Part shown: one piece after another, positions 1 through 64,000 of the stretch
Numbering within the stretch: position 1 is the stretch's first letter
How the letters are laid out: each line of letters opens with the position of its first letter
NCBI GenBank assembly: GCA_024277285.1
Contig: JAJRVM010000042.1
Span: 1 to 64,000 of the forward strand
Direction: 5' to 3'
Origin: Planctomycetota bacterium
GTDB lineage: Bacteria > Planctomycetota > Planctomycetia > Pirellulales > Pirellulaceae
Length of the DNA: 64,000 nt
Position numbers and translations under genes: made by a program
The notes under the pieces: generated by a model
The model's database searches: none
What the model was told of the DNA's origin: nothing
The model's input: the letters and a program-made list of their open reading frames with translations, nothing else

Positions 1-336
1 GCTGCAGATGATCGCGTCCAAGTCGTCGCGTTCGAGCAGGCGAAGATAGTCTTTGGGCCCTTGGGAGTAGCCCTCCGGCTTACGGTCGCGCGCCTTCCTC
101 ACGATGTTAATCGCGCGGTCCAGGTTAGAGGCTTTGATGTCGCAGAGTGCCGGCACCTCCACACCCGCAGCTAATGCAATGCGCAACAGGTGCGTTCCTC
201 GACTGCCGACGCCGACGATGCCCAGCCGAATCGATTTGGGTGTTGGGCGAGCGCTCACGGCAGGAGCCAAACCGGCCATCAAGCCAGTCGCGGCACCGGC
301 ACGCAGTATCTCGCGGCGGTGGATTTTGTGGTTCAT
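1..336 (-). CDS. Gfo/Idh/MocA family oxidoreductase, N-terminal part (runs off the window start)
   Basis: The reverse strand reads open from an ATG at 336 to the window edge, giving 112 residues without a stop. The N-terminus (MNHKIHRREILRAGAA) has an arginine-rich start followed by a small hydrophobic Ala/Gly stretch, as in twin-arginine-type exported planctomycete oxidoreductases. A Rossmann nucleotide-binding motif follows at about residues 37-46 (IRLGIVGVGSRGTHLL), then LCDI and a segment ending in LDAIIC, the usual layout of the NAD(P)-binding half of this family. The substrate cannot be told from this part. Transcription runs away from the PQQ gene that starts at 535, so the 200-base gap holds divergent promoters. 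The family call is from motifs only; the catalytic EKP motif lies outside the window. Confidence 0.8.
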   Translation of the reverse strand, partial: MNHKIHRREILRAGAATGLMAGLAPAVSARPTPKSIRLGIVGVGSRGTHLLRIALAAGVEVPALCDIKASNLDRAINIVRKARDRKPEGYSQGPKDYLRLLERDDLDAIICS

Positions 337-534
337 CGGCATCTCCGTCAACCTGGTGGGACAAGAAGCTGGTACAATGGGCGTCTGCTGAGCCACGTCG
401 CAATGCGGCGTGGAGTTCAGTGGCGAACCGCCCTTCTCACACGTGCGATTATGGCACTTGTTCGCCGGTAATTCAAACGACGTGGAACGGCGTACCGTTC
501 CGAGTTACCAAAAGGAACTCAAAGAGGCACCGCA

Positions 535-3500
535 ATGAAATTCTTGCGCCTGTTGATCGTGACTCTGACGATGTTGTTTCTGACGCCAAGTTGGGTCGTT
601 TTCGCCGATTGGCCGACCTGGCGGCATGATGCGGCCCGCAGCGGTTCTTGCTCTGAAGAATTGCCCTCGAAGCTCTATCCACGTTGGTCACGTGAGTTGC
701 CAGCCCCTCAGGTCGCGTGGCCGAATGAGGTCCGATTGCAATTCGATATGGCGAACGAACCGATCGTCTTGGGCAAGATGTTGTTTGTCGGATCGTCATG
801 CGATGGCAGCCTGCGCGCGTTTGACACGGAAACGGGGGAAGTCCGTTGGATCTTCTATACGGAAGGGCCCATTCGTTGTGCACCGGTCGCCTGGGAGGGG
901 AGAGTCTACGTTGGTTCGGATGATGGCTTTCTGTACTGCCTGGATGCGAAGACGGGCAGGGAATTGTGGAGTGTTCGTGGCGTACCTGCCGACCGGGCTG
1001 ATTATCGCCAGTTGGGTAACGATCGATTGGTCTCGTATTGGCCGGTGCGTGGTGGCGCGGTTCTGCATGAAGGCACGGTCTACTTTGGCGCCGGCATTTG
1101 GCCTTCGATGGGAGTTGTCATTCATGCGGTCGACGCTCGGACCGGCAAGGTACGCTGGTCGAATGACAAAGTGAGTTATATCGAGCGCGTGCGGCTTGAC
1201 CATAACGACTTGCAAGAGGCGGGGTTATCGCCGCAAGGGTACTTCCTGTTTGCCGAAGGCAAGCTGCACGTTCCGAACGGCCGTTCCATGCCAGCCGGTT
1301 TTGATCCGGTCTCGGGCGAACTGTTGCAATACGTGCAGGGATACCGCCGGGGTGATTCGCGTGTTACGGCCTCGGGCAAGTATCTATTTGTTGGCGATGG
1401 CGGTATCGTCCGAGCAAACGATGGGCACGAAGTAGGCGAACGGTGGCAGGCGGCTGGCGCAGATGCGCCCGACCGATGGAGTACTCCTAAACTCGACTTA
1501 TTTGAAGGCCCGATGTTCGGCTATAACTTTACGCCGGGCTGCACTTTTCGATCCGTTTTCGATGCGGGGATCGCCTATGGAGTCAGCAAGGGATTTCTGT
1601 ATGCGCATGATCTTAGTAGAGCGCACACGGCGCTGTACGAAAAGCAGAAGGGGAATTTTAAATACCATCCGGCAAAATGGATTGCGCCGGAGATCTGGAA
1701 ACGACTTTGGGTTGCGACGAACAAGGACGCTTCCATCACCAGCATGATCAAAGCGGGGCAACGCCTTTACGTTCAAGTCGACCAGTCGATCGTGGTGGTT
1801 GACGCTTCATCAGAGCAGCAAGGCAAGCCCCGCATTGTCGACCGTTATGCGCTAGATGGGACGCCAGCCAGCATGATCGCTGCGGATGGCAAACTATTCG
1901 TTGCCATGAGCGACGGCAGGCTCGTTTGCTATGGCGAGAAACCGGCTGCCGTAGTAACACATGCTCGGCGACGCAAGCCGTTGGCCACTCGGGATGATTC
2001 CGCTCGACAGCATGCGGCGCGCATTTTAGCGCAATCGGAGGTTCGAGAAGGTTACGCGTTGCTGTTGGGGATCCCGAGCGAACGCTTCATCGAGGAATTA
2101 TTATTGCAATCGCAGCTTCATGTGATTGCTGTGGACAAAGACCGCAGCAAGGTCAACGCGTTGCGGCAACGGTTTACGGACGCGGACCTTTACGGCGATC
2201 GGGTCGAGGCCTTTGCGGGTGATCCGCTTACCTTTGAGTTTCCTCCCTATTTGGCAAGTTTGATGATTGCTCAACCGCAGTTGTTGCCGCGCATTGCGAC
2301 TCCCGCCGCGCTAAATCATCTTTTTGAGACACTGCGTCCCTATGGCGGAGTGCTGTTGTTGGCCGGGCAAGATGCCGGTCTGGAGTCGGTTCAAGCCGAA
2401 GTGACCGCGGCTAAACTGGCGTCCGCGACGCTTGCTCGACAGGAGGGCGTGCTGCTCGTACGCCGCGTCGGCGCTTTGCCGGGATCGGTCGATTGGACGC
2501 ACGAAGGGAGTAGTGCGAGTCGCACGTACTATTCGGACGACGATCTGGTGCGTGCTCCCTTGGGGATCCTCTGGTACGGCGATGGACCGGACTACGGTTC
2601 GTCCAAACGCAAGGACTATGGTCGTGGCGTAAAACCGCAGGTGGTTGGCGGACGGGTATTTGCGTTCGATGACGTTCGCCAGATCCTGACTGCCGTCGAC
2701 GCGTATACCGGTCGGCGACTTTGGGATTTCGAGACCACCACGGATCATGTGCGATTTGCGTCGCGTCTTGATGGAATCTACGTTGGTCAAACGCAACGTT
2801 GTGATCGGCTCGACCCGGCAACCGGTGCCATCGCACAGACGTATCAATGTCAGTTGAAGAACGAGCCAGGGCGGGAGTGGGGTGTGGTCGATATTCGCGT
2901 GACGGACGACCATGTTTTCGTTGCGTTTGGCTATGATATTCCCGAAGGGCACAGCCACCAGGCGGTCACGTCGGGGTTGTGGGATTGCGAAGCACTGGTG
3001 GCAATCGACAAGAACAGCGGCAAGCAACTCTGGGTGAAATACCCAGAGCAACGCTACAATATTCACTCGATTGTGGCGACGGAGCGATTGGTGTTGGCCA
3101 CCGATTCGATGTCACCGCAGTTGGCCGACGAACTGCGCCGCCGCGGTAGCTTGCCCAAGACCGTGCCTTCGACTTCCTACGCACTCGATGCTCAGACAGG
3201 TGAAACACAGTGGCAATATTTGGCGGAGTATGATTTGCAGAACCTTGCGAGGTCGTGGCAGTCGGTGCGCGCGAACGACGATTGGACGGCCTATTCACGC
3301 GACCATAACACCGTCCTGTTGGGCAAGTGGTCCGATACGACGGCGATTGACGCGGCATCAGGGACGGTCTTGTGGAAGAATCGTTCGGGACAGCAGCCGA
3401 TCATTGTGCGCGAAGATACCTATATCAATCAAACGGGTAGGCAGTACAGTCTGACGACCGGCAAGCCGGTGAGCGAGGCAAGTTATTTCCGCAAATCGGG

Positions 3501-3795
3501 AGGGTGCAACTATGCGGTTGGGTGTAAACACTTGATGTTGGTAAGGAATAGGAGTGCCACTTACTTTGACGTTGAGAGTCAAAAGGAGTATAGCCTGCGC
3601 AATCTGCGTTCCGGCTGCAGCAACTCGCTTGTCGCGGCCGATGGCCTGCTGAATATGCCTTGTTTCTCGCTCGGATGTGTCTGCAATTATCCGGTGCAGA
3701 CTTCCCTGGCGCTACGGTATATGCCGCAGGCGACACAATGGACCAGTGACACACCGTTTCAGTTGATCAAGCCCAAGCCCAAGAGCGGGAAGTAA
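535..3795 (+). CDS. Secreted PQQ-like beta-propeller protein with an inserted Rossmann/methyltransferase-like segment
   Basis: A protein of 1086 residues with a cleavable signal peptide (about 1-24, ending VVFAD), so it is probably periplasmic or exported. WD40-like PQQ repeats are visible at about residues 70-170 (DTETGEVRWIF, DAKTGRELWSV) and again from about 700 to the end (DAYTGRRLWDF, DAQTGETQWQY, DAASGTVLWKN). Between about 474 and 650 lies a segment that is not propeller-like: it begins with an Arg/Lys-rich linker, then EGYALLLGIPS, VIAVDKDRSKV and a VEAFAGDP motif, resembling a degenerate SAM-methyltransferase fold. The last 60 residues hold several cysteines (SGCSNS, PCFSLGCVCNYP). 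Start choice: ATG at 535 has AGAGG eight bases upstream. A protein- or cofactor-binding role is likely; the reaction is unknown. Confidence 0.85.
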   Translation: MKFLRLLIVTLTMLFLTPSWVVFADWPTWRHDAARSGSCSEELPSKLYPRWSRELPAPQVAWPNEVRLQFDMANEPIVLGKMLFVGSSCDGSLRAFDTETGEVRWIFYTEGPIRCAPVAWEGRVYVGSDDGFLYCLDAKTGRELWSVRGVPADRADYRQLGNDRLVSYWPVRGGAVLHEGTVYFGAGIWPSMGVVIHAVDARTGKVRWSNDKVSYIERVRLDHNDLQEAGLSPQGYFLFAEGKLHVPNGRSMPAGFDPVSGELLQYVQGYRRGDSRVTASGKYLFVGDGGIVRANDGHEVGERWQAAGADAPDRWSTPKLDLFEGPMFGYNFTPGCTFRSVFDAGIAYGVSKGFLYAHDLSRAHTALYEKQKGNFKYHPAKWIAPEIWKRLWVATNKDASITSMIKAGQRLYVQVDQSIVVVDASSEQQGKPRIVDRYALDGTPASMIAADGKLFVAMSDGRLVCYGEKPAAVVTHARRRKPLATRDDSARQHAARILAQSEVREGYALLLGIPSERFIEELLLQSQLHVIAVDKDRSKVNALRQRFTDADLYGDRVEAFAGDPLTFEFPPYLASLMIAQPQLLPRIATPAALNHLFETLRPYGGVLLLAGQDAGLESVQAEVTAAKLASATLARQEGVLLVRRVGALPGSVDWTHEGSSASRTYYSDDDLVRAPLGILWYGDGPDYGSSKRKDYGRGVKPQVVGGRVFAFDDVRQILTAVDAYTGRRLWDFETTTDHVRFASRLDGIYVGQTQRCDRLDPATGAIAQTYQCQLKNEPGREWGVVDIRVTDDHVFVAFGYDIPEGHSHQAVTSGLWDCEALVAIDKNSGKQLWVKYPEQRYNIHSIVATERLVLATDSMSPQLADELRRRGSLPKTVPSTSYALDAQTGETQWQYLAEYDLQNLARSWQSVRANDDWTAYSRDHNTVLLGKWSDTTAIDAASGTVLWKNRSGQQPIIVREDTYINQTGRQYSLTTGKPVSEASYFRKSGGCNYAVGCKHLMLVRNRSATYFDVESQKEYSLRNLRSGCSNSLVAADGLLNMPCFSLGCVCNYPVQTSLALRYMPQATQWTSDTPFQLIKPKPKSGK

Positions 3796-3836
3796 GTGAG
3801 GCATGGTTTGTCGAGTGTCGGAGAGGAGTCACTAAG

Positions 3837-3935
3837 ATGCGTCTGTTGTTGGTGCTCATGCCTGACGCGGCCAGTTGGTGTACGTGTAGTTACCTGAATC
3901 AAGCGACGTGCGCACTCAAGCCGCGCAAGCCATGA
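3837..3935 (+). CDS. Candidate 32-residue peptide, unknown function
   Basis: ATG at 3837 is preceded by AGAGGAG with about eight bases of spacing, stronger than most sites in this window. The 32-residue product starts MRLLLVLMPDA (short hydrophobic N-terminus after one Arg), contains three cysteines (CTC and TC) and ends KPRKP. It begins 41 bases after the PQQ gene and its stop overlaps the left arm of the hairpin at 3931-3964, so it could be the last cistron of that transcript. Not recognised as any family; it may be a chance frame. Confidence 0.3.
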   Translation: MRLLLVLMPDAASWCTCSYLNQATCALKPRKP

Positions 3936-3964
3936 CGCGATATCGCAAGCGATACCGCGTCATG
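3931..3964. terminator. Long hairpin after the PQQ gene, possible transcript end
   Basis: Arms of 15 bases (CATGACGCGATATCG and its complement, 14 of 15 paired) close on a CAAG tetraloop. There is no T-run on either side, so this is not a textbook intrinsic terminator; it could protect mRNA 3' ends or act in factor-dependent termination between convergent genes. Confidence 0.5.
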
Positions 3965-4115
3965 TCGTCAAACGTCATGTAGCCGAAGTGCGGGCCGTGT
4001 TACGAGACCTTGGCAAAACCAACAACGCTGTCAGCCTAGGGCGTTTCGGTTCACGAATTCCGCCTCCGACGATTTCTTCGAACTGCTAAGCGGCCTGCCG
4101 CAAACGCAGCATGCG

Positions 4116-4781
4116 TCAACGGCCGGAACGACTTCGCCCGCGGCGGCTTGCGCGTACTTGGCCTGAGCCTGACGTCATCGCGCCACGCATCTGTTGCCCG
4201 CCACCCGAGCCATCGCGCAGTCGTGTCCGCTGTTGAGTTCCCGCCTGGTTGGCGACACCCGCCTGGCCGGCACCATACCGGTATCGCATTCCCTGACCTT
4301 GCATGGCGCCTTGGCCTTGCATGCCTCGTCGCATTTGTTGGCCGTTACCGGAACCATCGCGCAGTCGTTGCTGAGTTCCCACTTGGTTGGCGACACCCGC
4401 CTGGCCGGCACCATACCGGTATCGCATTCCCTGACCCTGCATGGCACCCTGCCCTTGCATGCCGCCTTGGCAGTTGCCCTGGCCATTGCCTTGCCCCATT
4501 CCGGAACCGTCGCGTAAGCGTTGACGTTGCATCGTGCCGTTTTGTCCACCGGCTCCCGATTGCATCATGCCATACCGATATTGCATCATTTGCCGGTTCA
4601 TCATGCCACTCTGGCCACTCGAGCCGTATTGGCCGCCCCCAGAGCGAGTGCGCATGCCTTGCTGGCCGCCGCCGCCTCCACCTCCGCCGCGTCGGCCACC
4701 ACCGCCACGTGCCATTGCGTCACCCACGGCCATACCCACTACTGCGGTCAAGACCAAACCGATTCCAATCATCTTTTTCAT
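4116..4781 (-). CDS. Secreted Gly/Gln/Arg/Met-rich low-complexity repeat protein
   Basis: The 221-residue product starts with a clear signal peptide (MKKMIGIGLVLTAVVGMAVG, cleavage near DAMA-RG), followed by a poly-Gly tract and then repeats. A unit containing QGAMQGQGMRYRYGAGQAG and an LRDGSG motif occurs twice in full with partial copies, reflected in the DNA as a duplicated stretch of roughly 170 bases (about 4190-4500). The composition is almost only G, Q, R, M, A, S, Y, so it is expected to be disordered. ATG at 4781 has AAGGAGGAGAG just upstream. It lies 122 bases downstream of the DUF2202 gene on the same strand and shares its RMRHRYG/MRYRYG motifs, so the two were probably derived from each other or co-expressed. 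No function is known to me. Confidence 0.75.
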   Translation of the reverse strand: MKKMIGIGLVLTAVVGMAVGDAMARGGGGRRGGGGGGGGQQGMRTRSGGGQYGSSGQSGMMNRQMMQYRYGMMQSGAGGQNGTMQRQRLRDGSGMGQGNGQGNCQGGMQGQGAMQGQGMRYRYGAGQAGVANQVGTQQRLRDGSGNGQQMRRGMQGQGAMQGQGMRYRYGAGQAGVANQAGTQQRTRLRDGSGGGQQMRGAMTSGSGQVRASRRGRSRSGR

Positions 4782-4903
4782 CGAACTCTCCTCCTTACTC
4801 AGGTACGAAAAGAAACATCCTTGCGGTGAATGGCATGCGTCCGTGCGGGAGTTCAGGACTCAGTTGCCTGAACGAATACTCGAAATAGCGGTCCCCTCGT
4901 CGT

Positions 4904-5701
4904 TCAGCGTTGTGACGTGAATGCTCGTAGATGGTTCTGCGAGCCGCGAAGTAGGTTGCCGTAGACCCGTTGCACGTCGCTGTGAGTCACACTGGTAAGC
5001 CCTTCTTTCAGGTCAGCAATATCCAACTCTTCGATCTGGACCCCGACGCCATAAGCGTCCTGAAGCGACACCGAACCGGTGCGGACGAGGTCTTGATAGA
5101 GTTGTGTGAACTTCGAGTTCGAGAAGACGCCAACCGTGTTATCGACGACGGGATCCGTCAGGTTGTGCCGTTGGATCAGACGTGCCATTGCTGCCATGTG
5201 TCGCGATTCAGATTGCGCGATATTGGCGAAGATCGCCACGTTCCACGTCTCACCAAGTGTCACATATACGTCACGCGCCAGCTTCTCTTCTTCACGCATC
5301 AAGAGAACGCTCTCGATCTCCTGGCGGCTCAATTGTCCGGTTGAACTATCCTCGCGGCCGCGCCGATTCGATCGCGATTGACCGTGGCCAGATTGGCGAG
5401 CACCAGACTGATTGGCACCAGACTGATTGGCACCGTAGCGATGTCGCATCCGTCCTTGCCCCATGCCGCGTTGTCGGGTCGTATCTTGTCCTGCCATGCT
5501 GCGTTGCTGTGGCCCCATTCCATTGCGCTGGCACTGTTGCGAGGTGGTACCCGTTTGCCCGCCGCAGCCGTTCTGGCCGTGCGCCGCCCGGCCGCGCCCC
5601 CCTCTTTGATTGCCATGGCCTTGTGCGAAAGCTTCCATGGCAAAAAGAGTCCAAAGCAGGCATGCGGCGACGATAGCGGTTGTTTGGAAGTGCTTTCTCA
5701 T
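4904..5701 (-). CDS. Secreted DUF2202 (ferritin-like) protein with a Gly/Gln/Arg-rich linker
   Basis: The 265-residue product has a signal peptide (MRKHFQTTAIVAACLLWTLF, ending MEAFAQ), a low-complexity linker rich in G, Q, R, N, S (about 28-120), and a C-terminal DUF2202 domain (about 125-260). That domain shows LSRQEIESVLLMREEEKLARDVY and NIAQSESRHM, with Glu and His residues placed as in ferritin-like four-helix metal proteins; the family is uncharacterised biochemically. I chose ATG 5701 because AGAGGAGGAG stands directly before it; a longer frame upstream lacks such a site. In-frame 15-base repeats at 5401-5430 encode ANQSG twice. A metal- or redox-related extracytoplasmic role is inferred from the fold only. 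Confidence 0.85.
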   Translation of the reverse strand: MRKHFQTTAIVAACLLWTLFAMEAFAQGHGNQRGGRGRAAHGQNGCGGQTGTTSQQCQRNGMGPQQRSMAGQDTTRQRGMGQGRMRHRYGANQSGANQSGARQSGHGQSRSNRRGREDSSTGQLSRQEIESVLLMREEEKLARDVYVTLGETWNVAIFANIAQSESRHMAAMARLIQRHNLTDPVVDNTVGVFSNSKFTQLYQDLVRTGSVSLQDAYGVGVQIEELDIADLKEGLTSVTHSDVQRVYGNLLRGSQNHLRAFTSQR

Positions 5702-6331
5702 TAGATCAGACTCCTCCTCTCTTCGGGGTGTTAAACAAAAGGGGGGTAAACAAAAAACGGAATCTCCCGTGCCCGTCTTGCCTGTGCAAATTTTGCAGGG
5801 TCCATCCGGTCGCAATCGAGACATTTGTGCACGGGGGTTGATTCTGTTGACCATGTTGTTTGCCCTGCTGACTGCTTGTCCCTATTGCTGGGGCATGGTT
5901 TGGTCTTGTCGAATGAAAAAGAAGAACACCATGACGGTTCAGTTGATGATGCAAGTCTGATGCCAAAGAGCGAAATCCCGGCATCTCATCGTGGCCGATG
6001 TGAGGTTGGGCGTCGGGAAGATTCCCAAAAGATGGCGTGGGAACGACGCTCCGCGTCGCCAAACGACCCCCAGGGCGGCAGGGCCGCCAATGTTGAAGCC
6101 AACCGCGTCTTGATTCGGTCTCAGCTAAGCGACGGTTGATGGAAAACCTCACGTTCGACCGGCGAAAGACGAAGGGCGCGTTGCTGGTAGCCGACCAGTC
6201 GTGCTCCCAGCCGGGGCAAGCCCGGTGGAGAGCCTCTTCATCAGCGTCTATCTGCGGTCTCTTCCTAAACCGGCTCGTAAGGAGGCCACGGATGTCGAGT
6301 CGAACTAGCACGCCGGGCGGGGCGGCTCACG
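5702..6331. other. 630-base intergenic region with hairpins and a dispersed repeat
   Basis: Between the start of the DUF2202 gene and the 3' end of ubiD. It holds two short perfect hairpins, CGACGC-TCC-GCGTCG at 6044-6058 and GGCGGC-AGG-GCCGCC at 6074-6088, and directly after them one copy of a 67-base repeat (6083-6149). The promoter of the DUF2202 gene must lie near 5720-5850, but no clear -10/-35 pair was seen. Confidence 0.6.
6083..6149. repeat. 67-base dispersed repeat, copy 1
   Basis: From GCCGCCAATGTTGAAGCC to GAAAACCT this stretch matches 24174-24240 with only about four mismatches in 67 bases. CAACCG and CGGTTG near its ends could pair, with an interior loop. It lies in an intergenic region, like the second copy. 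Possibly a short non-autonomous element or a structured RNA. Confidence 0.8.
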
Positions 6332-8239
6332 TTACAGGAACCGGGCCAATGGTCCGCCACGGGCGGCGAGCGCGTCGATTTTTCGGGTCACCTCGGGATC
6401 CTCGACCAGTGGCGGCGCGTGGCGTGGTTTGATGCGCGCGTCGATAACCAGCGCACCGGCACAGCCCCAGTGCTTTTGGCGTTCAAAGGACTCGATGCCG
6501 TAAATGTCGGCGGCAGGATCGCTACGTGTGAAAGTGACCCAGAGGAAGTTGTTGAGTGTGCGCGCCGTGAAATCGCTGTCGTCGGTCACGACGATCAACG
6601 GAAACTGGTTAATCGGATCGGCGGCGATTCGGGTGTCGCAGAACCGTGTCATCGCCTCGAGCCCTTCGTGTTCGAATCGAGGCCCTTGCACTGCGAGCAC
6701 TCCAGGCAGGCAGATCGTCGGCGCTGTGAATCCGGACGGAAGCTGTAGGTCGCTTGGCAATTCTATGGGAAGTGTACGGCAAGGCGCTCCAACGCCTGCC
6801 CACACAACTTTCGAGCCTTCGTTGATCGCGGTACCGCTGTAGTCGAGCGTATCCATGGTGGTGCGCGTTTGGAAATGTATGTCGCGCCTCCAATCAACTC
6901 GACACAGCAGGTGTTGGAAAAATTCCGCCACATCGTGGATATCGAGTTGCGGATTATCTTGGTGATCGACCATCAGTAGGTACTTGGCCAGCGACATTTG
7001 GCCCTGGCCTAGAATCGAATTGGCTTGGGTCAATAGTTCTCGCGGCACGCGCCGCGACTGGTAGGGAACATATCGCTCGCTCCCCACCGCGAGCAGCAAG
7101 GGGTGTACTCCAGCGGCATCGACGGCGTGAACCGCGTGCACACCGGGAATCACCGTTGGGATCATCGGCTCGGTCAGTTCGTGAATCAGCTGGCCGAAAA
7201 TCGTATCTTCCTGAGGTGGGCGCCCGACGACCGTGAACGGCCAGATTGCCCCGGCGCGACAGGTAACTCGTTCGACTCGCAGCACGGGGAAATCGTGCTC
7301 CAGACTGTAGTAGCCCAGGTGATCGCCAAAGGGCCCTTCCGGAAGCAAGTGTCCAGGGTCAATTGCCCCCTCGATACAGAAGTCGGCCTCGCCATAAACG
7401 GGTAGATGTCCCTTGTGGCAAATCATGCCAATACGGTGTCCCGCTAGCGCACCGGCAAACGTGAGCTCCGACATTCCCTCGGGTAACGGCATTACGGCGG
7501 CCAGCATCATCGCTGGCACTCCGCCAACGAAAATATTGACGCGCAATGGGACGTTGTGCTGCAGTGCCTGAGCATGGTGAATACCGATGCCGCGGTGCAA
7601 TTGGTAGTGAAGTCCGACTTCACGATTCGGCTCGTATCGTCCTCCTGACAACTGCACACGGTACATTCCCAGGTTGGAACTCATGAGCCGTGCTCGTTGG
7701 CTGCCGGCCGAGTCAGTGCGATGGGTGTCAGTGCGATGGGTGTCGGCGTGCCCATGATCAGCCGCTTGCGAGCCAACTCGCTCGGAATAGACCTGGGGCA
7801 GCGTGATGAAGGCACCCGCGTCGTCGGGCCACGATTTTAGCTGCGGCAGTTGGTCGATGGTCAGCGATCGAGCGAGCACCGGCCCATGCGAACGGCAGCG
7901 GGGACGCGTGTGCATTGCGGTTGGCAGCGAACGCAGTGTCGAGATGGGGTGTTGCCAGAGTTGGTTCGGATCGGCTTTGATCGCGATCAGCCGTTTCACG
8001 TGTTCCAGCGTATGGCGGAACATGAACCGAGCTCGTTCGATCGTCCCGAATAAATTGGAGACCATGGGGAACTGGCAATTGGACACGTTGTCAAACAGGA
8101 TGGCTGGCCCGCCGCTCAGGAAAACGCGTCGCTGGATCTCGGCGGCTTCGAGTGTTGCATTGATCGGTTCGGCCAGCCGCACCAATTGTCCGGTGTGTTC
8201 CAGGTCGTCGATACACTGCTTCAGATTACGGTAAGTCAT
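6332..8239 (-). CDS. UbiD family decarboxylase (possibly menaquinone-pathway type)
   Basis: The 635-residue product from ATG 8239 (MTYRNLKQCIDDLEHTGQL) shows the UbiD pattern: an N-terminal domain with GGPAILFDNV at about 44-53, a central prenylated-FMN-binding split-barrel region with VGLHYQLHRGIGIHHA and MPLPEGMSELTFAGAL, and EGPFGDHLGYY around 340-350. UbiD enzymes are reversible non-oxidative decarboxylases of aromatic or unsaturated acids using prenyl-FMN made by UbiX. At 635 residues it is longer than classical UbiD (about 490) and its C-terminus (WGCAGALVIDARIKPRHAPPL, followed by DPEV) resembles the long menaquinone-biosynthesis decarboxylases of the futalosine route. A DTHRT motif is duplicated by a 15-base tandem repeat at 7712-7741, a probable loop insertion. 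No ubiX or mqn gene is nearby. Confidence 0.88.
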   Translation of the reverse strand: MTYRNLKQCIDDLEHTGQLVRLAEPINATLEAAEIQRRVFLSGGPAILFDNVSNCQFPMVSNLFGTIERARFMFRHTLEHVKRLIAIKADPNQLWQHPISTLRSLPTAMHTRPRCRSHGPVLARSLTIDQLPQLKSWPDDAGAFITLPQVYSERVGSQAADHGHADTHRTDTHRTDSAGSQRARLMSSNLGMYRVQLSGGRYEPNREVGLHYQLHRGIGIHHAQALQHNVPLRVNIFVGGVPAMMLAAVMPLPEGMSELTFAGALAGHRIGMICHKGHLPVYGEADFCIEGAIDPGHLLPEGPFGDHLGYYSLEHDFPVLRVERVTCRAGAIWPFTVVGRPPQEDTIFGQLIHELTEPMIPTVIPGVHAVHAVDAAGVHPLLLAVGSERYVPYQSRRVPRELLTQANSILGQGQMSLAKYLLMVDHQDNPQLDIHDVAEFFQHLLCRVDWRRDIHFQTRTTMDTLDYSGTAINEGSKVVWAGVGAPCRTLPIELPSDLQLPSGFTAPTICLPGVLAVQGPRFEHEGLEAMTRFCDTRIAADPINQFPLIVVTDDSDFTARTLNNFLWVTFTRSDPAADIYGIESFERQKHWGCAGALVIDARIKPRHAPPLVEDPEVTRKIDALAARGGPLARFL

Positions 8240-8409
8240 AAGGCGCTTGTCGATTATCGGTGATGCTGTTGGTCGCGCAGTTGATCGAGTGGGATATAAC
8301 AGTCCGGCCTCCCCCCTCGCATCATGGGAACCTGTTGCTCTAGAATACGCTGAGCCAATTCGCGGTCCACCGCAACGATTGAAAGAGACGAACACAAAGG
8401 ACGATAACC

Positions 8410-9873
8410 ATGAAGATTTCGAGTACCAAGGGGCAGATTACAGATATCGCGTGTGACGCCGTCGTTGTGGGGATCCACGCGGATGGACTTATCGAGCCCG
8501 TGCTCAAACAAATCGATGCAGCACTTGGTGGTATTGTAACGAAACTGATTGAGCAAAAAGAGATCACCGGCAAATCGGCTGAGATTACTCGGCTACTGGC
8601 TCCTGCCGGCCTGCCGACGCGCCAACTGCTCATCGTCGGTTTGGGGCAGCGCGACCGTTTCGGGCAAGCAGCTGCCATGCATGCTGCCGGGGCCGCCGCG
8701 AAGTTCTTGGCAGCCAAACCGCTAGGGACGGTCGTCTATGGGTTTGAATCGAATTGGGACGACGACGTAATGGTGAGTGCTGTGGCTGGTGTGATCGCCG
8801 GCAGCGAGGGGCAAGATCTGTACCGCGCGGAGAAGAAACTGACGCCACCGGAGAAGGTTGCCTGGAGTGGTGCCACGCCGCAGGCACTGACGGAAGGTAA
8901 AATCCTGGGTGAGTGCGTTAATCTAACGCGCCGCTTGATCAACGAGCCCCCCAGTGTCATGACGCCCATTCGGTTTGCTCAGGAGGCCACTGAACTGGCC
9001 GAGCGGTACGGTCTGGAGATCGATGTGTGGGACGAGCAACGTTTGGAGCGGGAGCGCTGTGGTGCTTTGCTGGGCGTCGCGCGCGGGTCTACCAATCCGC
9101 CACGCATGGTTACGATCAAATACAGTGGCAGGAAAAACGCCACGGAAGTCCTGGGATTGGTCGGCAAGGGAGTCACGTTCGATTCTGGCGGGTATTCGCT
9201 CAAGCCAAGCGATGCCATGAAAACGATGAAGTGCGACATGGGCGGCGCGGCGACGGTGCTGGGCACGATCGTCGCGATCGCGCGCCTTGAACTGCCTGTT
9301 GCAGTGACTGGCTATATGGGCTTGGCCGAAAATATGGTTAGCGGTGACGCCTATAAGCTGGGCGATGTGTGGACGGCGCGCAGCGGCACGACGATTGAAA
9401 TCCACAACACGGACGCGGAAGGCCGGTTGGTGCTGGCCGATACGCTGAATGTGGCGGTCGAGCAAGGGGCCACGCGTTTGATCGACTTGGCCACGCTTAC
9501 TGGCGCGTGCCTGGTGGCGCTGGGCACTGACGTCACTGGGTTGATGACCAACGATCAAGGTTGGTGCGATGCGTTGTTGGCTGCCGCCGCCAAAACGGGT
9601 GAACCACTCTGGCAATTGCCCATGTTCGAGGAGTTCGGCGAGCAGATCAAGAGCGACGTCGCCGACATCAAGAATGTGGGGGAAGGTCGCTGGGGTGGTG
9701 CTATTACGGCTGCCAAGTTCCTTGAACAGTTTGTCGCCCAACGCCCTTGGGTCCATTGCGACATAGCTGGTCCATCCTTTGCCGAGAAACCCAAAGCATG
9801 GCTAGACGCGGGCGGTACTGGACACCTGTTGCGGACACTGGTCGCGTTGGCGCGGCACGATCTCGCGGATTAG
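8410..9873 (+). CDS. pepA: Leucyl aminopeptidase, M17 family
   Basis: A 487-residue cytosolic zinc/manganese exopeptidase that removes N-terminal residues from peptides. The family signature NTDAEGRLVLAD lies at about 333-344, and the metal/catalytic segment VGKGVTFDSGGYSLKP at about 250-265, with MKCDMGGAA following. The N-terminal domain (1-165) is the usual poorly conserved macro-like domain. Length is normal for PepA (about 480-500). The gene is divergent from ubiD with 170 bases between the start codons. The ATG at 8410 fits the family start; the upstream sequence is A-rich with no strong Shine-Dalgarno. Confidence 0.95.
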   Translation: MKISSTKGQITDIACDAVVVGIHADGLIEPVLKQIDAALGGIVTKLIEQKEITGKSAEITRLLAPAGLPTRQLLIVGLGQRDRFGQAAAMHAAGAAAKFLAAKPLGTVVYGFESNWDDDVMVSAVAGVIAGSEGQDLYRAEKKLTPPEKVAWSGATPQALTEGKILGECVNLTRRLINEPPSVMTPIRFAQEATELAERYGLEIDVWDEQRLERERCGALLGVARGSTNPPRMVTIKYSGRKNATEVLGLVGKGVTFDSGGYSLKPSDAMKTMKCDMGGAATVLGTIVAIARLELPVAVTGYMGLAENMVSGDAYKLGDVWTARSGTTIEIHNTDAEGRLVLADTLNVAVEQGATRLIDLATLTGACLVALGTDVTGLMTNDQGWCDALLAAAAKTGEPLWQLPMFEEFGEQIKSDVADIKNVGEGRWGGAITAAKFLEQFVAQRPWVHCDIAGPSFAEKPKAWLDAGGTGHLLRTLVALARHDLAD

Positions 9874-9930
9874 CCGCGCACGTGGCGATCGATCGGTTTC
9901 ACGGTGGGGGCTCCGACTATTGTGAGGCAC

Positions 9931-9958
9931 CCGTTCACGGAAATGAGGCCGTGAACGG
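9931..9958. repeat. CCGTTCACGG hairpin, copy of a dispersed palindrome
   Basis: CCGTTCACGG and CCGTGAACGG form a perfect 10-base-pair stem with an eight-base loop just after pepA. A closely similar hairpin lies at 39328-39353 after another gene, and half sites occur at 24081, 32559 and 56852. No T-run follows. Confidence 0.6.
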
Positions 9959-10181
9959 CACATTCAAGCGAGGAACCGCCAATGAGCACGGTGAAACGTG
10001 AACCATCGAGGGATCTCGCCCAAGGCACGTGTGCGGCACCTTCAGGACTGGCCGGCTGTGCGTAACACGCCCCATTTCTCATCGCTCCCGCTTATGCGCC
10101 CCCGCCCGTGCCGCTCTGCCTGACCTCCCATATTACCCGCTGTTGCTTTGTGATTCCCCCCCCCCCACTCGCTTTGGATGT

Positions 10182-10210
10182 TTGACACCCCTCTTTTTGT
10201 AGTGCATGAT
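10182..10210 (+). promoter_or_regulatory. Predicted sigma-70 promoter of the NfeD/flotillin genes
   Basis: A perfect TTGACA (10182-10187) and CATGAT (10205-10210, four of six) are separated by 17 bases. The predicted transcript would start near 10217 and have an untranslated leader of about 87 bases. The 11-C tract ends 15 bases upstream of the -35 box. Confidence 0.6.
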
Positions 10211-10303
10211 ACTGGCGGAATTGTGGTGCGATGCCAAGATACTGCGGCATGTGGCGAATACAGCGATAGTTCGTAAGTTCATTGCCAAAAAGGGGGTTAC
10301 ACC

Positions 10304-10927
10304 ATGGAATTGCTATTTCTCGTGTGCGCCACGTTAGGCGGGACGGTGTTTATCCTCCAGTTCGTGATGGCCGTCATCGGATTTGGTGCGGAGGATCTCG
10401 ACTTCACGGGGGATATCCCGGATGATCTCCCCGGCGACTTGTCGCACGATGTGGGTGGGCACGGTTCGACCTGGCTTTTCGGGGTTCTATCGTTTCGCAC
10501 GGTCGTAGCGGCGTTGACCTTTTTCGGGCTGGCAGGACTTGCGGCGACTTCTTCAGGAAAGTTGGGTGGACCACTTTCCCTTCTTATTGCGATCGCGGCC
10601 GGCGCATGTGCCATGTACGGCGTACATTACCTCATGCTAACGCTGTATCGTCTGCGCCACGATGGCACGGTCTCGATCGACCGTACGGTGGGAGAACGGG
10701 GAACGGTGTACATTCCGATCCCCCCCAAACACTCGGGACTAGGCAAAATCCAGATTCGCACGCAAGGGCGAATCATGGAATACGCTGCCAAGACGAATGC
10801 GCCGGAGCGGCTGAAGACCGGTGTGACCGTCGAGGTGATAAATGTGCTGAGCCCGATGACCCTTGAGGTCGAGCCAGTTGATGAGTTATCGGCACCCCAA
10901 AAGATGGTGGAAGTCGACGACGATTGA
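10304..10927 (+). CDS. NfeD-like membrane protein (partner of flotillin)
   Basis: The 207-residue product has an N-terminal membrane segment (about 3-26), an acidic Asp-rich loop (EDLDFTGDIPDDLPGDL), two more hydrophobic segments (about 62-110) and a C-terminal soluble domain (about 120-200; GERGTVYIPIPPKHSG, VINVLSPMTLEVEP) with the strand pattern of the NfeD OB fold. Such proteins are typically encoded beside flotillin/stomatin genes, as here (flotillin 490 bases downstream), and are thought to support membrane microdomains. ATG 10304 follows AGGGGG eight bases upstream. The family call is from topology, OB-like tail and context, as NfeD homologues are diverged. Confidence 0.7.
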   Translation: MELLFLVCATLGGTVFILQFVMAVIGFGAEDLDFTGDIPDDLPGDLSHDVGGHGSTWLFGVLSFRTVVAALTFFGLAGLAATSSGKLGGPLSLLIAIAAGACAMYGVHYLMLTLYRLRHDGTVSIDRTVGERGTVYIPIPPKHSGLGKIQIRTQGRIMEYAAKTNAPERLKTGVTVEVINVLSPMTLEVEPVDELSAPQKMVEVDDD

Positions 10928-11417
10928 CGCGATCGTGTCAGCTAACTGGGGTGTCAGCTAACTAGAGCGTCGGCCAGAAAATCGCGTCATCCAAGGGATA
11001 TAACCGCGCGAACGGGTGCGTTTATCGCGGCGCTGAGTCCCCCTGGACGCCGCCCTGCCCGAACGGCTTGCCGATCGCGCGTTAGCGAGCGAGTTGGGCG
11101 GTAACGCCACAAGAGGCCACCGGGCCACTGGGCCACTGGAGCATTGGGCCACTGGAGCATTGGGCCACTGGAGCATTGGGCCACCGGAGCATTGGGCCAC
11201 CGGAGCATTGGGCCACCGGAGCATTGGGCCCAGCGGAGCATTGGGCCCAGCGCCATGCTGCAAAACTTGATCGAAGGATTTCGTTCAAGCGAAGTTGGGG
11301 CTCGGATCGCACGCGCGGTGGAACCTCGTGTGTCATTGCCAATACCACCATGCTGCCAAAGCGCGCAGTGCAAATGCTGCGTCACACACTATCGACTCTC
11401 ACAAGGAGATCTCTCCG
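10928..11417. other. 490-base spacer with two tandem repeat arrays
   Basis: The gap between the NfeD-like and flotillin genes holds a 16-base duplication GTGTCAGCTAACTGGG (10935-10964) and the seven-copy array at 11131-11252. Frames crossing the array are repeat artefacts. A separate promoter for flotillin was not identified. Confidence 0.6.
11131..11252. repeat. 16-base tandem repeat, about seven copies
   Basis: Units of the form GGCCACTGGAGCATTG start at 11131, 11147, 11163, 11179, 11195, 11211 and 11227. The first three have ACT and the later ones ACC at the same place, and the last is a 17-base variant followed by a partial unit. It ends about 165 bases before the flotillin start codon. 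The graded variants suggest slippage expansion. Confidence 0.95.
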
Positions 11418-13049
11418 ATGTCACACATTGCATTGTTCGGTGTTGTCGAATGGCTCACTTATGTCGGCATTGGCGCGGCATTTATTGCGGCCATGTTTGT
11501 CGCCTTTCTGCTCTTGCTGGCGAAGCAATACAAACGTTGTCCCAGCAACCGTGTGTTGGTGATCTGGGGACGCGGCAAACGCGCGGGGCAACCGACGAAG
11601 ACGGTGCACGCGGGTGCTCAGTTCGTCATACCGCTGTTGGAAGACTATGCCTACCTGAGTCTCGAACCGATTCAGATCGAGATTCCGTTGCGTGGAGCGT
11701 TGTCGTTTGAGAACATCCGCGTGAATGTGCCGAGTGTGTTTACGGTGGCCATCGGTATCGAACCGGCGGTCATGCAGCAAGCGGCGATCCGCTTGTTAGG
11801 TTTGAGTGTGGGTGAGATTCGCAAGCAGGCGGAAGAGATTATCTTTGGCCAACTGCGTCAGGTGATCGCTTCGATGGGAATCGAAGAGATTAACCGCGAC
11901 CGCGACCAGTTTCTGGAGCACATCCAGAGTTCGTTGGAGCCGGAGCTGGCCAAAATCGGTTTACAGCTGATCAACGTGAATATCACCGACATCACGGACG
12001 AATCAGGCTACATCGACGCGATTGGTCAGAAAGCAGCTTCGCAGGCGATCCAGAAGGCACGTGGTGACGTGGCCGATAACGAACGGATGGGTGAAACTCG
12101 CGTTGCCCAGGCCGAACGCGACAAGCTAGTGCAAGTGGCCGAAGCGAACAAAGAGCAGGCGATCGGTGTTCGCACTGCGGAGCGCGACAAGGCGATCAAC
12201 GTTGCTGATTTGGAAAAAGAACAGTCCGTTGGCGAAAAGGCGGCTGCATTCGAACGCGAATCGCAGGTCAAGAATGCCGAACGTGAAATGCGTGTCCGAG
12301 TTGCGGATGCCGATGCGACGGCCATCGAGGGTGAAAACCTCGCCCAAGCCAAGGTTGCCGCTTCGCAGGCGGAATTGGCAGTCAGGCGGGCCGAAGCCTA
12401 CCAGATGGGCGAGAGCCGCAAACGCGAGGCGGAGGCGGCCGTGCTGGAGGTGCAGAATCGCGCAATGGCCAAAGCCGCACTGGCGGAAGCCGAGCGGATG
12501 GAAGCAGAAAAGCGTGCCGAGCTGGAAGCTCCGGCTAAAGCCGAGAAAGCTCGCATCATTGTCGAGGCTGAAGCGGAAGCCGCACGCAAGCGAATCGATG
12601 CCTTGGCTCAGGCCGATGCGATCTTCGCCAAGCTGGACGCGGAAGCTCGCGGACAGTACGAGGTCCTGGCCAAGAAGGGGGAGGGTCTTCACGAGATCAT
12701 CAAATCGTGTGGTGGAGCCAATGAAGCCTTCCAGATCTTGCTGCTCGAACACTTGGATAATCTGGCTGAAACGTCGGCCAAGGCGATTTCAAATATCAAG
12801 TTCGAGAAAGTCGTGGTCTGGGACCAGGGCAACAAGGACGGCAAAGGAGGTGCCGCTGGCTTTCTGAACAATATGGCCAATACGCTCCCTCCGATGCTCA
12901 ACGTCATGAAGAGTATTGGCGGAGTGGAGTTGCCTGAATCGCTGATCAAGTTGGTGGGTGACGATACCGAAACCACAAAGCCTCCGACTGCGGCGCCACG
13001 CACCGTCGATGCCGGTGGCGAGGAACCCGTCGAGAGTGACGAGGGCTGA
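11418..13049 (+). CDS. Flotillin / YqiK-like membrane scaffold protein
   Basis: The 543-residue product starts at ATG 11418 (MSHIALFGVVEWL) behind AAGGAGAT; longer frames upstream run through the tandem repeat. One membrane segment (about 12-36, IGAAFIAAMFVAFLLLL) is followed by a PHB/SPFH domain (about 45-230, with CPSNRVLVIWGRGK) and a long Ala/Glu/Lys/Arg coiled-coil region (about 230-410) rich in repeated AERD/KAIN/EAEA patterns, ending in a less charged tail with a Gly-rich NNMANTLPPML. This is the flotillin layout: oligomeric scaffolds of functional membrane microdomains. The upstream NfeD-like gene supports the call. A strong hairpin terminator follows at 13074-13110. Confidence 0.9.
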   Translation: MSHIALFGVVEWLTYVGIGAAFIAAMFVAFLLLLAKQYKRCPSNRVLVIWGRGKRAGQPTKTVHAGAQFVIPLLEDYAYLSLEPIQIEIPLRGALSFENIRVNVPSVFTVAIGIEPAVMQQAAIRLLGLSVGEIRKQAEEIIFGQLRQVIASMGIEEINRDRDQFLEHIQSSLEPELAKIGLQLINVNITDITDESGYIDAIGQKAASQAIQKARGDVADNERMGETRVAQAERDKLVQVAEANKEQAIGVRTAERDKAINVADLEKEQSVGEKAAAFERESQVKNAEREMRVRVADADATAIEGENLAQAKVAASQAELAVRRAEAYQMGESRKREAEAAVLEVQNRAMAKAALAEAERMEAEKRAELEAPAKAEKARIIVEAEAEAARKRIDALAQADAIFAKLDAEARGQYEVLAKKGEGLHEIIKSCGGANEAFQILLLEHLDNLAETSAKAISNIKFEKVVVWDQGNKDGKGGAAGFLNNMANTLPPMLNVMKSIGGVELPESLIKLVGDDTETTKPPTAAPRTVDAGGEEPVESDEG

Positions 13050-13451
13050 TAGAGCCAAGAGGCGTGAGCTTGAGCTCGGCCGGCGCGCGGCGCGCTGGCC
13101 GAGCTTTTTTGGTGCGCGCTGGCGGATCTACATTCGATCCTTACTTCCATTTTGCCCATCCACGTTTCAAGCTGAACGCCGTTCCAACTGAAGAGTGGTT
13201 CCTTGGCCGCCCCGGCATCCCGTTTCGACTGAGACTGCGTGAACTACTGTGTTCTTTTCGCAATGCGCGTACCCGAATGACCGAGGTGTCGGTTCCCCAT
13301 CGCGGCGTCTACAACGCCGAGGGAGCGAAGTACCTACCTTGACGCACCGGGGGAAGGCAGTCAGTATTTGTGGGTTGGTGACCGCTGGCTGGAGCGTTTT
13401 TTTTGTGAACCGCTGATAGACGTTGATAGACGCTGATCTTTCCAGGCGAGA
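13050..13451. other. 400-base intergenic region between flotillin and antiporter genes
   Basis: It contains the intrinsic terminator at 13074-13110 and a short 10-base near-duplication (GATAGACGTT/GATAGACGCT) at about 13415-13437, just before the antiporter frame. Nothing else was recognised. Confidence 0.6.
13074..13110 (+). terminator. Intrinsic terminator after flotillin
   Basis: GCTCGGCC (13074-13081) pairs with GGCCGAGC (13097-13104), with further GC pairing of the GCGC core inside, and is followed directly by six T. This is a textbook rho-independent terminator 25 bases after the flotillin stop. Confidence 0.9.
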
Positions 13452-15362
13452 ATGACCAAGGGTGTTGCCAGGCGACCGTGCATGTGCGGTGAAGCATCAC
13501 CAGGACAAAAGAAAACTGTGGACGAACTACCCTTCTTTTACTATCTGGCTTTAGTGCCACTGCTGGGCATACTCGCGCAATGGCTCGCATGGCGTCTGCG
13601 ACTACCGGCCATTTTGCTATTGCTAGGGTTTGGCATGATCCTCGGGTTGTTCGTGCGTCCCGATCAGATGCTGGCGGAACTAACGGGCTCGCATGATCCG
13701 TTGGTCGGTCCCAAGATCCTCTTTCCGATCGTCTCGCTGGCGGTAGCGGCGATCCTGTTTGAAGGAGGCCTGACACTCCGGTTTTCCGAGTTGAAGAATT
13801 CTGGGGGTATTGTCTTTCGGTTGGTCAGTGTGGGCGCATTGGTGACGTGGGTGTTGACCTCGTTGGCCGCATGGTTGTTGCTGAATCTGGAGGTGCGTCT
13901 GGCGACCTTGTTGGGGGCTGTTCTGGTAGTCACGGGGCCCACGGTGGTGATGCCATTGCTGCGGCACATCCGTCCAGCGCGACGGATCGGGTCGATCGTC
14001 AAGTGGGAAGGGATTGTCATTGACCCGGTTGGGGCGGTGCTGGCCGTGTTGGTATTCGAGCATTTCTTTGTGTCGGCGCGGGGCGCGTCGGCGGGGGCCA
14101 CGGTGATCCACTTGGCCAAGACGATTGGTGTTGGGACGCTCGTGGGATGGGGACTTGCCTGGCTGCTTGCGCAGTCGTTACGCCGTGATTGGATTCCCGA
14201 TTTTCTGCACGGAGCGGTCTTTCTGACCGCCGCACTAGGGGCTTTTGCGATCTCCAACTGGCTGCAATCCGAGTCGGGGCTGATCACCGTCACGCTGATG
14301 GGAGTGGTGTTGGCCAACCAGAAGGGCGTGCGGATTCAGAACGTGCTGGAGTTCAAAGAACACCTGGGGATTCTCTTGATCTCGCTGTTGTTCATTATCC
14401 TCGGTTCACGCTTGCATCTGGAAGATCTGCTCGCGGTCGGACCTCGAGGGCTGTTGTTCCTGGGTGTCTTGATCCTGGTGATTCGGCCGGCAGCCGTTTT
14501 CGCTTCGACGTTCGGCAGTGACCTAACGGTGCGTGAACGCGTCTTTCTGGCGTTCTTGGCGCCGCGCGGAATCGTCGCGGCGTCGGTCGCTTCGGTCTTT
14601 GCCTTGAAGTTGGCTTCTCCCGAGGGTGCGAATTTAGCCGAAGCCAACGACATTGTATCCATCACGTTCTTGGTCATTGTGGGGACGGTTGCGGTATATG
14701 GTCTGTTGGCCGGTCCCTTGGCGCGGCGACTTGCACTGGCCGATCCCAACCCGCAGGGGATTTTGTTCGCCGGCGCTGAGTCATGGGTCCGTGAGATTGC
14801 CAAGCCGCTCTTCGATGAAGGCTATTCTGTCATGCTGGTCGACACCAACTATGGCAATGTCGCCGAAGCGCGCATGCAGGGATTGCCGGCGGACTGTTCC
14901 AGTATTCTGTCGGAGCATGTGCGCGATGAGCTTGATTTGAGTGGGATTGGACGCGTGCTGGCCATGACATTTAACGACGAAGTGAACACGATGGCGGTAC
15001 GGGAATTCGTACATCAGTTTGGTCGAGCCAACGTCTATCAATTGGCTTCGCCTGATGGAGGCTCGGGGAAACGTGTGTCGATTGCCGAGCATCTGCGCGG
15101 CAGGAAACTTTTCGGCGATGCGTTTCACCACGATGAAATTGCCCTGCGCATGGCAACCGGAGCGGTCGTCAAGAAGACGCAGCTGACCGATTCGTTCAGC
15201 TTCGACGATTTTCAACAGCTTTACGGACCCACCGCGATTCTGCTGTTCTGCATCGACGAAGACAAGCGTCTGCTCGTGCGCACGGCAGATGACGAGAGCC
15301 AGCCCGAAGCAGGGCAGACGGTCATCGCAATTGTCGATAATCTGCCATCCACCACATCGTAG
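13452..15362 (+). CDS. Cation:proton antiporter, CPA family, with C-terminal RCK/TrkA-N-like domain
   Basis: The frame encodes up to 636 residues. About 12 hydrophobic segments fill residues 24-440; conserved motifs include AAILFEGGLTLRF, GPTVVMPLLRHI and EGIVIDPVGAVLAVLVFEH, the last carrying the DP motif of Na+/H+ and K+/H+ exchangers. From about 445 a soluble part follows (ILFAGAESWVREIAKPLFDEG, MLVDTNYGNVAEAR), a Rossmann-like RCK/TrkA-N-type regulatory domain that usually senses nucleotides, then a further C-terminal piece. It is expected in the inner membrane, exchanging Na+ or K+ for H+; the ion cannot be predicted. The start is uncertain: ATG 13452 lacks a good ribosome site, and GTG 13518 (VDELPFFYYL) would begin just before the first membrane segment. 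Confidence 0.88.
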   Translation: MTKGVARRPCMCGEASPGQKKTVDELPFFYYLALVPLLGILAQWLAWRLRLPAILLLLGFGMILGLFVRPDQMLAELTGSHDPLVGPKILFPIVSLAVAAILFEGGLTLRFSELKNSGGIVFRLVSVGALVTWVLTSLAAWLLLNLEVRLATLLGAVLVVTGPTVVMPLLRHIRPARRIGSIVKWEGIVIDPVGAVLAVLVFEHFFVSARGASAGATVIHLAKTIGVGTLVGWGLAWLLAQSLRRDWIPDFLHGAVFLTAALGAFAISNWLQSESGLITVTLMGVVLANQKGVRIQNVLEFKEHLGILLISLLFIILGSRLHLEDLLAVGPRGLLFLGVLILVIRPAAVFASTFGSDLTVRERVFLAFLAPRGIVAASVASVFALKLASPEGANLAEANDIVSITFLVIVGTVAVYGLLAGPLARRLALADPNPQGILFAGAESWVREIAKPLFDEGYSVMLVDTNYGNVAEARMQGLPADCSSILSEHVRDELDLSGIGRVLAMTFNDEVNTMAVREFVHQFGRANVYQLASPDGGSGKRVSIAEHLRGRKLFGDAFHHDEIALRMATGAVVKKTQLTDSFSFDDFQQLYGPTAILLFCIDEDKRLLVRTADDESQPEAGQTVIAIVDNLPSTTS

Positions 15363-15392
15363 CATCAACGGACGCGTGCCATTGCCCAGTGA

Positions 15393-16271
15393 TCATTCGA
15401 TGATCTTGTTGATGGCATACTCGACGATCCCACGTGCTCCGACGGCGCGCAATTTGGGCGCGACGTTGCGTACGACCGATTCCTCGACAATCGTGTTCAC
15501 GTCCAGCCACTCGGGATCGGACAATGACGAGATGGTGGGGTTCTGCAAAGCAGGTAGCAGGTCAAGCACCTCCTGTAAGTGGTCCCGATGGACGTTCATC
15601 ATCAGGCCGACGCGCCCCTCGGCGTTCAAGCATGACTTGAGCATCAACGCGATATTGTCGAGTTTGTTGCGTTTCCACGCGTCCTCAAAAGCTTGGCGAT
15701 TGACGATCAGACGCGGCGTGCTTTGCAGTATCTCGGCGACAATCCGGAGGTTGTTGGCACGCAACGAATTGCCGGTCTCGGTAACCTCGACGATCGCGTC
15801 GGCCAGTCGAGGTGGTTTCACTTCCGTGGCGCCCCAGGAAAACTCGATGTTGGCGGTCACGCCATGTTGCTGCAGGAATCGCGTCGCCAGCCCCACGGCT
15901 TCGGTGGCGATCCGCTTGCCTTCCAAGTCTTTGACCTCGCTTATCGGCGAATCTTCCGGCACGCACAGCACCCAACGGACAGGGCCTCGGCTGACTTTGG
16001 AGAAAATCAACTCGCACAGTTCCACAACGTCGGCACCACTTTCGGTGATCCAATCCTTGCCGGTGATTCCGGCATCCAAGATGCCCTGTTCCACATAACG
16101 GGCCATCTCTTGAGCACGGATCAGCAGACATTCAATTTCCGGGTCATCGATCGTCGGGTAATACGAGCGTGAGGAGGTCTTGATCTTGTAGCCGGCGCGT
16201 TGAAAGAGTTCGATCGTCGCGGTTTGCAGACTACCGGCGGGAATACCTAACTTCAGAATCGGATCGGACAT
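15393..16271 (-). CDS. hisG: ATP phosphoribosyltransferase, long form
   Basis: The 292-residue product catalyses the first step of histidine synthesis, joining ATP and [14 protein letters not shown] at the N-terminus, [23 protein letters not shown], and [15 protein letters not shown] match HisG. The extra C-terminal segment (about 215-292) is the HisG_C regulatory domain, so this is the long, hexameric, histidine-inhibited form that does not need HisZ. It converges with the antiporter gene (30 bases apart) and lies downstream of hisI on the same strand, 260 bases away, so the two may form one transcript. Confidence 0.95.
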
Positions 16272-16404
16272 CGGTGCTACTCGGTTTTGTTACAGTCGGT
16301 ATTGTTACAGCGCGTGCGACAAGCCGTTACTCGGGACGAGCGGCACAACTTGATTGACGCATGGAATGGATTGGTGGGGGCGGGGCGGCACACTGATTGC
16401 CTCA

Positions 16405-16527
16405 TCATGTCGCCTTGACTTTGCGCGCCCGACGGTTTTCTGTCTTGCCACGGCGTGCACTCTTTTGCGGCTTGAGGCGCGGGGCGCGAGGTCGGCGGGA
16501 CGATCGCAAAGTCAAACGCCTTGTCAC
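16405..16527 (-). CDS. Candidate 40-residue very basic peptide between hisI and hisG
   Basis: A GTG at 16527 opens a frame three bases after the hisI stop codon and runs to TGA at 16405. The 40-residue product (MTRRLTLRSSRRPRAPR..., ending RRARKVKAT) has about 17 Arg/Lys and only one Glu as its sole acidic residue. The closeness to hisI would allow translational coupling. High GC content can create Arg-rich chance frames, so this is weak; no family recognised. Confidence 0.22.
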   Translation of the reverse strand: MTRRLTLRSSRRPRAPRLKPQKSARRGKTENRRARKVKAT

Positions 16528-16530
16528 CCG

Positions 16531-16920
16531 TCAAGGATGCTTTTTCTTGTACACTTCGGCGGGATCGAATACGCGTTGTCCGACGAATTCCAGATCGCCG
16601 GTTTGCGAGTTGAGTTTGCGGAAAAAGCAGCTTCGGTAGCCTTCATGGCAAGCGGCATCGCCGATTTGACGAACTTTGATCAAGAGCGTATCGGCATCGC
16701 AATCAAAGAAGATTTCCTTGACCTCTTGGACGTTGCCGCTTTCCTCGCCCTTGCGCCACAGCTTGCTGCGACTGCGGCTATAGTAGCAAACGCGACCGGT
16801 GTCGAGCGTTTCCTGGTAGGCGGTAGCATTCATATATGCCAACATCAAAACATCGCCGGTGTCGGCATCTTGGGCAATGACAGGAACGAGCTCGCTCTTA
16901 CTGAAATCGGGAACAGACAC
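16531..16920 (-). CDS. hisI: Phosphoribosyl-AMP cyclohydrolase
   Basis: The enzyme opens the adenine ring of phosphoribosyl-AMP in histidine synthesis, in the cytosol, using zinc and magnesium. Motifs [51 protein letters not shown] and a [10 protein letters not shown] metal site are typical. I chose GTG 16920 (129 residues): GAGGG lies eight bases upstream and the length and start ([12 protein letters not shown]) fit the family. An in-frame ATG at 16974 would add 18 residues with no ribosome site. This is the single-domain HisI without a fused HisE. The gene is divergent from the membrane protein at 17236. Confidence 0.93.
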
Positions 16921-17235
16921 TCCAAACGCCCTCGCTGCTGGGTCACACTCTAATCTGACACACACACTACACATTAGGCTTCGTTCTTAGACTCGATGGA
17001 GCCACTATTTCTAACCGTCTTCATCCGTGGGAACGGTCTGGAATGTGCCGACCATAGCAGAACGCGCCATTCTAAAACAAACTAAAACAAAGCCTAACAT
17101 GGACGTTGTTCAGTTTCCAGTGAGTCAATTGGCCATGGGCACGATGGGAAGCGTGGGGGATTGTTTCAAGCCACGTAGCGAATTAAGATCGGAGTGGGGT
17201 GGTTTGCGAGCTCAATGGGCGAGGCGTAAGGGATC

Positions 17236-17895
17236 ATGTTGGATATCGACGCATTGCACCTGAGCATTGCTCTCGGCCCGTTGGCGGTCTACTTGTTGCT
17301 GTTGGCGTTCGTCAACCTCTCGAGCCGCCCGCTTCTTACGACCGGCGCACGCGATGTGGCGGCGCTGGGGATGGCGATTTCCGGTTTCATGGTCGCAGGC
17401 CCGATGGAGCTGTTCTTGCCCGAAGCTGCCACGAATCGATTTGGCGGATACGTTTGGCTGCTGTTGTTGGCCTTCTATGCGCTCTGTTTGACCTTGATTG
17501 TGTTGCTGCTGCGCCCTCGCTTGGTGATCTACAACGCCAATGCCGAACAGCTTCGGTCGATTCTGGCGGAGGTCGTTACGCAACTTGATAGCGAAGCGCG
17601 TTGGGCGGGAGATAGTCTCGTGCTCCCTCGATTGGGCGTGCAGTTGCATGTCGAACTGTTTGGTGCCCTGCGGAATGTGCAGTTGGTCGCGGCCGGTCCC
17701 AAGCAAAGTTTTGCGGGCTGGAAACGCCTGGAATTAGCGCTCGCCAAAGTGCTCCACCAAACCAAGGCCGCCCCCAACCCACACGGATTCGGCCTGCTGG
17801 CCTTCGGCCTCGTATTGGTCGGTGTCATCGCCTACCGCATGATTGGCGATCCGACGACGGTGGTGCAAGGGTTGGACGAGATGTTGCGCCGCTAG
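17236..17895 (+). CDS. Conserved hypothetical membrane protein
   Basis: A 219-residue protein with three hydrophobic segments at the N-terminal half (about 8-28, 41-61, 70-93), a soluble central domain (about 95-180, RLVIYNANAEQLRSILAEVV ... LHVELFGALRNVQLV) and one C-terminal membrane segment (about 184-203) followed by a short tail. I do not recognise the family; the layout suggests an integral membrane protein with a small cytosolic domain. It stands alone between divergent hisI and the tandem repeat that precedes the FHA gene 3' end. Confidence 0.65.
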   Translation: MLDIDALHLSIALGPLAVYLLLLAFVNLSSRPLLTTGARDVAALGMAISGFMVAGPMELFLPEAATNRFGGYVWLLLLAFYALCLTLIVLLLRPRLVIYNANAEQLRSILAEVVTQLDSEARWAGDSLVLPRLGVQLHVELFGALRNVQLVAAGPKQSFAGWKRLELALAKVLHQTKAAPNPHGFGLLAFGLVLVGVIAYRMIGDPTTVVQGLDEMLRR

Positions 17896-17908
17896 CAAGT
17901 CAGTGCTC

Positions 17909-17988
17909 GGTGATCTCAGGCGGCGCTTGGTGATCTCAGGCGGCGCTTGGTGATCTCAGGCGGCGCTTGGTGATCTCAGGCGGCAATG
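17909..17988. repeat. 20-base tandem repeat, four copies
   Basis: GGTGATCTCAGGCGGCGCTT occurs head to tail at 17909, 17929 and 17949, with a fourth copy at 17969 that diverges in its last four bases. It fills the space between the convergent stops of the membrane protein (17895) and the FHA protein (18016). Confidence 0.95.
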
Positions 17989-18015
17989 TGAGCGCACGCT
18001 TTGGCGTCTGCAGTC

Positions 18016-18561
18016 CTACCGTTGGTCGTTCAGTAGCGAACTGAGGTCGTCATCATCTTTCGCATCACTACGTGGCGAAATCGTGCCGATTTGCCATTCC
18101 GTGTCGCGTTCGATCGGGGCAGCCTTGGAGGGTGCCACTTGTGGAGGCTTGGCGTCGTTGGGGGGTGGCGACGGCGGACGTTGAGCGGCGGGCCGTCTGC
18201 TCGAGTTGGGAGCTCCGTGGGTACTGTCCTCGTTGCCGATGTCGTACGTGGAATGAGTGCTGTCGTTGTTGCTCTCCGCGTAGACGGCTCGGAAATTAAT
18301 CGTTGCGATGGTCAGTAGCTCGCCCGGAGGCAGCTCTGACTCCGTTACCCGTTGGCTGCCGACGTAGGTACCGTTCAAGGAGCCAAGGTCACGTACCATC
18401 AGAGTGCCGTCGGCTTCAAACAGCTCGCAGTGCTTTCGGCTTACCAGCGGGTGGGGTAGCGTCAGTGTCGCTTCACGTCCTCGGCCGATGATTACGGGCA
18501 AGTTGAGATTGATTTCCACGGCTTTGGCATCGCCGCCAACAACCAGTAGTTTTGCCTTCAT
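18016..18561 (-). CDS. FHA domain protein
   Basis: The 181-residue product from ATG 18561 (MKAKLLVVGGDAK, with AGGAG upstream) has a forkhead-associated domain at about 3-97: VIIGRGREATLTL, HPLVSRKHCELFEADG and DLGSLNGTYVGSQRV are the phosphothreonine-binding signature, with the Gly-Arg, Ser-Arg-Lys-His and Asn-Gly residues all present. The rest (about 105-181) is a Pro/Asp/Ser-rich disordered tail. FHA domains read Ser/Thr phosphorylation, common in planctomycetes; no kinase is adjacent. Confidence 0.9.
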   Translation of the reverse strand: MKAKLLVVGGDAKAVEINLNLPVIIGRGREATLTLPHPLVSRKHCELFEADGTLMVRDLGSLNGTYVGSQRVTESELPPGELLTIATINFRAVYAESNNDSTHSTYDIGNEDSTHGAPNSSRRPAAQRPPSPPPNDAKPPQVAPSKAAPIERDTEWQIGTISPRSDAKDDDDLSSLLNDQR

Positions 18562-19258
18562 GCGATCGTACTCCTGCTCAAGTGGCCGCACCGTATTCAC
18601 GAGACCGCTTAATACTCACAACGCGAAAGATTCTTGAACGCCGAATTCTTCCGTGCGTTAATCTGCCAATCTGTACGCCACCAGGCGTGGCACCAGCGAA
18701 TCTGGTTTTCATATGCCACGTCAGTGACACTTGGTGGAATCGCTTTGTAATGATAAGTCTTGCGTGCAACCGCCGCTCGCGCAGCGCTGCTCGTGTACGT
18801 CACCAGTTTATTCGGTTGAGGACCGGGCTGCAATCAGCGGGCCATTATGTTGCGTCGTCGAGTCAGTGGGTATTTGGAGGCGCGTTTGGGGGGGGCTGCG
18901 ATCGCGTGGCGGCACGTCGAATGGGTATCGCGTAGCGAAACGGAGGGAGTTGTGTCGCAAGAAAGGAGGTTGTCGCGCGCCCCAACCGAGTGGCAGAAGG
19001 TGTTGTTGGAGCGTTTTGTGGGTTTGTCGGCGATTTCCCTTGAGTGGCGATCGTCTGTAGGCTTGCTCAGACCTCGCCGTTTCCTTATCTTGTGAGGCGT
19101 GGCTGCTGAAGGCGACCTATGGAAGCCACTAGGCGGGCTGTTGGAGCAGATATCGGGGACAATTGCCCTTGCAAGCTTACTTGCGGGCCCTATAATCCGG
19201 TTTTCCATGGGTTTTTGTAGCGATTAATGGCTGCAGTTCCGGTGGGTATTGATTTTAT
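18562..19258. other. 700-base intergenic region upstream of tRNA-Gly
   Basis: Apart from the tRNA promoter at 19169-19196 and the FHA gene leader, no convincing gene was found. Open frames such as 18847-19095 lack ribosome sites and coding character. Confidence 0.5.
19169..19196 (+). promoter_or_regulatory. Predicted promoter of tRNA-Gly and probably tig
   Basis: TTGCAA (19169-19174, four of six) and a perfect TATAAT (19191-19196) are 16 bases apart. It is the only clear promoter seen ahead of tRNA-Gly, and no separate promoter was found between the tRNA and the trigger factor gene. Confidence 0.65.
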
Positions 19259-19331
19259 GCGGGTGTAGCTCAGTTGGCAGAGCACAACGTTGCCAACGTT
19301 GTTGTCGTGGGTTCGAATCCCATCACCCGCT
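19259..19331 (+). tRNA. tRNA-Gly (anticodon GCC)
   Basis: The 73-base cloverleaf folds fully: acceptor GCGGGTG/CACCCGC with discriminator T, D arm GCTC/GAGC, anticodon stem CAACG/CGTTG with loop TTGCCAA, and T arm with the TTCGAAT loop. The anticodon GCC reads GGC/GGT glycine codons. CCA is not encoded. A T-run follows at 19333-19340, which might terminate part of the transcripts before tig. Confidence 0.97.
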
Positions 19332-19397
19332 CTTTTTTTTCACTTCATGGTGAGCTTGCCTTCAAGCTCCGTGAGACGGACCAAACGGCGCAAATCG

Positions 19398-20897
19398 ATG
19401 AGTTCAGACGACATTGAACCTGATGACGAAGGTCAAAGCCCGGCCGAGAGCGACGCGAAGCAAAAGCTGTCGCTTGAGGTTGAAATCGCGAGTCCGGGAG
19501 CATGTCAGCGGCATGTGACGGTCAAAGTTGCGCGCGAGGACATCGATCGTTACTTGGCCGAAGCATACGACGAACTGGCTCCAAAAGCGGAAGTTCCCGG
19601 GTTTCGTCCTGGTCGGGCTCCTCGCAAGCTAGTCGAGTCGCGTTTCAAGGAGCAGGTCACAGGCCAGGTCAAGGGCTCGCTGCTGATGGATGCGCTTGAG
19701 CAAGTGAGCGAAGAACACGAGTTTTCGGCAATTAGTGAGCCGGATCTTGATCTTGATGCGGTGACGCTTCCGGACGATGGTGCGTTGGCATTTGAGTTTG
19801 ACATCGAAGTGCGGCCCGATTTTAATTCCCCCCAATGGAAGGGCTTGAAGCTAACGCGTCAGGTGCGCGAGTACACGGACGACGATGTGAGCGAGCATCT
19901 GCGGCGGCTGTTGTCGAGCCATGGTGAATTGGTGGCACGCGACGGTCCCGTTGAAGCCGGCGATGCATTGGATGTAGATGTCAAGGTCACCGATGGCGAT
20001 ACCGTCGTCTCGGAATCAAAGAAAGCCCGGGTTCGGGTCTTGTCGGTTTTGAGCTTGCGAGATGCTACCATTGATGGTTTCGGTGATCTCATGGTAGGTG
20101 CCGAGAAAGGCGAGACTCGCAGCATCAAGATCACCATCAGTGATGGAGCGACCGATGAAGCGCTGCGTGGCAAGGAGGTCGACGTCGCTTTTACGGTCGG
20201 GAAGGTCAACTACATCAAGCTGCCGGAGTTGACGCAAGCCTATTTGGAGGAGCTTGGCGGATTCGAGGACCAGGATGAGCTGCTTGAGGCGATTCGCGAA
20301 GAGTTGGAGCGACAGGCTCAATATGCCCAGCAGCGGCAATTGCGCCAGCAGATCACAAACACGTTGACCCAGGATGCCGGGTGGGATTTGCCTCCCGAAC
20401 TGGTTAAACGACAGGCTCAACGTGAACTGGATCGGGCTGTATTGGAGTTGAAGTCAAGTGGTTTCAGTGCGGACGCGATTCAGGCCCATTCAAACCAGAT
20501 TCGACAGAATAGTCTGCGGTCGACGGAGACGGCATTGAAGGAACACTTCATTTTCGAACGCATTGCGGAAGATGAAGAAATCGACGCGACGGAGGCGGAT
20601 TTCGATCTCGAAGTCGAGTTGATTGCGCGTCAGGGCGATGAGTCCCCGCGTCGTGTTCGTGCTCGTTTGGAAAAACGAGGGCAAATGGATGCGTTGCGGA
20701 ACCAGATCATCGAGCGCAAAGTCGTTGACCTGATCTGCTCGGAAGCGGATTTCGAGGACGTGCCGGCGACCGACAGCGAGGAGGACACCTTTGCCGTCGA
20801 TTTGGCGCTGGCGGGTGGCCATGAGGCATCAACTATTCCCGAGGCGAAGCACGGCGGTGAAGCCGAAGATTTGCGTTCGCCGGTCGATCACAGTTGA
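19398..20897 (+). CDS. tig: Trigger factor, ribosome-bound chaperone/prolyl isomerase
   Basis: The 499-residue product meets nascent chains at the ribosome exit. The ribosome-binding signature GFRPGRAPRKLVESRF lies at about 74-89, a diverged FKBP-like prolyl isomerase domain at about 190-275, and the helical chaperone arms from 280 on (many Arg/Gln/Glu, e.g. EQLERQAQYAQQRQLRQQ-like pattern). The tail after about 465 is acidic and specific. The start is uncertain: ATG 19398 (MSSDDIEPDD) gives an acidic leader, ATG 19347 would add 17 residues; neither has a strong ribosome site. The frame cannot start earlier because the tRNA occupies 19259-19331. Linkage tig-clpP is common in bacteria. Confidence 0.9.
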   Translation: MSSDDIEPDDEGQSPAESDAKQKLSLEVEIASPGACQRHVTVKVAREDIDRYLAEAYDELAPKAEVPGFRPGRAPRKLVESRFKEQVTGQVKGSLLMDALEQVSEEHEFSAISEPDLDLDAVTLPDDGALAFEFDIEVRPDFNSPQWKGLKLTRQVREYTDDDVSEHLRRLLSSHGELVARDGPVEAGDALDVDVKVTDGDTVVSESKKARVRVLSVLSLRDATIDGFGDLMVGAEKGETRSIKITISDGATDEALRGKEVDVAFTVGKVNYIKLPELTQAYLEELGGFEDQDELLEAIREELERQAQYAQQRQLRQQITNTLTQDAGWDLPPELVKRQAQRELDRAVLELKSSGFSADAIQAHSNQIRQNSLRSTETALKEHFIFERIAEDEEIDATEADFDLEVELIARQGDESPRRVRARLEKRGQMDALRNQIIERKVVDLICSEADFEDVPATDSEEDTFAVDLALAGGHEASTIPEAKHGGEAEDLRSPVDHS

Positions 20898-21119
20898 GGC
20901 GTTTGATTTACCTCGTGGCTGACTGAGTATCTTGTACGCATATGGCGGGCGCAGCTGTTTGAGGGCGCCCCGGACTCGAAAGTAGTATCGCAGTAGATCA
21001 AATCGAAAGGGAGTTCGTGCCCGGTTCGCGAGTCGCGTTGTTCAAGACGCGGTGTGAATGTGCGAGTTCGATTCCCGTGCCGTATTTGGCAATCATTTTG
21101 TGCCCAAGGATCAGATGGC

Positions 21120-21743
21120 ATGAGTCGATCGTTTCCTGAACCCATTACCGATTCACATTCGTACCAATCGTATCAACGGCAACGCCAGTTGACGTTGGGC
21201 GACCTGCTGCTGGAGAACCGCATTGTGTTTCTTCAGGGCGAGATCTACACGGCCAATGCAAATGATGTCGTGATGAAATTGCTGTATTTACAGAGCGAGA
21301 ATCGGCGCAAGGACATTCACTTCTACTTGAACTCCCCGGGTGGGGATGTTGTGGCGACGATGGCAATTTACGACACGATGCAGATTCTTAGCTGCCCGGT
21401 CTCTACCTATTGCGTTGGTCAGGCGGCGAGTGGTGCGGCAGTGTTGCTAACGGGTGGGACGCCTGGCAAGCGATTTGCATTGCCACACGCTCGTGTCATG
21501 TTGCATCAGCCGTACGGCGGAGTGAGTGGCCAGGTTAGCGATATCGAGATTCAAGCGAATGAGATCCTGCGCAATCGGCAGATGTTGAACGAGATTATCG
21601 CAGAGCATTCCGGGCAGAAAATCGAAAAGATCGCTGAAGACACGGACCGCGATTTCTTCCTCAATGCGCAGGAGGCGAAGGAATACGGTTTGGTCGATGA
21701 GATCCTGAAGAGGCCACCGCTTGACGGTGAGGATGAGAAATAG
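21120..21743 (+). CDS. clpP: ATP-dependent Clp protease proteolytic subunit, first copy
   Basis: The 207-residue product from ATG 21120 (AAGGATC seven bases before) belongs to the ClpP serine protease family. Catalytic Ser is residue 104 in VGQAASGAAVLL, His is 129 in VMLHQPYGG, and the Asp lies in EDTDRDFF (about 173-178), so it should be active. Gly replaces the usual Met after the active Ser (AASG rather than AASM). It differs clearly from the second copy 210 bases downstream; paired ClpPs often build mixed two-ring barrels working with ClpX or ClpC. No clpX is in the window. Confidence 0.95.
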   Translation: MSRSFPEPITDSHSYQSYQRQRQLTLGDLLLENRIVFLQGEIYTANANDVVMKLLYLQSENRRKDIHFYLNSPGGDVVATMAIYDTMQILSCPVSTYCVGQAASGAAVLLTGGTPGKRFALPHARVMLHQPYGGVSGQVSDIEIQANEILRNRQMLNEIIAEHSGQKIEKIAEDTDRDFFLNAQEAKEYGLVDEILKRPPLDGEDEK

Positions 21744-21954
21744 TTACAGCAAGTACATGCGCACTGCTTGGCGGAGCGCATTGGACAGGGTCTGTTAGTG
21801 CGACGACCGGTCGCATAGAACGGGCCGAGCAGACGAGCTAATTGGCCACGGTCGGATTATCGGCTGATCCGTGGCTACGGAATCATTTAAAAACGAAATA
21901 ACTTCGCGAACGAGTCGTTCTCGCGGCACTTGTAATACGGAGCATTTGCGAGCG

Positions 21955-22551
21955 ATGCCACTGATCCCCTACGTAGTCGAAAAGAGCGGTCGCGAAGAAC
22001 GCGTATACGATATCTACAGCCGGTTGCTGAAGGATCGTATCATCTTTCTTGGTTCGAGTGTTAACGATGATGTCGCTAACTCCATCGTTGCCCAGATGCT
22101 GTTCTTGCAATCGGACGATCCCAAGTCAGAGATCCATTTTTACGTCAATTCTCCTGGCGGCAGTGTGAGTGCCGGGTTGGCGATCTATGACACCATGCAG
22201 TTTGTGACCTGTGACGTCGCCACCTACTGTATTGGCCAGGCCGCCTCGATGGGCGCGGTGCTCCTGACAGCCGGCGCCGAGGGGAAGCGGCATGCGCTAC
22301 CCAACGCGCGGATCATGATCCACCAGCCGTTGGCCGGCATGCAAGGAACGGCCGAGGAGATCATGATTCACGCCAAGGAATTTCGACGGATCAAGGATCG
22401 GATGAATGAAATCTTGATTCGGCATACGGGCCATCCGTTGGATAAAATCGAGAAAGATACCGATCGAGACTGTTTCATGACGGCTCAAGAAGCCAAGGAA
22501 TACCACTTGATCGACCAGGTTGTCGAGAAAATGGAACGTTCGGAATCATAG
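21955..22551 (+). CDS. clpP: ATP-dependent Clp protease proteolytic subunit, second copy
   Basis: The 198-residue product from ATG 21955 ([19 protein letters not shown]) is a canonical Clp[16 protein letters not shown] carries the catalytic Ser, [11 protein letters not shown] the His and EKDTDRDCF the Asp. GGAG lies 13 bases upstream of the start. The N-terminus is the typical one that is trimmed to form the axial loops. Together with the first copy and trigger factor it forms a protein quality block on one strand; the gaps (220 and 210 bases) leave room for internal promoters. Confidence 0.96.
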
Positions 22552-22944
22552 GCGAACTGCGTTTCTACCAGTTCCACGCTAATGGGCAAAAGGAATGTTC
22601 AAGGATGAACACTTTGCGGTGCCAACAGCCAGGTCGATCATGGCGAAAGATCTGCCTCGGCCGGTCTGCTGGCAGGTAAAGAAATGGCAAGTACGGCTCT
22701 CTCCCGCATTACGAGCTGATTGCCGCAGGATGCAACCAATTGACATGCAAGAAACGGACCCGACTCGCTATCGCGCGTTGGGCCAAAGCCGATCGGCCTT
22801 GATGCGTTGTCGCGTCAGCGCCCCGCAGGCTGTTGGATGGTTTCTTGCTGGCGTTTCGTAAATCTGCAATTGTGGCTGCAATGTGCCGTCGGTGCATGTT
22901 GCTTCCCGACCACCGATCCGCCGCAAGCAAGGCGAGAGGGTGCG
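22552..22944. other. 390-base intergenic region after clpP
   Basis: No terminator or promoter is obvious. One open frame (22595-22861, 88 residues) follows AAAGG but has no recognisable features and I do not call it. Confidence 0.5.
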
Positions 22945-24000
22945 ATGAACGTTCGGCTCCTAATACTACCAGTTATTGTCATATTGATGCTCGGCGGGTG
23001 CCGCAAGGATCCGCACATGCAAGTCTATATCGACAACATGAATGCCGAGAAGCGCTTGCTTGAGGACACGATGTATGATCTGCAGTATGACTACGAAGAT
23101 AAAGTTGCCGAGGTGGAGAAGCTGCGTCAGGAGCTAGAGGCGTTGAAGTCGGGTGACCCGAGCGTGTTGTCGCAGCCCGATGCATCATCGTCGAGCGACC
23201 GGTCTGGGAATGCTGCGCCACGTGACTTGTTTCCCGGTGTTCCTGATCTGAAACCGCCTACGATCAAACAGGGAACACCAAGTGGTTCGGGGAGCGGAAG
23301 TGGCAAGAAGAAACCGGCGCGAAGCGATGGAGAAGAAGAGGATGGTTTAGAACCACCGAAGCTTGATCTGGGCACGGAAGGTTCGGTCTCAGCAGCGGCG
23401 GTGCCGTTAGACCAGCGAATCGCCAGCGTCTATGTGAACCCCTCTCGAACCGGTGGCCTGCAGCGCGATCAGCGCGCGGGGGACGACGGTGTCGTACTTG
23501 TATTTGAACCTCGCAACAAGGCGAACGAATTCGTACCGGCTGCCGGTCGAGTTTCTGTGGTGTTACTTGATCCGGAAACGCGTCGCCGAGTGGCGCGGTG
23601 GGAGTTTAGCGAGGAGCAAACTGCGGAGGCACTTCAGAAAGCACGCACCACGCGCGGCATTGAACTGAAAATGCCATGGAAAGGTACACCGCCAGACAAG
23701 AGTCGTTTGCATCTGTTTGTTCGTTATTGGTTGCCCGGTGGCAAGACCGTGCAGGGAGATCGGAAAATAACGATCGCGCCTCATGGCCAATTGACCTCGC
23801 GATGGACACCACGCACGGAGAACCGGCCCGCTCCCCCCAGTCGGCGCGTGAACGTGGCCGAGAAGCAGGACGGCGCGGCGCCGGCGGATGCGAAGAGCGA
23901 CGCGCAAACACAAGACCACCCTGATGCGGCCGATCCGCCACGCGCAGCCGCGCCACATGCCCGGCAAGCGCGACTGCCGCAATGGCGACCCTATCGATAA
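22945..24000 (+). CDS. Lipoprotein with a coiled-coil N-terminus
   Basis: The 351-residue product from ATG 22945 has a lipoprotein signal (MNVRLLILPVIVILMLGGC, lipobox LGGC with Cys at 19), so it is expected to be membrane-anchored in the periplasm. A charged coiled coil follows (about 28-64, NAEKRLLEDTMYDLQYDYED), then a Ser/Gly/Lys-rich linker (about 70-130), a folded domain (about 150-300, with VLVFEPRNKANEFVPAAG, VSVVLLDPETRRRVARWEFS) and a Pro/Ala/Arg-rich basic tail. I do not know a named family; similar planctomycete lipoproteins are annotated as hypothetical. GAGAGGG is just upstream of the start. Confidence 0.75.
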   Translation: MNVRLLILPVIVILMLGGCRKDPHMQVYIDNMNAEKRLLEDTMYDLQYDYEDKVAEVEKLRQELEALKSGDPSVLSQPDASSSSDRSGNAAPRDLFPGVPDLKPPTIKQGTPSGSGSGSGKKKPARSDGEEEDGLEPPKLDLGTEGSVSAAAVPLDQRIASVYVNPSRTGGLQRDQRAGDDGVVLVFEPRNKANEFVPAAGRVSVVLLDPETRRRVARWEFSEEQTAEALQKARTTRGIELKMPWKGTPPDKSRLHLFVRYWLPGGKTVQGDRKITIAPHGQLTSRWTPRTENRPAPPSRRVNVAEKQDGAAPADAKSDAQTQDHPDAADPPRAAAPHARQARLPQWRPYR

Positions 24001-24300
24001 CGCCAGCAGGCTCAAGTTGCGGCGAATTCGCTGCTCGTACAGTGGCACAAACCGTTCGCAATGGGGTGCCCCCTGGTCGTAACCGTTCACGCGGTTCAAG
24101 CCACCACCGAATCGTCACACGCCGACTGCGGAACTATTACCCAGCTTCAAGTGGCGTCTCGGTTGAAAGGCGCGCCGCCAATGTTGAAGCCAACCGCGTC
24201 TTGATTCGGCCTCAGCAAAGCGACGGTTAATAGAAAACCTTCCGTGTCGTTTCCTTCGATTCCAATCTTCGGTTGGCCAACGTCAACCTGCCGGAACCGG
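24001..24300. other. 300-base convergent intergenic region with repeats
   Basis: Between the lipoprotein and the M50/HlyD gene, which converge. It holds a GTAACCGTTCACG half-site (24079-24091) of the dispersed palindrome and copy 2 of the 67-base repeat. Confidence 0.6.
24174..24240. repeat. 67-base dispersed repeat, copy 2
   Basis: It matches 6083-6149 from GCCGCCAATGTTGAAGCC through GCGACGGTT to GAAAACCT with about four mismatches, in the same orientation, 18 kb away. Flanking sequences differ, so the copied unit is short. Confidence 0.8.
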
Positions 24301-26532
24301 CTATAGTTCAAAGTGAAACGTATGGCAGAGCGAGTTCCAAAGGCGTTGCCCAAGTGTCCGAGTGCCGGCATGAATTTTGGCTCGACCGTGACCGCCGCTC
24401 AAGAGTCGCTGTTGATCGATGTCCAGAGGTACGCTGGCCTGATAGGTTTTCGCAAGAGCGTCGCGAGAACGTTGGGCCTTGGACGTCGGTGATGACGCGG
24501 AACCGGTTGCGTTCGAGACGCTGGCGGGAGTGACGGGGAGATCGGTTTGTGAGATCTGTGTGATGCGTCCGCTCAGGTGCCGGCCACGCAACTGCTGAGG
24601 AAACAGTTCGACAAACTGGTCGGTCCGCACCGATTCGATCGTCGATTCATCAATTGCCAGTACGGCCTCCATCTGCGTCGCATCGCCGATTTGACAGATC
24701 GGAACACCCTCATTCAGGAAGGCGTTCACGTTTTCCTGTTGCAGCGGATGTCCGGACCAGTAGGAGAGTGTTTCGGAGTGCTCGGGGCGGTCGATCGCGG
24801 GCATGGCGAAGATCATCCCGGCGCGGGGAGCGCGGATCGTCAAACGTTGTTGATCTTGCTTGCGCCGGAGGATCCTGCGGTCGAGCGATGCGATTGCTTC
24901 GGAAACTTCGGACATTTCCAACAGTGCCGCGTCACCGTCATAGGCTTGTAGTTGCAAGGCGGCGAGCCTGGCTGCCAAGACTTCGCGTTGGCCAAACAAC
25001 TGTGTAATAGCCATGGCGACGTCTCGGTTTTGCAACACGACCAAGGTCTGGCCACGCTGAACGTCTTGCCCTGGTTGTACGTTGATTTCGACAAGTGTTC
25101 CGGCGACATCAACGTATGCGGTCGCGGCATCACGCACTTGTACCTGGAAATCACAGGTTACGTAATGTGGCAGCGGGACCAGCATGATTGCGCACAGTAG
25201 CCCAGCAAGGATCCCGGTGGCGATCAACATTCGTAGTTTCTTCAATTGCCTTGTCCTCCCAGGAACGCTCAGGAAACGCATGAACTGCCAGGCTGGCACG
25301 AAGACCAGGCCATAGAGCGCAAAGATGACCAACAGTTGGCCGATAATTTGCAGCCCGAGCGGCACGAATACCCGGTACAGAAACCAGAGGATCGAAAACA
25401 CGACGACCCAACGATAAATCGATGCGGCGATGGCGTAAAGAACGAACAACCAGCGGCGGCGTTGTGGCAGAAAAGGGTCTTTCGGTTCGGGCAGGCCCAA
25501 GAACCACGCACCGAGCTTCCGTTGGACAACGGCTCCTGCCTTTTGACGCAAGTTGGGAACCTCCAAGACGTCGGCCAAGATAAAGTAGCCGTCGTAGCGT
25601 AGCAGCGGGTTGGCGTTGAACAACAATGTGCTGACTGAGCAAACGAACATGATGTCGAGGCAAAGGTAATGCAGCAGTCCAGCGTCGCTGAACCACCACA
25701 GGAACGTGCAGATGCTTGCCAGAATCAGTTCGATGTACATGCCCGCGGCGCCGATCGCGGCGCGTTGCCACTTGCTGCGCACCATCCACGAGTCGGAGAC
25801 GTTACAGTAGAGGCAAGGTGTCAGGACCAACAGCATCAATCCCATTTCGTGACACTCGCCGCCAAATCGTTTGCAGGCCAGCCCGTGTCCCAGTTCGTGA
25901 AGTACCTTGGTGCCGGCCAGCACCACTGCCAGCAGGAGCCAATTGTTCCCACCAAAGAACGCACCAAATTCGGGCAAGCGGCGCAGGAAGACATCGAACT
26001 GAGCGGTGATCAGCAGGAGCGCCGAGCTGATCAAGAATAACGCGGCCAATGCGCCAGGCCAGCTGAACAGCCAACCGCACGCGCCGTTCAGCCAATGTAG
26101 GAATCGGTCGGGGTTTACACCGGCGAAGCGAATGCACAAGATGTTGGACCAGTTGGCGTGCCGTTCTTGACGCTGATGTTGTCGGTGGCGTTCCAGAAGT
26201 TGTTCGCCCTGGGCGTCGCCGTCGGCGATTACGAGAGAATTGCGAAATAGCCGACCGACCAGCGTTTGAAGCTCTGACAATTCTAGTCGCTGGGGAGCGA
26301 ATTCGCGTTCAAATTGTTGTTGAATCTCGGCCGGACTTCGCTGGCCATCGAGTAGATTCAGGAGCGTGTACTCTTCTTGCTCGAAACGGTAGAACGACAA
26401 CGTGAGCGGGTCCTTGACGATCCAGTAGTTGCGTCCCTGGTAGGTTTGTTGCGAGGTGACCAGATCCTGACGCACACGCAATCGCAACGGACGTTTGGCA
26501 CTGTCGCTCAGGTGATTGTGTGACGCGAGCAT
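24301..26532 (-). CDS. PqqD-like / M50 site-2-protease-like membrane protein fused to a HlyD-type adaptor
   Basis: The 743-residue product combines three parts. Residues 15-100 (TYQGRNYWIVKDPLTLSFYRF, LDGQRSPAEIQQQFE) look like a PqqD-type RiPP-recognition domain. Residues 135-480 hold about eight membrane segments with HELGH at 212-216 and LLRYDGYF with Asp 314, the zinc ligands of M50 proteases. Residues about 495-743 are a lipoyl/HlyD-like half with GTLVEINVQPGQDVQRG and a helical hairpin. This fusion is typical of planctomycete genomes and of unknown function; processing or export of a peptide is inferred. Start: ATG 26532 has AAGGTG upstream; an alternative TTG at 26637 would add 35 residues. 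It follows the HlyD gene at 26653 on the same strand, so they are co-transcribed. Confidence 0.85.
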   Translation of the reverse strand: MLASHNHLSDSAKRPLRLRVRQDLVTSQQTYQGRNYWIVKDPLTLSFYRFEQEEYTLLNLLDGQRSPAEIQQQFEREFAPQRLELSELQTLVGRLFRNSLVIADGDAQGEQLLERHRQHQRQERHANWSNILCIRFAGVNPDRFLHWLNGACGWLFSWPGALAALFLISSALLLITAQFDVFLRRLPEFGAFFGGNNWLLLAVVLAGTKVLHELGHGLACKRFGGECHEMGLMLLVLTPCLYCNVSDSWMVRSKWQRAAIGAAGMYIELILASICTFLWWFSDAGLLHYLCLDIMFVCSVSTLLFNANPLLRYDGYFILADVLEVPNLRQKAGAVVQRKLGAWFLGLPEPKDPFLPQRRRWLFVLYAIAASIYRWVVVFSILWFLYRVFVPLGLQIIGQLLVIFALYGLVFVPAWQFMRFLSVPGRTRQLKKLRMLIATGILAGLLCAIMLVPLPHYVTCDFQVQVRDAATAYVDVAGTLVEINVQPGQDVQRGQTLVVLQNRDVAMAITQLFGQREVLAARLAALQLQAYDGDAALLEMSEVSEAIASLDRRILRRKQDQQRLTIRAPRAGMIFAMPAIDRPEHSETLSYWSGHPLQQENVNAFLNEGVPICQIGDATQMEAVLAIDESTIESVRTDQFVELFPQQLRGRHLSGRITQISQTDLPVTPASVSNATGSASSPTSKAQRSRDALAKTYQASVPLDIDQQRLLSGGHGRAKIHAGTRTLGQRLWNSLCHTFHFEL

Positions 26533-26652
26533 CTTGGGTAACACCTTACGCGTGTCGCGGAAGCTACCAGGATTCAGGGCAATCGTGTTGCCGCGGCTGG
26601 TGTCCCGAATTCGATGAACGACTGCCGCACCCCACAAGGGATCGTGAAGCGC

Positions 26653-27639
26653 TCATTTGCCGACATGAATGGTCATCGTCGCATTCATGCCAGGGCCGAG
26701 GATCCAATGGTTCGCATGGATGCGGTTTTCGACTTCGGCACGGATGCGATACTTGTCTCCCGCTTGCACCAACGGGCTCACAAAGACGACTTTGCCAGGC
26801 AACTGAACGACTTGGCCACGAGCACGTTGGATCTGTACCGTAACTTGGCGATTGACAACATCTTCCGGGTTGAAATCATGCGCGTTGAGGAAACCCTCGA
26901 CGCGCAGATGATCAAGGCGAATGATACGCAAGACCGGTTCTCCCGCGTTGACCCATTCGGCTTGGTCGCGCAAAACATCCAGGACGATGCCTCCAAAGGG
27001 CGCGATGATTTGGCGGCGGCGCATGTTGTCTTCGGCAGCGGCGACTGCGGTCGTTTCGATGTCGGCTGTCATTCCGGCGATCTTCTGCTCCAATCGACTG
27101 CGGTCAATTTGCAGCTGCGCTTTTTGCCGAGTGAGCTTGAGGCGGCGTATTTCCGTCTTGGAAATGGTTCCGGGGGAATGGCGGTTGATCTCCGTGCTCT
27201 GCGTTAACTCGGCGTCCGCAACCCCCAACGCCGCTTCCGAATAGCGAATGTCAATGTCGTCCTGTGACTTGGTCAAGGCCACATCACGTTTGAGTTCGGC
27301 CGCGAGCCGATCGAACTGGGGTTGGCGGTCATCGATCTTGGCAAGCAATTGGCCGGGCTGTACCTGGTCGCCTTCATCGACATGCATCGTTGCGATTGCT
27401 CCGGCCTCATTCGCCGATAATTCGACATCGTTGATCAGGAAGACCTGGCAATGCGCAATGACGCATTGCGACGTTGCTTGTGATGTTGCTTGTGATGTTG
27501 CCGTCCAGTGACCGGCGTAGCCCGTGATGTTGGTGCTGGGACGCGCTGTCGCACGGTCTTGCTCGGCCGAATGGGCGATTGTGGCGATGGCAACCAGCAA
27601 GATCCACGCTGTAGTACGGAGTGTCATCGTGTTCCTCAT
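26653..27639 (-). CDS. HlyD/RND-type periplasmic adaptor protein
   Basis: The 328-residue product has a signal peptide (TTAWILLVAIATIAHSAEQ) and the membrane-fusion-protein plan: a split lipoyl domain (NEAGAIATMHVDEGDQVQPGQLLAKID at about 75-102 and APFGGIVLDVLRDQAEWVNAGEPVLRI at about 205-233), a helical hairpin between (about 105-200), and a beta-barrel after (VEGFLNAHDFNPEDVVN). Such adaptors bridge an inner-membrane transporter and an outer-membrane channel. A TSQA motif is repeated by a 12-base tandem repeat at 27473-27496, just before the first lipoyl half. It lies between the two other adaptor-like genes of this cluster; no ABC or RND pump is encoded here. Confidence 0.88.
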   Translation of the reverse strand: MRNTMTLRTTAWILLVAIATIAHSAEQDRATARPSTNITGYAGHWTATSQATSQATSQCVIAHCQVFLINDVELSANEAGAIATMHVDEGDQVQPGQLLAKIDDRQPQFDRLAAELKRDVALTKSQDDIDIRYSEAALGVADAELTQSTEINRHSPGTISKTEIRRLKLTRQKAQLQIDRSRLEQKIAGMTADIETTAVAAAEDNMRRRQIIAPFGGIVLDVLRDQAEWVNAGEPVLRIIRLDHLRVEGFLNAHDFNPEDVVNRQVTVQIQRARGQVVQLPGKVVFVSPLVQAGDKYRIRAEVENRIHANHWILGPGMNATMTIHVGK

Positions 27640-27687
27640 CTAGATGGATGCGTTTATCGGGACGCGAAGCCAAGCCGGTGCGGCCCG

Positions 27688-29814
27688 TCAAAACCAAAAC
27701 AGCAAACGACTCTGGACGGTATCGATCAAATCATGAAACCAAGCGTAACCCAGCGACTGCTCGCCGCAGTGGATCTTGGCCACCACGGTCGCATCCGCTT
27801 TCAGTTCCGGCAGCTCGCTGGCATCGATCGCGACCCGAATACGTACACTGCTGCCCAGGTCTTCGCGTTCGATGGCCACAGGGTCGACGGCAATTAACGA
27901 GCCCTCGAATTGTTCCCCCGCATGTGAGGACAGGACGAACGTTACGCGTAAGGGGCGCTCGCTTCTGGTGACCGCGTCAAGTATGTGGCCGCTGTGTCGA
28001 GCGGGCACATAGAGTTCCAACTCCCACTGCGCCGAGGGGTCGACCATCGCCATTAAAGCTTGCCCCCGTTGCACCGGTCGGTGCAGTAGTTTGTCCCGCA
28101 CATGCCATGTCACAACTTGGCCGGCACGGTCCGCACGCACCACCAGTTGCTGTTCCTTCTGATGTACGAGTTGTAATTGCCGCTCAATACTCAATGCCTG
28201 TTGACGCAGTTGCAATAATTCGCCGTTGAGCCGGTTCTGTTGCGCTGTATCAAGATGTGGATCGTCCAGCAACGCACGCTGCAAGGAGAGGATCTGCTCG
28301 CGAGTTGCCATCTGTTTGCCCACTAACGACGCGATCTCAACATCAAGGTTCGTATTCCTGAGTTTGGCCAGGACTTGTCCTGCTTCAACAAATTGGCCAT
28401 GTTCGACCGGTACGTTGGTGATGACACCGTCTTCATGCGCGAACACGGTGCGGCGTACCTCGGGTTGCATCGTACCCCGGACGGGAATAGTAAAATCTGC
28501 TTTGGTGGCGACCATTGCTACGGTCGCGGCGACGCACAGGATAAGGATCAGTAATGTCTTGGCGAAGTGGCGGCCGATCAACGCATCGCAGAGCTTTCCC
28601 AGCGTTCGCCAGAGCGGCATCAGGAACAGGTTTTCGTGTTCCAATGCGTTGTGCAACGCGCGTCTGCTGTGATGACAGATCTGTTCGATTCGCTGCTGTT
28701 GCCGATCGTCTTCCGTTGCCTCGGAAAGTTGCTCAAAAATGAGTGCTCCGAACGGTTGAATTCGATCCGGTTTCTTGCGGTCCGTGGTCGTTGGGTCGCG
28801 CGTCTCGTGACGAGAATGTTTGGGAGGGAAGAGCGGCAGCAGGCCGCAACGTCGCACATGGGAAATGTCGACGTATTGGTTCCAGCTCGATTCGATTTGG
28901 GGCGGAATGTCGTCGCCATGTGTGTTGAGCCAGGTCGGTTCACGGCCTTGGAGCACGCGTGCGGCCAGTCGTCCGAGGTGGCGGACCTGCTGCGCGCGAC
29001 GATCGATGCTGTCCAACCCGCTCACGACTTTCAGGCGACACTGGCGACCGGTTCCCAATGCCAGACTCACGCGGTCAACGCCCACGAGACGCCGTGCCTC
29101 GTTCACGATGCAAAACGCAGTCTCTTCCACGCCCAAATGGCTGTGGATTCGGCTCAAAAATTGCTCGAATTGCCGCGACCAATCGTGATCGGCACGCAAG
29201 TCACGTAGCAGCTGAACTTGCAAGAACGTCTCGGCTAGTTCGCTGACCTGTAACAAATACTGCAGGTAACCTCGTTCTGTTGCCGGCCCGCGATGCGATC
29301 GCTGAAAAATTTCCACAATGGCTGTTACTCGGCCTTCCAAACGCAGTGGAACTAGCAGCAACAGGTTGTCGGTTGGATTGGTCGTTCTCAACTCGGTCGA
29401 TTTGCTTTGCGGACCTACGGCGATCGGTTTTGCGCCAGCCGCCACGTGACGCAGGACTTCAAGATGCTGCGACTCACGTGTGTTGGCCCATGGACCGCTG
29501 GCCTGCTCGAAGTTGGTTTGCGCTACCAGTCGGGCAGCACCTTGTGAATCGCCTGCCCACACTGCTCCTCCCACGGATGCCAGGGCTGCGGTCGTCTGTT
29601 GCAGGAACTGCGTGAAATAGGATTCGTAGGATAGATCTTGGCGGGAAAGCTCGGCGATTTCACGTGTGATCTGTTGCACTTGTCGGCGAGTGGCCAGCAC
29701 TTGCTCGGGGGACGCGGATGCAACGCTGTCGCGCGCGCCCTCGCGTGACGTTGCCGCGGATGTTTCGGCCGTTGTTTCTTCGAGCGTGGGGTCGATCGTT
29801 GAGCTGGTTTTCAT
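27688..29814 (-). CDS. GAF-domain protein fused to a membrane HlyD-type adaptor
   Basis: The 708-residue product from ATG 29814 (MKTSSTIDPTLEETTAETS) starts with a disordered Thr/Ser/Glu-rich segment and a short coiled coil (about 35-65). GAF-like sensory regions follow at about 75-190 and 215-350 (LSRIHSHLGVEETAFCIVNEA, VGVDRVSLALGTGRQ). One membrane segment lies at about 418-438 (TLLILILCVAATVAMVA). The periplasmic C-terminal half is HlyD-like: EDGVITNVPVEHGQFVEAGQVLAKL, a helical hairpin, and VVRADRAGQVVTWHV. So a cytosolic ligand-binding domain is linked directly to an export adaptor. It is the first gene of a three-gene strand-uniform set (48 bases before the HlyD gene). Confidence 0.85.
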   Translation of the reverse strand: MKTSSTIDPTLEETTAETSAATSREGARDSVASASPEQVLATRRQVQQITREIAELSRQDLSYESYFTQFLQQTTAALASVGGAVWAGDSQGAARLVAQTNFEQASGPWANTRESQHLEVLRHVAAGAKPIAVGPQSKSTELRTTNPTDNLLLLVPLRLEGRVTAIVEIFQRSHRGPATERGYLQYLLQVSELAETFLQVQLLRDLRADHDWSRQFEQFLSRIHSHLGVEETAFCIVNEARRLVGVDRVSLALGTGRQCRLKVVSGLDSIDRRAQQVRHLGRLAARVLQGREPTWLNTHGDDIPPQIESSWNQYVDISHVRRCGLLPLFPPKHSRHETRDPTTTDRKKPDRIQPFGALIFEQLSEATEDDRQQQRIEQICHHSRRALHNALEHENLFLMPLWRTLGKLCDALIGRHFAKTLLILILCVAATVAMVATKADFTIPVRGTMQPEVRRTVFAHEDGVITNVPVEHGQFVEAGQVLAKLRNTNLDVEIASLVGKQMATREQILSLQRALLDDPHLDTAQQNRLNGELLQLRQQALSIERQLQLVHQKEQQLVVRADRAGQVVTWHVRDKLLHRPVQRGQALMAMVDPSAQWELELYVPARHSGHILDAVTRSERPLRVTFVLSSHAGEQFEGSLIAVDPVAIEREDLGSSVRIRVAIDASELPELKADATVVAKIHCGEQSLGYAWFHDLIDTVQSRLLFWF

Positions 29815-30218
29815 ATCGCCACGCACCTTGTTTGCCGATTTCCTTGCGGCGCGCGACGCGCACCGCCGCAATCTCAGACACCCTGAATTGTTGTCGCGGG
29901 ATGAACCGCTAGCATCGCCCCCTTGGCCATGCGAAGCCGGCCCACGAAGCCAGACAGTCTGATTTCGACGCAGTGTGGCACGGCACTCCGTGCCGTGAGG
30001 CTTCGGCTCTTGCCGCTTCAGTCCTAGACTTCAAGACTAGGCCTGTGTCACCCCATCCGGGGGTTCTTGCCAGCATTTTTCGATCCCAGACAGTCTGGTT
30101 TTGGCGATCCAGACAGTCTGGTTTTGGCGATCTCACGCACGGCCGAACCAGGATGTGGCTTGGCCAACGGTTCGTCGTTCCAGCACCGCGCTGGAATTGT
30201 AGTTCGGCTCGCGCCGTG
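29815..30218. other. 400-base intergenic region with three CCAGACAGTCTGG palindromes
   Basis: Upstream of the GAF-HlyD gene and downstream of the SYLF gene, both on the minus strand. The palindromes lie at 29951, 30086 and 30109. No gene was found in it. Confidence 0.6.
29951..30121. repeat. Palindrome cluster A: three copies of CCAGACAGTCTGG
   Basis: Copies lie at 29951-29961 (CAGACAGTCTG), 30086-30098 and 30109-30121 (both CCAGACAGTCTGG followed by TTTTGGCGA). The last two form a direct repeat with a 23-base period. The same motif recurs in cluster B at 34630-35027, always in this orientation with a GTTT-like right flank. Confidence 0.85.
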
Positions 30219-31481
30219 CTAGCGAATAGCACCCGTTCGGGGGGTTGCGTTGGCGGAAGGTTGACCTGCGGCGGGGGTGGAAACCGTGGCCACATGTTGC
30301 GAATAGGTGCGCAGCAAGCCATAGGTCTGTTGGAACTCTTGGCGTTGCAGCAACGCATTGTATTTGCCTTCTTTGGCGATTGCATCGAATCGCTGCATCG
30401 CTTGCTGCAAGCTCTCCTTGGTCGGGATCCCGCGGCCTGTGTAGATTTCCTCAGGCAGCGAAAGGTAGTTCCGCCATGACGCATCTAGTATGGCGCCGAG
30501 GTTGGTCGCCGATTTGGCGAGTTCCTGGCGAGTGATTTCCAGGGTCTGTCCGGTGGGAGTTGCCGGACCGGCTAACGTGCCCGCAGGTGGTCGTCCCGTT
30601 GTTGGCGGTGCAAGGGGACTGGTTACTGCGTTTGTCCCGTTGGCGGGAGTTGTGGGCGGAAGCACACCATTTGCGATCGGTGCGGCAGGCGTTACCGCAG
30701 CGGGAGCGATTGCAGCGGGGGCTGCCGCGATCAGGGGCGGAGTTGCCGGAGGAGGAACAGCGGGGGCGGTAGTGGGAACGGGGCCTCCGGTGTAAGTGTT
30801 CAAGGCAGCGAGCAATTGGGCTGCGGCCAGTGGCATTTGGGCATTGGCAGCGACCGGGCGGCCATCGGCAGCAAGCCCTGCGGCGCCATAGAAGGCTTGT
30901 GTTTCCGCCATGTTCATCTGAATGACGGACCCATCGATCGCGGCACCGGCAAAGAGGCCACGGCTACGCGAATACGAGTAGATTTCGGCTTGCAGCCGAG
31001 CATCGGTTGCCGCTGATGCTTGACGCCCTACTGGGCCAGCGGATGCAGCGGCATCGACACCAAGCGTCAATTTCCCATTCATCAAGTTGTTTATGCTCTT
31101 GCGCGTGTTGAAAACGAGTACGACGTCGGTTGACTGAATACCCGCCTGGAAGCCGACGCTACCACCGGTCATGGTCACAAAGGTTGGGGGGAGCCACGCT
31201 CCATTCTGATCTCGCACCACCGCGACGCCTTTTCCACGCCGGCCACCGATCACGAAGCCTGCCTTGATCATATTGGGAACGATCACGATGCCCTGGGCCT
31301 TTTGGAGCATTGAACGAGGGATGTTCTGGTTGGGTAAGGTCATGAACTCGTTGAGCACACTCGTCGATTTGGCAACGGTATCTGCGCCGGCCGGCTGGTA
31401 CTGAGCGTTGGCTCTGGGCACATTGGCCAGGCAGGCCAATGCGACCATGGCGAGTAATGCTGGAAGGGCTCGATTTCTCAT
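30219..31481 (-). CDS. Secreted SYLF (Ysc84-related) lipid-binding domain protein
   Basis: The 420-residue product has a signal peptide (residues 1-26, ending PRANAQ) and ATG 31481 behind AAAAGGAG. Residues about 30-210 form a SYLF domain: AQGIVIVPNMIKAGFVIGGRRGKGVAVVRD, GGSVGFQAGIQSTDVVLVF and YSRSRGLFAGAAIDGSVI are highly typical. SYLF domains bind membranes/phosphoinositides in eukaryotes; bacterial roles are unclear. A Pro/Ala/Thr linker (about 245-320) leads to an extra C-terminal helical segment (about 325-405, EITRQELAKSATNLGAIL, LQRQEFQQTYGLLRTYSQHV) not usual in short SYLF proteins. It lies 440 bases downstream of pduT on the same strand. Confidence 0.88.
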   Translation of the reverse strand: MRNRALPALLAMVALACLANVPRANAQYQPAGADTVAKSTSVLNEFMTLPNQNIPRSMLQKAQGIVIVPNMIKAGFVIGGRRGKGVAVVRDQNGAWLPPTFVTMTGGSVGFQAGIQSTDVVLVFNTRKSINNLMNGKLTLGVDAAASAGPVGRQASAATDARLQAEIYSYSRSRGLFAGAAIDGSVIQMNMAETQAFYGAAGLAADGRPVAANAQMPLAAAQLLAALNTYTGGPVPTTAPAVPPPATPPLIAAAPAAIAPAAVTPAAPIANGVLPPTTPANGTNAVTSPLAPPTTGRPPAGTLAGPATPTGQTLEITRQELAKSATNLGAILDASWRNYLSLPEEIYTGRGIPTKESLQQAMQRFDAIAKEGKYNALLQRQEFQQTYGLLRTYSQHVATVSTPAAGQPSANATPRTGAIR

Positions 31482-31922
31482 GACGGGTGAACTCCTTTTC
31501 GACTAGGTCGTGGTGGCGTGCCGCAAATTCTCGTTCTTGGTGCAAAGGGTTCCAGTCGCCGGTGCGATTATCCTCAAGGGCAATATGCTCTCAAGCGAAC
31601 CGCGACGTCCGAGCCATCCGCACTTTGGCGGGCAATGCTATTCTCGAGCCATCGACGGCCATCCCTCAGCTTGAAGCGTGCGTGCGTTTTGCCAGCGGCT
31701 GGCGCGCAGCGGCGTACGGGTGCGGGGATTGTATCGCCCGAAGACGTGGCGGAGCAATAGAGGATGTGCTAGCGGTCGAGGTGGGTGAGGAACGTCCAAC
31801 GTCGAGGGCCAGCGGTGTCTATTTGGGCAGGTTGCCGCTTGCTGCGGCAATCGTCCTCACCTGTCAGCACAGCACTTTTTGCCGAGTGTGCCGGGGTTGA
31901 ACGCGTCCCATCTGTTTCGAGG
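31482..31922. other. 440-base intergenic region between pduT and the SYLF gene
   Basis: It must hold the SYLF leader (ribosome site AAAAGGAG at about 31490-31497). I see no gene, repeat or terminator in the rest. Confidence 0.5.
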
Positions 31923-32477
31923 CTAGACAAATTCCCGAATGATTTCAGGGCGTGGGCGGGGTATGACCACTTTTTCGACCAACAGTCCACGTTGCTCGAT
32001 AACCGCGGCGCCAACTTGAGTGGCTTCTTCCACGGCGGCCACATCTCCGGTAAAGGAGACGAATCCTTTGCCGCCGATCGCCATTGCCAGGTGAATATTC
32101 ACAAACTGGATAGGAGCCGACTTGATGGCGGCATCGGCCGCCTCGACGACCGACGCGACACTGAAACTCTCGATCACGCCAAGCGCCTTGAGTTCGGGCA
32201 CATGTTCGACGCCACTGATCGCCGGGAATACGGCGGGATGGACGTTCGAGATGACAAATTGGTCGACAACCGTGTGAGCGCCGACGGCCGCTCCCGCCTG
32301 GATGCTCGCTTGCACCGCGTCGACGTCACCGCCAACCAGGACAATGTACTTTCCGGGGCAGATGGTTCGGTTGAGAACGATTTCGACATTGGCTGCCTTC
32401 AGGATGGTATCGGCGATCTCAAAGCCTTTGGCAATGCTTGATGTTTCGACGATTCCGATTGCCGCGCCCTTCTTCAT
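31923..32477 (-). CDS. pduT: Tandem-BMC microcompartment shell protein, PduT type
   Basis: The 184-residue product has two BMC domains (about 1-90 and 95-180). KGAAIGIVETSSIAKGFEIAD and ALGVIESFSVASVVEAADAAI start the two repeats. LNRTICPGKYIVLVGGD, with Cys 40, matches the PduT segment whose cysteines from three subunits hold a 4Fe-4S cluster in the trimer pore; the tail VIPRPRPEI is also PduT-like. It should sit in a bacterial microcompartment shell and pass electrons across it. Start: ATG 32477 is preferred over a TTG two codons upstream. It is 347 bases downstream of the PduS gene, its known partner. No other shell or enzyme genes of a compartment are in the window. Confidence 0.92.
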   Translation of the reverse strand: MKKGAAIGIVETSSIAKGFEIADTILKAANVEIVLNRTICPGKYIVLVGGDVDAVQASIQAGAAVGAHTVVDQFVISNVHPAVFPAISGVEHVPELKALGVIESFSVASVVEAADAAIKSAPIQFVNIHLAMAIGGKGFVSFTGDVAAVEEATQVGAAVIEQRGLLVEKVVIPRPRPEIIREFV

Positions 32478-32824
32478 GGTCAATGCCTTACCTTGTATGT
32501 ACGTGACTCAGTTGGTTTCAATTCAGTTGGTCTGGATGTCCGTGTTGCGACAAACGTAACCGTTCACGGCCGAAGTTCGCGAAACACGCAGCCAGGATCT
32601 CACCTATCGTCCTAATCGTAATCGCTCACGGTTTTCTCCCATGTATGAGTCAGCCCACTCCCGCGCACAATCGGCACTTCGAGTCACCGTGCATCCGCCT
32701 CGCCGGCATTGCGCACTGCGCGTGGCGACGCTTCATAGGAGGAGGATGTCGGTTCACAAGCAGACCACGAATTTCGAGTAGGATGAAGCCCAAAAAACCT
32801 GAAAGCACCGCAATTGGTCACCTG
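32478..32824. other. 347-base intergenic region between pduS and pduT
   Basis: It holds a CGTAACCGTTCACGGCC half-site of the dispersed palindrome at 32555-32571 and the pduT leader. No gene was seen. Confidence 0.5.
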
Positions 32825-34165
32825 TTAACTGTGCGTCTTGATGACGATATGGGTTGCGCTGACGGCGGTTACACGCCCCGCGACACTGGCGTGCACCGGA
32901 CAGCCTAACTTGTCGTGATCGACATCTGCGATCATGGTGCCGCGTTCGACCGAGTCGCCTGATTGCACGACGGCCTGAGCCGGTTGCCCGATATGCGTGT
33001 TCAAGGGAATCGATACGGATGAAGGATTCCAGTCACGTTCGACAAACGGCGCTTTGCGATCGTACGGCGTCAATCCCAGACGCTGATAAAGCTTGGATAT
33101 CGGCACTTCGCGACCGTGGCGAGCTGGATGAGGTGGGCGGAAAAGCTGTTCCAGTTCCGCTTCCGTCCGGCTTAGGTTGTTCTTTCGCAGCAGCGCTTTT
33201 GCATCGACACAGATGTTCTTGGGATCGAGTTGTTCGGGGCAGGCGATATACGAACAGATATTGCATTCGCAGCAATACTGTGCCCACAGACTACCACGCT
33301 GTTTGGCTTCCCCCGTCATCAGCAATGTTCGCATGACGCGGTGAGGTTCAATCGGATAGCCCAGAATGTAGCGTGGGCAAAGCTCGGTGCAAAGTGAACA
33401 CTGATCGCATTGCCCGTGGCCGATGCGTGTGTAAGTCTCTTGCGATTGTGTTTTGCGACGCACGAGGTAGTGATCGGAGGGAAGCACAATCAAGCCGGCG
33501 GTCGTCTTCGCGATCGGTTGTGTCAAGTCGCGGCTTACGCCACCCATCATCACGCCGCTGACCAGGATCGTCGGATCGTCCACGGTGCAGCCTCCGGCCG
33601 CACGCAGGCAGTCGGAAAACGAAGTGCCAATGGGTACCACGGTGGTGTAGGGGGATGCGACGGCGCCGGTCACCGTGATGTACTTGTCAACGACTCCTTG
33701 CGATTCCAGGGCCTTACCAACGTTGATAATGGTCTCGACATTGTCAACGACACATCCCACGTGCAAAGGCAGTCCACCGGGAGGTATCTGTTTCCCCGTG
33801 ATTTCGTAGACCAGTACGTACTCGTCACCGGCGGGGTAAACGTCTTCATATACGAAGAACTCGATACCCGACTGATGGGCCCGCTCACGCATCGCTGGGA
33901 GGATGTCTTCGTTTTTGCGTTTCACCGCGATCGTCACTTGCGACGCACCCGTTTGGTCGCGCATGGCCTCAAGTCCGCGAAAGAACGCATCTTGCTCCCG
34001 AATCATCGATTCGCGGTCTTTTTGCAATAGCGGTTCGCACTCGGCACCGTTGGCGATAAGGCGATCCACCTGGGCTTCCAACTTCTTGAAGGTGGGAAAC
34101 CCGGCGCCGCCAGCGCCAATGACACCTGCGGCGCGCACTTGGTTCAGAAATTCTTGGCTACCCAA
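32825..34165 (-). CDS. pduS: PduS-type microcompartment flavo-iron-sulfur protein (RnfC-like)
   Basis: The 446-residue product matches PduS/RnfC. VRAAGVIGAGGAGFPTFKKL near the N-terminus is the glycine-rich RnfC signature, with NGAECEPLL and a flavin/NADH-binding Complex1_51K-type region up to about 220. Two 4Fe-4S motifs lie at about 250-310 (GQCDQCSLCTELCP and CCECNICSYIACP). The C-terminal part (GCPVHASVAGRVTAVSA) is a barrel-sandwich segment. In Pdu microcompartments PduS reduces cobalamin and hands electrons to PduT; here the acceptor is unknown. Start is TTG 34165, supported by GGGAG about eight bases upstream. Transcription goes on to pduT. Confidence 0.92.
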   Translation of the reverse strand: MGSQEFLNQVRAAGVIGAGGAGFPTFKKLEAQVDRLIANGAECEPLLQKDRESMIREQDAFFRGLEAMRDQTGASQVTIAVKRKNEDILPAMRERAHQSGIEFFVYEDVYPAGDEYVLVYEITGKQIPPGGLPLHVGCVVDNVETIINVGKALESQGVVDKYITVTGAVASPYTTVVPIGTSFSDCLRAAGGCTVDDPTILVSGVMMGGVSRDLTQPIAKTTAGLIVLPSDHYLVRRKTQSQETYTRIGHGQCDQCSLCTELCPRYILGYPIEPHRVMRTLLMTGEAKQRGSLWAQYCCECNICSYIACPEQLDPKNICVDAKALLRKNNLSRTEAELEQLFRPPHPARHGREVPISKLYQRLGLTPYDRKAPFVERDWNPSSVSIPLNTHIGQPAQAVVQSGDSVERGTMIADVDHDKLGCPVHASVAGRVTAVSATHIVIKTHS

Positions 34166-34629
34166 AGTGTGAAACTCCCAGCACGAAATCGGAGTTGATC
34201 ATGCGTACGAATCTTTGTTGATTGAGCTGGCTCCGCTCATGTTTCCCTGTCGCGGGCTTGGCTCGCCGGTCACGAGTCTTGAGCCCAGAGCCAGAAGGCT
34301 CACGTTGGCCTTTAGGTTTCTCAGGGAAACTGGTGTGGCACCGTGCACCCATCTTACATGAAACGACTCTTTATGGCTCTTTTGCTATGTTAGCAGGCCT
34401 GCTTGTTTTATCGACCCGGCAATTTACTCCAAATTAGCTGTGTTTACATCCGAGCGGGCCATTCCGGCCTATGACGGACGCTCCGTTCCGGCTTTTCCGA
34501 CCATCTCGTTTTTCCGACCTGTTGGCACAGCGTGACTCGGCATTTACGCCGCACTGCAGCCGTTGGTGATGGTCTACCGTTACAGACGGGGAGTGCCCCC
34601 CCCTCTGCGGTGCGGTGCAGCCGGTAATC

Positions 34630-35027
34630 CCAGACAGTCTGGTTTCGGCTTGTAGCTTGGGATTCCATCCCGAGCATGAACAGGCTCACGTCTCCAGAAC
34701 GCCATCTATCGACACCGAGCCAGCAACGGACCGGTAATCCCAGACAGTCTGAATTAGAAGTCGTTGGTGTGGCACTGGCTGAGTGAGTGGCCACATGCGA
34801 TACCTCACGAACGGACTTCAAGCACGAACGGAGCCAGTGTTCGTTGCGACATGGGCGCGTGGTTCCGTTGGAACGTGGGTAGGAGCTGCACACTGCGTGC
34901 GTTGAACGGCGGTGTGGTGGTGGCGCGATTCGTGGCGTGGGATTTCTTGGCACTGGGGGGGCTCGTCTTGGCATGCAGTGGCACCAGATTAGGAACCAGA
35001 CAGTCTGGTTTCGGTCAGACAGTCTGG
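34630..35027. repeat. Palindrome cluster B: four copies of CCAGACAGTCTGG
   Basis: Copies lie at 34630-34642, 34740-34751, 34996-35008 and 35015-35027. The first two share the left flank CCGGTAATC; the last two form a 19-base direct repeat ending GTTTCGGT. All seven copies in the window (clusters A and B) have the same orientation of the asymmetric right flank. Confidence 0.85.
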
Positions 35028-35148
35028 TTTCGGTCAGCGACGGCACAGCCACCGGCGCACCGTCTTGCCGGCATCGCCGGGTGGGGTGTTGATACTCCAG
35101 GCGGGGGGAGGGATGTTCCTTGTATTGAGCGAATTCCAAAAGAATCGG

Positions 35149-35177
35149 TTGAGTAAGATGTAGTGACCAATTATCCT
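35149..35177 (+). promoter_or_regulatory. Possible promoter of the HAF-repeat gene
   Basis: TTGAGT (35149-35154) and TATCCT (35172-35177) are 17 bases apart, each matching four of six consensus bases. It would give a leader of about 170 bases. Confidence 0.35.
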
Positions 35178-35351
35178 AAAGGGTTGTGAAGGAGTAGGTT
35201 TTGGGCGATTTGCGGTGAGGGTTTGCCGTGAACCGTCAGGCTGAGTCGCCGGCGAGTTACTTATCGCCGAGCGCGTTTGCGTTGAAAAACTTACGTGCAT
35301 GAGTTGATATACGTTGACATCAGAAGTTGGCGATTGCGAAGAGGTGCTGCA

Positions 35352-36935
35352 ATGTTGAAGCGATCTTGGGGCTGTTTGTATTTTGGTGCGTTGATCGTCC
35401 TGGCGACTGGTGTGCGTGCTGATGTACAAGTCAGTTCCGCCCCGTCTCGCTCGATCGTGACGCGTGCTTCATGGGAAGTGCAAGCCGCGCCAGCCCAATT
35501 GCTTGGTGGACGGTGGGGCGCGCGACAGTGGACCAATGTCGCATGGCAAGAGGTGGTGCCTCAAGATGCCACTTCCGTGCAAGCGACCGTGCCGGCTGAT
35601 GGATTGACTTTCTCCAACGAGCAAGGGCTCGAACAGGTCGTGGCTGATTCACCGGGCGAGCTTATTGACTTGGGAACGCTTGGTGGTGAATTCAGTGAAG
35701 CGACCAGCATCAACTCGACGACCAACGTTGTGGGGCATTCGCAAACAGCTTCGGGTGATGTGCATGCCTTTATTTGGGATGTGGTTGATCAGGAGATGCG
35801 CGATCTTGGCACGCTTGGCGGCAGCTTCAGTTACGCTCAGTGCGTGAACGACCAAGGGGACGTGGTTGGTTTTTCGGAGACGGAGGATGGCGAAGTACAC
35901 GCATTTTTGTGGTCGTCGTCGTCGGAGACCATGCGTGACTTGGATACGTTAGGCGGCCAGAGCAGTCGTGCGTCGAGCATCAACGACGCGGGACAGGTGG
36001 TAGGTGTTTCGCAGATTGTGGAAGGCCAGGATCATGCCTTTCTGTGGGATCCACAATCGGGCACGATGAAGGATCTTGGTACGCTCGGTGGCAAGTTCAG
36101 TTATGCGTTTGCGGTGAGTGACGAGGGCGTGGTTGCTGGGCATTCGCAAACGGCTAGCGGCAAAGTGCAAGCCTTCACTTGGGACCCACAGACCGGGGTC
36201 CCGCAAGGCGTGGAGCCTCTCGATGGGCTGGTGAGTTTTGCGTTTGGTGTCAACGCGCGCGGCCAGGTCGCCGGCTATACGATGGCGGACGAGGGGGCCT
36301 ATCGCGGGTATGTCTGGGACACTGTCAGTGGCGAGCTAACCGATCTGGGGACTTTTGACGGTGGCTTCGCCGAGGCATATGCCTTGAATGCTGAAGGAAA
36401 GATTATCGACTATTCGGCGCCGCCGCATGGACGAAACTATGCGGTCCGATGGAACCCGAAAACGGGTTTGCTTCAAGACCACAGCCGCATAGGTGAGGGG
36501 CTTGAGGTGGCTTGGGACATGAACGCTGAAGGCGCCGTGGTAGGTGCTGGAGAGACGAATGGAAACACTCACGCTTTGATGTGGAAGCCCTCGACCAGTG
36601 CTGGCGGATGCACGACGTGTGGCGGCTGTGGCGCCGATGCGGTGAACACGGACGTCGGCTATATGGTCGGTGCCGTGGGCGGCGTGCCGAGCGGAACATT
36701 TGCTTCGTTTGGTGTCGGGAGCGGGATTGGAAACACGGGATCAGGTTTTGGCATCGGTGGCGGTGGTTCGAGCGGTGGCTTCGGCGGTGGCGGTGGCGGC
36801 GGCGGTATTTCAGTGGTGCCACCTGATGGCGGCGAAGGCGAAATTCCCGAGCCTGCTACCTTGGTGCTCTGGATGGTCGGCCTGGGACTGTTGATCTCGC
36901 AACGTTGGTACCGAAGCCGCAAGGCTCAAGCGTAG
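35352..36935 (+). CDS. HAF-repeat protein with PEP-CTERM sorting signal
   Basis: The 527-residue product starts at ATG 35352 (MLKRSWGCLYFGALIVLATG), with a signal peptide ending near VRAD. At least six HAF-type repeats of about 40 residues follow (about 105-400), each with LGTLGG-x-FS, a GxVVGxS segment and HAFxWD; they probably form a beta-propeller. A Cys-rich GGCTTCGGC and long Gly/Ser stretches lead to the C-terminal IPEPATLVLWMVGLGLLISQRW with a basic tail, a PEP-CTERM signal recognised by exosortase. So the protein is likely exported and anchored or released at the cell surface. Ligand unknown. Confidence 0.88.
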   Translation: MLKRSWGCLYFGALIVLATGVRADVQVSSAPSRSIVTRASWEVQAAPAQLLGGRWGARQWTNVAWQEVVPQDATSVQATVPADGLTFSNEQGLEQVVADSPGELIDLGTLGGEFSEATSINSTTNVVGHSQTASGDVHAFIWDVVDQEMRDLGTLGGSFSYAQCVNDQGDVVGFSETEDGEVHAFLWSSSSETMRDLDTLGGQSSRASSINDAGQVVGVSQIVEGQDHAFLWDPQSGTMKDLGTLGGKFSYAFAVSDEGVVAGHSQTASGKVQAFTWDPQTGVPQGVEPLDGLVSFAFGVNARGQVAGYTMADEGAYRGYVWDTVSGELTDLGTFDGGFAEAYALNAEGKIIDYSAPPHGRNYAVRWNPKTGLLQDHSRIGEGLEVAWDMNAEGAVVGAGETNGNTHALMWKPSTSAGGCTTCGGCGADAVNTDVGYMVGAVGGVPSGTFASFGVGSGIGNTGSGFGIGGGGSSGGFGGGGGGGGISVVPPDGGEGEIPEPATLVLWMVGLGLLISQRWYRSRKAQA

Positions 36936-36986
36936 CGAACGCGTGTTTTTCTCTCGTCGCGAAGTGGACGGCGTTCTCGCTGCCCC

Positions 36987-37433
36987 TCAACCCATCACGA
37001 CGCCGATCGTCAACAATAGATTGGCGTAGATCCGTTGTTCGCCCGTGGCGATCGTCAGTGCCACGTCGGGTGTTCCCGCTTCGTCGTAGAAAGCGAATCG
37101 TTCAATCGTTCGCAGCGGGTTGGTATGGCCTGCCGCCTTGAGTGTGTCGCGGAACCGGTCCCAGACTTCCGGATCGTGTTCCAAGGCATAAGGGCCCGAA
37201 CTGGCATATTGCATGACGGCCGCTTCCTCGACCGGGATCGCGGTCACGAGCGCCTCGAGTACTTGCACGCAGTCGACCAAGCCTGGCGACAGGTTCAGGT
37301 TGACCAGTGCCGCGTTGGGGCCCAGTTTGGTAAGAAACGGGTAATTGCCATCGGCTATCAGGATTTTGGATCCGTGACCAGCGCGTCCCAAAACTTCCAA
37401 GATATCAGGTTGAATCAGCTGTCCTCGAAGCAT
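36987..37433 (-). CDS. fucU: RbsD/FucU family sugar mutarotase (probably L-fucose type)
   Basis: The 148-residue product interconverts sugar anomers so that the next enzyme gets the right form. MLRGQLIQPDILEVLGRAGHGSKILIADGNYP is diagnostic: the RAGHG His and the DGNYP motif are the active-site signature of this family, and the length suits FucU (about 140-150). C-terminal FAFYDEAGTPDVALTIATGEQRIYANLLL contains the family's conserved ER/YAN-type tail. ATG 37433 has GGGAG upstream. It is not in an operon with other fucose genes here, but PduS/PduT lie 3 kb away. Fucose versus ribose specificity is inferred from size and the FucU-like N-terminus. Confidence 0.85.
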   Translation of the reverse strand: MLRGQLIQPDILEVLGRAGHGSKILIADGNYPFLTKLGPNAALVNLNLSPGLVDCVQVLEALVTAIPVEEAAVMQYASSGPYALEHDPEVWDRFRDTLKAAGHTNPLRTIERFAFYDEAGTPDVALTIATGEQRIYANLLLTIGVVMG

Positions 37434-37860
37434 GGCCGTGAGATCTCCCAATGGGTTGCTGTGGCAGGCTCGCGGGGCGAGCGAAACCTACTTGGTCGTG
37501 GCGACGCGCGACGCTATGGTGGATGGTGCGTTTGCCGAAAGCCGGGTTTACTGCGGGAGTTACCGAATCGCGGTCGGAAAGCCCCCAACGCAGGGAGGCC
37601 GGTTCGTCGTGATAAACGGCGGTTTGCGCATTACGGGACCCACTCCATTGCAGGATATCCGATGGCAAGCCAACCACGCAAGGAGCATCCCCGTGGACGC
37701 GGCCCTTAGGACGTGCAAAACAATAAGTTACCGAATTGGCCGCTGACTGAGCCACGAATACCAGTGCTTTCCGGTATCCATGCGGTAGGTAATTGTCTTG
37801 CAAATCCTTAGTGCAATGTGGTTTGCGCGAGTTCGGTACGGATTTCTGGAGTGAACAAGC
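37434..37860. other. 430-base divergent intergenic region
   Basis: Between the fucU and radical SAM starts. It must hold both promoters, but no clear boxes, repeats or small genes were seen. Confidence 0.5.
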
Positions 37861-39282
37861 GTGTTGTTACCCGCTCATGACCGGCCCGAAACTTATTCGG
37901 CCTATCGTTCTGTTGCCAAAGTGCGTTTAAACGATGGCAGCGGGAACGCCGTCTTGGGGCTCAAGGAGACCGGACTGGTCGTCCATTTTGATGACGGTGA
38001 AGCGCTCCATTTCGACTTGGAGGGGCGATTGTTGCGTGTCGCTGTGCCGGGCCTCCAATGGCGGCGCGGCCTCTCTGGAAGGATGCTGCGGCTGAGTCGT
38101 CAGGCAACGGGTGACGCGGCGGCGAGAGACACTGTTTGGAGTGCTCCCTCGCCGGGCGACCGTTCTTCGACAGTTGCGGGAGTGAACCGTGACGCGGTTG
38201 CCAACGTCGCCAAAACGCCAAGTGTCGTCGATGAGGCGGATTGCGAGCCGCGGCAACCGGTCACTCTGATCCGCGCGGCAAACCGGCGCATGCAAGCGGC
38301 GCACGCAGCATATGAAGCAGCGTTGGGCACCGATGACGACGAGCAAACGTCGCTACGCGACGCGGTTACGCGCGCCGCTGCGTTTGACGAACATGCCGCC
38401 ACACACGACCTGGATGCATTTCGAGAGCTTTACCATGACATTCCCATCTTGCCACCGGACCAATATCAGTCGTTGGTACTGCTGGCCAGTGACGGGTGCA
38501 GTTACAACCAATGCACGTTTTGCAATTTCTATCGGGACAGGCAATACCGTCTTCGTCCGTTAGGTCAATTCCAGCAACATGTCGACGCGGCAGTTCGATA
38601 CCACGGTGCTGCACTGGCCGCGCGACGCGACATTTTCTTGGGGCAGGCAAATGCGCTGCTTGGACCGCGCGCATGGCGCGAGGAGATTCTTCAGTATGTC
38701 AACCAGCGGTTCGAGTTTCCACCATCCGATCGACCGGCCCAGCAAGGTTCGTGGTGGCGAGGTTCTCCGACTCGCTTTAACGGGATTACCTCGTTCTTGG
38801 ACGCGCTGGCCGGCACGCGTATCACCGTGGACGAATTCGCGGCCTTGCGGCGATTGAATCTCAAGCAAGTTTATATCGGCTTGGAATCGGGCGCGGCCGA
38901 GTTGCTTCAATGGCTGCGCAAGCCCGCAGAACCACAGCAGATGCTTGGAGCGGTCCGCGCTGCGAAACAAGGTGGTGTGGCGACCGGCGTGATCGTGCTG
39001 ATCGGCGTGGGGGGGGAACGCTACTTTGATGCCCATGTGCGAGAAACGGTCGCGCTCATTCACGCGATGCAATTGGCGGCGGGTGATTTCATTTACCTAT
39101 CGCCACTCGTACCGGCGCATGGTGCCGAATACGACGACCTGGCCGCCGAGGCCGATATTCAGCCTTTGAGTCCGCCGCGAATGAAGGAACAGGAGCAATT
39201 ATTGCGCAGTGGGATCGGCAGCTTGCCAAGGGGGCACGGGCCTTACGTGGCACATTACGAAGTGGAGCGTTTCGTCTATTGA
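37861..39282 (+). CDS. Radical SAM protein
   Basis: The 473-residue product starts at GTG 37861 with GGAGTG about ten bases before. The N-terminal 150 residues form an uncharacterised domain with an Ala/Arg-rich stretch. The radical SAM cluster motif is DGCSYNQCTFCNFYRD (about 211-226), CX4CX2C rather than the commoner CX3CX2C, a spacing seen in a subgroup of uncharacterised bacterial radical SAM proteins. Barrel features follow: RRDIFLGQANALL, LKQVYIGLESGAAELLQWLRKP and GVIVLIGVGG. There is no B12-binding or extra cluster domain at the C-terminus. The reaction is unknown; the SAM-cleaving core seems intact. Confidence 0.88.
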   Translation: MLLPAHDRPETYSAYRSVAKVRLNDGSGNAVLGLKETGLVVHFDDGEALHFDLEGRLLRVAVPGLQWRRGLSGRMLRLSRQATGDAAARDTVWSAPSPGDRSSTVAGVNRDAVANVAKTPSVVDEADCEPRQPVTLIRAANRRMQAAHAAYEAALGTDDDEQTSLRDAVTRAAAFDEHAATHDLDAFRELYHDIPILPPDQYQSLVLLASDGCSYNQCTFCNFYRDRQYRLRPLGQFQQHVDAAVRYHGAALAARRDIFLGQANALLGPRAWREEILQYVNQRFEFPPSDRPAQQGSWWRGSPTRFNGITSFLDALAGTRITVDEFAALRRLNLKQVYIGLESGAAELLQWLRKPAEPQQMLGAVRAAKQGGVATGVIVLIGVGGERYFDAHVRETVALIHAMQLAAGDFIYLSPLVPAHGAEYDDLAAEADIQPLSPPRMKEQEQLLRSGIGSLPRGHGPYVAHYEVERFVY

Positions 39283-39327
39283 GTTTATTTCGGTGTGCCT
39301 GCGCTCGCCGGTCGTGTCGATGGGGAA

Positions 39328-39353
39328 CCGTTCATGGCCAAGGCCGTGAACGG
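39328..39353. repeat. CCGTTCATGGCC hairpin, relative of the 9931 hairpin
   Basis: CCGTTCATGGCC pairs with GGCCGTGAACGG (one T-G wobble) across a two-base loop, between the convergent ends of the radical SAM and alpha-2-macroglobulin genes. The arms extend the CCGTTCACGG motif of 9931-9958. It may serve as a bidirectional transcript end. Confidence 0.6.
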
Positions 39354-39401
39354 GTGCGTCGATGGAGCGGCTGGCGTGGTGCGTGGCGAGCTTGAGACAC
39401 T

Positions 39402-42400
39402 CTACTCGACCTTGATCGGTAGGCTTTGGCTGTGGCTGTTGAATTCCGGAGCGTACATGCATTGGATCTGCGCCATTCCCGACTGATACTGGCCGCGGTG
39501 CACCACGCGCGTTGAATACTCGAACACGTAGGTTCCTTTGGGCAGGTAGGCGATGAAAAAATGGCTGGCGGTGTCACGGGTTGTTTCGTAGTACCCCAGG
39601 CCATCTTGGTAGCGGTAACGCGACAGGACGTTGACGGGTTCGAGCCCACTACCACGCTGGTCTTTCAAGTGCACGTATTCCATGTCGCGATCAACGCGCA
39701 ACTCCAAACGTACGACCAACTCGTCACCGACCGAAACAGGGCCCTTCACCGCGTAGAGTACGGGGCCTTTTTTGGTGTTCTTCTTGATGAAGAGTTCCTT
39801 CTTCAGTTTCAGCGGTGTCCCTTCGTACGGCGTAATCTTGGCCATGTCCTCCAGGTATTGCCAATGCACGCTTCCCCAGGCGACGCCCGGGTCGGTCTTC
39901 GTGACGGTCACATGTCCCATTTCTGGCTTGATCTCGCCACGCACCAGCCGCTCTTCGTAAAAACCGGTTCCCGCTTCGACCTGTTTGGGCTTAATTTCCA
40001 GACCGCCGAGTGACACTTTGACCAAGGCGTCGGAGGCGAGCAAATCGGTGCCGCGCAACAGCAGTCCGTAGACTGCATCGGCGGTCGCCTTGGTCGTCTT
40101 CCAGTCCTGAGTCTGCTTTTGCTTGAGCAACCAGACGCGACAGTCTTCGACTGATTTAGCGTCGTTCATCACTTCGTCAAACGCCTCGATCATCATTGCT
40201 TGCGTTTCGATCGGAGCTCGGTACCACCACCATGAAAGCTCGACATCGCGCCAGAACATTCCCATCTCCTCGTTCGAGACGCTCCGTTCCTTGAGCGAGA
40301 TCATGATGTCCCGCGGCGTCTTTTTGTCGCCGAATCGCTTCAGTGCAATCGCCACGTGCGCTTCCGATTGCCGGTTACTCAACTTCATCCAGTACGTGCG
40401 TGCTTGCCCCATATAGTAATCGACTGCTTCCTTATGTTTTGCAGCGATCGGCAGATCGTCCAGGAAAAAGCTTCTGCCGTACAGATACAACGCGATAATA
40501 CGGGTCAGGTGATTGTCTTCCTTCTTGCCGTGTTTCAGGGCATTCCGATACTTCTCGTCGATCCACGTATCGAGCCGCGTAAGCGACTTGATCGCCGGTG
40601 CCACGTCGATGTCGGTTCCGAGGTGCCGAAGGCGCCCGAATCCGGTGGTAATATAAAGCGTGATATAGTCATTTGGGCGACCGCCTGGGAACCAAGGCCA
40701 CGAGCCGTCCGCCTCTTGTAACTCGCTCAGCTTGCGCAATGTGCGGGCTGTTTCATCTTGCAACCGGTTGGCGTCGAACAGAATGCCGACATCACGGCGC
40801 GCTTGGCTTTCTTTCTTAGCTTGGCGAACCCACGGTGTCTCTTCGAGCATGACCGCCTTGAGCTCCTGGTTTTTCTCCATTGGGCTATCCAACGCCGGCG
40901 TTTCTTTCCATTGGTCGAAGATGCGCCGGATCTTGGGATCGGAGTTGGCGATGTGCTTTGCCAGTGTGTTGGCGTAAAGCCGGTTAAACGTTTGCTCGCT
41001 GCACTCGTGCGGGTACTCCATCAGGTAGGGGAGTGCCATCACGGCATACCAGGCCGGGTTCGAGACCATTTGCACGGTCAACGACTGGCTTTGCAGCGAA
41101 TCGGAGCTTGCCGATTCCAGCAGTTTCGTAAATTCAAACTTTTTGGTGCCAGCACCCCGGATGGGCAGTGGCAGGGATTCGGTGACCAGGATGCGGCGTG
41201 AGAGGACGGGAAGGTAACCTTCTTCGCCATCGGCAAGCCGACCCGTGGAGCCCACCGCCTTGTAGGTTAGGAACCCCATCGAATCGGGGACTTTCAAACG
41301 CCATGAAAAACTCTCTGATTGTTTCGACGGAATGTCGAACGCCTGATCGGTTTTCGTGTTCCCCAGTTCCTGATCGACGACTTTCAGAGTGCGCGCATCC
41401 GACAAGGAGAGTCGCACGGTGCCGGTCTGACGCGTCGGCGACTGGTTGATCACTTTGACGGTGAACTCCACCACGTCTCCTTCGCGCAGGAACCGCGGTG
41501 CCAGTGGTTGGATCATCAGGTCTTTGGACGTGACGGCGGTATCGGTCATCGTACCGCTACGCAACTGACTGTCGTGGGCAAATCCCAGGAACTTCCATTC
41601 GGTCAGGGCTTCGGGCATGGTGAAGGTCATCGTCACCTGGCCGTCTTTGCCGGCAACGAGGTGCGGGAAGAAGAATGCGGTTTCGTTCAGGTTCTTTCTA
41701 GCCGTAACTTTGCTCAGATCGACTTGCGCGGAGCCTCCCACGCTGCTGCCGTCCGCCGCGTCCTTTGCATTGTCATTGCCGGTCATGGCGAGGCGCGTCC
41801 CAGCATGCACGGTACCCGAATGCGACTTCATCACTCCCATACCTTCCGCCTGACTGTAGCCTCTTGCCGGCGCAGCATCTGACGCTGCGCTCATCGGCGC
41901 CAAGCCGCCTCCGCCGCCAAATCCACCCATCCCGCCGCCGCGCCGCATTCGCCGTCCGAACATTGCTGGCGTGACAACATCACGCGGCAGCGAGCGGAAC
42001 GTAATGCTGACTGACTTATCGTCGCGGTCGAATCTTCCGTGCAAGTTGCGTAGCGATAAAGCCGTGTTCTGGAACTGCTGATTCAAACGGGTGTAGTTGT
42101 GTCGAAACAGGTCGAGACGCGGCCAATGATGAGGCAGATAAGCATCCAACGAGGCGTCGTAGAGCGTGGCGACCATTTCGGCAACCGCCGCTTCCGAATC
42201 GGGCCCGGTGATCGTTGCGGTCCACGATTCCTTTTGACCCGGCTTCAGCTTCGAGACGAAATGCTCCCACTTGATTTCCAACTGCTTGTTGGTCCAAGGA
42301 ACATTGACCGTACGGGAAGAAAAGTAGGCTCGGTTTTCACGCACCTGCGTCACGCGCACGGCGAATCCGCCGCGCATCGCTTCGGTAACACCTTGTTCGA

Positions 42401-45400
42401 GTGTTGTTTGAGTAACTCCCGGACGCGTCCAGTAGCTTTGCAGCACCTTGCCACGATGCACCACTTCGACAAACGCGCGGCCTTGTTCGTAGCCCGTACC
42501 CCAGAGAGCGGTAAACGTATCACCCGGTTCCAGTGACCATTTGGGAGCGGCAAAAACCGTGGGAACCTTAATCGCCATCCGATCGGCCTTGGGGTCAAGC
42601 ACTTGCAGCGGCAGGATTGCAGTGACCTGCTTGCCGAAGCCGTCCTCGGTTTCGAGGACGGCACGATAAGAGCCAGCTGGAAGCTCGAAGGTTTCCGCAT
42701 CGGATCCGCTGGCGTCGGTGGCAAATGCGCGTTCGGCGGCGACTTCGCCCAACGGCCATGAATTGGGATTCGATAGATCGGGTTCAGGCGTTTTCGCCGC
42801 GTTTCCGAGACGGTGTCGCCGATAGGCTGCATGGCCTGCGAGTGGGGCCCGATGCACCTGTGCGGGTTGCTTCAGTCGGTAGACTTTGATGGTTCCTTTG
42901 GCGGCGCGCGGTTCCCCGTCGGGCGATTGGGTGCTGATGCGGACCTTGACACCGACATCGGTGACCAGCCAACTGTCGGTCGACATGGAAGCTTGCAACG
43001 CTGTAAACGCGATATTCACACTACGTTGGTCCGAACGTGTTTCGCCCGACGTGTCGGTTACGTCGGCGTAGATGGTGAAGCGAAAGGTCGGTTCGTCTTT
43101 TTCGGCAACGGATGGATCGGGTCGTGCGGTGAAGGGAACGGTGAACGTGCCGTCGCTTTCGGTCGTCGTCGTGCCGTGAGCAATCTCTTGGGACTGGGCT
43201 TGCGGTGGGTTCCACCAACAGCGCCAGTACCACCAGATCGGGTATCGCACTTCGCGCACGACGCGGTAGTTGACGCTGGCACCGCCAATCGTGGCTCCCG
43301 TATAAGCTTTGGCTGTTCCAGGCACCTGCACTTCACCGCCGAGTCGGGCCGCTACGGCCGGGGCGTCCAATTCCACTTTGAATTTGGGGCGTTTATATTC
43401 TTCGACACTGATCCGCGTGCGACTCTGGCGATCGCCCTCGTCACGTAGCACCATGCGCCCCATCAACCGGTCGCGCGGCGCCGTGAAACTGCCACTGAAC
43501 GAACCAAAAGCGTTCGTGCGAAGAACTTGTGTGGCGATTTGCTGGCGATTGGCGTCCTCAAAGACGACCGTCACTCGCTTGCCTTCGACCGTCTTGTACT
43601 TGTCGTTTTCCTGATCGACAGAAACACAAATTCCTTTGAAACGAATCGTCTGACCGGGTCGATAGAGCGACCGATCAGTAAAGAAGACCGTGCGTTGGTA
43701 TGGCTTGGCCGCACTGCGGCTGCTGTACACGCGCACTAGATTCTGTGTTGACAGCGCGAACTTGTCATGTTGAACAAGCAACGCATAGGGCGTGCGATCT
43801 GATCCGGCGATACGGAACAAGCCGTTCTTGTCCGTTCTGACGACGATACGTTGTTCGATCCACTGGTTCTTACGCAGCTGGCGTTGACGGCGCCAGAAAC
43901 GCACTCTGGCACCGGAGATCGGATCACCGCTGTCGGCGTCGAGCACAAATCCTTCTATCTTGCCGGCCGATTGGCCGGTGCGCAGCACCAAGGCCAGTGG
44001 GCTGACCCAAAACTCATGGACGAGGACGCGGTTATCCTCTTCACCAAACTGGCGATCCGGGCTGGCGATCAGGAAGTAGAATCCTGGTTCGAGATCGTCG
44101 GGGACCTCGAATCGTGCGTTGGTGGACAGATAGTCTTCGGTGGGTGATAGGTCGTGTGACCATTGGCGATCGGGGTGTTTGCCGATCAGTTCCTTGCGCA
44201 ACAGCGCGTCGATTCCGCCGGGACTGTAGCGGTCGCGTTTGATCAACGATTCCCAGTCGTAGCGGACCACACGGAAATGGACTTGAGTCAAGTTGCGGTA
44301 GTTCACCTGGATTTGGGGCCATGGGTTGTTCCACACTCGCTCGATCTGCACGCTGATTTCTTTGGCTTCGATCACTTGCAGCAGGTTGTAGCAAAGGTGC
44401 CCTCCGACGCTTTTGGGAAACTTCTTCCAGCCCTGTTCGGCCATGGCGTGCGCGTCGGTTAGAAGCTGTTGGGTGTGCAGAACTTGCGCGTGAGCTGCCA
44501 GAGCACGTGCAGCGATCGGCAGATCCTGCCAGTGTTTGGCAAAGCCGGCCAAAGCGGCCTTGTAACGCGCGTCCTTCTCCTCGCCAAACGATTTGTTGTA
44601 GGCGAATTTCAGCCGGCTCAAATCGGCTTCGGCCAACGCAATGTCGTTTTCCCTTTCCTTGTGGAAAGCCATCAGGTTTTGGTAGAGGTGCAGCGCTTTG
44701 AGCGTAGGCGATTGCTTGTCGGTCGAATCGAGCTTCCACATGAGGAAGTCGCTTGGCGGCCCCAGCGCTGGGCTGCTCGCTTGCAATACATACGCGTCTT
44801 GGGCGGCTGCGCCCGCCTGTTCACCGGCACTGTAGAACCGTAACGCATCGTAGGCCACAAAATCAAACAGCGTCGGGCGATGCGTGTCAGGCATCGTCCC
44901 TTTGACCAGCAGATCATTGAATTCCGTGATCGGCGTCTCTTTGAGCTCTTGCTCTGCTTTCAGCGCGGCGGTGAAATGTGCGTCGATCTCGGCCAAAATG
45001 CGTGGTAGATCCCAGGTCAAGATATCCTCGCCTGACGCCTTGTCAGTGCGTGTGCGTTGGACAAATCGCCATCGATTTTGTTGGAAGTAATGCCAGTACC
45101 AATTGGCCAAGACGACTTCCATCATGGGCCGCATCGGCTCGGGCAGATCTCCGATTTCGTTCTGCAGACGCGTGATGCGCTCTTCCGCTTTGCCGCCCTC
45201 GATTTGACTCTCCAGCATGATCTTCAGGGCGAGGGCTTTGGTCGCCTCGGCATATTTTTTGGTAAACATGGCCCGCTTGATAATCGGCGTGCGCTGGCCG
45301 ATCGCGGTTTTCGGACGGCGAACGCGTATTGCTTCCTGGACTGCTTTCCAGTCCCCCTTGGGTTGCTGCGCGCGTTCGGCGAACAAAACGCCGAATGTCG

Positions 45401-45440
45401 AGAAGGAGGCCAGCAATATCAGGCAGATGAGCTTCTTCAT
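39402..45440 (-). CDS. Large secreted alpha-2-macroglobulin family protein with thioester
   Basis: A 2012-residue protein with a signal peptide (MKKLICLILLASFSTFGVLFA). After a helical N-terminal region (about 25-370), MG-type beta domains follow; the MG2 motif TDRSLYRPGQTIRFKG is at about 585. A Gly-rich stretch (MRRGGGMGGFGGGGGL, about 1160-1180) precedes the A2M domain (ETAFFFPHLVAGKDGQVTMTFTMPEALTEWKFLG, about 1250). HECSEQTFNRLY contains the thioester motif C1480-S-E-Q1483, so covalent trapping of proteases is plausible. The thioester helical domain and a receptor-like domain follow. Bacterial homologues protect the periplasm or surface from foreign proteases, often beside pbpC, which is absent here. 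At 2012 residues it is longer than E. coli YfhM (about 1650). No lipobox is seen. Confidence 0.9.
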   Translation of the reverse strand: MKKLICLILLASFSTFGVLFAERAQQPKGDWKAVQEAIRVRRPKTAIGQRTPIIKRAMFTKKYAEATKALALKIMLESQIEGGKAEERITRLQNEIGDLPEPMRPMMEVVLANWYWHYFQQNRWRFVQRTRTDKASGEDILTWDLPRILAEIDAHFTAALKAEQELKETPITEFNDLLVKGTMPDTHRPTLFDFVAYDALRFYSAGEQAGAAAQDAYVLQASSPALGPPSDFLMWKLDSTDKQSPTLKALHLYQNLMAFHKERENDIALAEADLSRLKFAYNKSFGEEKDARYKAALAGFAKHWQDLPIAARALAAHAQVLHTQQLLTDAHAMAEQGWKKFPKSVGGHLCYNLLQVIEAKEISVQIERVWNNPWPQIQVNYRNLTQVHFRVVRYDWESLIKRDRYSPGGIDALLRKELIGKHPDRQWSHDLSPTEDYLSTNARFEVPDDLEPGFYFLIASPDRQFGEEDNRVLVHEFWVSPLALVLRTGQSAGKIEGFVLDADSGDPISGARVRFWRRQRQLRKNQWIEQRIVVRTDKNGLFRIAGSDRTPYALLVQHDKFALSTQNLVRVYSSRSAAKPYQRTVFFTDRSLYRPGQTIRFKGICVSVDQENDKYKTVEGKRVTVVFEDANRQQIATQVLRTNAFGSFSGSFTAPRDRLMGRMVLRDEGDRQSRTRISVEEYKRPKFKVELDAPAVAARLGGEVQVPGTAKAYTGATIGGASVNYRVVREVRYPIWWYWRCWWNPPQAQSQEIAHGTTTTESDGTFTVPFTARPDPSVAEKDEPTFRFTIYADVTDTSGETRSDQRSVNIAFTALQASMSTDSWLVTDVGVKVRISTQSPDGEPRAAKGTIKVYRLKQPAQVHRAPLAGHAAYRRHRLGNAAKTPEPDLSNPNSWPLGEVAAERAFATDASGSDAETFELPAGSYRAVLETEDGFGKQVTAILPLQVLDPKADRMAIKVPTVFAAPKWSLEPGDTFTALWGTGYEQGRAFVEVVHRGKVLQSYWTRPGVTQTTLEQGVTEAMRGGFAVRVTQVRENRAYFSSRTVNVPWTNKQLEIKWEHFVSKLKPGQKESWTATITGPDSEAAVAEMVATLYDASLDAYLPHHWPRLDLFRHNYTRLNQQFQNTALSLRNLHGRFDRDDKSVSITFRSLPRDVVTPAMFGRRMRRGGGMGGFGGGGGLAPMSAASDAAPARGYSQAEGMGVMKSHSGTVHAGTRLAMTGNDNAKDAADGSSVGGSAQVDLSKVTARKNLNETAFFFPHLVAGKDGQVTMTFTMPEALTEWKFLGFAHDSQLRSGTMTDTAVTSKDLMIQPLAPRFLREGDVVEFTVKVINQSPTRQTGTVRLSLSDARTLKVVDQELGNTKTDQAFDIPSKQSESFSWRLKVPDSMGFLTYKAVGSTGRLADGEEGYLPVLSRRILVTESLPLPIRGAGTKKFEFTKLLESASSDSLQSQSLTVQMVSNPAWYAVMALPYLMEYPHECSEQTFNRLYANTLAKHIANSDPKIRRIFDQWKETPALDSPMEKNQELKAVMLEETPWVRQAKKESQARRDVGILFDANRLQDETARTLRKLSELQEADGSWPWFPGGRPNDYITLYITTGFGRLRHLGTDIDVAPAIKSLTRLDTWIDEKYRNALKHGKKEDNHLTRIIALYLYGRSFFLDDLPIAAKHKEAVDYYMGQARTYWMKLSNRQSEAHVAIALKRFGDKKTPRDIMISLKERSVSNEEMGMFWRDVELSWWWYRAPIETQAMMIEAFDEVMNDAKSVEDCRVWLLKQKQTQDWKTTKATADAVYGLLLRGTDLLASDALVKVSLGGLEIKPKQVEAGTGFYEERLVRGEIKPEMGHVTVTKTDPGVAWGSVHWQYLEDMAKITPYEGTPLKLKKELFIKKNTKKGPVLYAVKGPVSVGDELVVRLELRVDRDMEYVHLKDQRGSGLEPVNVLSRYRYQDGLGYYETTRDTASHFFIAYLPKGTYVFEYSTRVVHRGQYQSGMAQIQCMYAPEFNSHSQSLPIKVE

Positions 45441-45636
45441 GATCTGTCGACTCGCTATGGAGATGGGAGTTCGAGTTAACCCAAAGCTAGGCAGTGTAAT
45501 ACCTTACATGCTACAAGTGCATGTGGGGAGCGGTCTGTCGTGTCGCGGTCTGTTGTGTTGTTGGCTAAGAGACGCATTACGGCGCCAAGAAGTTCCCGTG
45601 TGCCTTCATGGCAGCGTTTCGCAGTGGCGCCAGCCC

Positions 45637-45672
45637 GGTGCAACTGCCGGTGCAACTGCCGGTGCAACTGCC
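45637..45672. repeat. 12-base tandem repeat, three copies
   Basis: GGTGCAACTGCC occurs three times head to tail at 45637, 45649 and 45661, all identical. Confidence 0.95.
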
Positions 45673-45713
45673 GCATCGGCCCCAGCTTCGTTCCCACACG
45701 CATCGTGGGCATT

Positions 45714-45777
45714 GGGTTCCTCGGCGACTGGGTTCCTCGGCGACTGGGTTCCTCGGCGACTGGGTTCCTCGGCGACT
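45714..45777. repeat. 16-base tandem repeat, four copies
   Basis: GGGTTCCTCGGCGACT occurs four times head to tail at 45714, 45730, 45746 and 45762, all identical, only 42 bases after the 12-base array. Identity between copies points to recent expansion. Confidence 0.95.
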
Positions 45778-46197
45778 GGGGCGCTATCGCAGAATGAGCT
45801 GCCAACCACGACCGTGGCATACGATAAGAGCGGGGCAACACGTCACGCGCCATTCTACCGCAGCGTGTCAGTTAAGGACAACCGTCTGGCATCTCTTGGA
45901 GGCGGGCGGTGGGCGATTCACACGGTGACGAAAGACGCGTCGCCGTGTGTCAACTACACGAACCATGATCCGCGAGATACACTTTAGGAATCGCGCGAAT
46001 TGCCGGCCGATTTCGAGTGCTTGCTTGGTTCGTGAACGTCAGAAGAGGCGTAGAATGAGAAGCTTCAGATTATGATCAAGCTATTCGCAGGCACGCAAAT
46101 TGGCGTGCAGGCTGCGGCATGGTGGCCAGCACCGGAACGTATAATGGGGTGCGGTGGCGAGTGGTTTCTTTGGGTTTTCGTGATTGAGTGGTGAGGG

Positions 46198-47769
46198 ATG
46201 CGTAAGGGAAACAGGAATCGGCGGCAAACGCTCACCACCAGCGGGTCACGGCAGCGCAGGTGGCTGATGGCCCTTGGTATCACCGCTCTGTTGGCGGCGG
46301 GATTTGCTATCTACCGAGTGAGTGTCACGGACGGTGAGCCAGCGGCAGTCCAGCAGTCCTATGCGGTTGCCGATGATGACTCGCCCGTCGATCGATCGAT
46401 TCGACCACAGACGCCTGAGGCGGAATCGGGGCGTCGTGCGAGTTCCCCGCCGCCCGGTGCGCAGGCGCCCGAACGCAATGGCGTCGAGCCGTCCACCGCC
46501 ACGCCCGCTACTGAACCGGCTGTTCCAAAAAGCCCGGCTGTTCCAAAAAACCATGAGCAGTTATTGGCGGACATGACGGAAATGGCCGAGCGCGCGGTTG
46601 CCCGATTTCCGAACGACCCGATGGCGTACGACCTTCAGGGCCGAGTGTTGATGTACCAGGGAAAGTCGGCCGCGGCGGCGCGGGCGTGGGAAAAGTGTTT
46701 GAAGCTCGAGTCACGGCGGCCGGATGCGTTACATGGGTTGGCGCAATTGGCGATCAAACGGGGTGATGACGCGGAGGCGGAATCGTTGTTGCGTCGCGCA
46801 CTGGAGATTGATCCCAGGTACCCGCAAGCGGCACATCAGTTGGCGGAAGTACTCATGCGGCGCCAGGAGGCTGCGGAAGCCGCGCGTGTGATGCGGCGTT
46901 ATGTGGACATGGTGCCCGCATCGGTCGAGAGTGTGCTGCAGCTGGCTCAGATCGAGCTGCAGTTGAATGACTACGATCGCGCTGCGGCCGATTTCGAGCG
47001 AGTCATCGAACGCCGGCCTGCGTCGAGCGAAGCCCGCTTGGGGCTTGGCACCGCGCTCATGCGGCTCGGCCGCCGTGACGAGGCACGCAAGGTGCTCGAG
47101 AAATCGCGCGCGCTGCGCGCGAAAAAAAAGAAGACGCCCGAAGGCGTGACACCGGAGGCCTTTGATCTCACGATGACACGCGTCAATCACGCCTCATCCA
47201 CGCTCTACGCAGCTCGGTTGTATCAAGCGCGTGGTGACCTGCTCGAAGCAGCACGGCTATGCCAACGGGCCATTCAGGTGGATCCGAAGAATTTGCCTAG
47301 TCGCCTATTGCTGATCGATTTGTACCAGCAGTTGCGACGGCTGCCCGACGCGATACGTGTCTGCGAAGGAACCGTCGACGCAGACCCGGAGAATCCAAAA
47401 CTCTTGTGGAGATTGGGGGTGCTCTATGCACAAGCGGGGCGGTTTGATGCGGCGGTATCGGCTTTGAAAAAAGTGGTCGAACTGGCTCCCGACAATGCAC
47501 AAGCGCATGCCGGCTTGGCGGAAGTGTACCTCGAATCACGGCAACACCCAACTGAATCCTTACGCTTGGCGCGGAAGGCGGTTTCCATAGAGCCATCGGC
47601 GTTGAACCACGTTCTGCTGGGGCGCGTCTATTTTCAGCTGGGTGACTTGCCCAACGCGAAAAAGGCACTTGGCGAAGCGGTCCGACTGGCACCCGATAAC
47701 GGTACGTTTCGCCAACTCTACGATCAACTTCCTGCCGTGCCACCGGTCGGTAAGAGGCCGAAGCGATAG
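46198..47769 (+). CDS. Membrane-anchored TPR protein
   Basis: The 523-residue product has a basic N-terminus, one membrane segment (about 22-40, LMALGITALLAAGFAIYRV), a disordered Pro/Glu/Ala segment (about 50-120) and then tetratricopeptide repeats to the end (e.g. AYDLQGRVLMYQGKSAAAARAWEKCLKLE, SLLRRALEIDPRYPQAAHQLAEVLMR, PKLLWRLGVLYAQAGRFDAAVSALKKVVEL). In frame, SPAVPK is doubled by an 18-base repeat at about 46516-46551. TPR domains bind other proteins. It is directly followed (60 bases) by a CRTAC1 protein, a frequent pair in planctomycetes, suggesting joint function at the cell surface. GAGGG is just before the ATG. Confidence 0.88.
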   Translation: MRKGNRNRRQTLTTSGSRQRRWLMALGITALLAAGFAIYRVSVTDGEPAAVQQSYAVADDDSPVDRSIRPQTPEAESGRRASSPPPGAQAPERNGVEPSTATPATEPAVPKSPAVPKNHEQLLADMTEMAERAVARFPNDPMAYDLQGRVLMYQGKSAAAARAWEKCLKLESRRPDALHGLAQLAIKRGDDAEAESLLRRALEIDPRYPQAAHQLAEVLMRRQEAAEAARVMRRYVDMVPASVESVLQLAQIELQLNDYDRAAADFERVIERRPASSEARLGLGTALMRLGRRDEARKVLEKSRALRAKKKKTPEGVTPEAFDLTMTRVNHASSTLYAARLYQARGDLLEAARLCQRAIQVDPKNLPSRLLLIDLYQQLRRLPDAIRVCEGTVDADPENPKLLWRLGVLYAQAGRFDAAVSALKKVVELAPDNAQAHAGLAEVYLESRQHPTESLRLARKAVSIEPSALNHVLLGRVYFQLGDLPNAKKALGEAVRLAPDNGTFRQLYDQLPAVPPVGKRPKR

Positions 47770-47829
47770 TGAGCGGCCACGTAGCCCGTCGCTTGCGGAG
47801 TGAGCTGACGGTTGCGAGAATAGGGACGC

Positions 47830-49752
47830 GTGCCGGCTATCGCCGTCACGCGTACATCAACAAGAAGAGGTTCGTCAGCGACCATGGTACCACCAGGCTG
47901 CGTTTCAAAACTCGATGGACGTACTGTTCCTAACCGTTTTCTTCCCGTGGTACGGACCGGTCTTCCCGTGGTACGGACCGGTCTTCCCGTGGTACGGACC
48001 TGGGGAACGCCGATCCCAGGAGCATGGGACGTTTCACAACAGAGTCTACAACGGAGTTCTTGCCGAGCGTGGTTTGTGGTGGTCACGGTGTTGTTGGTTG
48101 CCGTCATGCCGCCATGGAGCGGTGTGGCAACACGAGGAGCGGAAGCACGTGGCGCGGATGGGCCAATCGTGTTGCACGACGTGACGAACCACACGGGAAT
48201 CACGTTTCGTCACAGCGACGGCAGCACCGGTGCGTATCGCATCGTCGAATACGTAAGCGCGGGCTTGGCGCTTGGCGATTTCGACGGTGACGGGTGGATC
48301 GATATCTACTTCGCGAACGGAGCTCCGATTGCGGGCGATGCGCCACTGCCGCTACCGAAGGACGCGCTTTATCGCAACCTCGGGAACTGGCAGTTTGCGG
48401 ATGTCACCGCGGCTGCCGGTTTGGGCGATACTCAGCATGGACTGGGCGTCACGGCCGCCGACTATGACAATGATGGCGACCAGGATCTGTATCTGAACAA
48501 CTTCGGCCCCAACGTCTTGTATCGCAACGAGGGTGACGGGAGTTTTTGCCAGGTGACCGACGTTGCGGAGGTCGGGAACGATAGCAGGGTGGGGGCCGCA
48601 GCTTGTTTTCTGGATGTGGATGGCAACGGTCAACTGGACCTGTTCGTTGCCAACTATGTGAAGTACCGCAGCGACATGCATCGTCACACGACGTTTCGTG
48701 GCATTTCGGTCTATCCGTCACCGCTTGCCTTCAAGGGGGACTCGAACACGCTCTATCGCAATCAAGGTGATGGCTCGTTCGTCGATATTTCCAGGTCGTC
48801 GGGCATTGGTGGTCCGTCGGGGACAGGGATGGGCGCGGTTTGTGGAGACTATGACAACGACGGTGATACGGACATCTTCGTCTGTAACGACATGACCCCG
48901 AATTTCCTGTATCAAAATGATGGCAAGGGCCAGTTCACCGAAGTTGCATTGTTCGCGGGTACCGCGTTTGATGTGACGGGGAAGGCTCAGGGAAGTATGG
49001 GGGTCGATTGCGGCGACTATGACAATGACGGCTGGTTCGACTTTATCATGACGAACTATCAGGACGAGATGCCGGTGTTGTTTCGCAATTCGGGGAAGGG
49101 GTACTTTGATGATGTCAGCCGGGTGACCGGTGCCGGTGCGGCCGGTGTTCGTTTTGTTACTTGGGGCGTTGGGTTTGTCGACTTCGACAACGATGGTGAT
49201 CGCGATATTTTCATGGCGACGGGGCACCTGGAAGACAACGTGTCGCAGAAGGATGACACGATCGAATATGAAACACGCAATATCCTGCTGCTGAATCAGG
49301 GAAACGGAACGTTTGTCGATGTGTCCGCACAAAGTGGCGCCGGCATGTTGCTGCGCCGTTGCAGTCGCGGGACCGGGTTCGACGATCTGGACAACGATGG
49401 TGATATCGACGTTGTGATTCTCAATGCGCGGCGCGAACCGACCGTACTGAGAAATGACTCGGCCACGGGTAACCATTGGATTCAAATCCGCCTGGTAGGA
49501 ATCACGGCGAATCGCGACGCGGTGGGATCTCGCGTTACAGTGACGGCCGGCGACCTCGTCCAAGTCGACGAAGTTCACAGTGGTCGCGGTTACCAGAGTC
49601 ATCACGGCATGCGACTGCATTTTGGGCTGGGGCAACGCGAACGCGTCGATTGCGTCGAGGTGCAGTGGCTAGGGGGCGTGAAGGAAGTTTTTCATTGTTC
49701 GGACGTAGACCAATTGCTGACGCTGGTTCAGGGCACGGGCCAGCGACAATAG
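47830..49752 (+). CDS. CRTAC1 family FG-GAP/ASPIC-UnbV protein
   Basis: Up to 640 residues. Seven FG-GAP/VCBS calcium-binding-like repeats carry DxDxDGxxD motifs (DFDGDGWIDIYFAN, DYDNDGDQDLYLNN, DVDGNGQLDLFVAN, DYDNDGDTDIFVCN, DYDNDGWFDFIMTN, DFDNDGDRDIFMAT, DLDNDGDIDVVILN), building a beta-propeller over about 140-545. The C-terminal ASPIC/UnbV domain (about 555-630) has GNHWIQIRLVG and VHSGRGYQSHHGMRLHFGLG. A hydrophobic stretch at about 82-95 (FVVVTVLLVAVMPPW) is the probable signal or anchor. The N-terminus is uncertain: ATG 47884 or a later start is possible, and residues 38-58 are a PVVRTGL repeat from a 21-base tandem array at 47941-48001. Likely secreted; binds ligands or partners. 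Confidence 0.88.
   Translation: MPAIAVTRTSTRRGSSATMVPPGCVSKLDGRTVPNRFLPVVRTGLPVVRTGLPVVRTWGTPIPGAWDVSQQSLQRSSCRAWFVVVTVLLVAVMPPWSGVATRGAEARGADGPIVLHDVTNHTGITFRHSDGSTGAYRIVEYVSAGLALGDFDGDGWIDIYFANGAPIAGDAPLPLPKDALYRNLGNWQFADVTAAAGLGDTQHGLGVTAADYDNDGDQDLYLNNFGPNVLYRNEGDGSFCQVTDVAEVGNDSRVGAAACFLDVDGNGQLDLFVANYVKYRSDMHRHTTFRGISVYPSPLAFKGDSNTLYRNQGDGSFVDISRSSGIGGPSGTGMGAVCGDYDNDGDTDIFVCNDMTPNFLYQNDGKGQFTEVALFAGTAFDVTGKAQGSMGVDCGDYDNDGWFDFIMTNYQDEMPVLFRNSGKGYFDDVSRVTGAGAAGVRFVTWGVGFVDFDNDGDRDIFMATGHLEDNVSQKDDTIEYETRNILLLNQGNGTFVDVSAQSGAGMLLRRCSRGTGFDDLDNDGDIDVVILNARREPTVLRNDSATGNHWIQIRLVGITANRDAVGSRVTVTAGDLVQVDEVHSGRGYQSHHGMRLHFGLGQRERVDCVEVQWLGGVKEVFHCSDVDQLLTLVQGTGQRQ
47941..48001. repeat. 21-base tandem repeat, three copies, within the CRTAC1 frame
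   Basis: A unit starting CTTCCCGTGGTACGG occurs at 47941, 47962 and 47983. As 21 is a multiple of three, it encodes the seven-residue motif PVVRTGL three times near the uncertain N-terminus. Confidence 0.9.
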
Positions 49753-50467
49753 GCTCTTCGTAACGCTTTCGACTTTCGGAGCAATGATAACGCGCCTTTG
49801 AAAACGCAAGAAAGAGGCGTGGACGTTCGTTTCGCGTTTCGGTTCTTGCCCAAAAGTAGGGGCTCCCACGGACCACTGCGGATGCGACCCCCTCGCAAGT
49901 GGTGTTTTTCGGTGTGGTTGCCGGTTGCCCGTGCTGGAGTTGCTCGGCGACTGCCCAGGACCTCGTTGTGAGATCGGTTCGCGACCGGCAATGCGTCTAC
50001 TTCCGATTGTATTGGGGGGGGCCTCGGCTTGTCGCCGTGCCGAGCCTAAACGTGGGGTGTCATGAGATCATGTCAGCGATGGTTCGGTGCAATCCAGCGT
50101 GCGTCCACCGGGCCACCAAGCCGCACTGTTCATATGCGATATACCGAATATGTGGCAGATTGTTTGAAATCGCTTGATATTTGCGTGCGAAAGCAGTAGC
50201 TTTAAGTGTGGTGCCGGGATGACCTGCCGCAGTTGACAGTTGGAGTATTGGTCACAATCAGAGTGGACAATCGTCAAATTGCTTTTCGCACCAACCCGTT
50301 CGCAGTGGCTTGTTTCGGTTGCAGCTGGCAACCTGTTGGCCACATCCGTTCCGTTCAATACGGATTGCAGTGGAGTTGTCTTAGTTGAGTTCTAACGGAC
50401 TTAACAACGCTTCGAGTTTCCGGTTCTTATTCCTAATCTTCTTTCCCATTCTCAGGAGGTTGCAATC
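49753..50467. other. 715-base intergenic region
   Basis: Between the CRTAC1 and DUF1559 genes. A TTGACA at 50233 has no well-spaced -10 box. A strong ribosome site (AGGAGG, 50455-50460) belongs to the next gene. No gene, repeat or terminator was recognised. Confidence 0.5.
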
Positions 50468-51496
50468 ATGGAGCGAAAACGCCAACGCGGTTTTACGCTC
50501 GTCGAACTGCTTGTCGTAATTGCCATCATTGGCATCTTGGTGGCATTGTTGCTACCAGCAGTTCAGGCAGCTCGCGAAGCAGCTCGACGCATGTCGTGCA
50601 CGAACAACGCCAAACAGATTGGCTTGTCACTGCACAACTATCATGACGTCTACCACAGGTTTCCCAAGATTATTTGGGGGTTCCCGGATCGCCCTCAAAA
50701 TGAAATCGGTTTCTTGCCCCAAGCCTATCATCACACTTGGGTGACGGCGATTCTGCCGTACATGGAACAACAACCGATGTACGACAAGATCGATTTTCGT
50801 TTTCCCGCGTGGGGACAACCTCATGTAGGTGTGCTGTTACCCACGTTGCAATGCCCGTCGGACGGCACGTTCAGCGATGTGACGGAAACGCACGACATTG
50901 CCTGGACGAACTATGCCGGTAGCGAAGGATTTCATTGGTGGCCAACGGCAACCTTTGGTCCTTGGAACCCCTGGGTCAACTACGGGTTCAATAAGGTGGG
51001 CGATGTATCCGGGCTATTCGCCCCAGGCAAGAAATGGCGCTCGTTTGCCAGCATCAGCGATGGTACTTCTAACACGGTGGTTGTCGCTGAAAAAGACGCC
51101 GCAGGTTACAAGTGGGGGCCATTTCTCACGACCGGTACCGGCGTGCCTCGACTTGCCGGTGGGGAATCCGTTTTCTGTTCGGCGTTCGTCGCCACGGCGT
51201 TTGCAGGTTGGGGTACGAACGAAGGTGGCACGACGCGGTTTTCAAACGTTGATAACACGGGTGCCAAGTCGGTTGGGTGGTTTCGTGCGGGCCCGCATTC
51301 CTTCACTCCTACCTACCTGTGTGCGTGGGGTATGAATACCGAATGGCCTGGTGCCAGTAGCAAGCATGCGGGAGGTGTCGTCAATTGCACCAAAGGCGAT
51401 GGCAGTGTCGTCGGCATTCACGAAGGCATCGAGTGGTCCTTGTGGATTCGGTTGAATGGAATTGCCGACGGTTATACTTCCGAACTACCTAACTAA
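50468..51496 (+). CDS. DUF1559 pseudopilin-like protein
   Basis: The 342-residue product has a class III prepilin leader ([20 protein letters not shown]), with the Gly-Phe cleavage site and the Glu at +5, then the hydrophobic helix with [16 protein letters not shown]. The remaining residues form the DUF1559 (SBP_bac_10) head, with [20 protein letters not shown], a [12 protein letters not shown] segment and the C-terminal [14 protein letters not shown]. Planctomycetes carry dozens of these paralogues; they are thought to be exported through type II/IV-pilus-like machinery, but their role is not known. The ribosome site AGGAGG is very good. A 72-residue lipoprotein follows 25 bases later. Confidence 0.95.
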
Positions 51497-51521
51497 CCTT
51501 CTTCGCGAGGAAATCGAAGCA

Positions 51522-51740
51522 ATGAAGTATTGGATGAAACGGGGTATCATCACCCTTTCCCTGTTGGGGCTCGCTTTGGCTTTGCCGGTGGTGAGTGGTT
51601 GCCAAAAGTCGCAAGAACGCCCTGATCACAAGGCGGATCCGGACTTCGTCGATACGAGTGATCCCACGAGCCTGAAGATGCCGTCGCTGAGCGGCGGCAA
51701 CAGTGGTGGTGCATTGAAAGAAGCGCCGGCGAAAAAGTAG
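51522..51740 (+). CDS. Small lipoprotein encoded after the DUF1559 gene
   Basis: The 72-residue product (MKYWMKRGIITLSLLGLALA...) has a lipoprotein signal with lipobox VSGC (Cys about 27), then a short charged and Ser/Gly-rich mature part (KSQERPDHKADPDFVD). It begins 25 bases after the DUF1559 stop with GAGGAAA upstream and is followed by a strong terminator, so the two form an operon. Similar tiny lipoproteins often accompany DUF1559 genes. Function unknown. Confidence 0.85.
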   Translation: MKYWMKRGIITLSLLGLALALPVVSGCQKSQERPDHKADPDFVDTSDPTSLKMPSLSGGNSGGALKEAPAKK

Positions 51741-51782
51741 TCGAGCAAACGTGTTGGCCTTGCTTGCCAGCTGGACTTACAT

Positions 51783-51812
51783 GGACGGGAGCTTTGGCTC
51801 CCGTCCTTTTTT
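51783..51812 (+). terminator. Intrinsic terminator of the DUF1559-lipoprotein operon
   Basis: GGACGGGAGC (51783-51792) and GCTCCCGTCC (51797-51806) form a perfect 10-base-pair stem with a TTTG loop, followed by six T. Confidence 0.97.
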
Positions 51813-51901
51813 GTTGGCTGGACCCGGGTAGGCGGCGTTAAGCCAAACTTGCCTGTCTGAATCTGTTTAGCCGGTTGTCGTGTTTGATTAAGGTGAGGAT
51901 T

Positions 51902-52036
51902 ATGAGTGAGAACCTGTCACAAGACTTCATGCAGACGCAACGAATGCCGAACGATTTAACGAGCTGGCCAGGTTTTGTGACCGGTTCCAAGAACTCCATT
52001 CACGTTGTTTGTGTCATGAGTCGCTGCCAAACGTGA
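51902..52036 (+). CDS. Candidate 44-residue peptide upstream of the PSCyt1 gene
   Basis: ATG 51902 follows AAGGTGAGG closely. The product (MSENLSQDFMQTQRMPND..., ending VMSRCQT) is neutral, has no membrane segment and resembles nothing I know. Its stop lies eight bases before a possible GTG start of the next gene, so it might be a leader cistron. Evidence is limited to the ribosome site and position. Confidence 0.25.
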   Translation: MSENLSQDFMQTQRMPNDLTSWPGFVTGSKNSIHVVCVMSRCQT

Positions 52037-52085
52037 ACAATCCGTGAACGCAACCAATAGTCATCCAATTCGTAATGGTGTGTAC

Positions 52086-55000
52086 ATGAAGATGTCATTC
52101 GCGGTTCTGGTACAGGGAGCGATGCCACGCTTGCGCGTTTTTCAGGCAGGTTGTATCGGACGATACCTGGTTCTGTCGGGCATAATGCTGATTGCGAGTA
52201 CCTGGTGGCCGGTGCACGTTTCCGGAGCAGACGAACCGATCAACTTCAACCGCGACGTAAGGCCCATCCTCTCGGATCGTTGTTTCGCCTGTCATGGCCA
52301 TGATTCCGGAGCGCGCGAGGGGGACTTGCGTCTGGACGTGCGTGAGGACGCGGTTGCTGACCGAGGTGGATACTACGTTGTGACGCCCGGCAAGCCGAAG
52401 CAGAGCGAGTTGATCGCGCGGATCGAATCGGACGATGACGACATGCGCATGCCACCCACCGACTTTGGCAAGCCATTGAGCAAGCAGCAGCGCGACATCC
52501 TGGTTCGATGGATCGCGCAGGGAGCACCCTGGGAGAGGCATTGGTCGCTTCGGCCGTTGGTGCGTCCCCAGGTGCCAAGCGTGAAGAACGCTTCGTGGGT
52601 TCGTAACGAGATCGATCGATTCGTGTTGCGTCGTTTGCAGGCTGAATCGCTCGCCCCGGCGAAGGTAGCGGAGCAGCGAACGCTGGTCCGACGCCTCTAT
52701 GTTGATGTGACCGGCTTGCCGCCCCGCCCGGAAGAAGTTGCCGCATTTGTCCAGGAGACGGGTCCGCAAGTATACGAAGCGATGGTCGATCGGTTGCTGG
52801 CGTCGCCGCATTATGGCGAGCGCATGGCGATGTACTGGCTGGACCTGGTTCGCTATGCCGATACGTTGGGGTATCACGGTGATCAGCAGCGCAGCGTATC
52901 GCCTTATCGCGACTATGTGATCCAGGCATTCAACGACAATATGCCGTTCGATCAGTTCACGATCGAGAACCTGGCCGGCGATTTGTTGCCGGAGGCGGGG
53001 ATGCGCCAAAAGATTGCGTCGACCTACAACCGGCTCAATCGTGCTTCGGCAGAAGGGGGCGTGCAACCGAAGGAGTATCTGGCCAAATATGCGGCCGATC
53101 GCGTGCGGACGACCGGCAGCGTGTGGCTCGGTTCAACGTTAGGTTGTGCGGAGTGCCACGATCACAAGTTTGATCCCTTCACGACCAAGGATTTCTATCG
53201 GTTTGCGGCCTATTTCGCCGACATCAAGGAGCAGGGGATTGTTGCGGGGGCCAATCATATCGAGCAGTTGCCGGTGCCGACGCCGCTGCAGCAGCGTGAG
53301 TTGCGCCGGCTAGATACCGAGATTGCCGCGGTTACAGCCGAGTTACAGTCCCAGTCAGAAGAGCGTCAAACGCAGTTCCGTCAGTGGCAGCAGCAGCTTC
53401 GCGAGTCGTTTGGTCCTTGGGTGTTGTTGCAGCCTGAGAAAGTAAGTTCAACCAACGGCACGGAGTTGGTGATTCAACCCGACGGTTCGATTCTGGCGAA
53501 GGGCAAGCGCCCGGCCACGGATATCTATACCATTGAGGCGTCGGTGCCGCTGAACGTGGCCACGAATATTCGGCTTGATGCGTTGACCGATCCTTCGTTG
53601 CCAGCGAAGGGGCCGGGGCGGGCCGGCAACGGTAATTTTGTGGTGCAGCGTTTCAAAGTTACGACGGCCGGCCGGTCGGTGAAGTGGAAGTCGGCTACGG
53701 CGACGCACTCTCAGGCCGGGTTCGAGGTGGCGCATCTTGCAAATGGAAATGCCAAGGGGTGGGCGATTCTGCCGACGGCGGGAAAATTGTCACAAGTGGT
53801 GTTGGTGGCTGATAAGCCGATGGTGGCCAAGTCGATTGACGACATGCCAGCGACGCTGAAATTGACGGTGAAGCTGACGCAGAACCATGGCGATCATCAC
53901 ACGCTGGGGCGGTTTCGCCTTTACACTGCGGCGGGGCCGAAGGAGCTGACCGTCGATGATATTGTGCCGCAAGATTTGGTTGCCATCTTGGCGATCGATC
54001 CGGCGCGACGAACGGCGGCCCAGGCCGAACAGCTTTGGGGGCGGTTTCGTGTGCATGCTTCGGTGTTGGCTCCGCAGCGCGAGAAGCTGGCCAAATTGAA
54101 GGCCGGCAAGGTCGCGGTCGAGAAGGGGGTGGTTACGACGTTGGCCACATCGGCGGGCGAGCCGCGCGTCACGCGCGCGCTGCCACGCGGTAATTGGATG
54201 GACGATTCGGGCGAAGTTGTTACGCCGGGTGTGCCCCACTTTCTGTGTCAGGAGGAAGTGGTCCAGCGCCGAGCGACGCGGCTTGATTTGGCACGCTGGT
54301 TGGTTGACCGCGATAATCCGCTCACCGCGCGCGCCTTGGTGAATCGACTTTGGATGCTCTTTTTCGGCCAGGGGATATCGCGATCGGTGGACGATCTCGG
54401 TTCACAAGGTGAGTGGCCTTCGCATTTAGACTTGCTCGACTGGTTGGCCGTCGAGCTGATCGACAGTGGCTGGGATATCAAGCATGTGGTTCGGCTGATG
54501 GTCACTTCCAGCACGTATCGGCAGTCGTCACGCATGCGCGCGGAGTTGCGCACTCGGGATCCGTACAATCAGTTGCTTGCGCGACAGTCGCGTTGGCGGA
54601 TCGATGCCGAGTTAGTGCGTGACAATGCATTGGCAGTCTGCGGACTGTTGCAATTACGTGTTGGGGGACCGAGCGTCAGGCCGTATCAGCCGGCCGGTTA
54701 TTGGGCGCAGCTGAACTTTCCCAAACGGACCTATCAGCAGGACGACGGAGAGGATCAGTACCGTCGCGGTGTCTATGCTCACTGGCAACGGACGTTCTTG
54801 CATCCCAGCTTGTTGGCATTTGATGCGCCGGTGCGCGAAGAGTGCACCGCGCGTCGTGATCGCTCGAATACGCCACTGCAAGCCTTGGTACTGATGAATG
54901 ATCCGACCTATGTTGAAGCGGCACGTGTACTCGCGGGCGGCGCCATGCGATGCGGTGGAGCCAGTGTGGTGACTCGGCTGACGTGGATGTTCCAGCAAGC

Positions 55001-55217
55001 GTTGCAACGCGACCCGACCTCGGGCGAACTCGAACAACTGGGCGAGTTCTATGCACGTAATGAAAAGGTCTATCGGCACGACGCGACCAGTGCCGCGCGT
55101 CTCTTGGCAATCGGGCTCGCGGAAAATTCGCCCGATCTCGATCAGGTTGAGATGGCGGCTTGGACATGCGTGGCACGTGCGATTCTGAATCTTCACGAGA
55201 CGATTACTCGGTACTAG
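52086..55217 (+). CDS. PSCyt1/DUF1549/DUF1553 cytochrome-like protein
   Basis: About 1043 residues, exported by an N-terminal signal (about 23-45, [17 protein letters not shown]). The planctomycete cytochrome C domain (PSCyt1) carries the haem motif CFACH with ILSDR before it. DUF1549 follows ([46 protein letters not shown]), then [14 protein letters not shown], a second CxxCH. A middle beta-rich region (about 450-650) is probably a carbohydrate-binding or LamG-like insert. DUF1553 ends the protein ([45 protein letters not shown]). These giant proteins are planctomycete hallmarks, proposed to act in polysaccharide use. It forms a pair with the DUF1501 gene 15 bases downstream. Start uncertain: GTG 52044, ATG 52086 or ATG 52122. 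Confidence 0.92.
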
Positions 55218-55232
55218 AGGGCGACTCTTCCG

Positions 55233-56723
55233 ATGCGAGAAGACACTGTGCGAGAAGACACTGTGCGAGAAGACACTAGGTTGGCCAATGCGAGCGCTTT
55301 AGCGACGCTGCAAGCACGCCGCGGGTTCCTGCGCCGGTCGGCGGTTTCGATCGGCTCGGTGGCGCTCGCGGCAATGTTGCGCCGTGATGTACCTCGTCTG
55401 TTCGCTGGCGAGGGCGCCACGCCACGCGTGCATGGCGTGGTCGATCCATTGCACTTTGCGCCGAAAGTGAAGCGGATGATCCATCTTTGCATGGCCGGCG
55501 GGCCGTCGCATCTCGAGACACTTGACAGTAAGCCGAAGCTTGCTGAAATGCATGGCAAGCCGATGCCTGCAACGCTGACGCAAGGCCAGCAACTGGCGCA
55601 ATTGCAGGGCCGCGAGCTAAAGTGTTTTGCACCGCAGTTCCCGTTCCGCAAGTTTGGCCAAAGTGGTCAGGAAATCTGCGCGCTGTTTCCGGAGACTGGT
55701 GCGATCGCCGACGATATCTGCATTGTCCGGTCGATGTACACCGATCAGATTAATCACGATCCCGCACACACGCTGATGAATACGGGGACGGCACTGGCCG
55801 GACGCCCCAGTATGGGGTCGTGGTTGTGGTATGGGCTCGGATGCGAAGCGGATGATCTCCCCGGCTATATCGTGCTGACCTCCGTCGGGAAAGGTGGGCA
55901 AGCTCAGCCGATCGCCGCGCGGCAATGGCATAGCGGATTTCTGCCGTCTAACTATCAGGGGGTCCAGTTTCATTCGACCGGCGCGCCGGTTCTTTACTTG
56001 AATCGCCCCGCCGGCGTGTCAGTTCAACAACAGCGTGATTTGGTGGACACATCCGGCGCTCTCAATCGACAATTTGATGCGGTCGTGGAGGACCCGGAAA
56101 TCGCGACGCGCATCAGCCAATACGAAATGGCGTTTCGCATGCAGGCGAGTGTGCCGGAGTTGATGGATATGTCACGCGAAACACAGCAGACCTTGGATAT
56201 GTACGGTACGAAAGGGGCTGACGGCACATTCGCTTCTAATTGTCTCCTTGCTCGTAATCTGCTCGAACGAGGCGTACGCTTCGTGCAGCTGTACCATCGT
56301 GCTTGGGATCATCACGGCAGTATCAAGAAGTCGATGGAAATCACCGCCAAGGAAGTTGATCGTGCCACTGCGGCGCTGGTGAAGGATCTCAAACAGCGTG
56401 GGCTGTTTGAGGATACCTTGATCGTTTGGGGGGGCGAGTTTGGGCGTACTCCCATGGCGCAAGGGTCGGGACGCGACCACCACATTAAGGCGTTCTCAAT
56501 GTGGCTGGCGGGCGGGGGAATTCGTGGCGGTATCTGGCATGGCGCCACCGATGAGTTGGGCTACAACGTGGTTGAAGACCCCATGCACGTGCGCGACTTT
56601 CACGCGACCATGTTGTACTTATTCGGCATCGACCACAGCCGGTTGTCGTGCAAGTTTCAGGGGCTTGACGCGCGTCTGACTGGCGTCGAGGAAGCGCATG
56701 TGGTTATGCAATTGCTCGCATAG
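55233..56723 (+). CDS. DUF1501 protein (sulfatase-like fold)
   Basis: The 496-residue product has an arginine-led twin-arginine-like signal (RRGFLRRSAVSIGSVALAAML, about 28-48) and the DUF1501 domain after it: KVKRMIHLCMAGGPSHLETLD, TDQINHDPAHTLMNTGT, FVQLYHRAWDHHGSI and IVWGGEFGRTPMAQG with a His-rich RDHHIKAFSMWLAGGGIRGG, positions that hold metal ligands in the related alkaline-phosphatase fold. In planctomycetes it almost always follows a PSCyt1/DUF1553 gene, as here. The extreme N-terminus (MREDT-VREDT-VREDT) comes from a 15-base tandem repeat at 55235-55276; a later start would remove it, but no other ATG precedes the signal. Confidence 0.93.
   Translation: MREDTVREDTVREDTRLANASALATLQARRGFLRRSAVSIGSVALAAMLRRDVPRLFAGEGATPRVHGVVDPLHFAPKVKRMIHLCMAGGPSHLETLDSKPKLAEMHGKPMPATLTQGQQLAQLQGRELKCFAPQFPFRKFGQSGQEICALFPETGAIADDICIVRSMYTDQINHDPAHTLMNTGTALAGRPSMGSWLWYGLGCEADDLPGYIVLTSVGKGGQAQPIAARQWHSGFLPSNYQGVQFHSTGAPVLYLNRPAGVSVQQQRDLVDTSGALNRQFDAVVEDPEIATRISQYEMAFRMQASVPELMDMSRETQQTLDMYGTKGADGTFASNCLLARNLLERGVRFVQLYHRAWDHHGSIKKSMEITAKEVDRATAALVKDLKQRGLFEDTLIVWGGEFGRTPMAQGSGRDHHIKAFSMWLAGGGIRGGIWHGATDELGYNVVEDPMHVRDFHATMLYLFGIDHSRLSCKFQGLDARLTGVEEAHVVMQLLA
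55235..55276. repeat. 15-base tandem repeat at the start of the DUF1501 gene
   Basis: GCGAGAAGACACTGT occurs at 55235 and 55250, with a third partial copy at 55265. It starts inside the ATG codon and encodes VREDT repeats. Confidence 0.9.
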
Positions 56724-56936
56724 CGAAAACGTGCCGGCGCCCTTTTCGCCTGCGCGTACCTGGCTTCGCCATCTAGCTACTTGCTTCATGACGCCGGCGA
56801 TGGTTGTATTTGCCCGCCGGGCCTGGAAAACCGAGATTCACCGCCAGAGGTCGTGAACGGTTAGCAAGGAATTTACCGCCCCACAGTCGCTGGCTCGGTG
56901 GTGCTTTTCAGGGCAGTTCGCGGCGCCAGAGCGTGC

Positions 56937-57041
56937 TCAAATGCCAAATGGGTTGTTGTGTGGTACCGGGTAGATTGTCCAATGGCCGATCAGTCCGCAC
57001 ACAGCCAAGCCACCGAGGATAAGTAAGGAGCTGATGAACAT
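56937..57041 (-). CDS. Candidate 34-residue single-span membrane peptide
   Basis: Read directly on the reverse strand: ATG 57041, TGA 56937. The start follows CGGAGGTG with seven bases of spacing, a near-perfect ribosome site. The product MFISSLLILGGLAVCGLIG continues into a short polar tail ending NNPFGI, i.e. one membrane helix (about 3-19) and a small outer or inner tail. Size and form resemble regulatory membrane microproteins, but no family is known to me. It stands alone in a 668-base gap. Confidence 0.5.
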   Translation of the reverse strand: MFISSLLILGGLAVCGLIGHWTIYPVPHNNPFGI

Positions 57042-57277
57042 GGGAAGCACCTCCGTGCGAAGCAGTTGATTCTTTGGGATAGCCTGTGCAACTGCTTCCA
57101 AAAGGATGCGAAGCGTGTGCCGAAGGGGTTTGTGACCGCTCGTTTGGTTTCTAAGTGCTTTTAGTGGTGCGGTTTAGTGCCGTTCGATGTGGCTATGACC
57201 GCCACTGGATTGCAACCGAGCATGTATTCAATAAGCTTCACTGCGTGTCGTTTGCGCAACACTTGGGTTGCGCATAG

Positions 57278-57315
57278 AAAAACGGGCGACTTGCCGGTGG
57301 CAGTCGCCCGTTTTT
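57278..57315. terminator. Bidirectional intrinsic terminator
   Basis: ACGGGCGACT (57282-57291) pairs with AGTCGCCCGT (57302-57311). A-rich bases before and T-rich bases after give T-runs in both directions. It lies 80 bases beyond the stop of the secreted protein gene at 57392, so its main role is probably to end that reverse-strand transcript. Confidence 0.9.
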
Positions 57316-57391
57316 CATGATCCTGTCGACCGTGCCTTGTGGTTCCGTGGTATTGGCCCGTTGGCAAGATCGGTTAGGGGATGCGTGGCGA

Positions 57392-57769
57392 TCAGCGCCA
57401 GGGGCCCCTCATATAGTAGATGCCGAACTGATCGGTGTGGCTTGGCCACCTGGGGGTTGGGAGGAAGGTATTGCCCATCCCTTCAGCTCCACCGGGGTAG
57501 GGGCGTTGGAACTGGTGGTAGATCGGCGACATGGACGTTTGCGCGACCCCCCAGCTCAGGCTGGTTTGCATATTGGCGGTGGGGGGTACTACCAAGGCCG
57601 TTGGTGCTCCCCACGGTTGGTAATAATAATTGCCATGCCAGGGCGTGGTACGGGCGAAGCGTTCGCCCCAGCGATTGGCGATGGTACGGCGGCCACCGGC
57701 TTGGGCATCTTGTGGGACAAGTACCGACGCGGCAGCAGCCAGGATGAGGCAGAACAGGAGTTTTTTCAT
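57392..57769 (-). CDS. Small secreted protein, unknown function
   Basis: The 125-residue product starts at ATG 57769 (MKKLLFCLILAAAASVLVP, signal cleaved near DAQA-GG) with GAGGG upstream. The mature part is rich in Trp, Tyr, Pro and Gly (NRWGERF, HGNYYYQPWGAP, YHQFQRPYPGGA, GIYYMRGPWR), without cysteines. Not a family I recognise. It lies 38 bases downstream of another small secreted protein gene on the same strand and before a terminator, forming a two-gene operon. Confidence 0.75.
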   Translation of the reverse strand: MKKLLFCLILAAAASVLVPQDAQAGGRRTIANRWGERFARTTPWHGNYYYQPWGAPTALVVPPTANMQTSLSWGVAQTSMSPIYHQFQRPYPGGAEGMGNTFLPTPRWPSHTDQFGIYYMRGPWR

Positions 57770-57807
57770 GGTTGAGTTTCCCTCGTCTTGGACGCGAGCC
57801 GGTAGAA

Positions 57808-58296
57808 TTAACGAGCGATCCGGAGGCAGGAGTACCAGCCGGTAAGCGGTGGGCGGTACCACGAGACGTGGGTGCGGGTCAGGCCACGACCGCCATTGTA
57901 ATAGCGATAGTAAGTCCGGTCGTGTTGGTACAGCAGTTCGTGCGGCATAAGTGGCTGATAGGTATAGTACGTGTGCCCGACCGTGCGTGGGACGGGGCGA
58001 GGTGCGATGTACATATTGGCGGGGACACCGCCGCAAGTACCGGGTGCATAGTAGTTGTAGAACAGTTCAGGCTGCCCGTAGTACCGTGCGCGGCAGTTGT
58101 ACGAAGGGCCGTGGAACAGGCCGCACTGGTTGCATGCGCTCGTTCCTCCGCCGCTCAGCTTTCCGCCGCCATTCTGGCATTGCTGGCAGGATTCCGCCTC
58201 TTGAGCCGCGGCATGGGGCACTCCGATCAGGCCGAAATTGGCGAGGGCGAAGAGGGTGGCGGCGAGCAGTGTCGTTTTTCCGAAAGTTCGAAGCAT
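57808..58296 (-). CDS. Small secreted Cys/Tyr-rich protein
   Basis: The 162-residue product from ATG 58296 (AAGGAGGAGCG upstream) has a signal peptide (about 1-31, ending PHAAAQ). The mature part holds two CxxC pairs (SCQQCQNGGG and ACNQCGLF), further cysteines (NCRAR, GTCGG, YSCLR) and a Tyr-rich middle (YYGQPELFYNYYAPG, YYTYQPLMP, RTYYRYYNGGRG). The spaced CxxC motifs could bind a metal or form disulfides. Similar short secreted planctomycete proteins are uncharacterised. First gene of the operon with 57392-57769. Confidence 0.78.
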   Translation of the reverse strand: MLRTFGKTTLLAATLFALANFGLIGVPHAAAQEAESCQQCQNGGGKLSGGGTSACNQCGLFHGPSYNCRARYYGQPELFYNYYAPGTCGGVPANMYIAPRPVPRTVGHTYYTYQPLMPHELLYQHDRTYYRYYNGGRGLTRTHVSWYRPPLTGWYSCLRIAR

Positions 58297-58749
58297 CGAA
58301 ACGCTCCTCCTTGAATGCGGGGCTTGCGACCAGTCGTGAGGGATCCAGCAAACGCTCCCAGGTGGGGTCTGCCGGCGGCTCATGTCGCAGGGCGGGTCTT
58401 TTGGGTGGGGCTGGCCGATCGAGCGGATTCTCGTGCGGCCAGTATGTCATGGGGCCAGTTTATCATTGAGTCAGAGCTGCGCACGCGACGCGGCACTGCT
58501 ACTAGGTTTTCTCGGTCAGGTGGGGCAGGAGAATGCATCTTAATTTGAGCAATGCGCCAAACGGGTCAGATGTACGGTGTCGTGGCGCGAAGCAGGCTGG
58601 GAGATGCTCTGTCTAATCGCTATAATCCGAACGATCGAATCCCGTCAATTCCACTCGTCCACCCAGTTCACGCCCTGGTGGGCTCCCTCCTATCGTGTGG
58701 GATAACCCTCCCCTGAACGGAATCATTGCGGGTCAAGGAGTACCAAGCA
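58297..58749. other. 450-base divergent intergenic region upstream of topoisomerase VI
   Basis: Holds a perfect TATAAT at 58621-58626 and the ribosome site AAGGAG at 58735-58740. No other features. Confidence 0.5.
58621..58626 (+). promoter_or_regulatory. Possible -10 box of the topoisomerase VI genes
   Basis: A perfect TATAAT 124 bases before the first start codon, but without a recognisable -35 box at normal spacing, so confidence is low. Confidence 0.35.
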
Positions 58750-60960
58750 TTGGCAACTGCGAAGGTCAAGAAAAAGAAGAAGGTTCAGAGTGTGGCTGCT
58801 TCGAGTGCCCAATCTGGCGCGCGCAATGGGCGCGCGAAGCCGTCGTCCAATGGGAAGCCGCGTCGGCGCGCAACGGCCGAGTCGATGGCGCAGAAGCAAC
58901 GCGATATTTCTGTGAGCGAGTTTTTCGCCAAGAACCGTCACCTGTTGGGCTTTGACAACCTACGCAAGGCGTTGTTGACCACCGTCAAGGAGGCGGTTGA
59001 CAACTCGTTGGATGCCTGCGAGGAGGCGGGAATCACGCCTGAGATCTGGGTCCATATCGAGCAGACGCGGCCGAATCGGTTCAGCGTGGCGATTCAGGAC
59101 AATGGTCCGGGGATCATGAAGAGACAGATCCCGCTGATATTTGGCAAGTTGCTTTACGGGTCCAAGTTCCATCGTTTGCGGATGAGTCGCGGCCAGCAGG
59201 GGATTGGCATCAGCGCGGCGGGCATGTATGGCATGTTGACCACTGGCAAGCCGGTCAAGATTGTCTCGAAGCTGTCGGTGCGCAAGCCTGCGCACTATTA
59301 CGAACTGCAGATCGACACCAAGAAGAACATTCCCGAGATACTCAACGGCAAGGGGGACGGTGTTGACATTCCGCCGGGTATGGCAGGATTGGCCTACATG
59401 CAGAAGCATGGGATCCAATGGGCTTCGCACTACGCTCCCGAGCAAGTCGAGGAGGCGGCACCCGAGCGGGACGCGGCCCAGGAGGGAAACGCGAATCAGG
59501 AGGAAGGGGCGCAGCCGGAGAAGGCGTCCAAAAAGCAGGGGGCGCAGCCGAAGGAAGTGCGCAGTGGCACTCGGGTAACGATCGAGCTTGAGGGCAAGTA
59601 CCAGCGCGGGCGCGGCAGTGTCGATGACTATTTGGCACAGACGGCGATTGCCAATCCTCACGTGACGTTGCACTACACCGATCCCGAAGGCAACTCGCAC
59701 TGTTACCGCCGATCGACGACCGAATTGCCGGCCGAACCGAAGGAGATCAAACCGCACCCGTACGGTGTCGAGTTAGGTCGGTTAGTCACGATGCTCAAGG
59801 AGATGAAGACGGGGACGCTCAGCCAGTTTCTGACCGGTTCGTTTTCGCGTGTCAGTCCCGCCGTGGCGCGGCGCATCTGTGAAGCTGCGAAGCTGAAAAT
59901 GCGTGCCTCAACACGACGGATTGGCCGGGAAGAAGCCGATTCACTTTATCAGGCGATCCAAGTCACGAAGATTTCGGCACCGTCGACCGACTGTGTGGTG
60001 CCGATTGGCGAGGAGTTGTTGCTCAAGGGGTTACATCATGTGGTGCCGGGCGAGTTCTATTGTGCGGCGACGCGCCCCCCTTCGGTCTACCGTGGCAATC
60101 CCTTTCAGATTGAAGTGGGCTTGGCTTATGGCGGTGGCAGCACCGTGCAGAAGGTTTCCCTGGACCTGTTGACGGAATTGCTTAGTGAGAGCGATGCGCG
60201 TACGCTTCGCCAGTTCTTGATCAATACGTTCGACGGATTGGGAGCGGTTGGCGCGGATAAGATTTTGAAGGAGGGGAAATTCGGCACGCGCAAATCACCT
60301 GCCAAACTGTCGAAGGACGAGGTGCAGGAATTGCACCACGTCATGCGCAATGTCAATGTGTCGGAGGGACAGTCGATTCACGTGCTCCGGTACGCGAATC
60401 GAGTGCCGTTGCAGTTCAAGCAACGCGACTGTGCCATTACCGACTCGGTCATGAGTACAAACTGGCGCGCCTATGGATTGAGCCAGTCGCGCGGTTCCTT
60501 GCCCAATGGACCCGTCAGCATACTTGTCCATATCGCCAGTGTCTGGGTGCCGTTTACCAGCGAGTCGAAAGAGGCGATTGCCGGTTATCCCGAGATCCAG
60601 AAGGAATTGCGGTTGGGTCTTCAGGCGGTCGGTCGCAAACTAGGGATGTACCTGCGCCGCCGGGGCCGTGTGAAACAAGAAGCTGAGCGGCGTAATATCT
60701 TCTTGCGTTACCTTGGTGAAGTGGCACGGGCGGTAAGCGCAATCAATGGAGCAGACCAGCAGCAGCTTTATACGCAGTTATTGGAAGTTGCCAAACGCAA
60801 AACGGCGGAAGCAGATGCCCGATTCGACAACCGCGGCCGGAAAATCGGCGAAGACACCATCGATTATGGCGATAACGTGCTGATCGTTGAACAGGACCCG
60901 GAAGACCTGCTCCTGAACCAACTGGCATCCAAGGATGACCCTCAGAAAAAGCTCTTTTGA
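58750..60960 (+). CDS. top6B: DNA topoisomerase VI subunit B
   Basis: The 736-residue product is the ATPase half of a type IIB topoisomerase, which passes one DNA duplex through another. GHKL ATPase motifs are clear: EAVDNSLDAC (about 81-90), DNGPGI (about 117) and SRGQQGIGISAAG (about 147), then a transducer region with GTRVTIELEGKYQ. An acidic Gln/Glu/Ala-rich insert (about 231-273) interrupts the domain, and the N-terminal 45 residues are Lys-rich. Start TTG 58750 is preferred because AAGGAG lies nine bases before it (MATAKVKKKKK). Subunit A follows 170 bases downstream. Topo VI is archaeal and plant-typical and sporadic in bacteria, so horizontal acquisition is likely. Confidence 0.95.
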   Translation: MATAKVKKKKKVQSVAASSAQSGARNGRAKPSSNGKPRRRATAESMAQKQRDISVSEFFAKNRHLLGFDNLRKALLTTVKEAVDNSLDACEEAGITPEIWVHIEQTRPNRFSVAIQDNGPGIMKRQIPLIFGKLLYGSKFHRLRMSRGQQGIGISAAGMYGMLTTGKPVKIVSKLSVRKPAHYYELQIDTKKNIPEILNGKGDGVDIPPGMAGLAYMQKHGIQWASHYAPEQVEEAAPERDAAQEGNANQEEGAQPEKASKKQGAQPKEVRSGTRVTIELEGKYQRGRGSVDDYLAQTAIANPHVTLHYTDPEGNSHCYRRSTTELPAEPKEIKPHPYGVELGRLVTMLKEMKTGTLSQFLTGSFSRVSPAVARRICEAAKLKMRASTRRIGREEADSLYQAIQVTKISAPSTDCVVPIGEELLLKGLHHVVPGEFYCAATRPPSVYRGNPFQIEVGLAYGGGSTVQKVSLDLLTELLSESDARTLRQFLINTFDGLGAVGADKILKEGKFGTRKSPAKLSKDEVQELHHVMRNVNVSEGQSIHVLRYANRVPLQFKQRDCAITDSVMSTNWRAYGLSQSRGSLPNGPVSILVHIASVWVPFTSESKEAIAGYPEIQKELRLGLQAVGRKLGMYLRRRGRVKQEAERRNIFLRYLGEVARAVSAINGADQQQLYTQLLEVAKRKTAEADARFDNRGRKIGEDTIDYGDNVLIVEQDPEDLLLNQLASKDDPQKKLF

Positions 60961-61080
60961 GCGCGGTTGCGAATGAGCCGAGGTGGTTTGCTGTATGGCA
61001 GTGGTACGTGCCGATTCCCAAAGAACTGGCCCGAAGAACTGCGCATGAGAGCCGATTGAATCTGCGCCGACGCGTTGAAT

Positions 61081-61128
61081 CAGAACTCCGAACAGAACTC
61101 CGAACAGAACTCCGAACAGGAATCCGAG
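61081..61128. repeat. 12-base tandem repeat before the topoisomerase VI A gene
   Basis: CAGAACTCCGAA occurs at 61081, 61093 and 61105, and a fourth degenerate unit (CAGGAATCCGAG) from 61117 ends just before the ATG and contains its likely ribosome site AGGAA. Confidence 0.95.
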
Positions 61129-61129
61129 C

Positions 61130-62293
61130 ATGGCGAAGAAAGCGCGACGCAAGCGAGTCACCGCGTCGAGAAAGCAGGTTGCCGAACCGGTCGTCTTGAG
61201 TGTCAAGGACAAGCGGACGCTCAAGTTGCTGCGTGGAGTCGCCGATGGCGTCGTGCAGACGGCGCAACGCAAACGTGCGCCCCATCTTGATATCCCTTCG
61301 CGATCGCTTAGCAACGTGCGTTACAACCGGACAAAACGGTTCATCGAAATGGGGTCCGGCAGGAACCGTCGGGAACTGTTCAATTTGTCGCAAGCCAAGA
61401 GCTATATGCAGACCATTCTGGTGGGCAGCGGTTGTAAGCAGTTGATTGAGCAAGGCAAGACGACCAGTATTCGTGGTCTCTACTACTTGCTGAAACACAC
61501 GATCGAAGGAACCAAGGAAGAGACATTTGACGATCAGGCGGACTGCGACCCGGTTATTGAAGACGTCGAAGTGACACTCAACGCCATGCGCGAAGAGCTG
61601 CATCTTTATGCCAAAAACGCTGGCTCGATCGTCGGGCCGATCACGTTTGTCGACAGTGGCGACACGATTGATTGTGCGCGGATGGGATCGGGTGGCTATA
61701 CGATTCCGTCGATCGTGGAACCGGAGATTCTTCAATTCAAGAAGCACAGTGCCGATTTTATCCTGCATGTTGAAAAAGATACGGTTTGGCGCCGCTTCAA
61801 CGAGGACAAATTCTGGCGAGAATACAATTGCATCTTGACGCACGGTGGTGGCCAACCGCCGCGCGGTGTGCGTCGCTTGTTGAACCGGATGCACAATGAA
61901 CTCGACCTGCCGGTCTACTGTCTGCTCGATAATGACCCATGGGGATATTACATCTACAGCGTGATCAAACAAGGGTCGATCAACCTGGCGTACGAATCAA
62001 AACGCATGGCGGTGCCAGACGCGCGTTACATTGGTCTGCGCAGCAAAGACTTTTTCCGCTGCGATTTGTCTCCGAGCGTGAAAATCAATCTGAAGGACTC
62101 GGATATCAAACGAGCCAAGCAGATCGCGAAATATCCTTGGTTCGAGAAAAAGAAGGCGTGGCAAAAAGAGATCAAGCAAATGTTGGATAACGGCTTCAAG
62201 TTGGAAGTCGAGGCACTGATCAGTAAGGACGTCAGTTACGTGACCGAAGTCTATGTCCCCGAGCGGCTTGAAGACGAAGATTTTCTCGATTAG
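61130..62293 (+). CDS. top6A: DNA topoisomerase VI subunit A (Spo11-like)
   Basis: The 387-residue product is the DNA-cleaving half. The winged-helix 5Y-CAP domain has TSIRGLYYLLKHTI with catalytic Tyr at 119 (second of the YY pair, as in Spo11). The Toprim domain shows the metal-binding Glu in ILHVEKDTVW and the acidic LLDNDPWGYYIYSVIKQG. All key residues are present, so an active A2B2 enzyme with the upstream subunit B is expected. The Lys/Arg-rich first 25 residues (MAKKARRKRVTASRK) are an extension beyond archaeal subunits and resemble the Lys-rich start of subunit B. Confidence 0.95.
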   Translation: MAKKARRKRVTASRKQVAEPVVLSVKDKRTLKLLRGVADGVVQTAQRKRAPHLDIPSRSLSNVRYNRTKRFIEMGSGRNRRELFNLSQAKSYMQTILVGSGCKQLIEQGKTTSIRGLYYLLKHTIEGTKEETFDDQADCDPVIEDVEVTLNAMREELHLYAKNAGSIVGPITFVDSGDTIDCARMGSGGYTIPSIVEPEILQFKKHSADFILHVEKDTVWRRFNEDKFWREYNCILTHGGGQPPRGVRRLLNRMHNELDLPVYCLLDNDPWGYYIYSVIKQGSINLAYESKRMAVPDARYIGLRSKDFFRCDLSPSVKINLKDSDIKRAKQIAKYPWFEKKKAWQKEIKQMLDNGFKLEVEALISKDVSYVTEVYVPERLEDEDFLD

Positions 62294-62973
62294 TCCCGTG
62301 CAGTACGCCTGGCAAGAACGGCCGTCGGTTCGCTTGGGGGCAAAAAAAATCGTGGGCAGAAAGAGCGCCGGACGAGAGGCCTGCCGGCCAGGTGCGTCTT
62401 TCCCGCGTTTCAGTGCAATGCCCATTGCCGTGGAACCAATCACGTTCCGTATACCCATCGTAATAGGGTCTCCGTTGCCGCAAACGAATCGCGAGAATCG
62501 GCGCCCATCAGCATCAGCGGGCGCTCTGGCACGATTGCTGAGGTTTCTTCCATGGGAGTCGCGTCGAAGGCGACGTTGTGAAAACGTTTTTCTTGTCGCG
62601 AGGTCAGCCTCGTCGAATGCGGTCGTTTTCCCGCCCGCCAGGTCGCCATGAGAGAGCTACGACCGAAAGTGCCGGAATATCGCGCGAAAGTGGGCCTTTT
62701 GTGGCGTTTCCTCTTTTTGCTGGCGGGCTCGCCACGTTAGAATAAAGGGCTGCTATGAAACGTGGCCTGGAGCCGGTCGTTCTGTGGCGAGACGTGAGAA
62801 GTTTCTGAATGCCGTGCGCGAATTCCCCCCGCCTGCACGGCCGGGCCGGTGTTTTTGATCGCCGCCAATCGCTCGACCAAGATCATTTTGTGGCGAGCTG
62901 CCGCGTTGAAGGCAAGGACGATCCGGTTGGGGGACAAGTAACTTGTTTGTGAACAGAGTGTGGAGTTTGCACA
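62294..62973. other. 680-base intergenic region
   Basis: Between top6A and the ABC ATPase gene. No terminator, repeat, promoter or small gene could be supported. Confidence 0.45.
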
Positions 62974-63699
62974 ATGGAGTTAGCCGCCCGGTTGGTCAAC
63001 TTGGAAAAAGACTACGTACTGAAGAGCGAAACGGTGCATGCATTGCGTGGTTGCACGTTTGATGTGCCGATTGGCGATTACGTCTCGATCATGGGGCCTT
63101 CCGGATCGGGCAAGAGCACGTTGCTGAACTTGCTGGGGTGTTTGGATCGTCCGACCGGTGGGTCGCTGTTCCTGGGGCGCCAGGATGTCAGCATGATGAA
63201 TGACGACCAATTGTCGTACACGCGTGCGACCAGCATCGGCTTCGTGTTTCAGTCCTACAACCTCATTCCGCAACTGACGGTGGTCGAGAATATTGAAGTG
63301 CCGCTGTATTACCAGGGGCGATTGGCGCCGGAGGATCGTCAGCGTTGCCTTGATTTGGCCGGAATGGTTGGGTTGGGCGACCGCTTGGCTCACCGCCCAA
63401 CGCAGTTGTCGGGTGGCCAGCAACAGCGTGTGGCGATCGCGCGAAGCTTGGTGAACGACCCGTACTTCATTTTGGCCGACGAGCCGACGGGGAACTTGGA
63501 CACCAAGACGTCGGAGGAGATTCTGCTGATCTTCGAGCAGTTAAGCGAAGCTGGCAAGACGATCATTATTGTCACTCACGAAGACGAAGTGGCTTCTTTC
63601 ACGAAACGCATCATCCGCCTGCGTGACGGTTCGGTTCAGACCGATGTGCCGAACGAAAATCGCGTATTTCTAGCAGACCGAATGGTACAGAGGCAGTAA
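62974..63699 (+). CDS. ABC transporter ATP-binding protein, LolD/MacB type
   Basis: The 241-residue ATPase has Walker A GPSGSGKST (about 46-54), the Q-loop VFQSYNLIPQ, signature LSGGQQQRVAIARSL, Walker B YFILADEPTGNLD and the H-loop IIVTHE. The extended TSEEILLIFEQLSE and short length place it in the group that drives MacB-like or LolCDE-type permeases, which extract lipoproteins or export substrates without full translocation. No permease gene lies beside it in the window; the next gene is on the other strand. GGAG lies seven bases before the ATG. Confidence 0.93.
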   Translation: MELAARLVNLEKDYVLKSETVHALRGCTFDVPIGDYVSIMGPSGSGKSTLLNLLGCLDRPTGGSLFLGRQDVSMMNDDQLSYTRATSIGFVFQSYNLIPQLTVVENIEVPLYYQGRLAPEDRQRCLDLAGMVGLGDRLAHRPTQLSGGQQQRVAIARSLVNDPYFILADEPTGNLDTKTSEEILLIFEQLSEAGKTIIIVTHEDEVASFTKRIIRLRDGSVQTDVPNENRVFLADRMVQRQ

Positions 63700-63767
63700 C
63701 CGATCGCCCAACGAGGTCGCGTATGGCCTTCGCGTGCCGATGGCCTTCGCGACACGGCTTGGCCATG

Positions 63768-64000
63768 TTATTGAGTTGTGTCGTGGACGGCCACCCAGGT
63801 CCAGTGGCGATCACTTGTCACCTGGACGCTTGTTGGATCGAGCCCGAGTTGTGCGACGAACGTGCGCATTTCTTCCAAGCTGAACGCGGCACGCAGCGAC
63901 TGGCGAAACAGTGCGCGTTGGCGGTCATTGGCCGCGCCGGCATAGGTCGTTACCAGGGAGTCCACGGTTTCGAGGTCGGCGGGGCGCAACAGGTCCCGAA
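63768..64000 (-). CDS. C-terminal part of a probable SAM-dependent methyltransferase (runs off the window end)
   Basis: Open from the window edge to TGA at 63768 (about 77 residues visible). The sequence (RDLLRPADLETVDSLVTTYAG, LRAAFSLEEMRTFVAQLGLD, VTSDRHWTWVAVHD) resembles the C-terminal tail of class I methyltransferases common in planctomycetes, which end in an SDRHWTW-type motif. The SAM-binding core lies outside the window, so this is a tentative call. It converges with the ABC ATPase gene (68 bases between stops). Confidence 0.5.
   Translation of the reverse strand, partial: RDLLRPADLETVDSLVTTYAGAANDRQRALFRQSLRAAFSLEEMRTFVAQLGLDPTSVQVTSDRHWTWVAVHDTTQ

Follow-up and report, generated by a model that had tools for sequence, protein, structure and literature searches.

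The locus described here raises the question of what three adjacent genes that encode HlyD-type adaptor modules could export, and by which motor, if no transporter gene lies beside them. HlyD adaptors and a TolC-type channel are parts of type I and peptidase-containing ABC exporters, such as HlyB-HlyD-TolC and the colicin V type, and in the peptidase-containing ABC exporters transporter and leader peptidase form one unit. The three genes (the triad) are encoded in the window, i.e., the whole 64-kb stretch of planctomycete DNA that was analyzed, where they occupy positions 24301-29814 of the minus strand with gaps of 48 and 120 bases. The genes and their features are the following:

27688..29814, minus strand: GAF-HlyD gene, 708 aa from ATG (Pfam, AlphaFold2 model, Foldseek)
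28729..29130, minus strand: GAF domain, residues about 229-362 (Pfam)
28507..28566, minus strand: predicted membrane helix, residues 417-436, between the GAF and HlyD halves (model helix and hydrophobic stretch)
26653..27639, minus strand: short HlyD / RND-type adaptor gene, 328 aa (Pfam, TIGR01730)
24301..26532, minus strand: RRE/PqqD-like - M50 - HlyD fusion gene, 743 aa from ATG (Pfam, NF041824 alignment)
26224..26487, minus strand: RRE/PqqD-like N-terminal domain, residues 16-103 (profile match and predicted fold)
25885..25899, minus strand: HELGH zinc motif, residues 212-216 (invariant in alignments)
25591..25593, minus strand: Asp314 of the NPLLRYDGY motif, putatively the third zinc ligand (invariant in alignments)
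24301..25176, minus strand: HlyD adaptor half of the M50 protein, residues about 453-743

The longest frames of the GAF-HlyD and the M50-HlyD genes start at TTG codons, at 29871 and 26637, respectively. The M50, HlyD and GAF domains of the set all score above the Pfam cut-offs. Frames and Pfam domains together confirmed the co-directional layout, the gaps and the two fusion genes as described in a first-pass annotation of this DNA, and the HlyD halves that it had assigned to the fusions were recovered by Pfam. It had also stated that the cluster holds no pump gene, and this was borne out: no ABC/RND pump or TolC-type gene adjoining the three genes was found by Pfam among 28 window ORFs, and the sole transporter-type ATPase among these ORFs is an ABC ATPase encoded 33 kb away (62974-63699). 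Neither a SecA-like protein nor a DUF3467 protein nor a motif protein of the type described below was found within the 64-kb window; it holds no LExR-type motif, and its single match to a relaxed pattern, at 21210, sits inside a Clp protease gene. A gene for a radical SAM protein is located 8 kb upstream of the three-gene set on the opposite strand (37861-39282). A role in anti-phage defence was considered and dismissed, the three proteins being without any PADLOC match.

For the N-terminus of the M50 protein a PqqD-like recognition domain had been proposed. Pfam makes no PqqD call (PF05402) on the window protein, even at E 1; such calls are made on four of 21 close relatives (best E 0.04) and in seven of the 18 members of a wider M50 alignment (E up to 1, best 1.6e-6). 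The profile A5 matches PqqD (3g2b) over positions 17-102 with an E-value of 4.4e-4, and the fold predicted for residues 16-103, which consists of a small sheet and three helices like solved RREs, matches leader-bound RRE proteins. The RRE identity was accepted because of this profile and fold evidence, plain Pfam having given no match; the proposed resemblance holds for residues 16-103, where profile and model support an RRE/PqqD-like leader-recognition fold. A domain of this type suggests a specific leader, which it is predicted to bind. With Foldseek alone, the top 50 hits for both protein models are adaptor chains only. The residues assigned earlier to the M50 core, HELGH at 212-216 and Asp314, were confirmed as well: all 21 close and all 18 wider aligned proteins share His212, Glu213, His216 and Asp314 (the window protein being counted in both alignments), and the 17 other proteins of the wider alignment share 22-58% identity with the window M50 protein. 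The invariance of the zinc site in the 18 aligned proteins favours catalysis over an idle pore, and the site seems to be kept as if catalytic, with proteolysis as the predicted activity. The predicted structure of the M50 core is of low confidence, and many helices are predicted in the M50 protein. Members of the M50 family act in regulated intramembrane proteolysis.

The GAF-HlyD protein is recognized by Pfam as GAF (PF01590, 5.6e-5) and HlyD_3 (PF13437, 1.5e-11), and its AlphaFold2 model reaches a mean pLDDT of 81.8, with an adaptor half that resembles MacA/MexA-type adaptors in Foldseek. From the strand/helix pattern of the model, a second GAF-like stretch may be present at residues about 63-171 (29302-29628). 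Residues 417-436 are predicted to span the membrane, which would place the GAF part in the cytosol. The short HlyD protein carries HlyD_3 (5.6e-18, Pfam), exceeds the TIGR01730 cut-off with 95.4 versus 94.9 bits and has a signal-peptide-like N-terminus with a maximal 15-residue hydropathy of 1.91.

The three-gene set is a conserved locus, more than a product of chance. The related loci, 80 in number, come from named genomes that are nearly all planctomycete by title. In 54 of them, the testable ones, the sequence extends more than 4.2 kb upstream of the M50 gene, and 46 of these 54 have the GAF-HlyD and the short HlyD gene in this upstream DNA on the same strand (tblastn). Several minus-strand neighbour groups overlapping the HlyD gene were taken as antisense shadow ORFs and rejected, and the counts were redone by tblastn. 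Within the stretches covered, a DUF3467 gene is found beside 18 and a SecA-like gene in six of the 80 loci; the two DUF3467 proteins scanned have 93 and 136 aa. Neighbours were clustered over the 80 loci and ten recurring-neighbour representatives, taken from the larger groups, were scanned. These encode a SecA-like protein, DUF3467, MOSC, an amino-acid permease, PLP enzymes, TPR, a DUF748-like protein, an ABC-2 permease and one protein without any family; the ABC-2 permease, of which one representative was scanned, is encoded 7-10 kb upstream on the opposite strand in a group of six planctomycete loci.

This locus type is not new: to go by the parts of the article considered here, it was already published as a locus in which a secondary SecA_DEAD protein is encoded with M50, HlyD and GAF-HlyD proteins and in some cases with OEP/TolC (Kamneva, Poudel and Ward, 2015; PMC4452313). 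The hosts include Planctomycetes and Proteobacteria, genes of Methylobacterium extorquens AM1 are among those named, and some copies of SecA are encoded away from the partner genes (PMC4452313). SecA was proposed to be the ATPase and the M50 protein a possible pore, while the broader role was called "completely unknown" (PMC4452313). The window set resembles this locus, as described in that text, in having an M50 and HlyD protein, a GAF and HlyD protein and a further HlyD/biotin-lipoyl protein. What is added here to that description is the RRE fold, the conserved active site and giant motif-bearing proteins as probable cargo; the terms PqqD, LEPR and adhesin have no occurrence in the main text of PMC4452313. 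An earlier report of either the RRE fold or the link to motif-bearing giants was not found in the literature searched, and a preprint could exist.

All 16 triad genomes searched, which belong to other species, encode a short SecA-like frame of 649-751 aa, and in three of them it adjoins a triad. A second SecA match has 1227-1389 aa in 14 of the 16 genomes and is likely the housekeeping SecA; in the other two, G009 and G012, the second matches have 559 aa and 957 and 665 aa, respectively, and no long SecA was seen. Across 244 planctomycete genomes, for which only four candidates per genome in one search and five in another were scored, the M50 protein was found in 75. It is present in 52 of the 54 genomes for which a SecA-like frame of 590-800 residues is listed (Fisher 2.7e-32, against 75/244 overall), and among the matches listed it lies at most 10 kb from this frame in 30 of the 54; both counts exclude G199 and G225, whose SecA-like frames of 913 and 1445 aa adjoin the M50 gene. 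A TolC-family gene occurs in 23 of 23 triad genomes, but its presence is not specific because it is also found in seven of 14 control genomes.

Relatives of the M50 protein are also carried by 79 plasmid records (tblastn), and 15 loci were examined, one of which, L126, carries no annotation. The fullest gene order is that of L086, which comprises a giant gene, DUF3467, GAF-HlyD, PqqD-M50-HlyD, a SecA-like gene, a short HlyD and TolC. SecA_DEAD was confirmed by Pfam in all five putative ATPases tested from plasmid clusters (L081, L083, L084, L086, L087), and GAF in both plasmid HlyD partners checked (L083, L086). A second version (L082, L119, L120, L125) consists of TolC, a short HlyD, an HlyD and an M50-HlyD gene and has no annotated SecA, and L085 has DUF3467 and TolC, likewise without annotated SecA. 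As no SecA-like gene is annotated in these five clusters, within a plasmid gene table that is incomplete, such a gene seems not to be universally needed; either another motor can take its place or the motor is encoded elsewhere. DUF3467 is annotated in five of the 15 plasmid loci. The 15 plasmid stretches have no annotated ABC gene apart from a T1SS pair located about 3 kb away from the L121 genes. The gene associations thus suggest a short SecA-type ATPase as the usual motor partner, presumably the one that drives transport, rather than an M50 protein that replaces the transporter on its own as supposed before, and we infer that a SecA-like gene is present in the genome of the window organism itself. 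The HlyD partners of the four SecA-less clusters of the second version show no detectable GAF; gating by a GAF ligand, as put forward earlier, is thus possible but does not hold as a general rule.

The plasmid loci also point to a candidate cargo. A giant gene with a readable N-terminus adjoins the set in nine of the 15 loci, and all nine giants (L088-L094, L127, L128) carry a motif near the start: MEPRVLLSA, IEPRILLSA, LEPRFLLSA, LEPRVLLNA, LEPRFMFDA, LEPRLLLSA, LEPRLLLAA, LESRQLFDG and LEARYMFDA, with that of L094 located 14 codons upstream of the annotated start. The shortest giant gene, in Thalassospira, spans about 12 kb and the longest, in Variovorax, 49 kb. Two giants from plasmid loci were scored with the LEPR-XLL model and both exceed its cut-off (27.4 and 26.4 bits versus 17; NCBIfam). 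This model (NF012209, LEPR-8K) names the motif only; wider variants, namely those of the DAA/DGA type and of the planctomycete LExRxLLA type, were recognized by eye or with the model A4 described below. Hydropathy maxima in the first 70 residues of the eight giants tested range from 0.51 to 1.75 versus 1.91 and 2.45 in window proteins, a comparison that consists of two signal-peptide-like proteins and in which 1.75 is close to 1.91. In planctomycetes, 11 of 12 motif proteins encoded near triads have values of 0.65-1.61; the sole case of a membrane-helix-like stretch (3.14) preceding the motif is the protein at 13212 of L052. The remaining six plasmid loci (L121-L126) show no motif-bearing giant: the candidates next to the genes of L121 and L125 lack the motif, L126 is unannotated, and in the stretch covered no giant gene was seen in L122-L124. 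Together, these associations make the motif-bearing giants the probable cargo of the three-gene machine, while the motif may serve another purpose, e.g., surface anchoring. The small RiPP cargo expected by the first-pass annotation was not borne out, the linked genes being giants with an N-terminal ExR motif.

The motif and the M50 protein also co-occur at the level of planctomycete genomes. LEPR-XLL scores above its cut-off in 47 of 244 planctomycete genomes and in one of 14 controls; the model is short and at E up to 1 also matches seven of the 14 controls. Among the matches listed, 40 of 43 LEPR-XLL genomes have the M50 protein (Fisher 1.6e-21, or 3.9e-18 if the remaining four of the 47 genomes are all without M50). 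The model A4 was built from ten planctomycete motif proteins near triads, two of which are from L052, which lies inside the sampled genome G003; four of 14 rows were left out, those of L012 and L041 as not fitting and those of L052 at 13212 and L068 as DAA type. At least two A4 matches were obtained in 38 genomes, 35 of which have M50 (4.9e-18), whereas with a single A4 match it is 20 of 50, near background, both among the matches listed. By either measure, and again among the matches listed, 56 of 60 motif genomes have M50, and 19 of the 75 M50 genomes show no motif, which means no listed LEPR row and fewer than two A4 matches, so that some of the 19 have one. The exceptions on the other side are G103 and G244, in which motif proteins are present and no M50 domain was found even with the wider alignment, which gave adaptor-region matches only, G228 with two weak A4 matches and no M50 domain, and G189, whose LEPR match in a 138-residue frame with a stop is probably due to chance. 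G030, classed as M50-negative, has one M50-region match (frame of 622 aa) and was left out of the counts. LEPR places at most 15 kb from the M50 gene number nine of 143 versus 1.5 expected (Poisson 3.4e-5), with the distance chosen post hoc and with G003 and G211 being similar genomes. The strict motif occurs in two of 676 ORFs from the planctomycete loci and the window versus 0.05 in shuffles, which speaks for rarity of the motif but does not serve as a linkage control. None of these tests, the Fisher tests included, takes shared ancestry into account, and motif and M50 genes could both mark the same clades.

On balance, we consider it somewhat more likely than not that very large surface proteins are secreted by a system whose inner-membrane and periplasmic components are the products of the three genes. 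In this scheme, the cytosolic giant would have no Sec signal peptide but an N-terminal leader with a motif of the LExRxLL or LExRxxF type, and the RRE-like domain of the M50 protein would bind this leader as RREs bind RiPP leaders. The short SecA-like ATPase, whose gene adjoins the operon in only some of the relatives and lies elsewhere in the rest, would be the motor, the M50 site would trim the leader at or in the membrane, and the HlyD modules of the three proteins would form a periplasmic tube to a TolC-type channel, with the GAF part regulating assembly or activity. Binding, cleavage, translocation, stoichiometry and gating of giant export are steps that we infer. Of the earlier interpretation as a whole, the recognition fold, the protease site and the absence of any pump gene stand; the small peptide is less likely to be right, and the motor assignment was incomplete. 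More tentatively, the system may constitute a distinct pathway, in which a LExR leader is read by the RRE-M50-HlyD protein, threaded by a shortened SecA to TolC and cleaved en route. With the same reserve, the leader might be found on giants of both Planctomycetota and Proteobacteria, and SecA-less versions might use another or no ATPase. In comparison with type I secretion, the three-gene set is without an ABC protein, leader recognition and proteolysis are assigned to RRE and M50 in one fusion with the adaptor, a SecA-like protein is the candidate for the motor and the proposed signal is N-terminal.

Other explanations have to be weighed against export of giants. Along the lines of the published proposal (PMC4452313, as far as considered here), the locus could encode a type I-like exporter with a SecA ATPase, a proteolytically idle M50 pore and an undefined cargo; the many helices predicted in the M50 protein and the confirmed SecA partner agree with this. 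A zinc site invariant in 18 proteins would not be expected of an idle pore, and the RRE domain, which suggests a specific leader, and the cargo association found here also speak against it, so that we regard it as unlikely. Still less likely is a RiPP-type system in which the RRE binds a small precursor peptide, M50 cuts it and the HlyD parts export it. The RRE fold would fit, as would the small conserved neighbour gene DUF3467 in planctomycete and plasmid loci and the radical SAM gene of the window, which belongs to a class that includes RiPP enzymes. The M50 part moreover aligns to models of the daptide and YydH/LiaK epipeptide metalloproteases, which belong to small-peptide systems: the alignment to the daptide model NF041824 covers both the N-terminal and the M50 part (E 7.6e-52). 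The scores remain below the cut-offs, with 176.7 versus 300 bits for NF041824 and 44.8 versus 225 bits for NF058609 (YydH/LiaK), and both models are shorter (379 and 246 positions), their matches stopping before the HlyD half of the window protein. Furthermore, neither a RiPP-modifying enzyme nor a precursor peptide gene is among the ten recurring-neighbour representatives, and the large linked genes are giants; as the genes called have at least 80 aa, a precursor might have escaped.

The GAF domain and the regulated intramembrane proteolysis of the M50 family would suit a sensor or quality-control protease, in which GAF provides the input, M50 cuts a membrane regulator and HlyD is structural, without any secretion. 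We judge this improbable in view of the TolC and further HlyD genes in the plasmid clusters, the linkage to a cargo and the four variants in which GAF is undetected. That the genes form a chance operon or a displaced fragment of an ordinary tripartite pump, as the lack of an adjoining pump gene in the window and the ABC-2 permease 7-10 kb upstream on the opposite strand of six planctomycete loci might indicate, is hardly credible; the order kept in 46 of 54 loci already disfavours it, and no ABC/RND gene was seen between the three genes in related loci.

If the link between giant export and this cargo holds, the three-gene set would be a route by which planctomycetes and proteobacteria could bring motif proteins thousands of residues long to the cell surface, and the signal for export would be named. 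It would also mean that an RRE can serve bulk protein secretion rather than peptide natural products. As a distinct pathway, if true, the system would unite the Sec motor, RiPP-type recognition and the type I conduit in one machine.

The triad of GAF-HlyD, short HlyD and M50-HlyD genes is accompanied in the window by the following features:

19259-22551, tRNA-Gly, a trigger factor gene and two Clp protease genes in tandem, grouped downstream of the triad
29951-30120 and 34631-35026, two clusters of the near-palindrome CAGACTGTCTG, in a single orientation
30219-34165, genes for a Ysc84-domain protein, a BMC-domain protein and an RnfC-like flavin/iron-sulfur protein, upstream of the triad
37861-39282, plus strand, radical SAM protein (PF04055), 8 kb from the triad

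BMC domains are those of bacterial microcompartment shells, and taken together the Ysc84, BMC and RnfC-like genes look like a small part of such a microcompartment locus. The near-palindrome CAGACTGTCTG occurs in seven copies in the window, all in the same orientation, compared to 0.01 expected, and its 13-base palindromic form was absent from the 131 fetched loci. The first of its two clusters lies immediately upstream of the GAF-HlyD gene.

Among the plasmid loci carrying relatives of the M50 protein, L119 from E. coli CX15 and its relatives possess a cluster in which neither SecA nor GAF is annotated, and the L119 cluster is adjoined by a 13-kb giant gene, encoding the proposed cargo, with the motif LESRQLFDGA. 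A search of 5426 complete E. coli genomes turned up the TolC-HlyD-HlyD-M50 DNA of L119 in 24, with at least 80% of it present in 22 of these, and 21 of the 25 matching places are plasmid-borne.

The small conserved gene DUF3467 adjoins the module in the plasmid loci L083-L086 and L123, according to their annotations, and in 18 of 80 related, nearly all planctomycete loci. It recurs at the module in both phyla and may be an accessory factor of it.

A short SecA-like ATPase is the usual partner of the triad in its relatives. In plasmid loci L081, L083, L084 and L086 the SecA-like proteins carry the annotation prepilin peptidase or DEAD/DEAH box helicase, yet every one of them contains the Pfam domain SecA_DEAD. 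The system is thereby hidden by the public names of these proteins.
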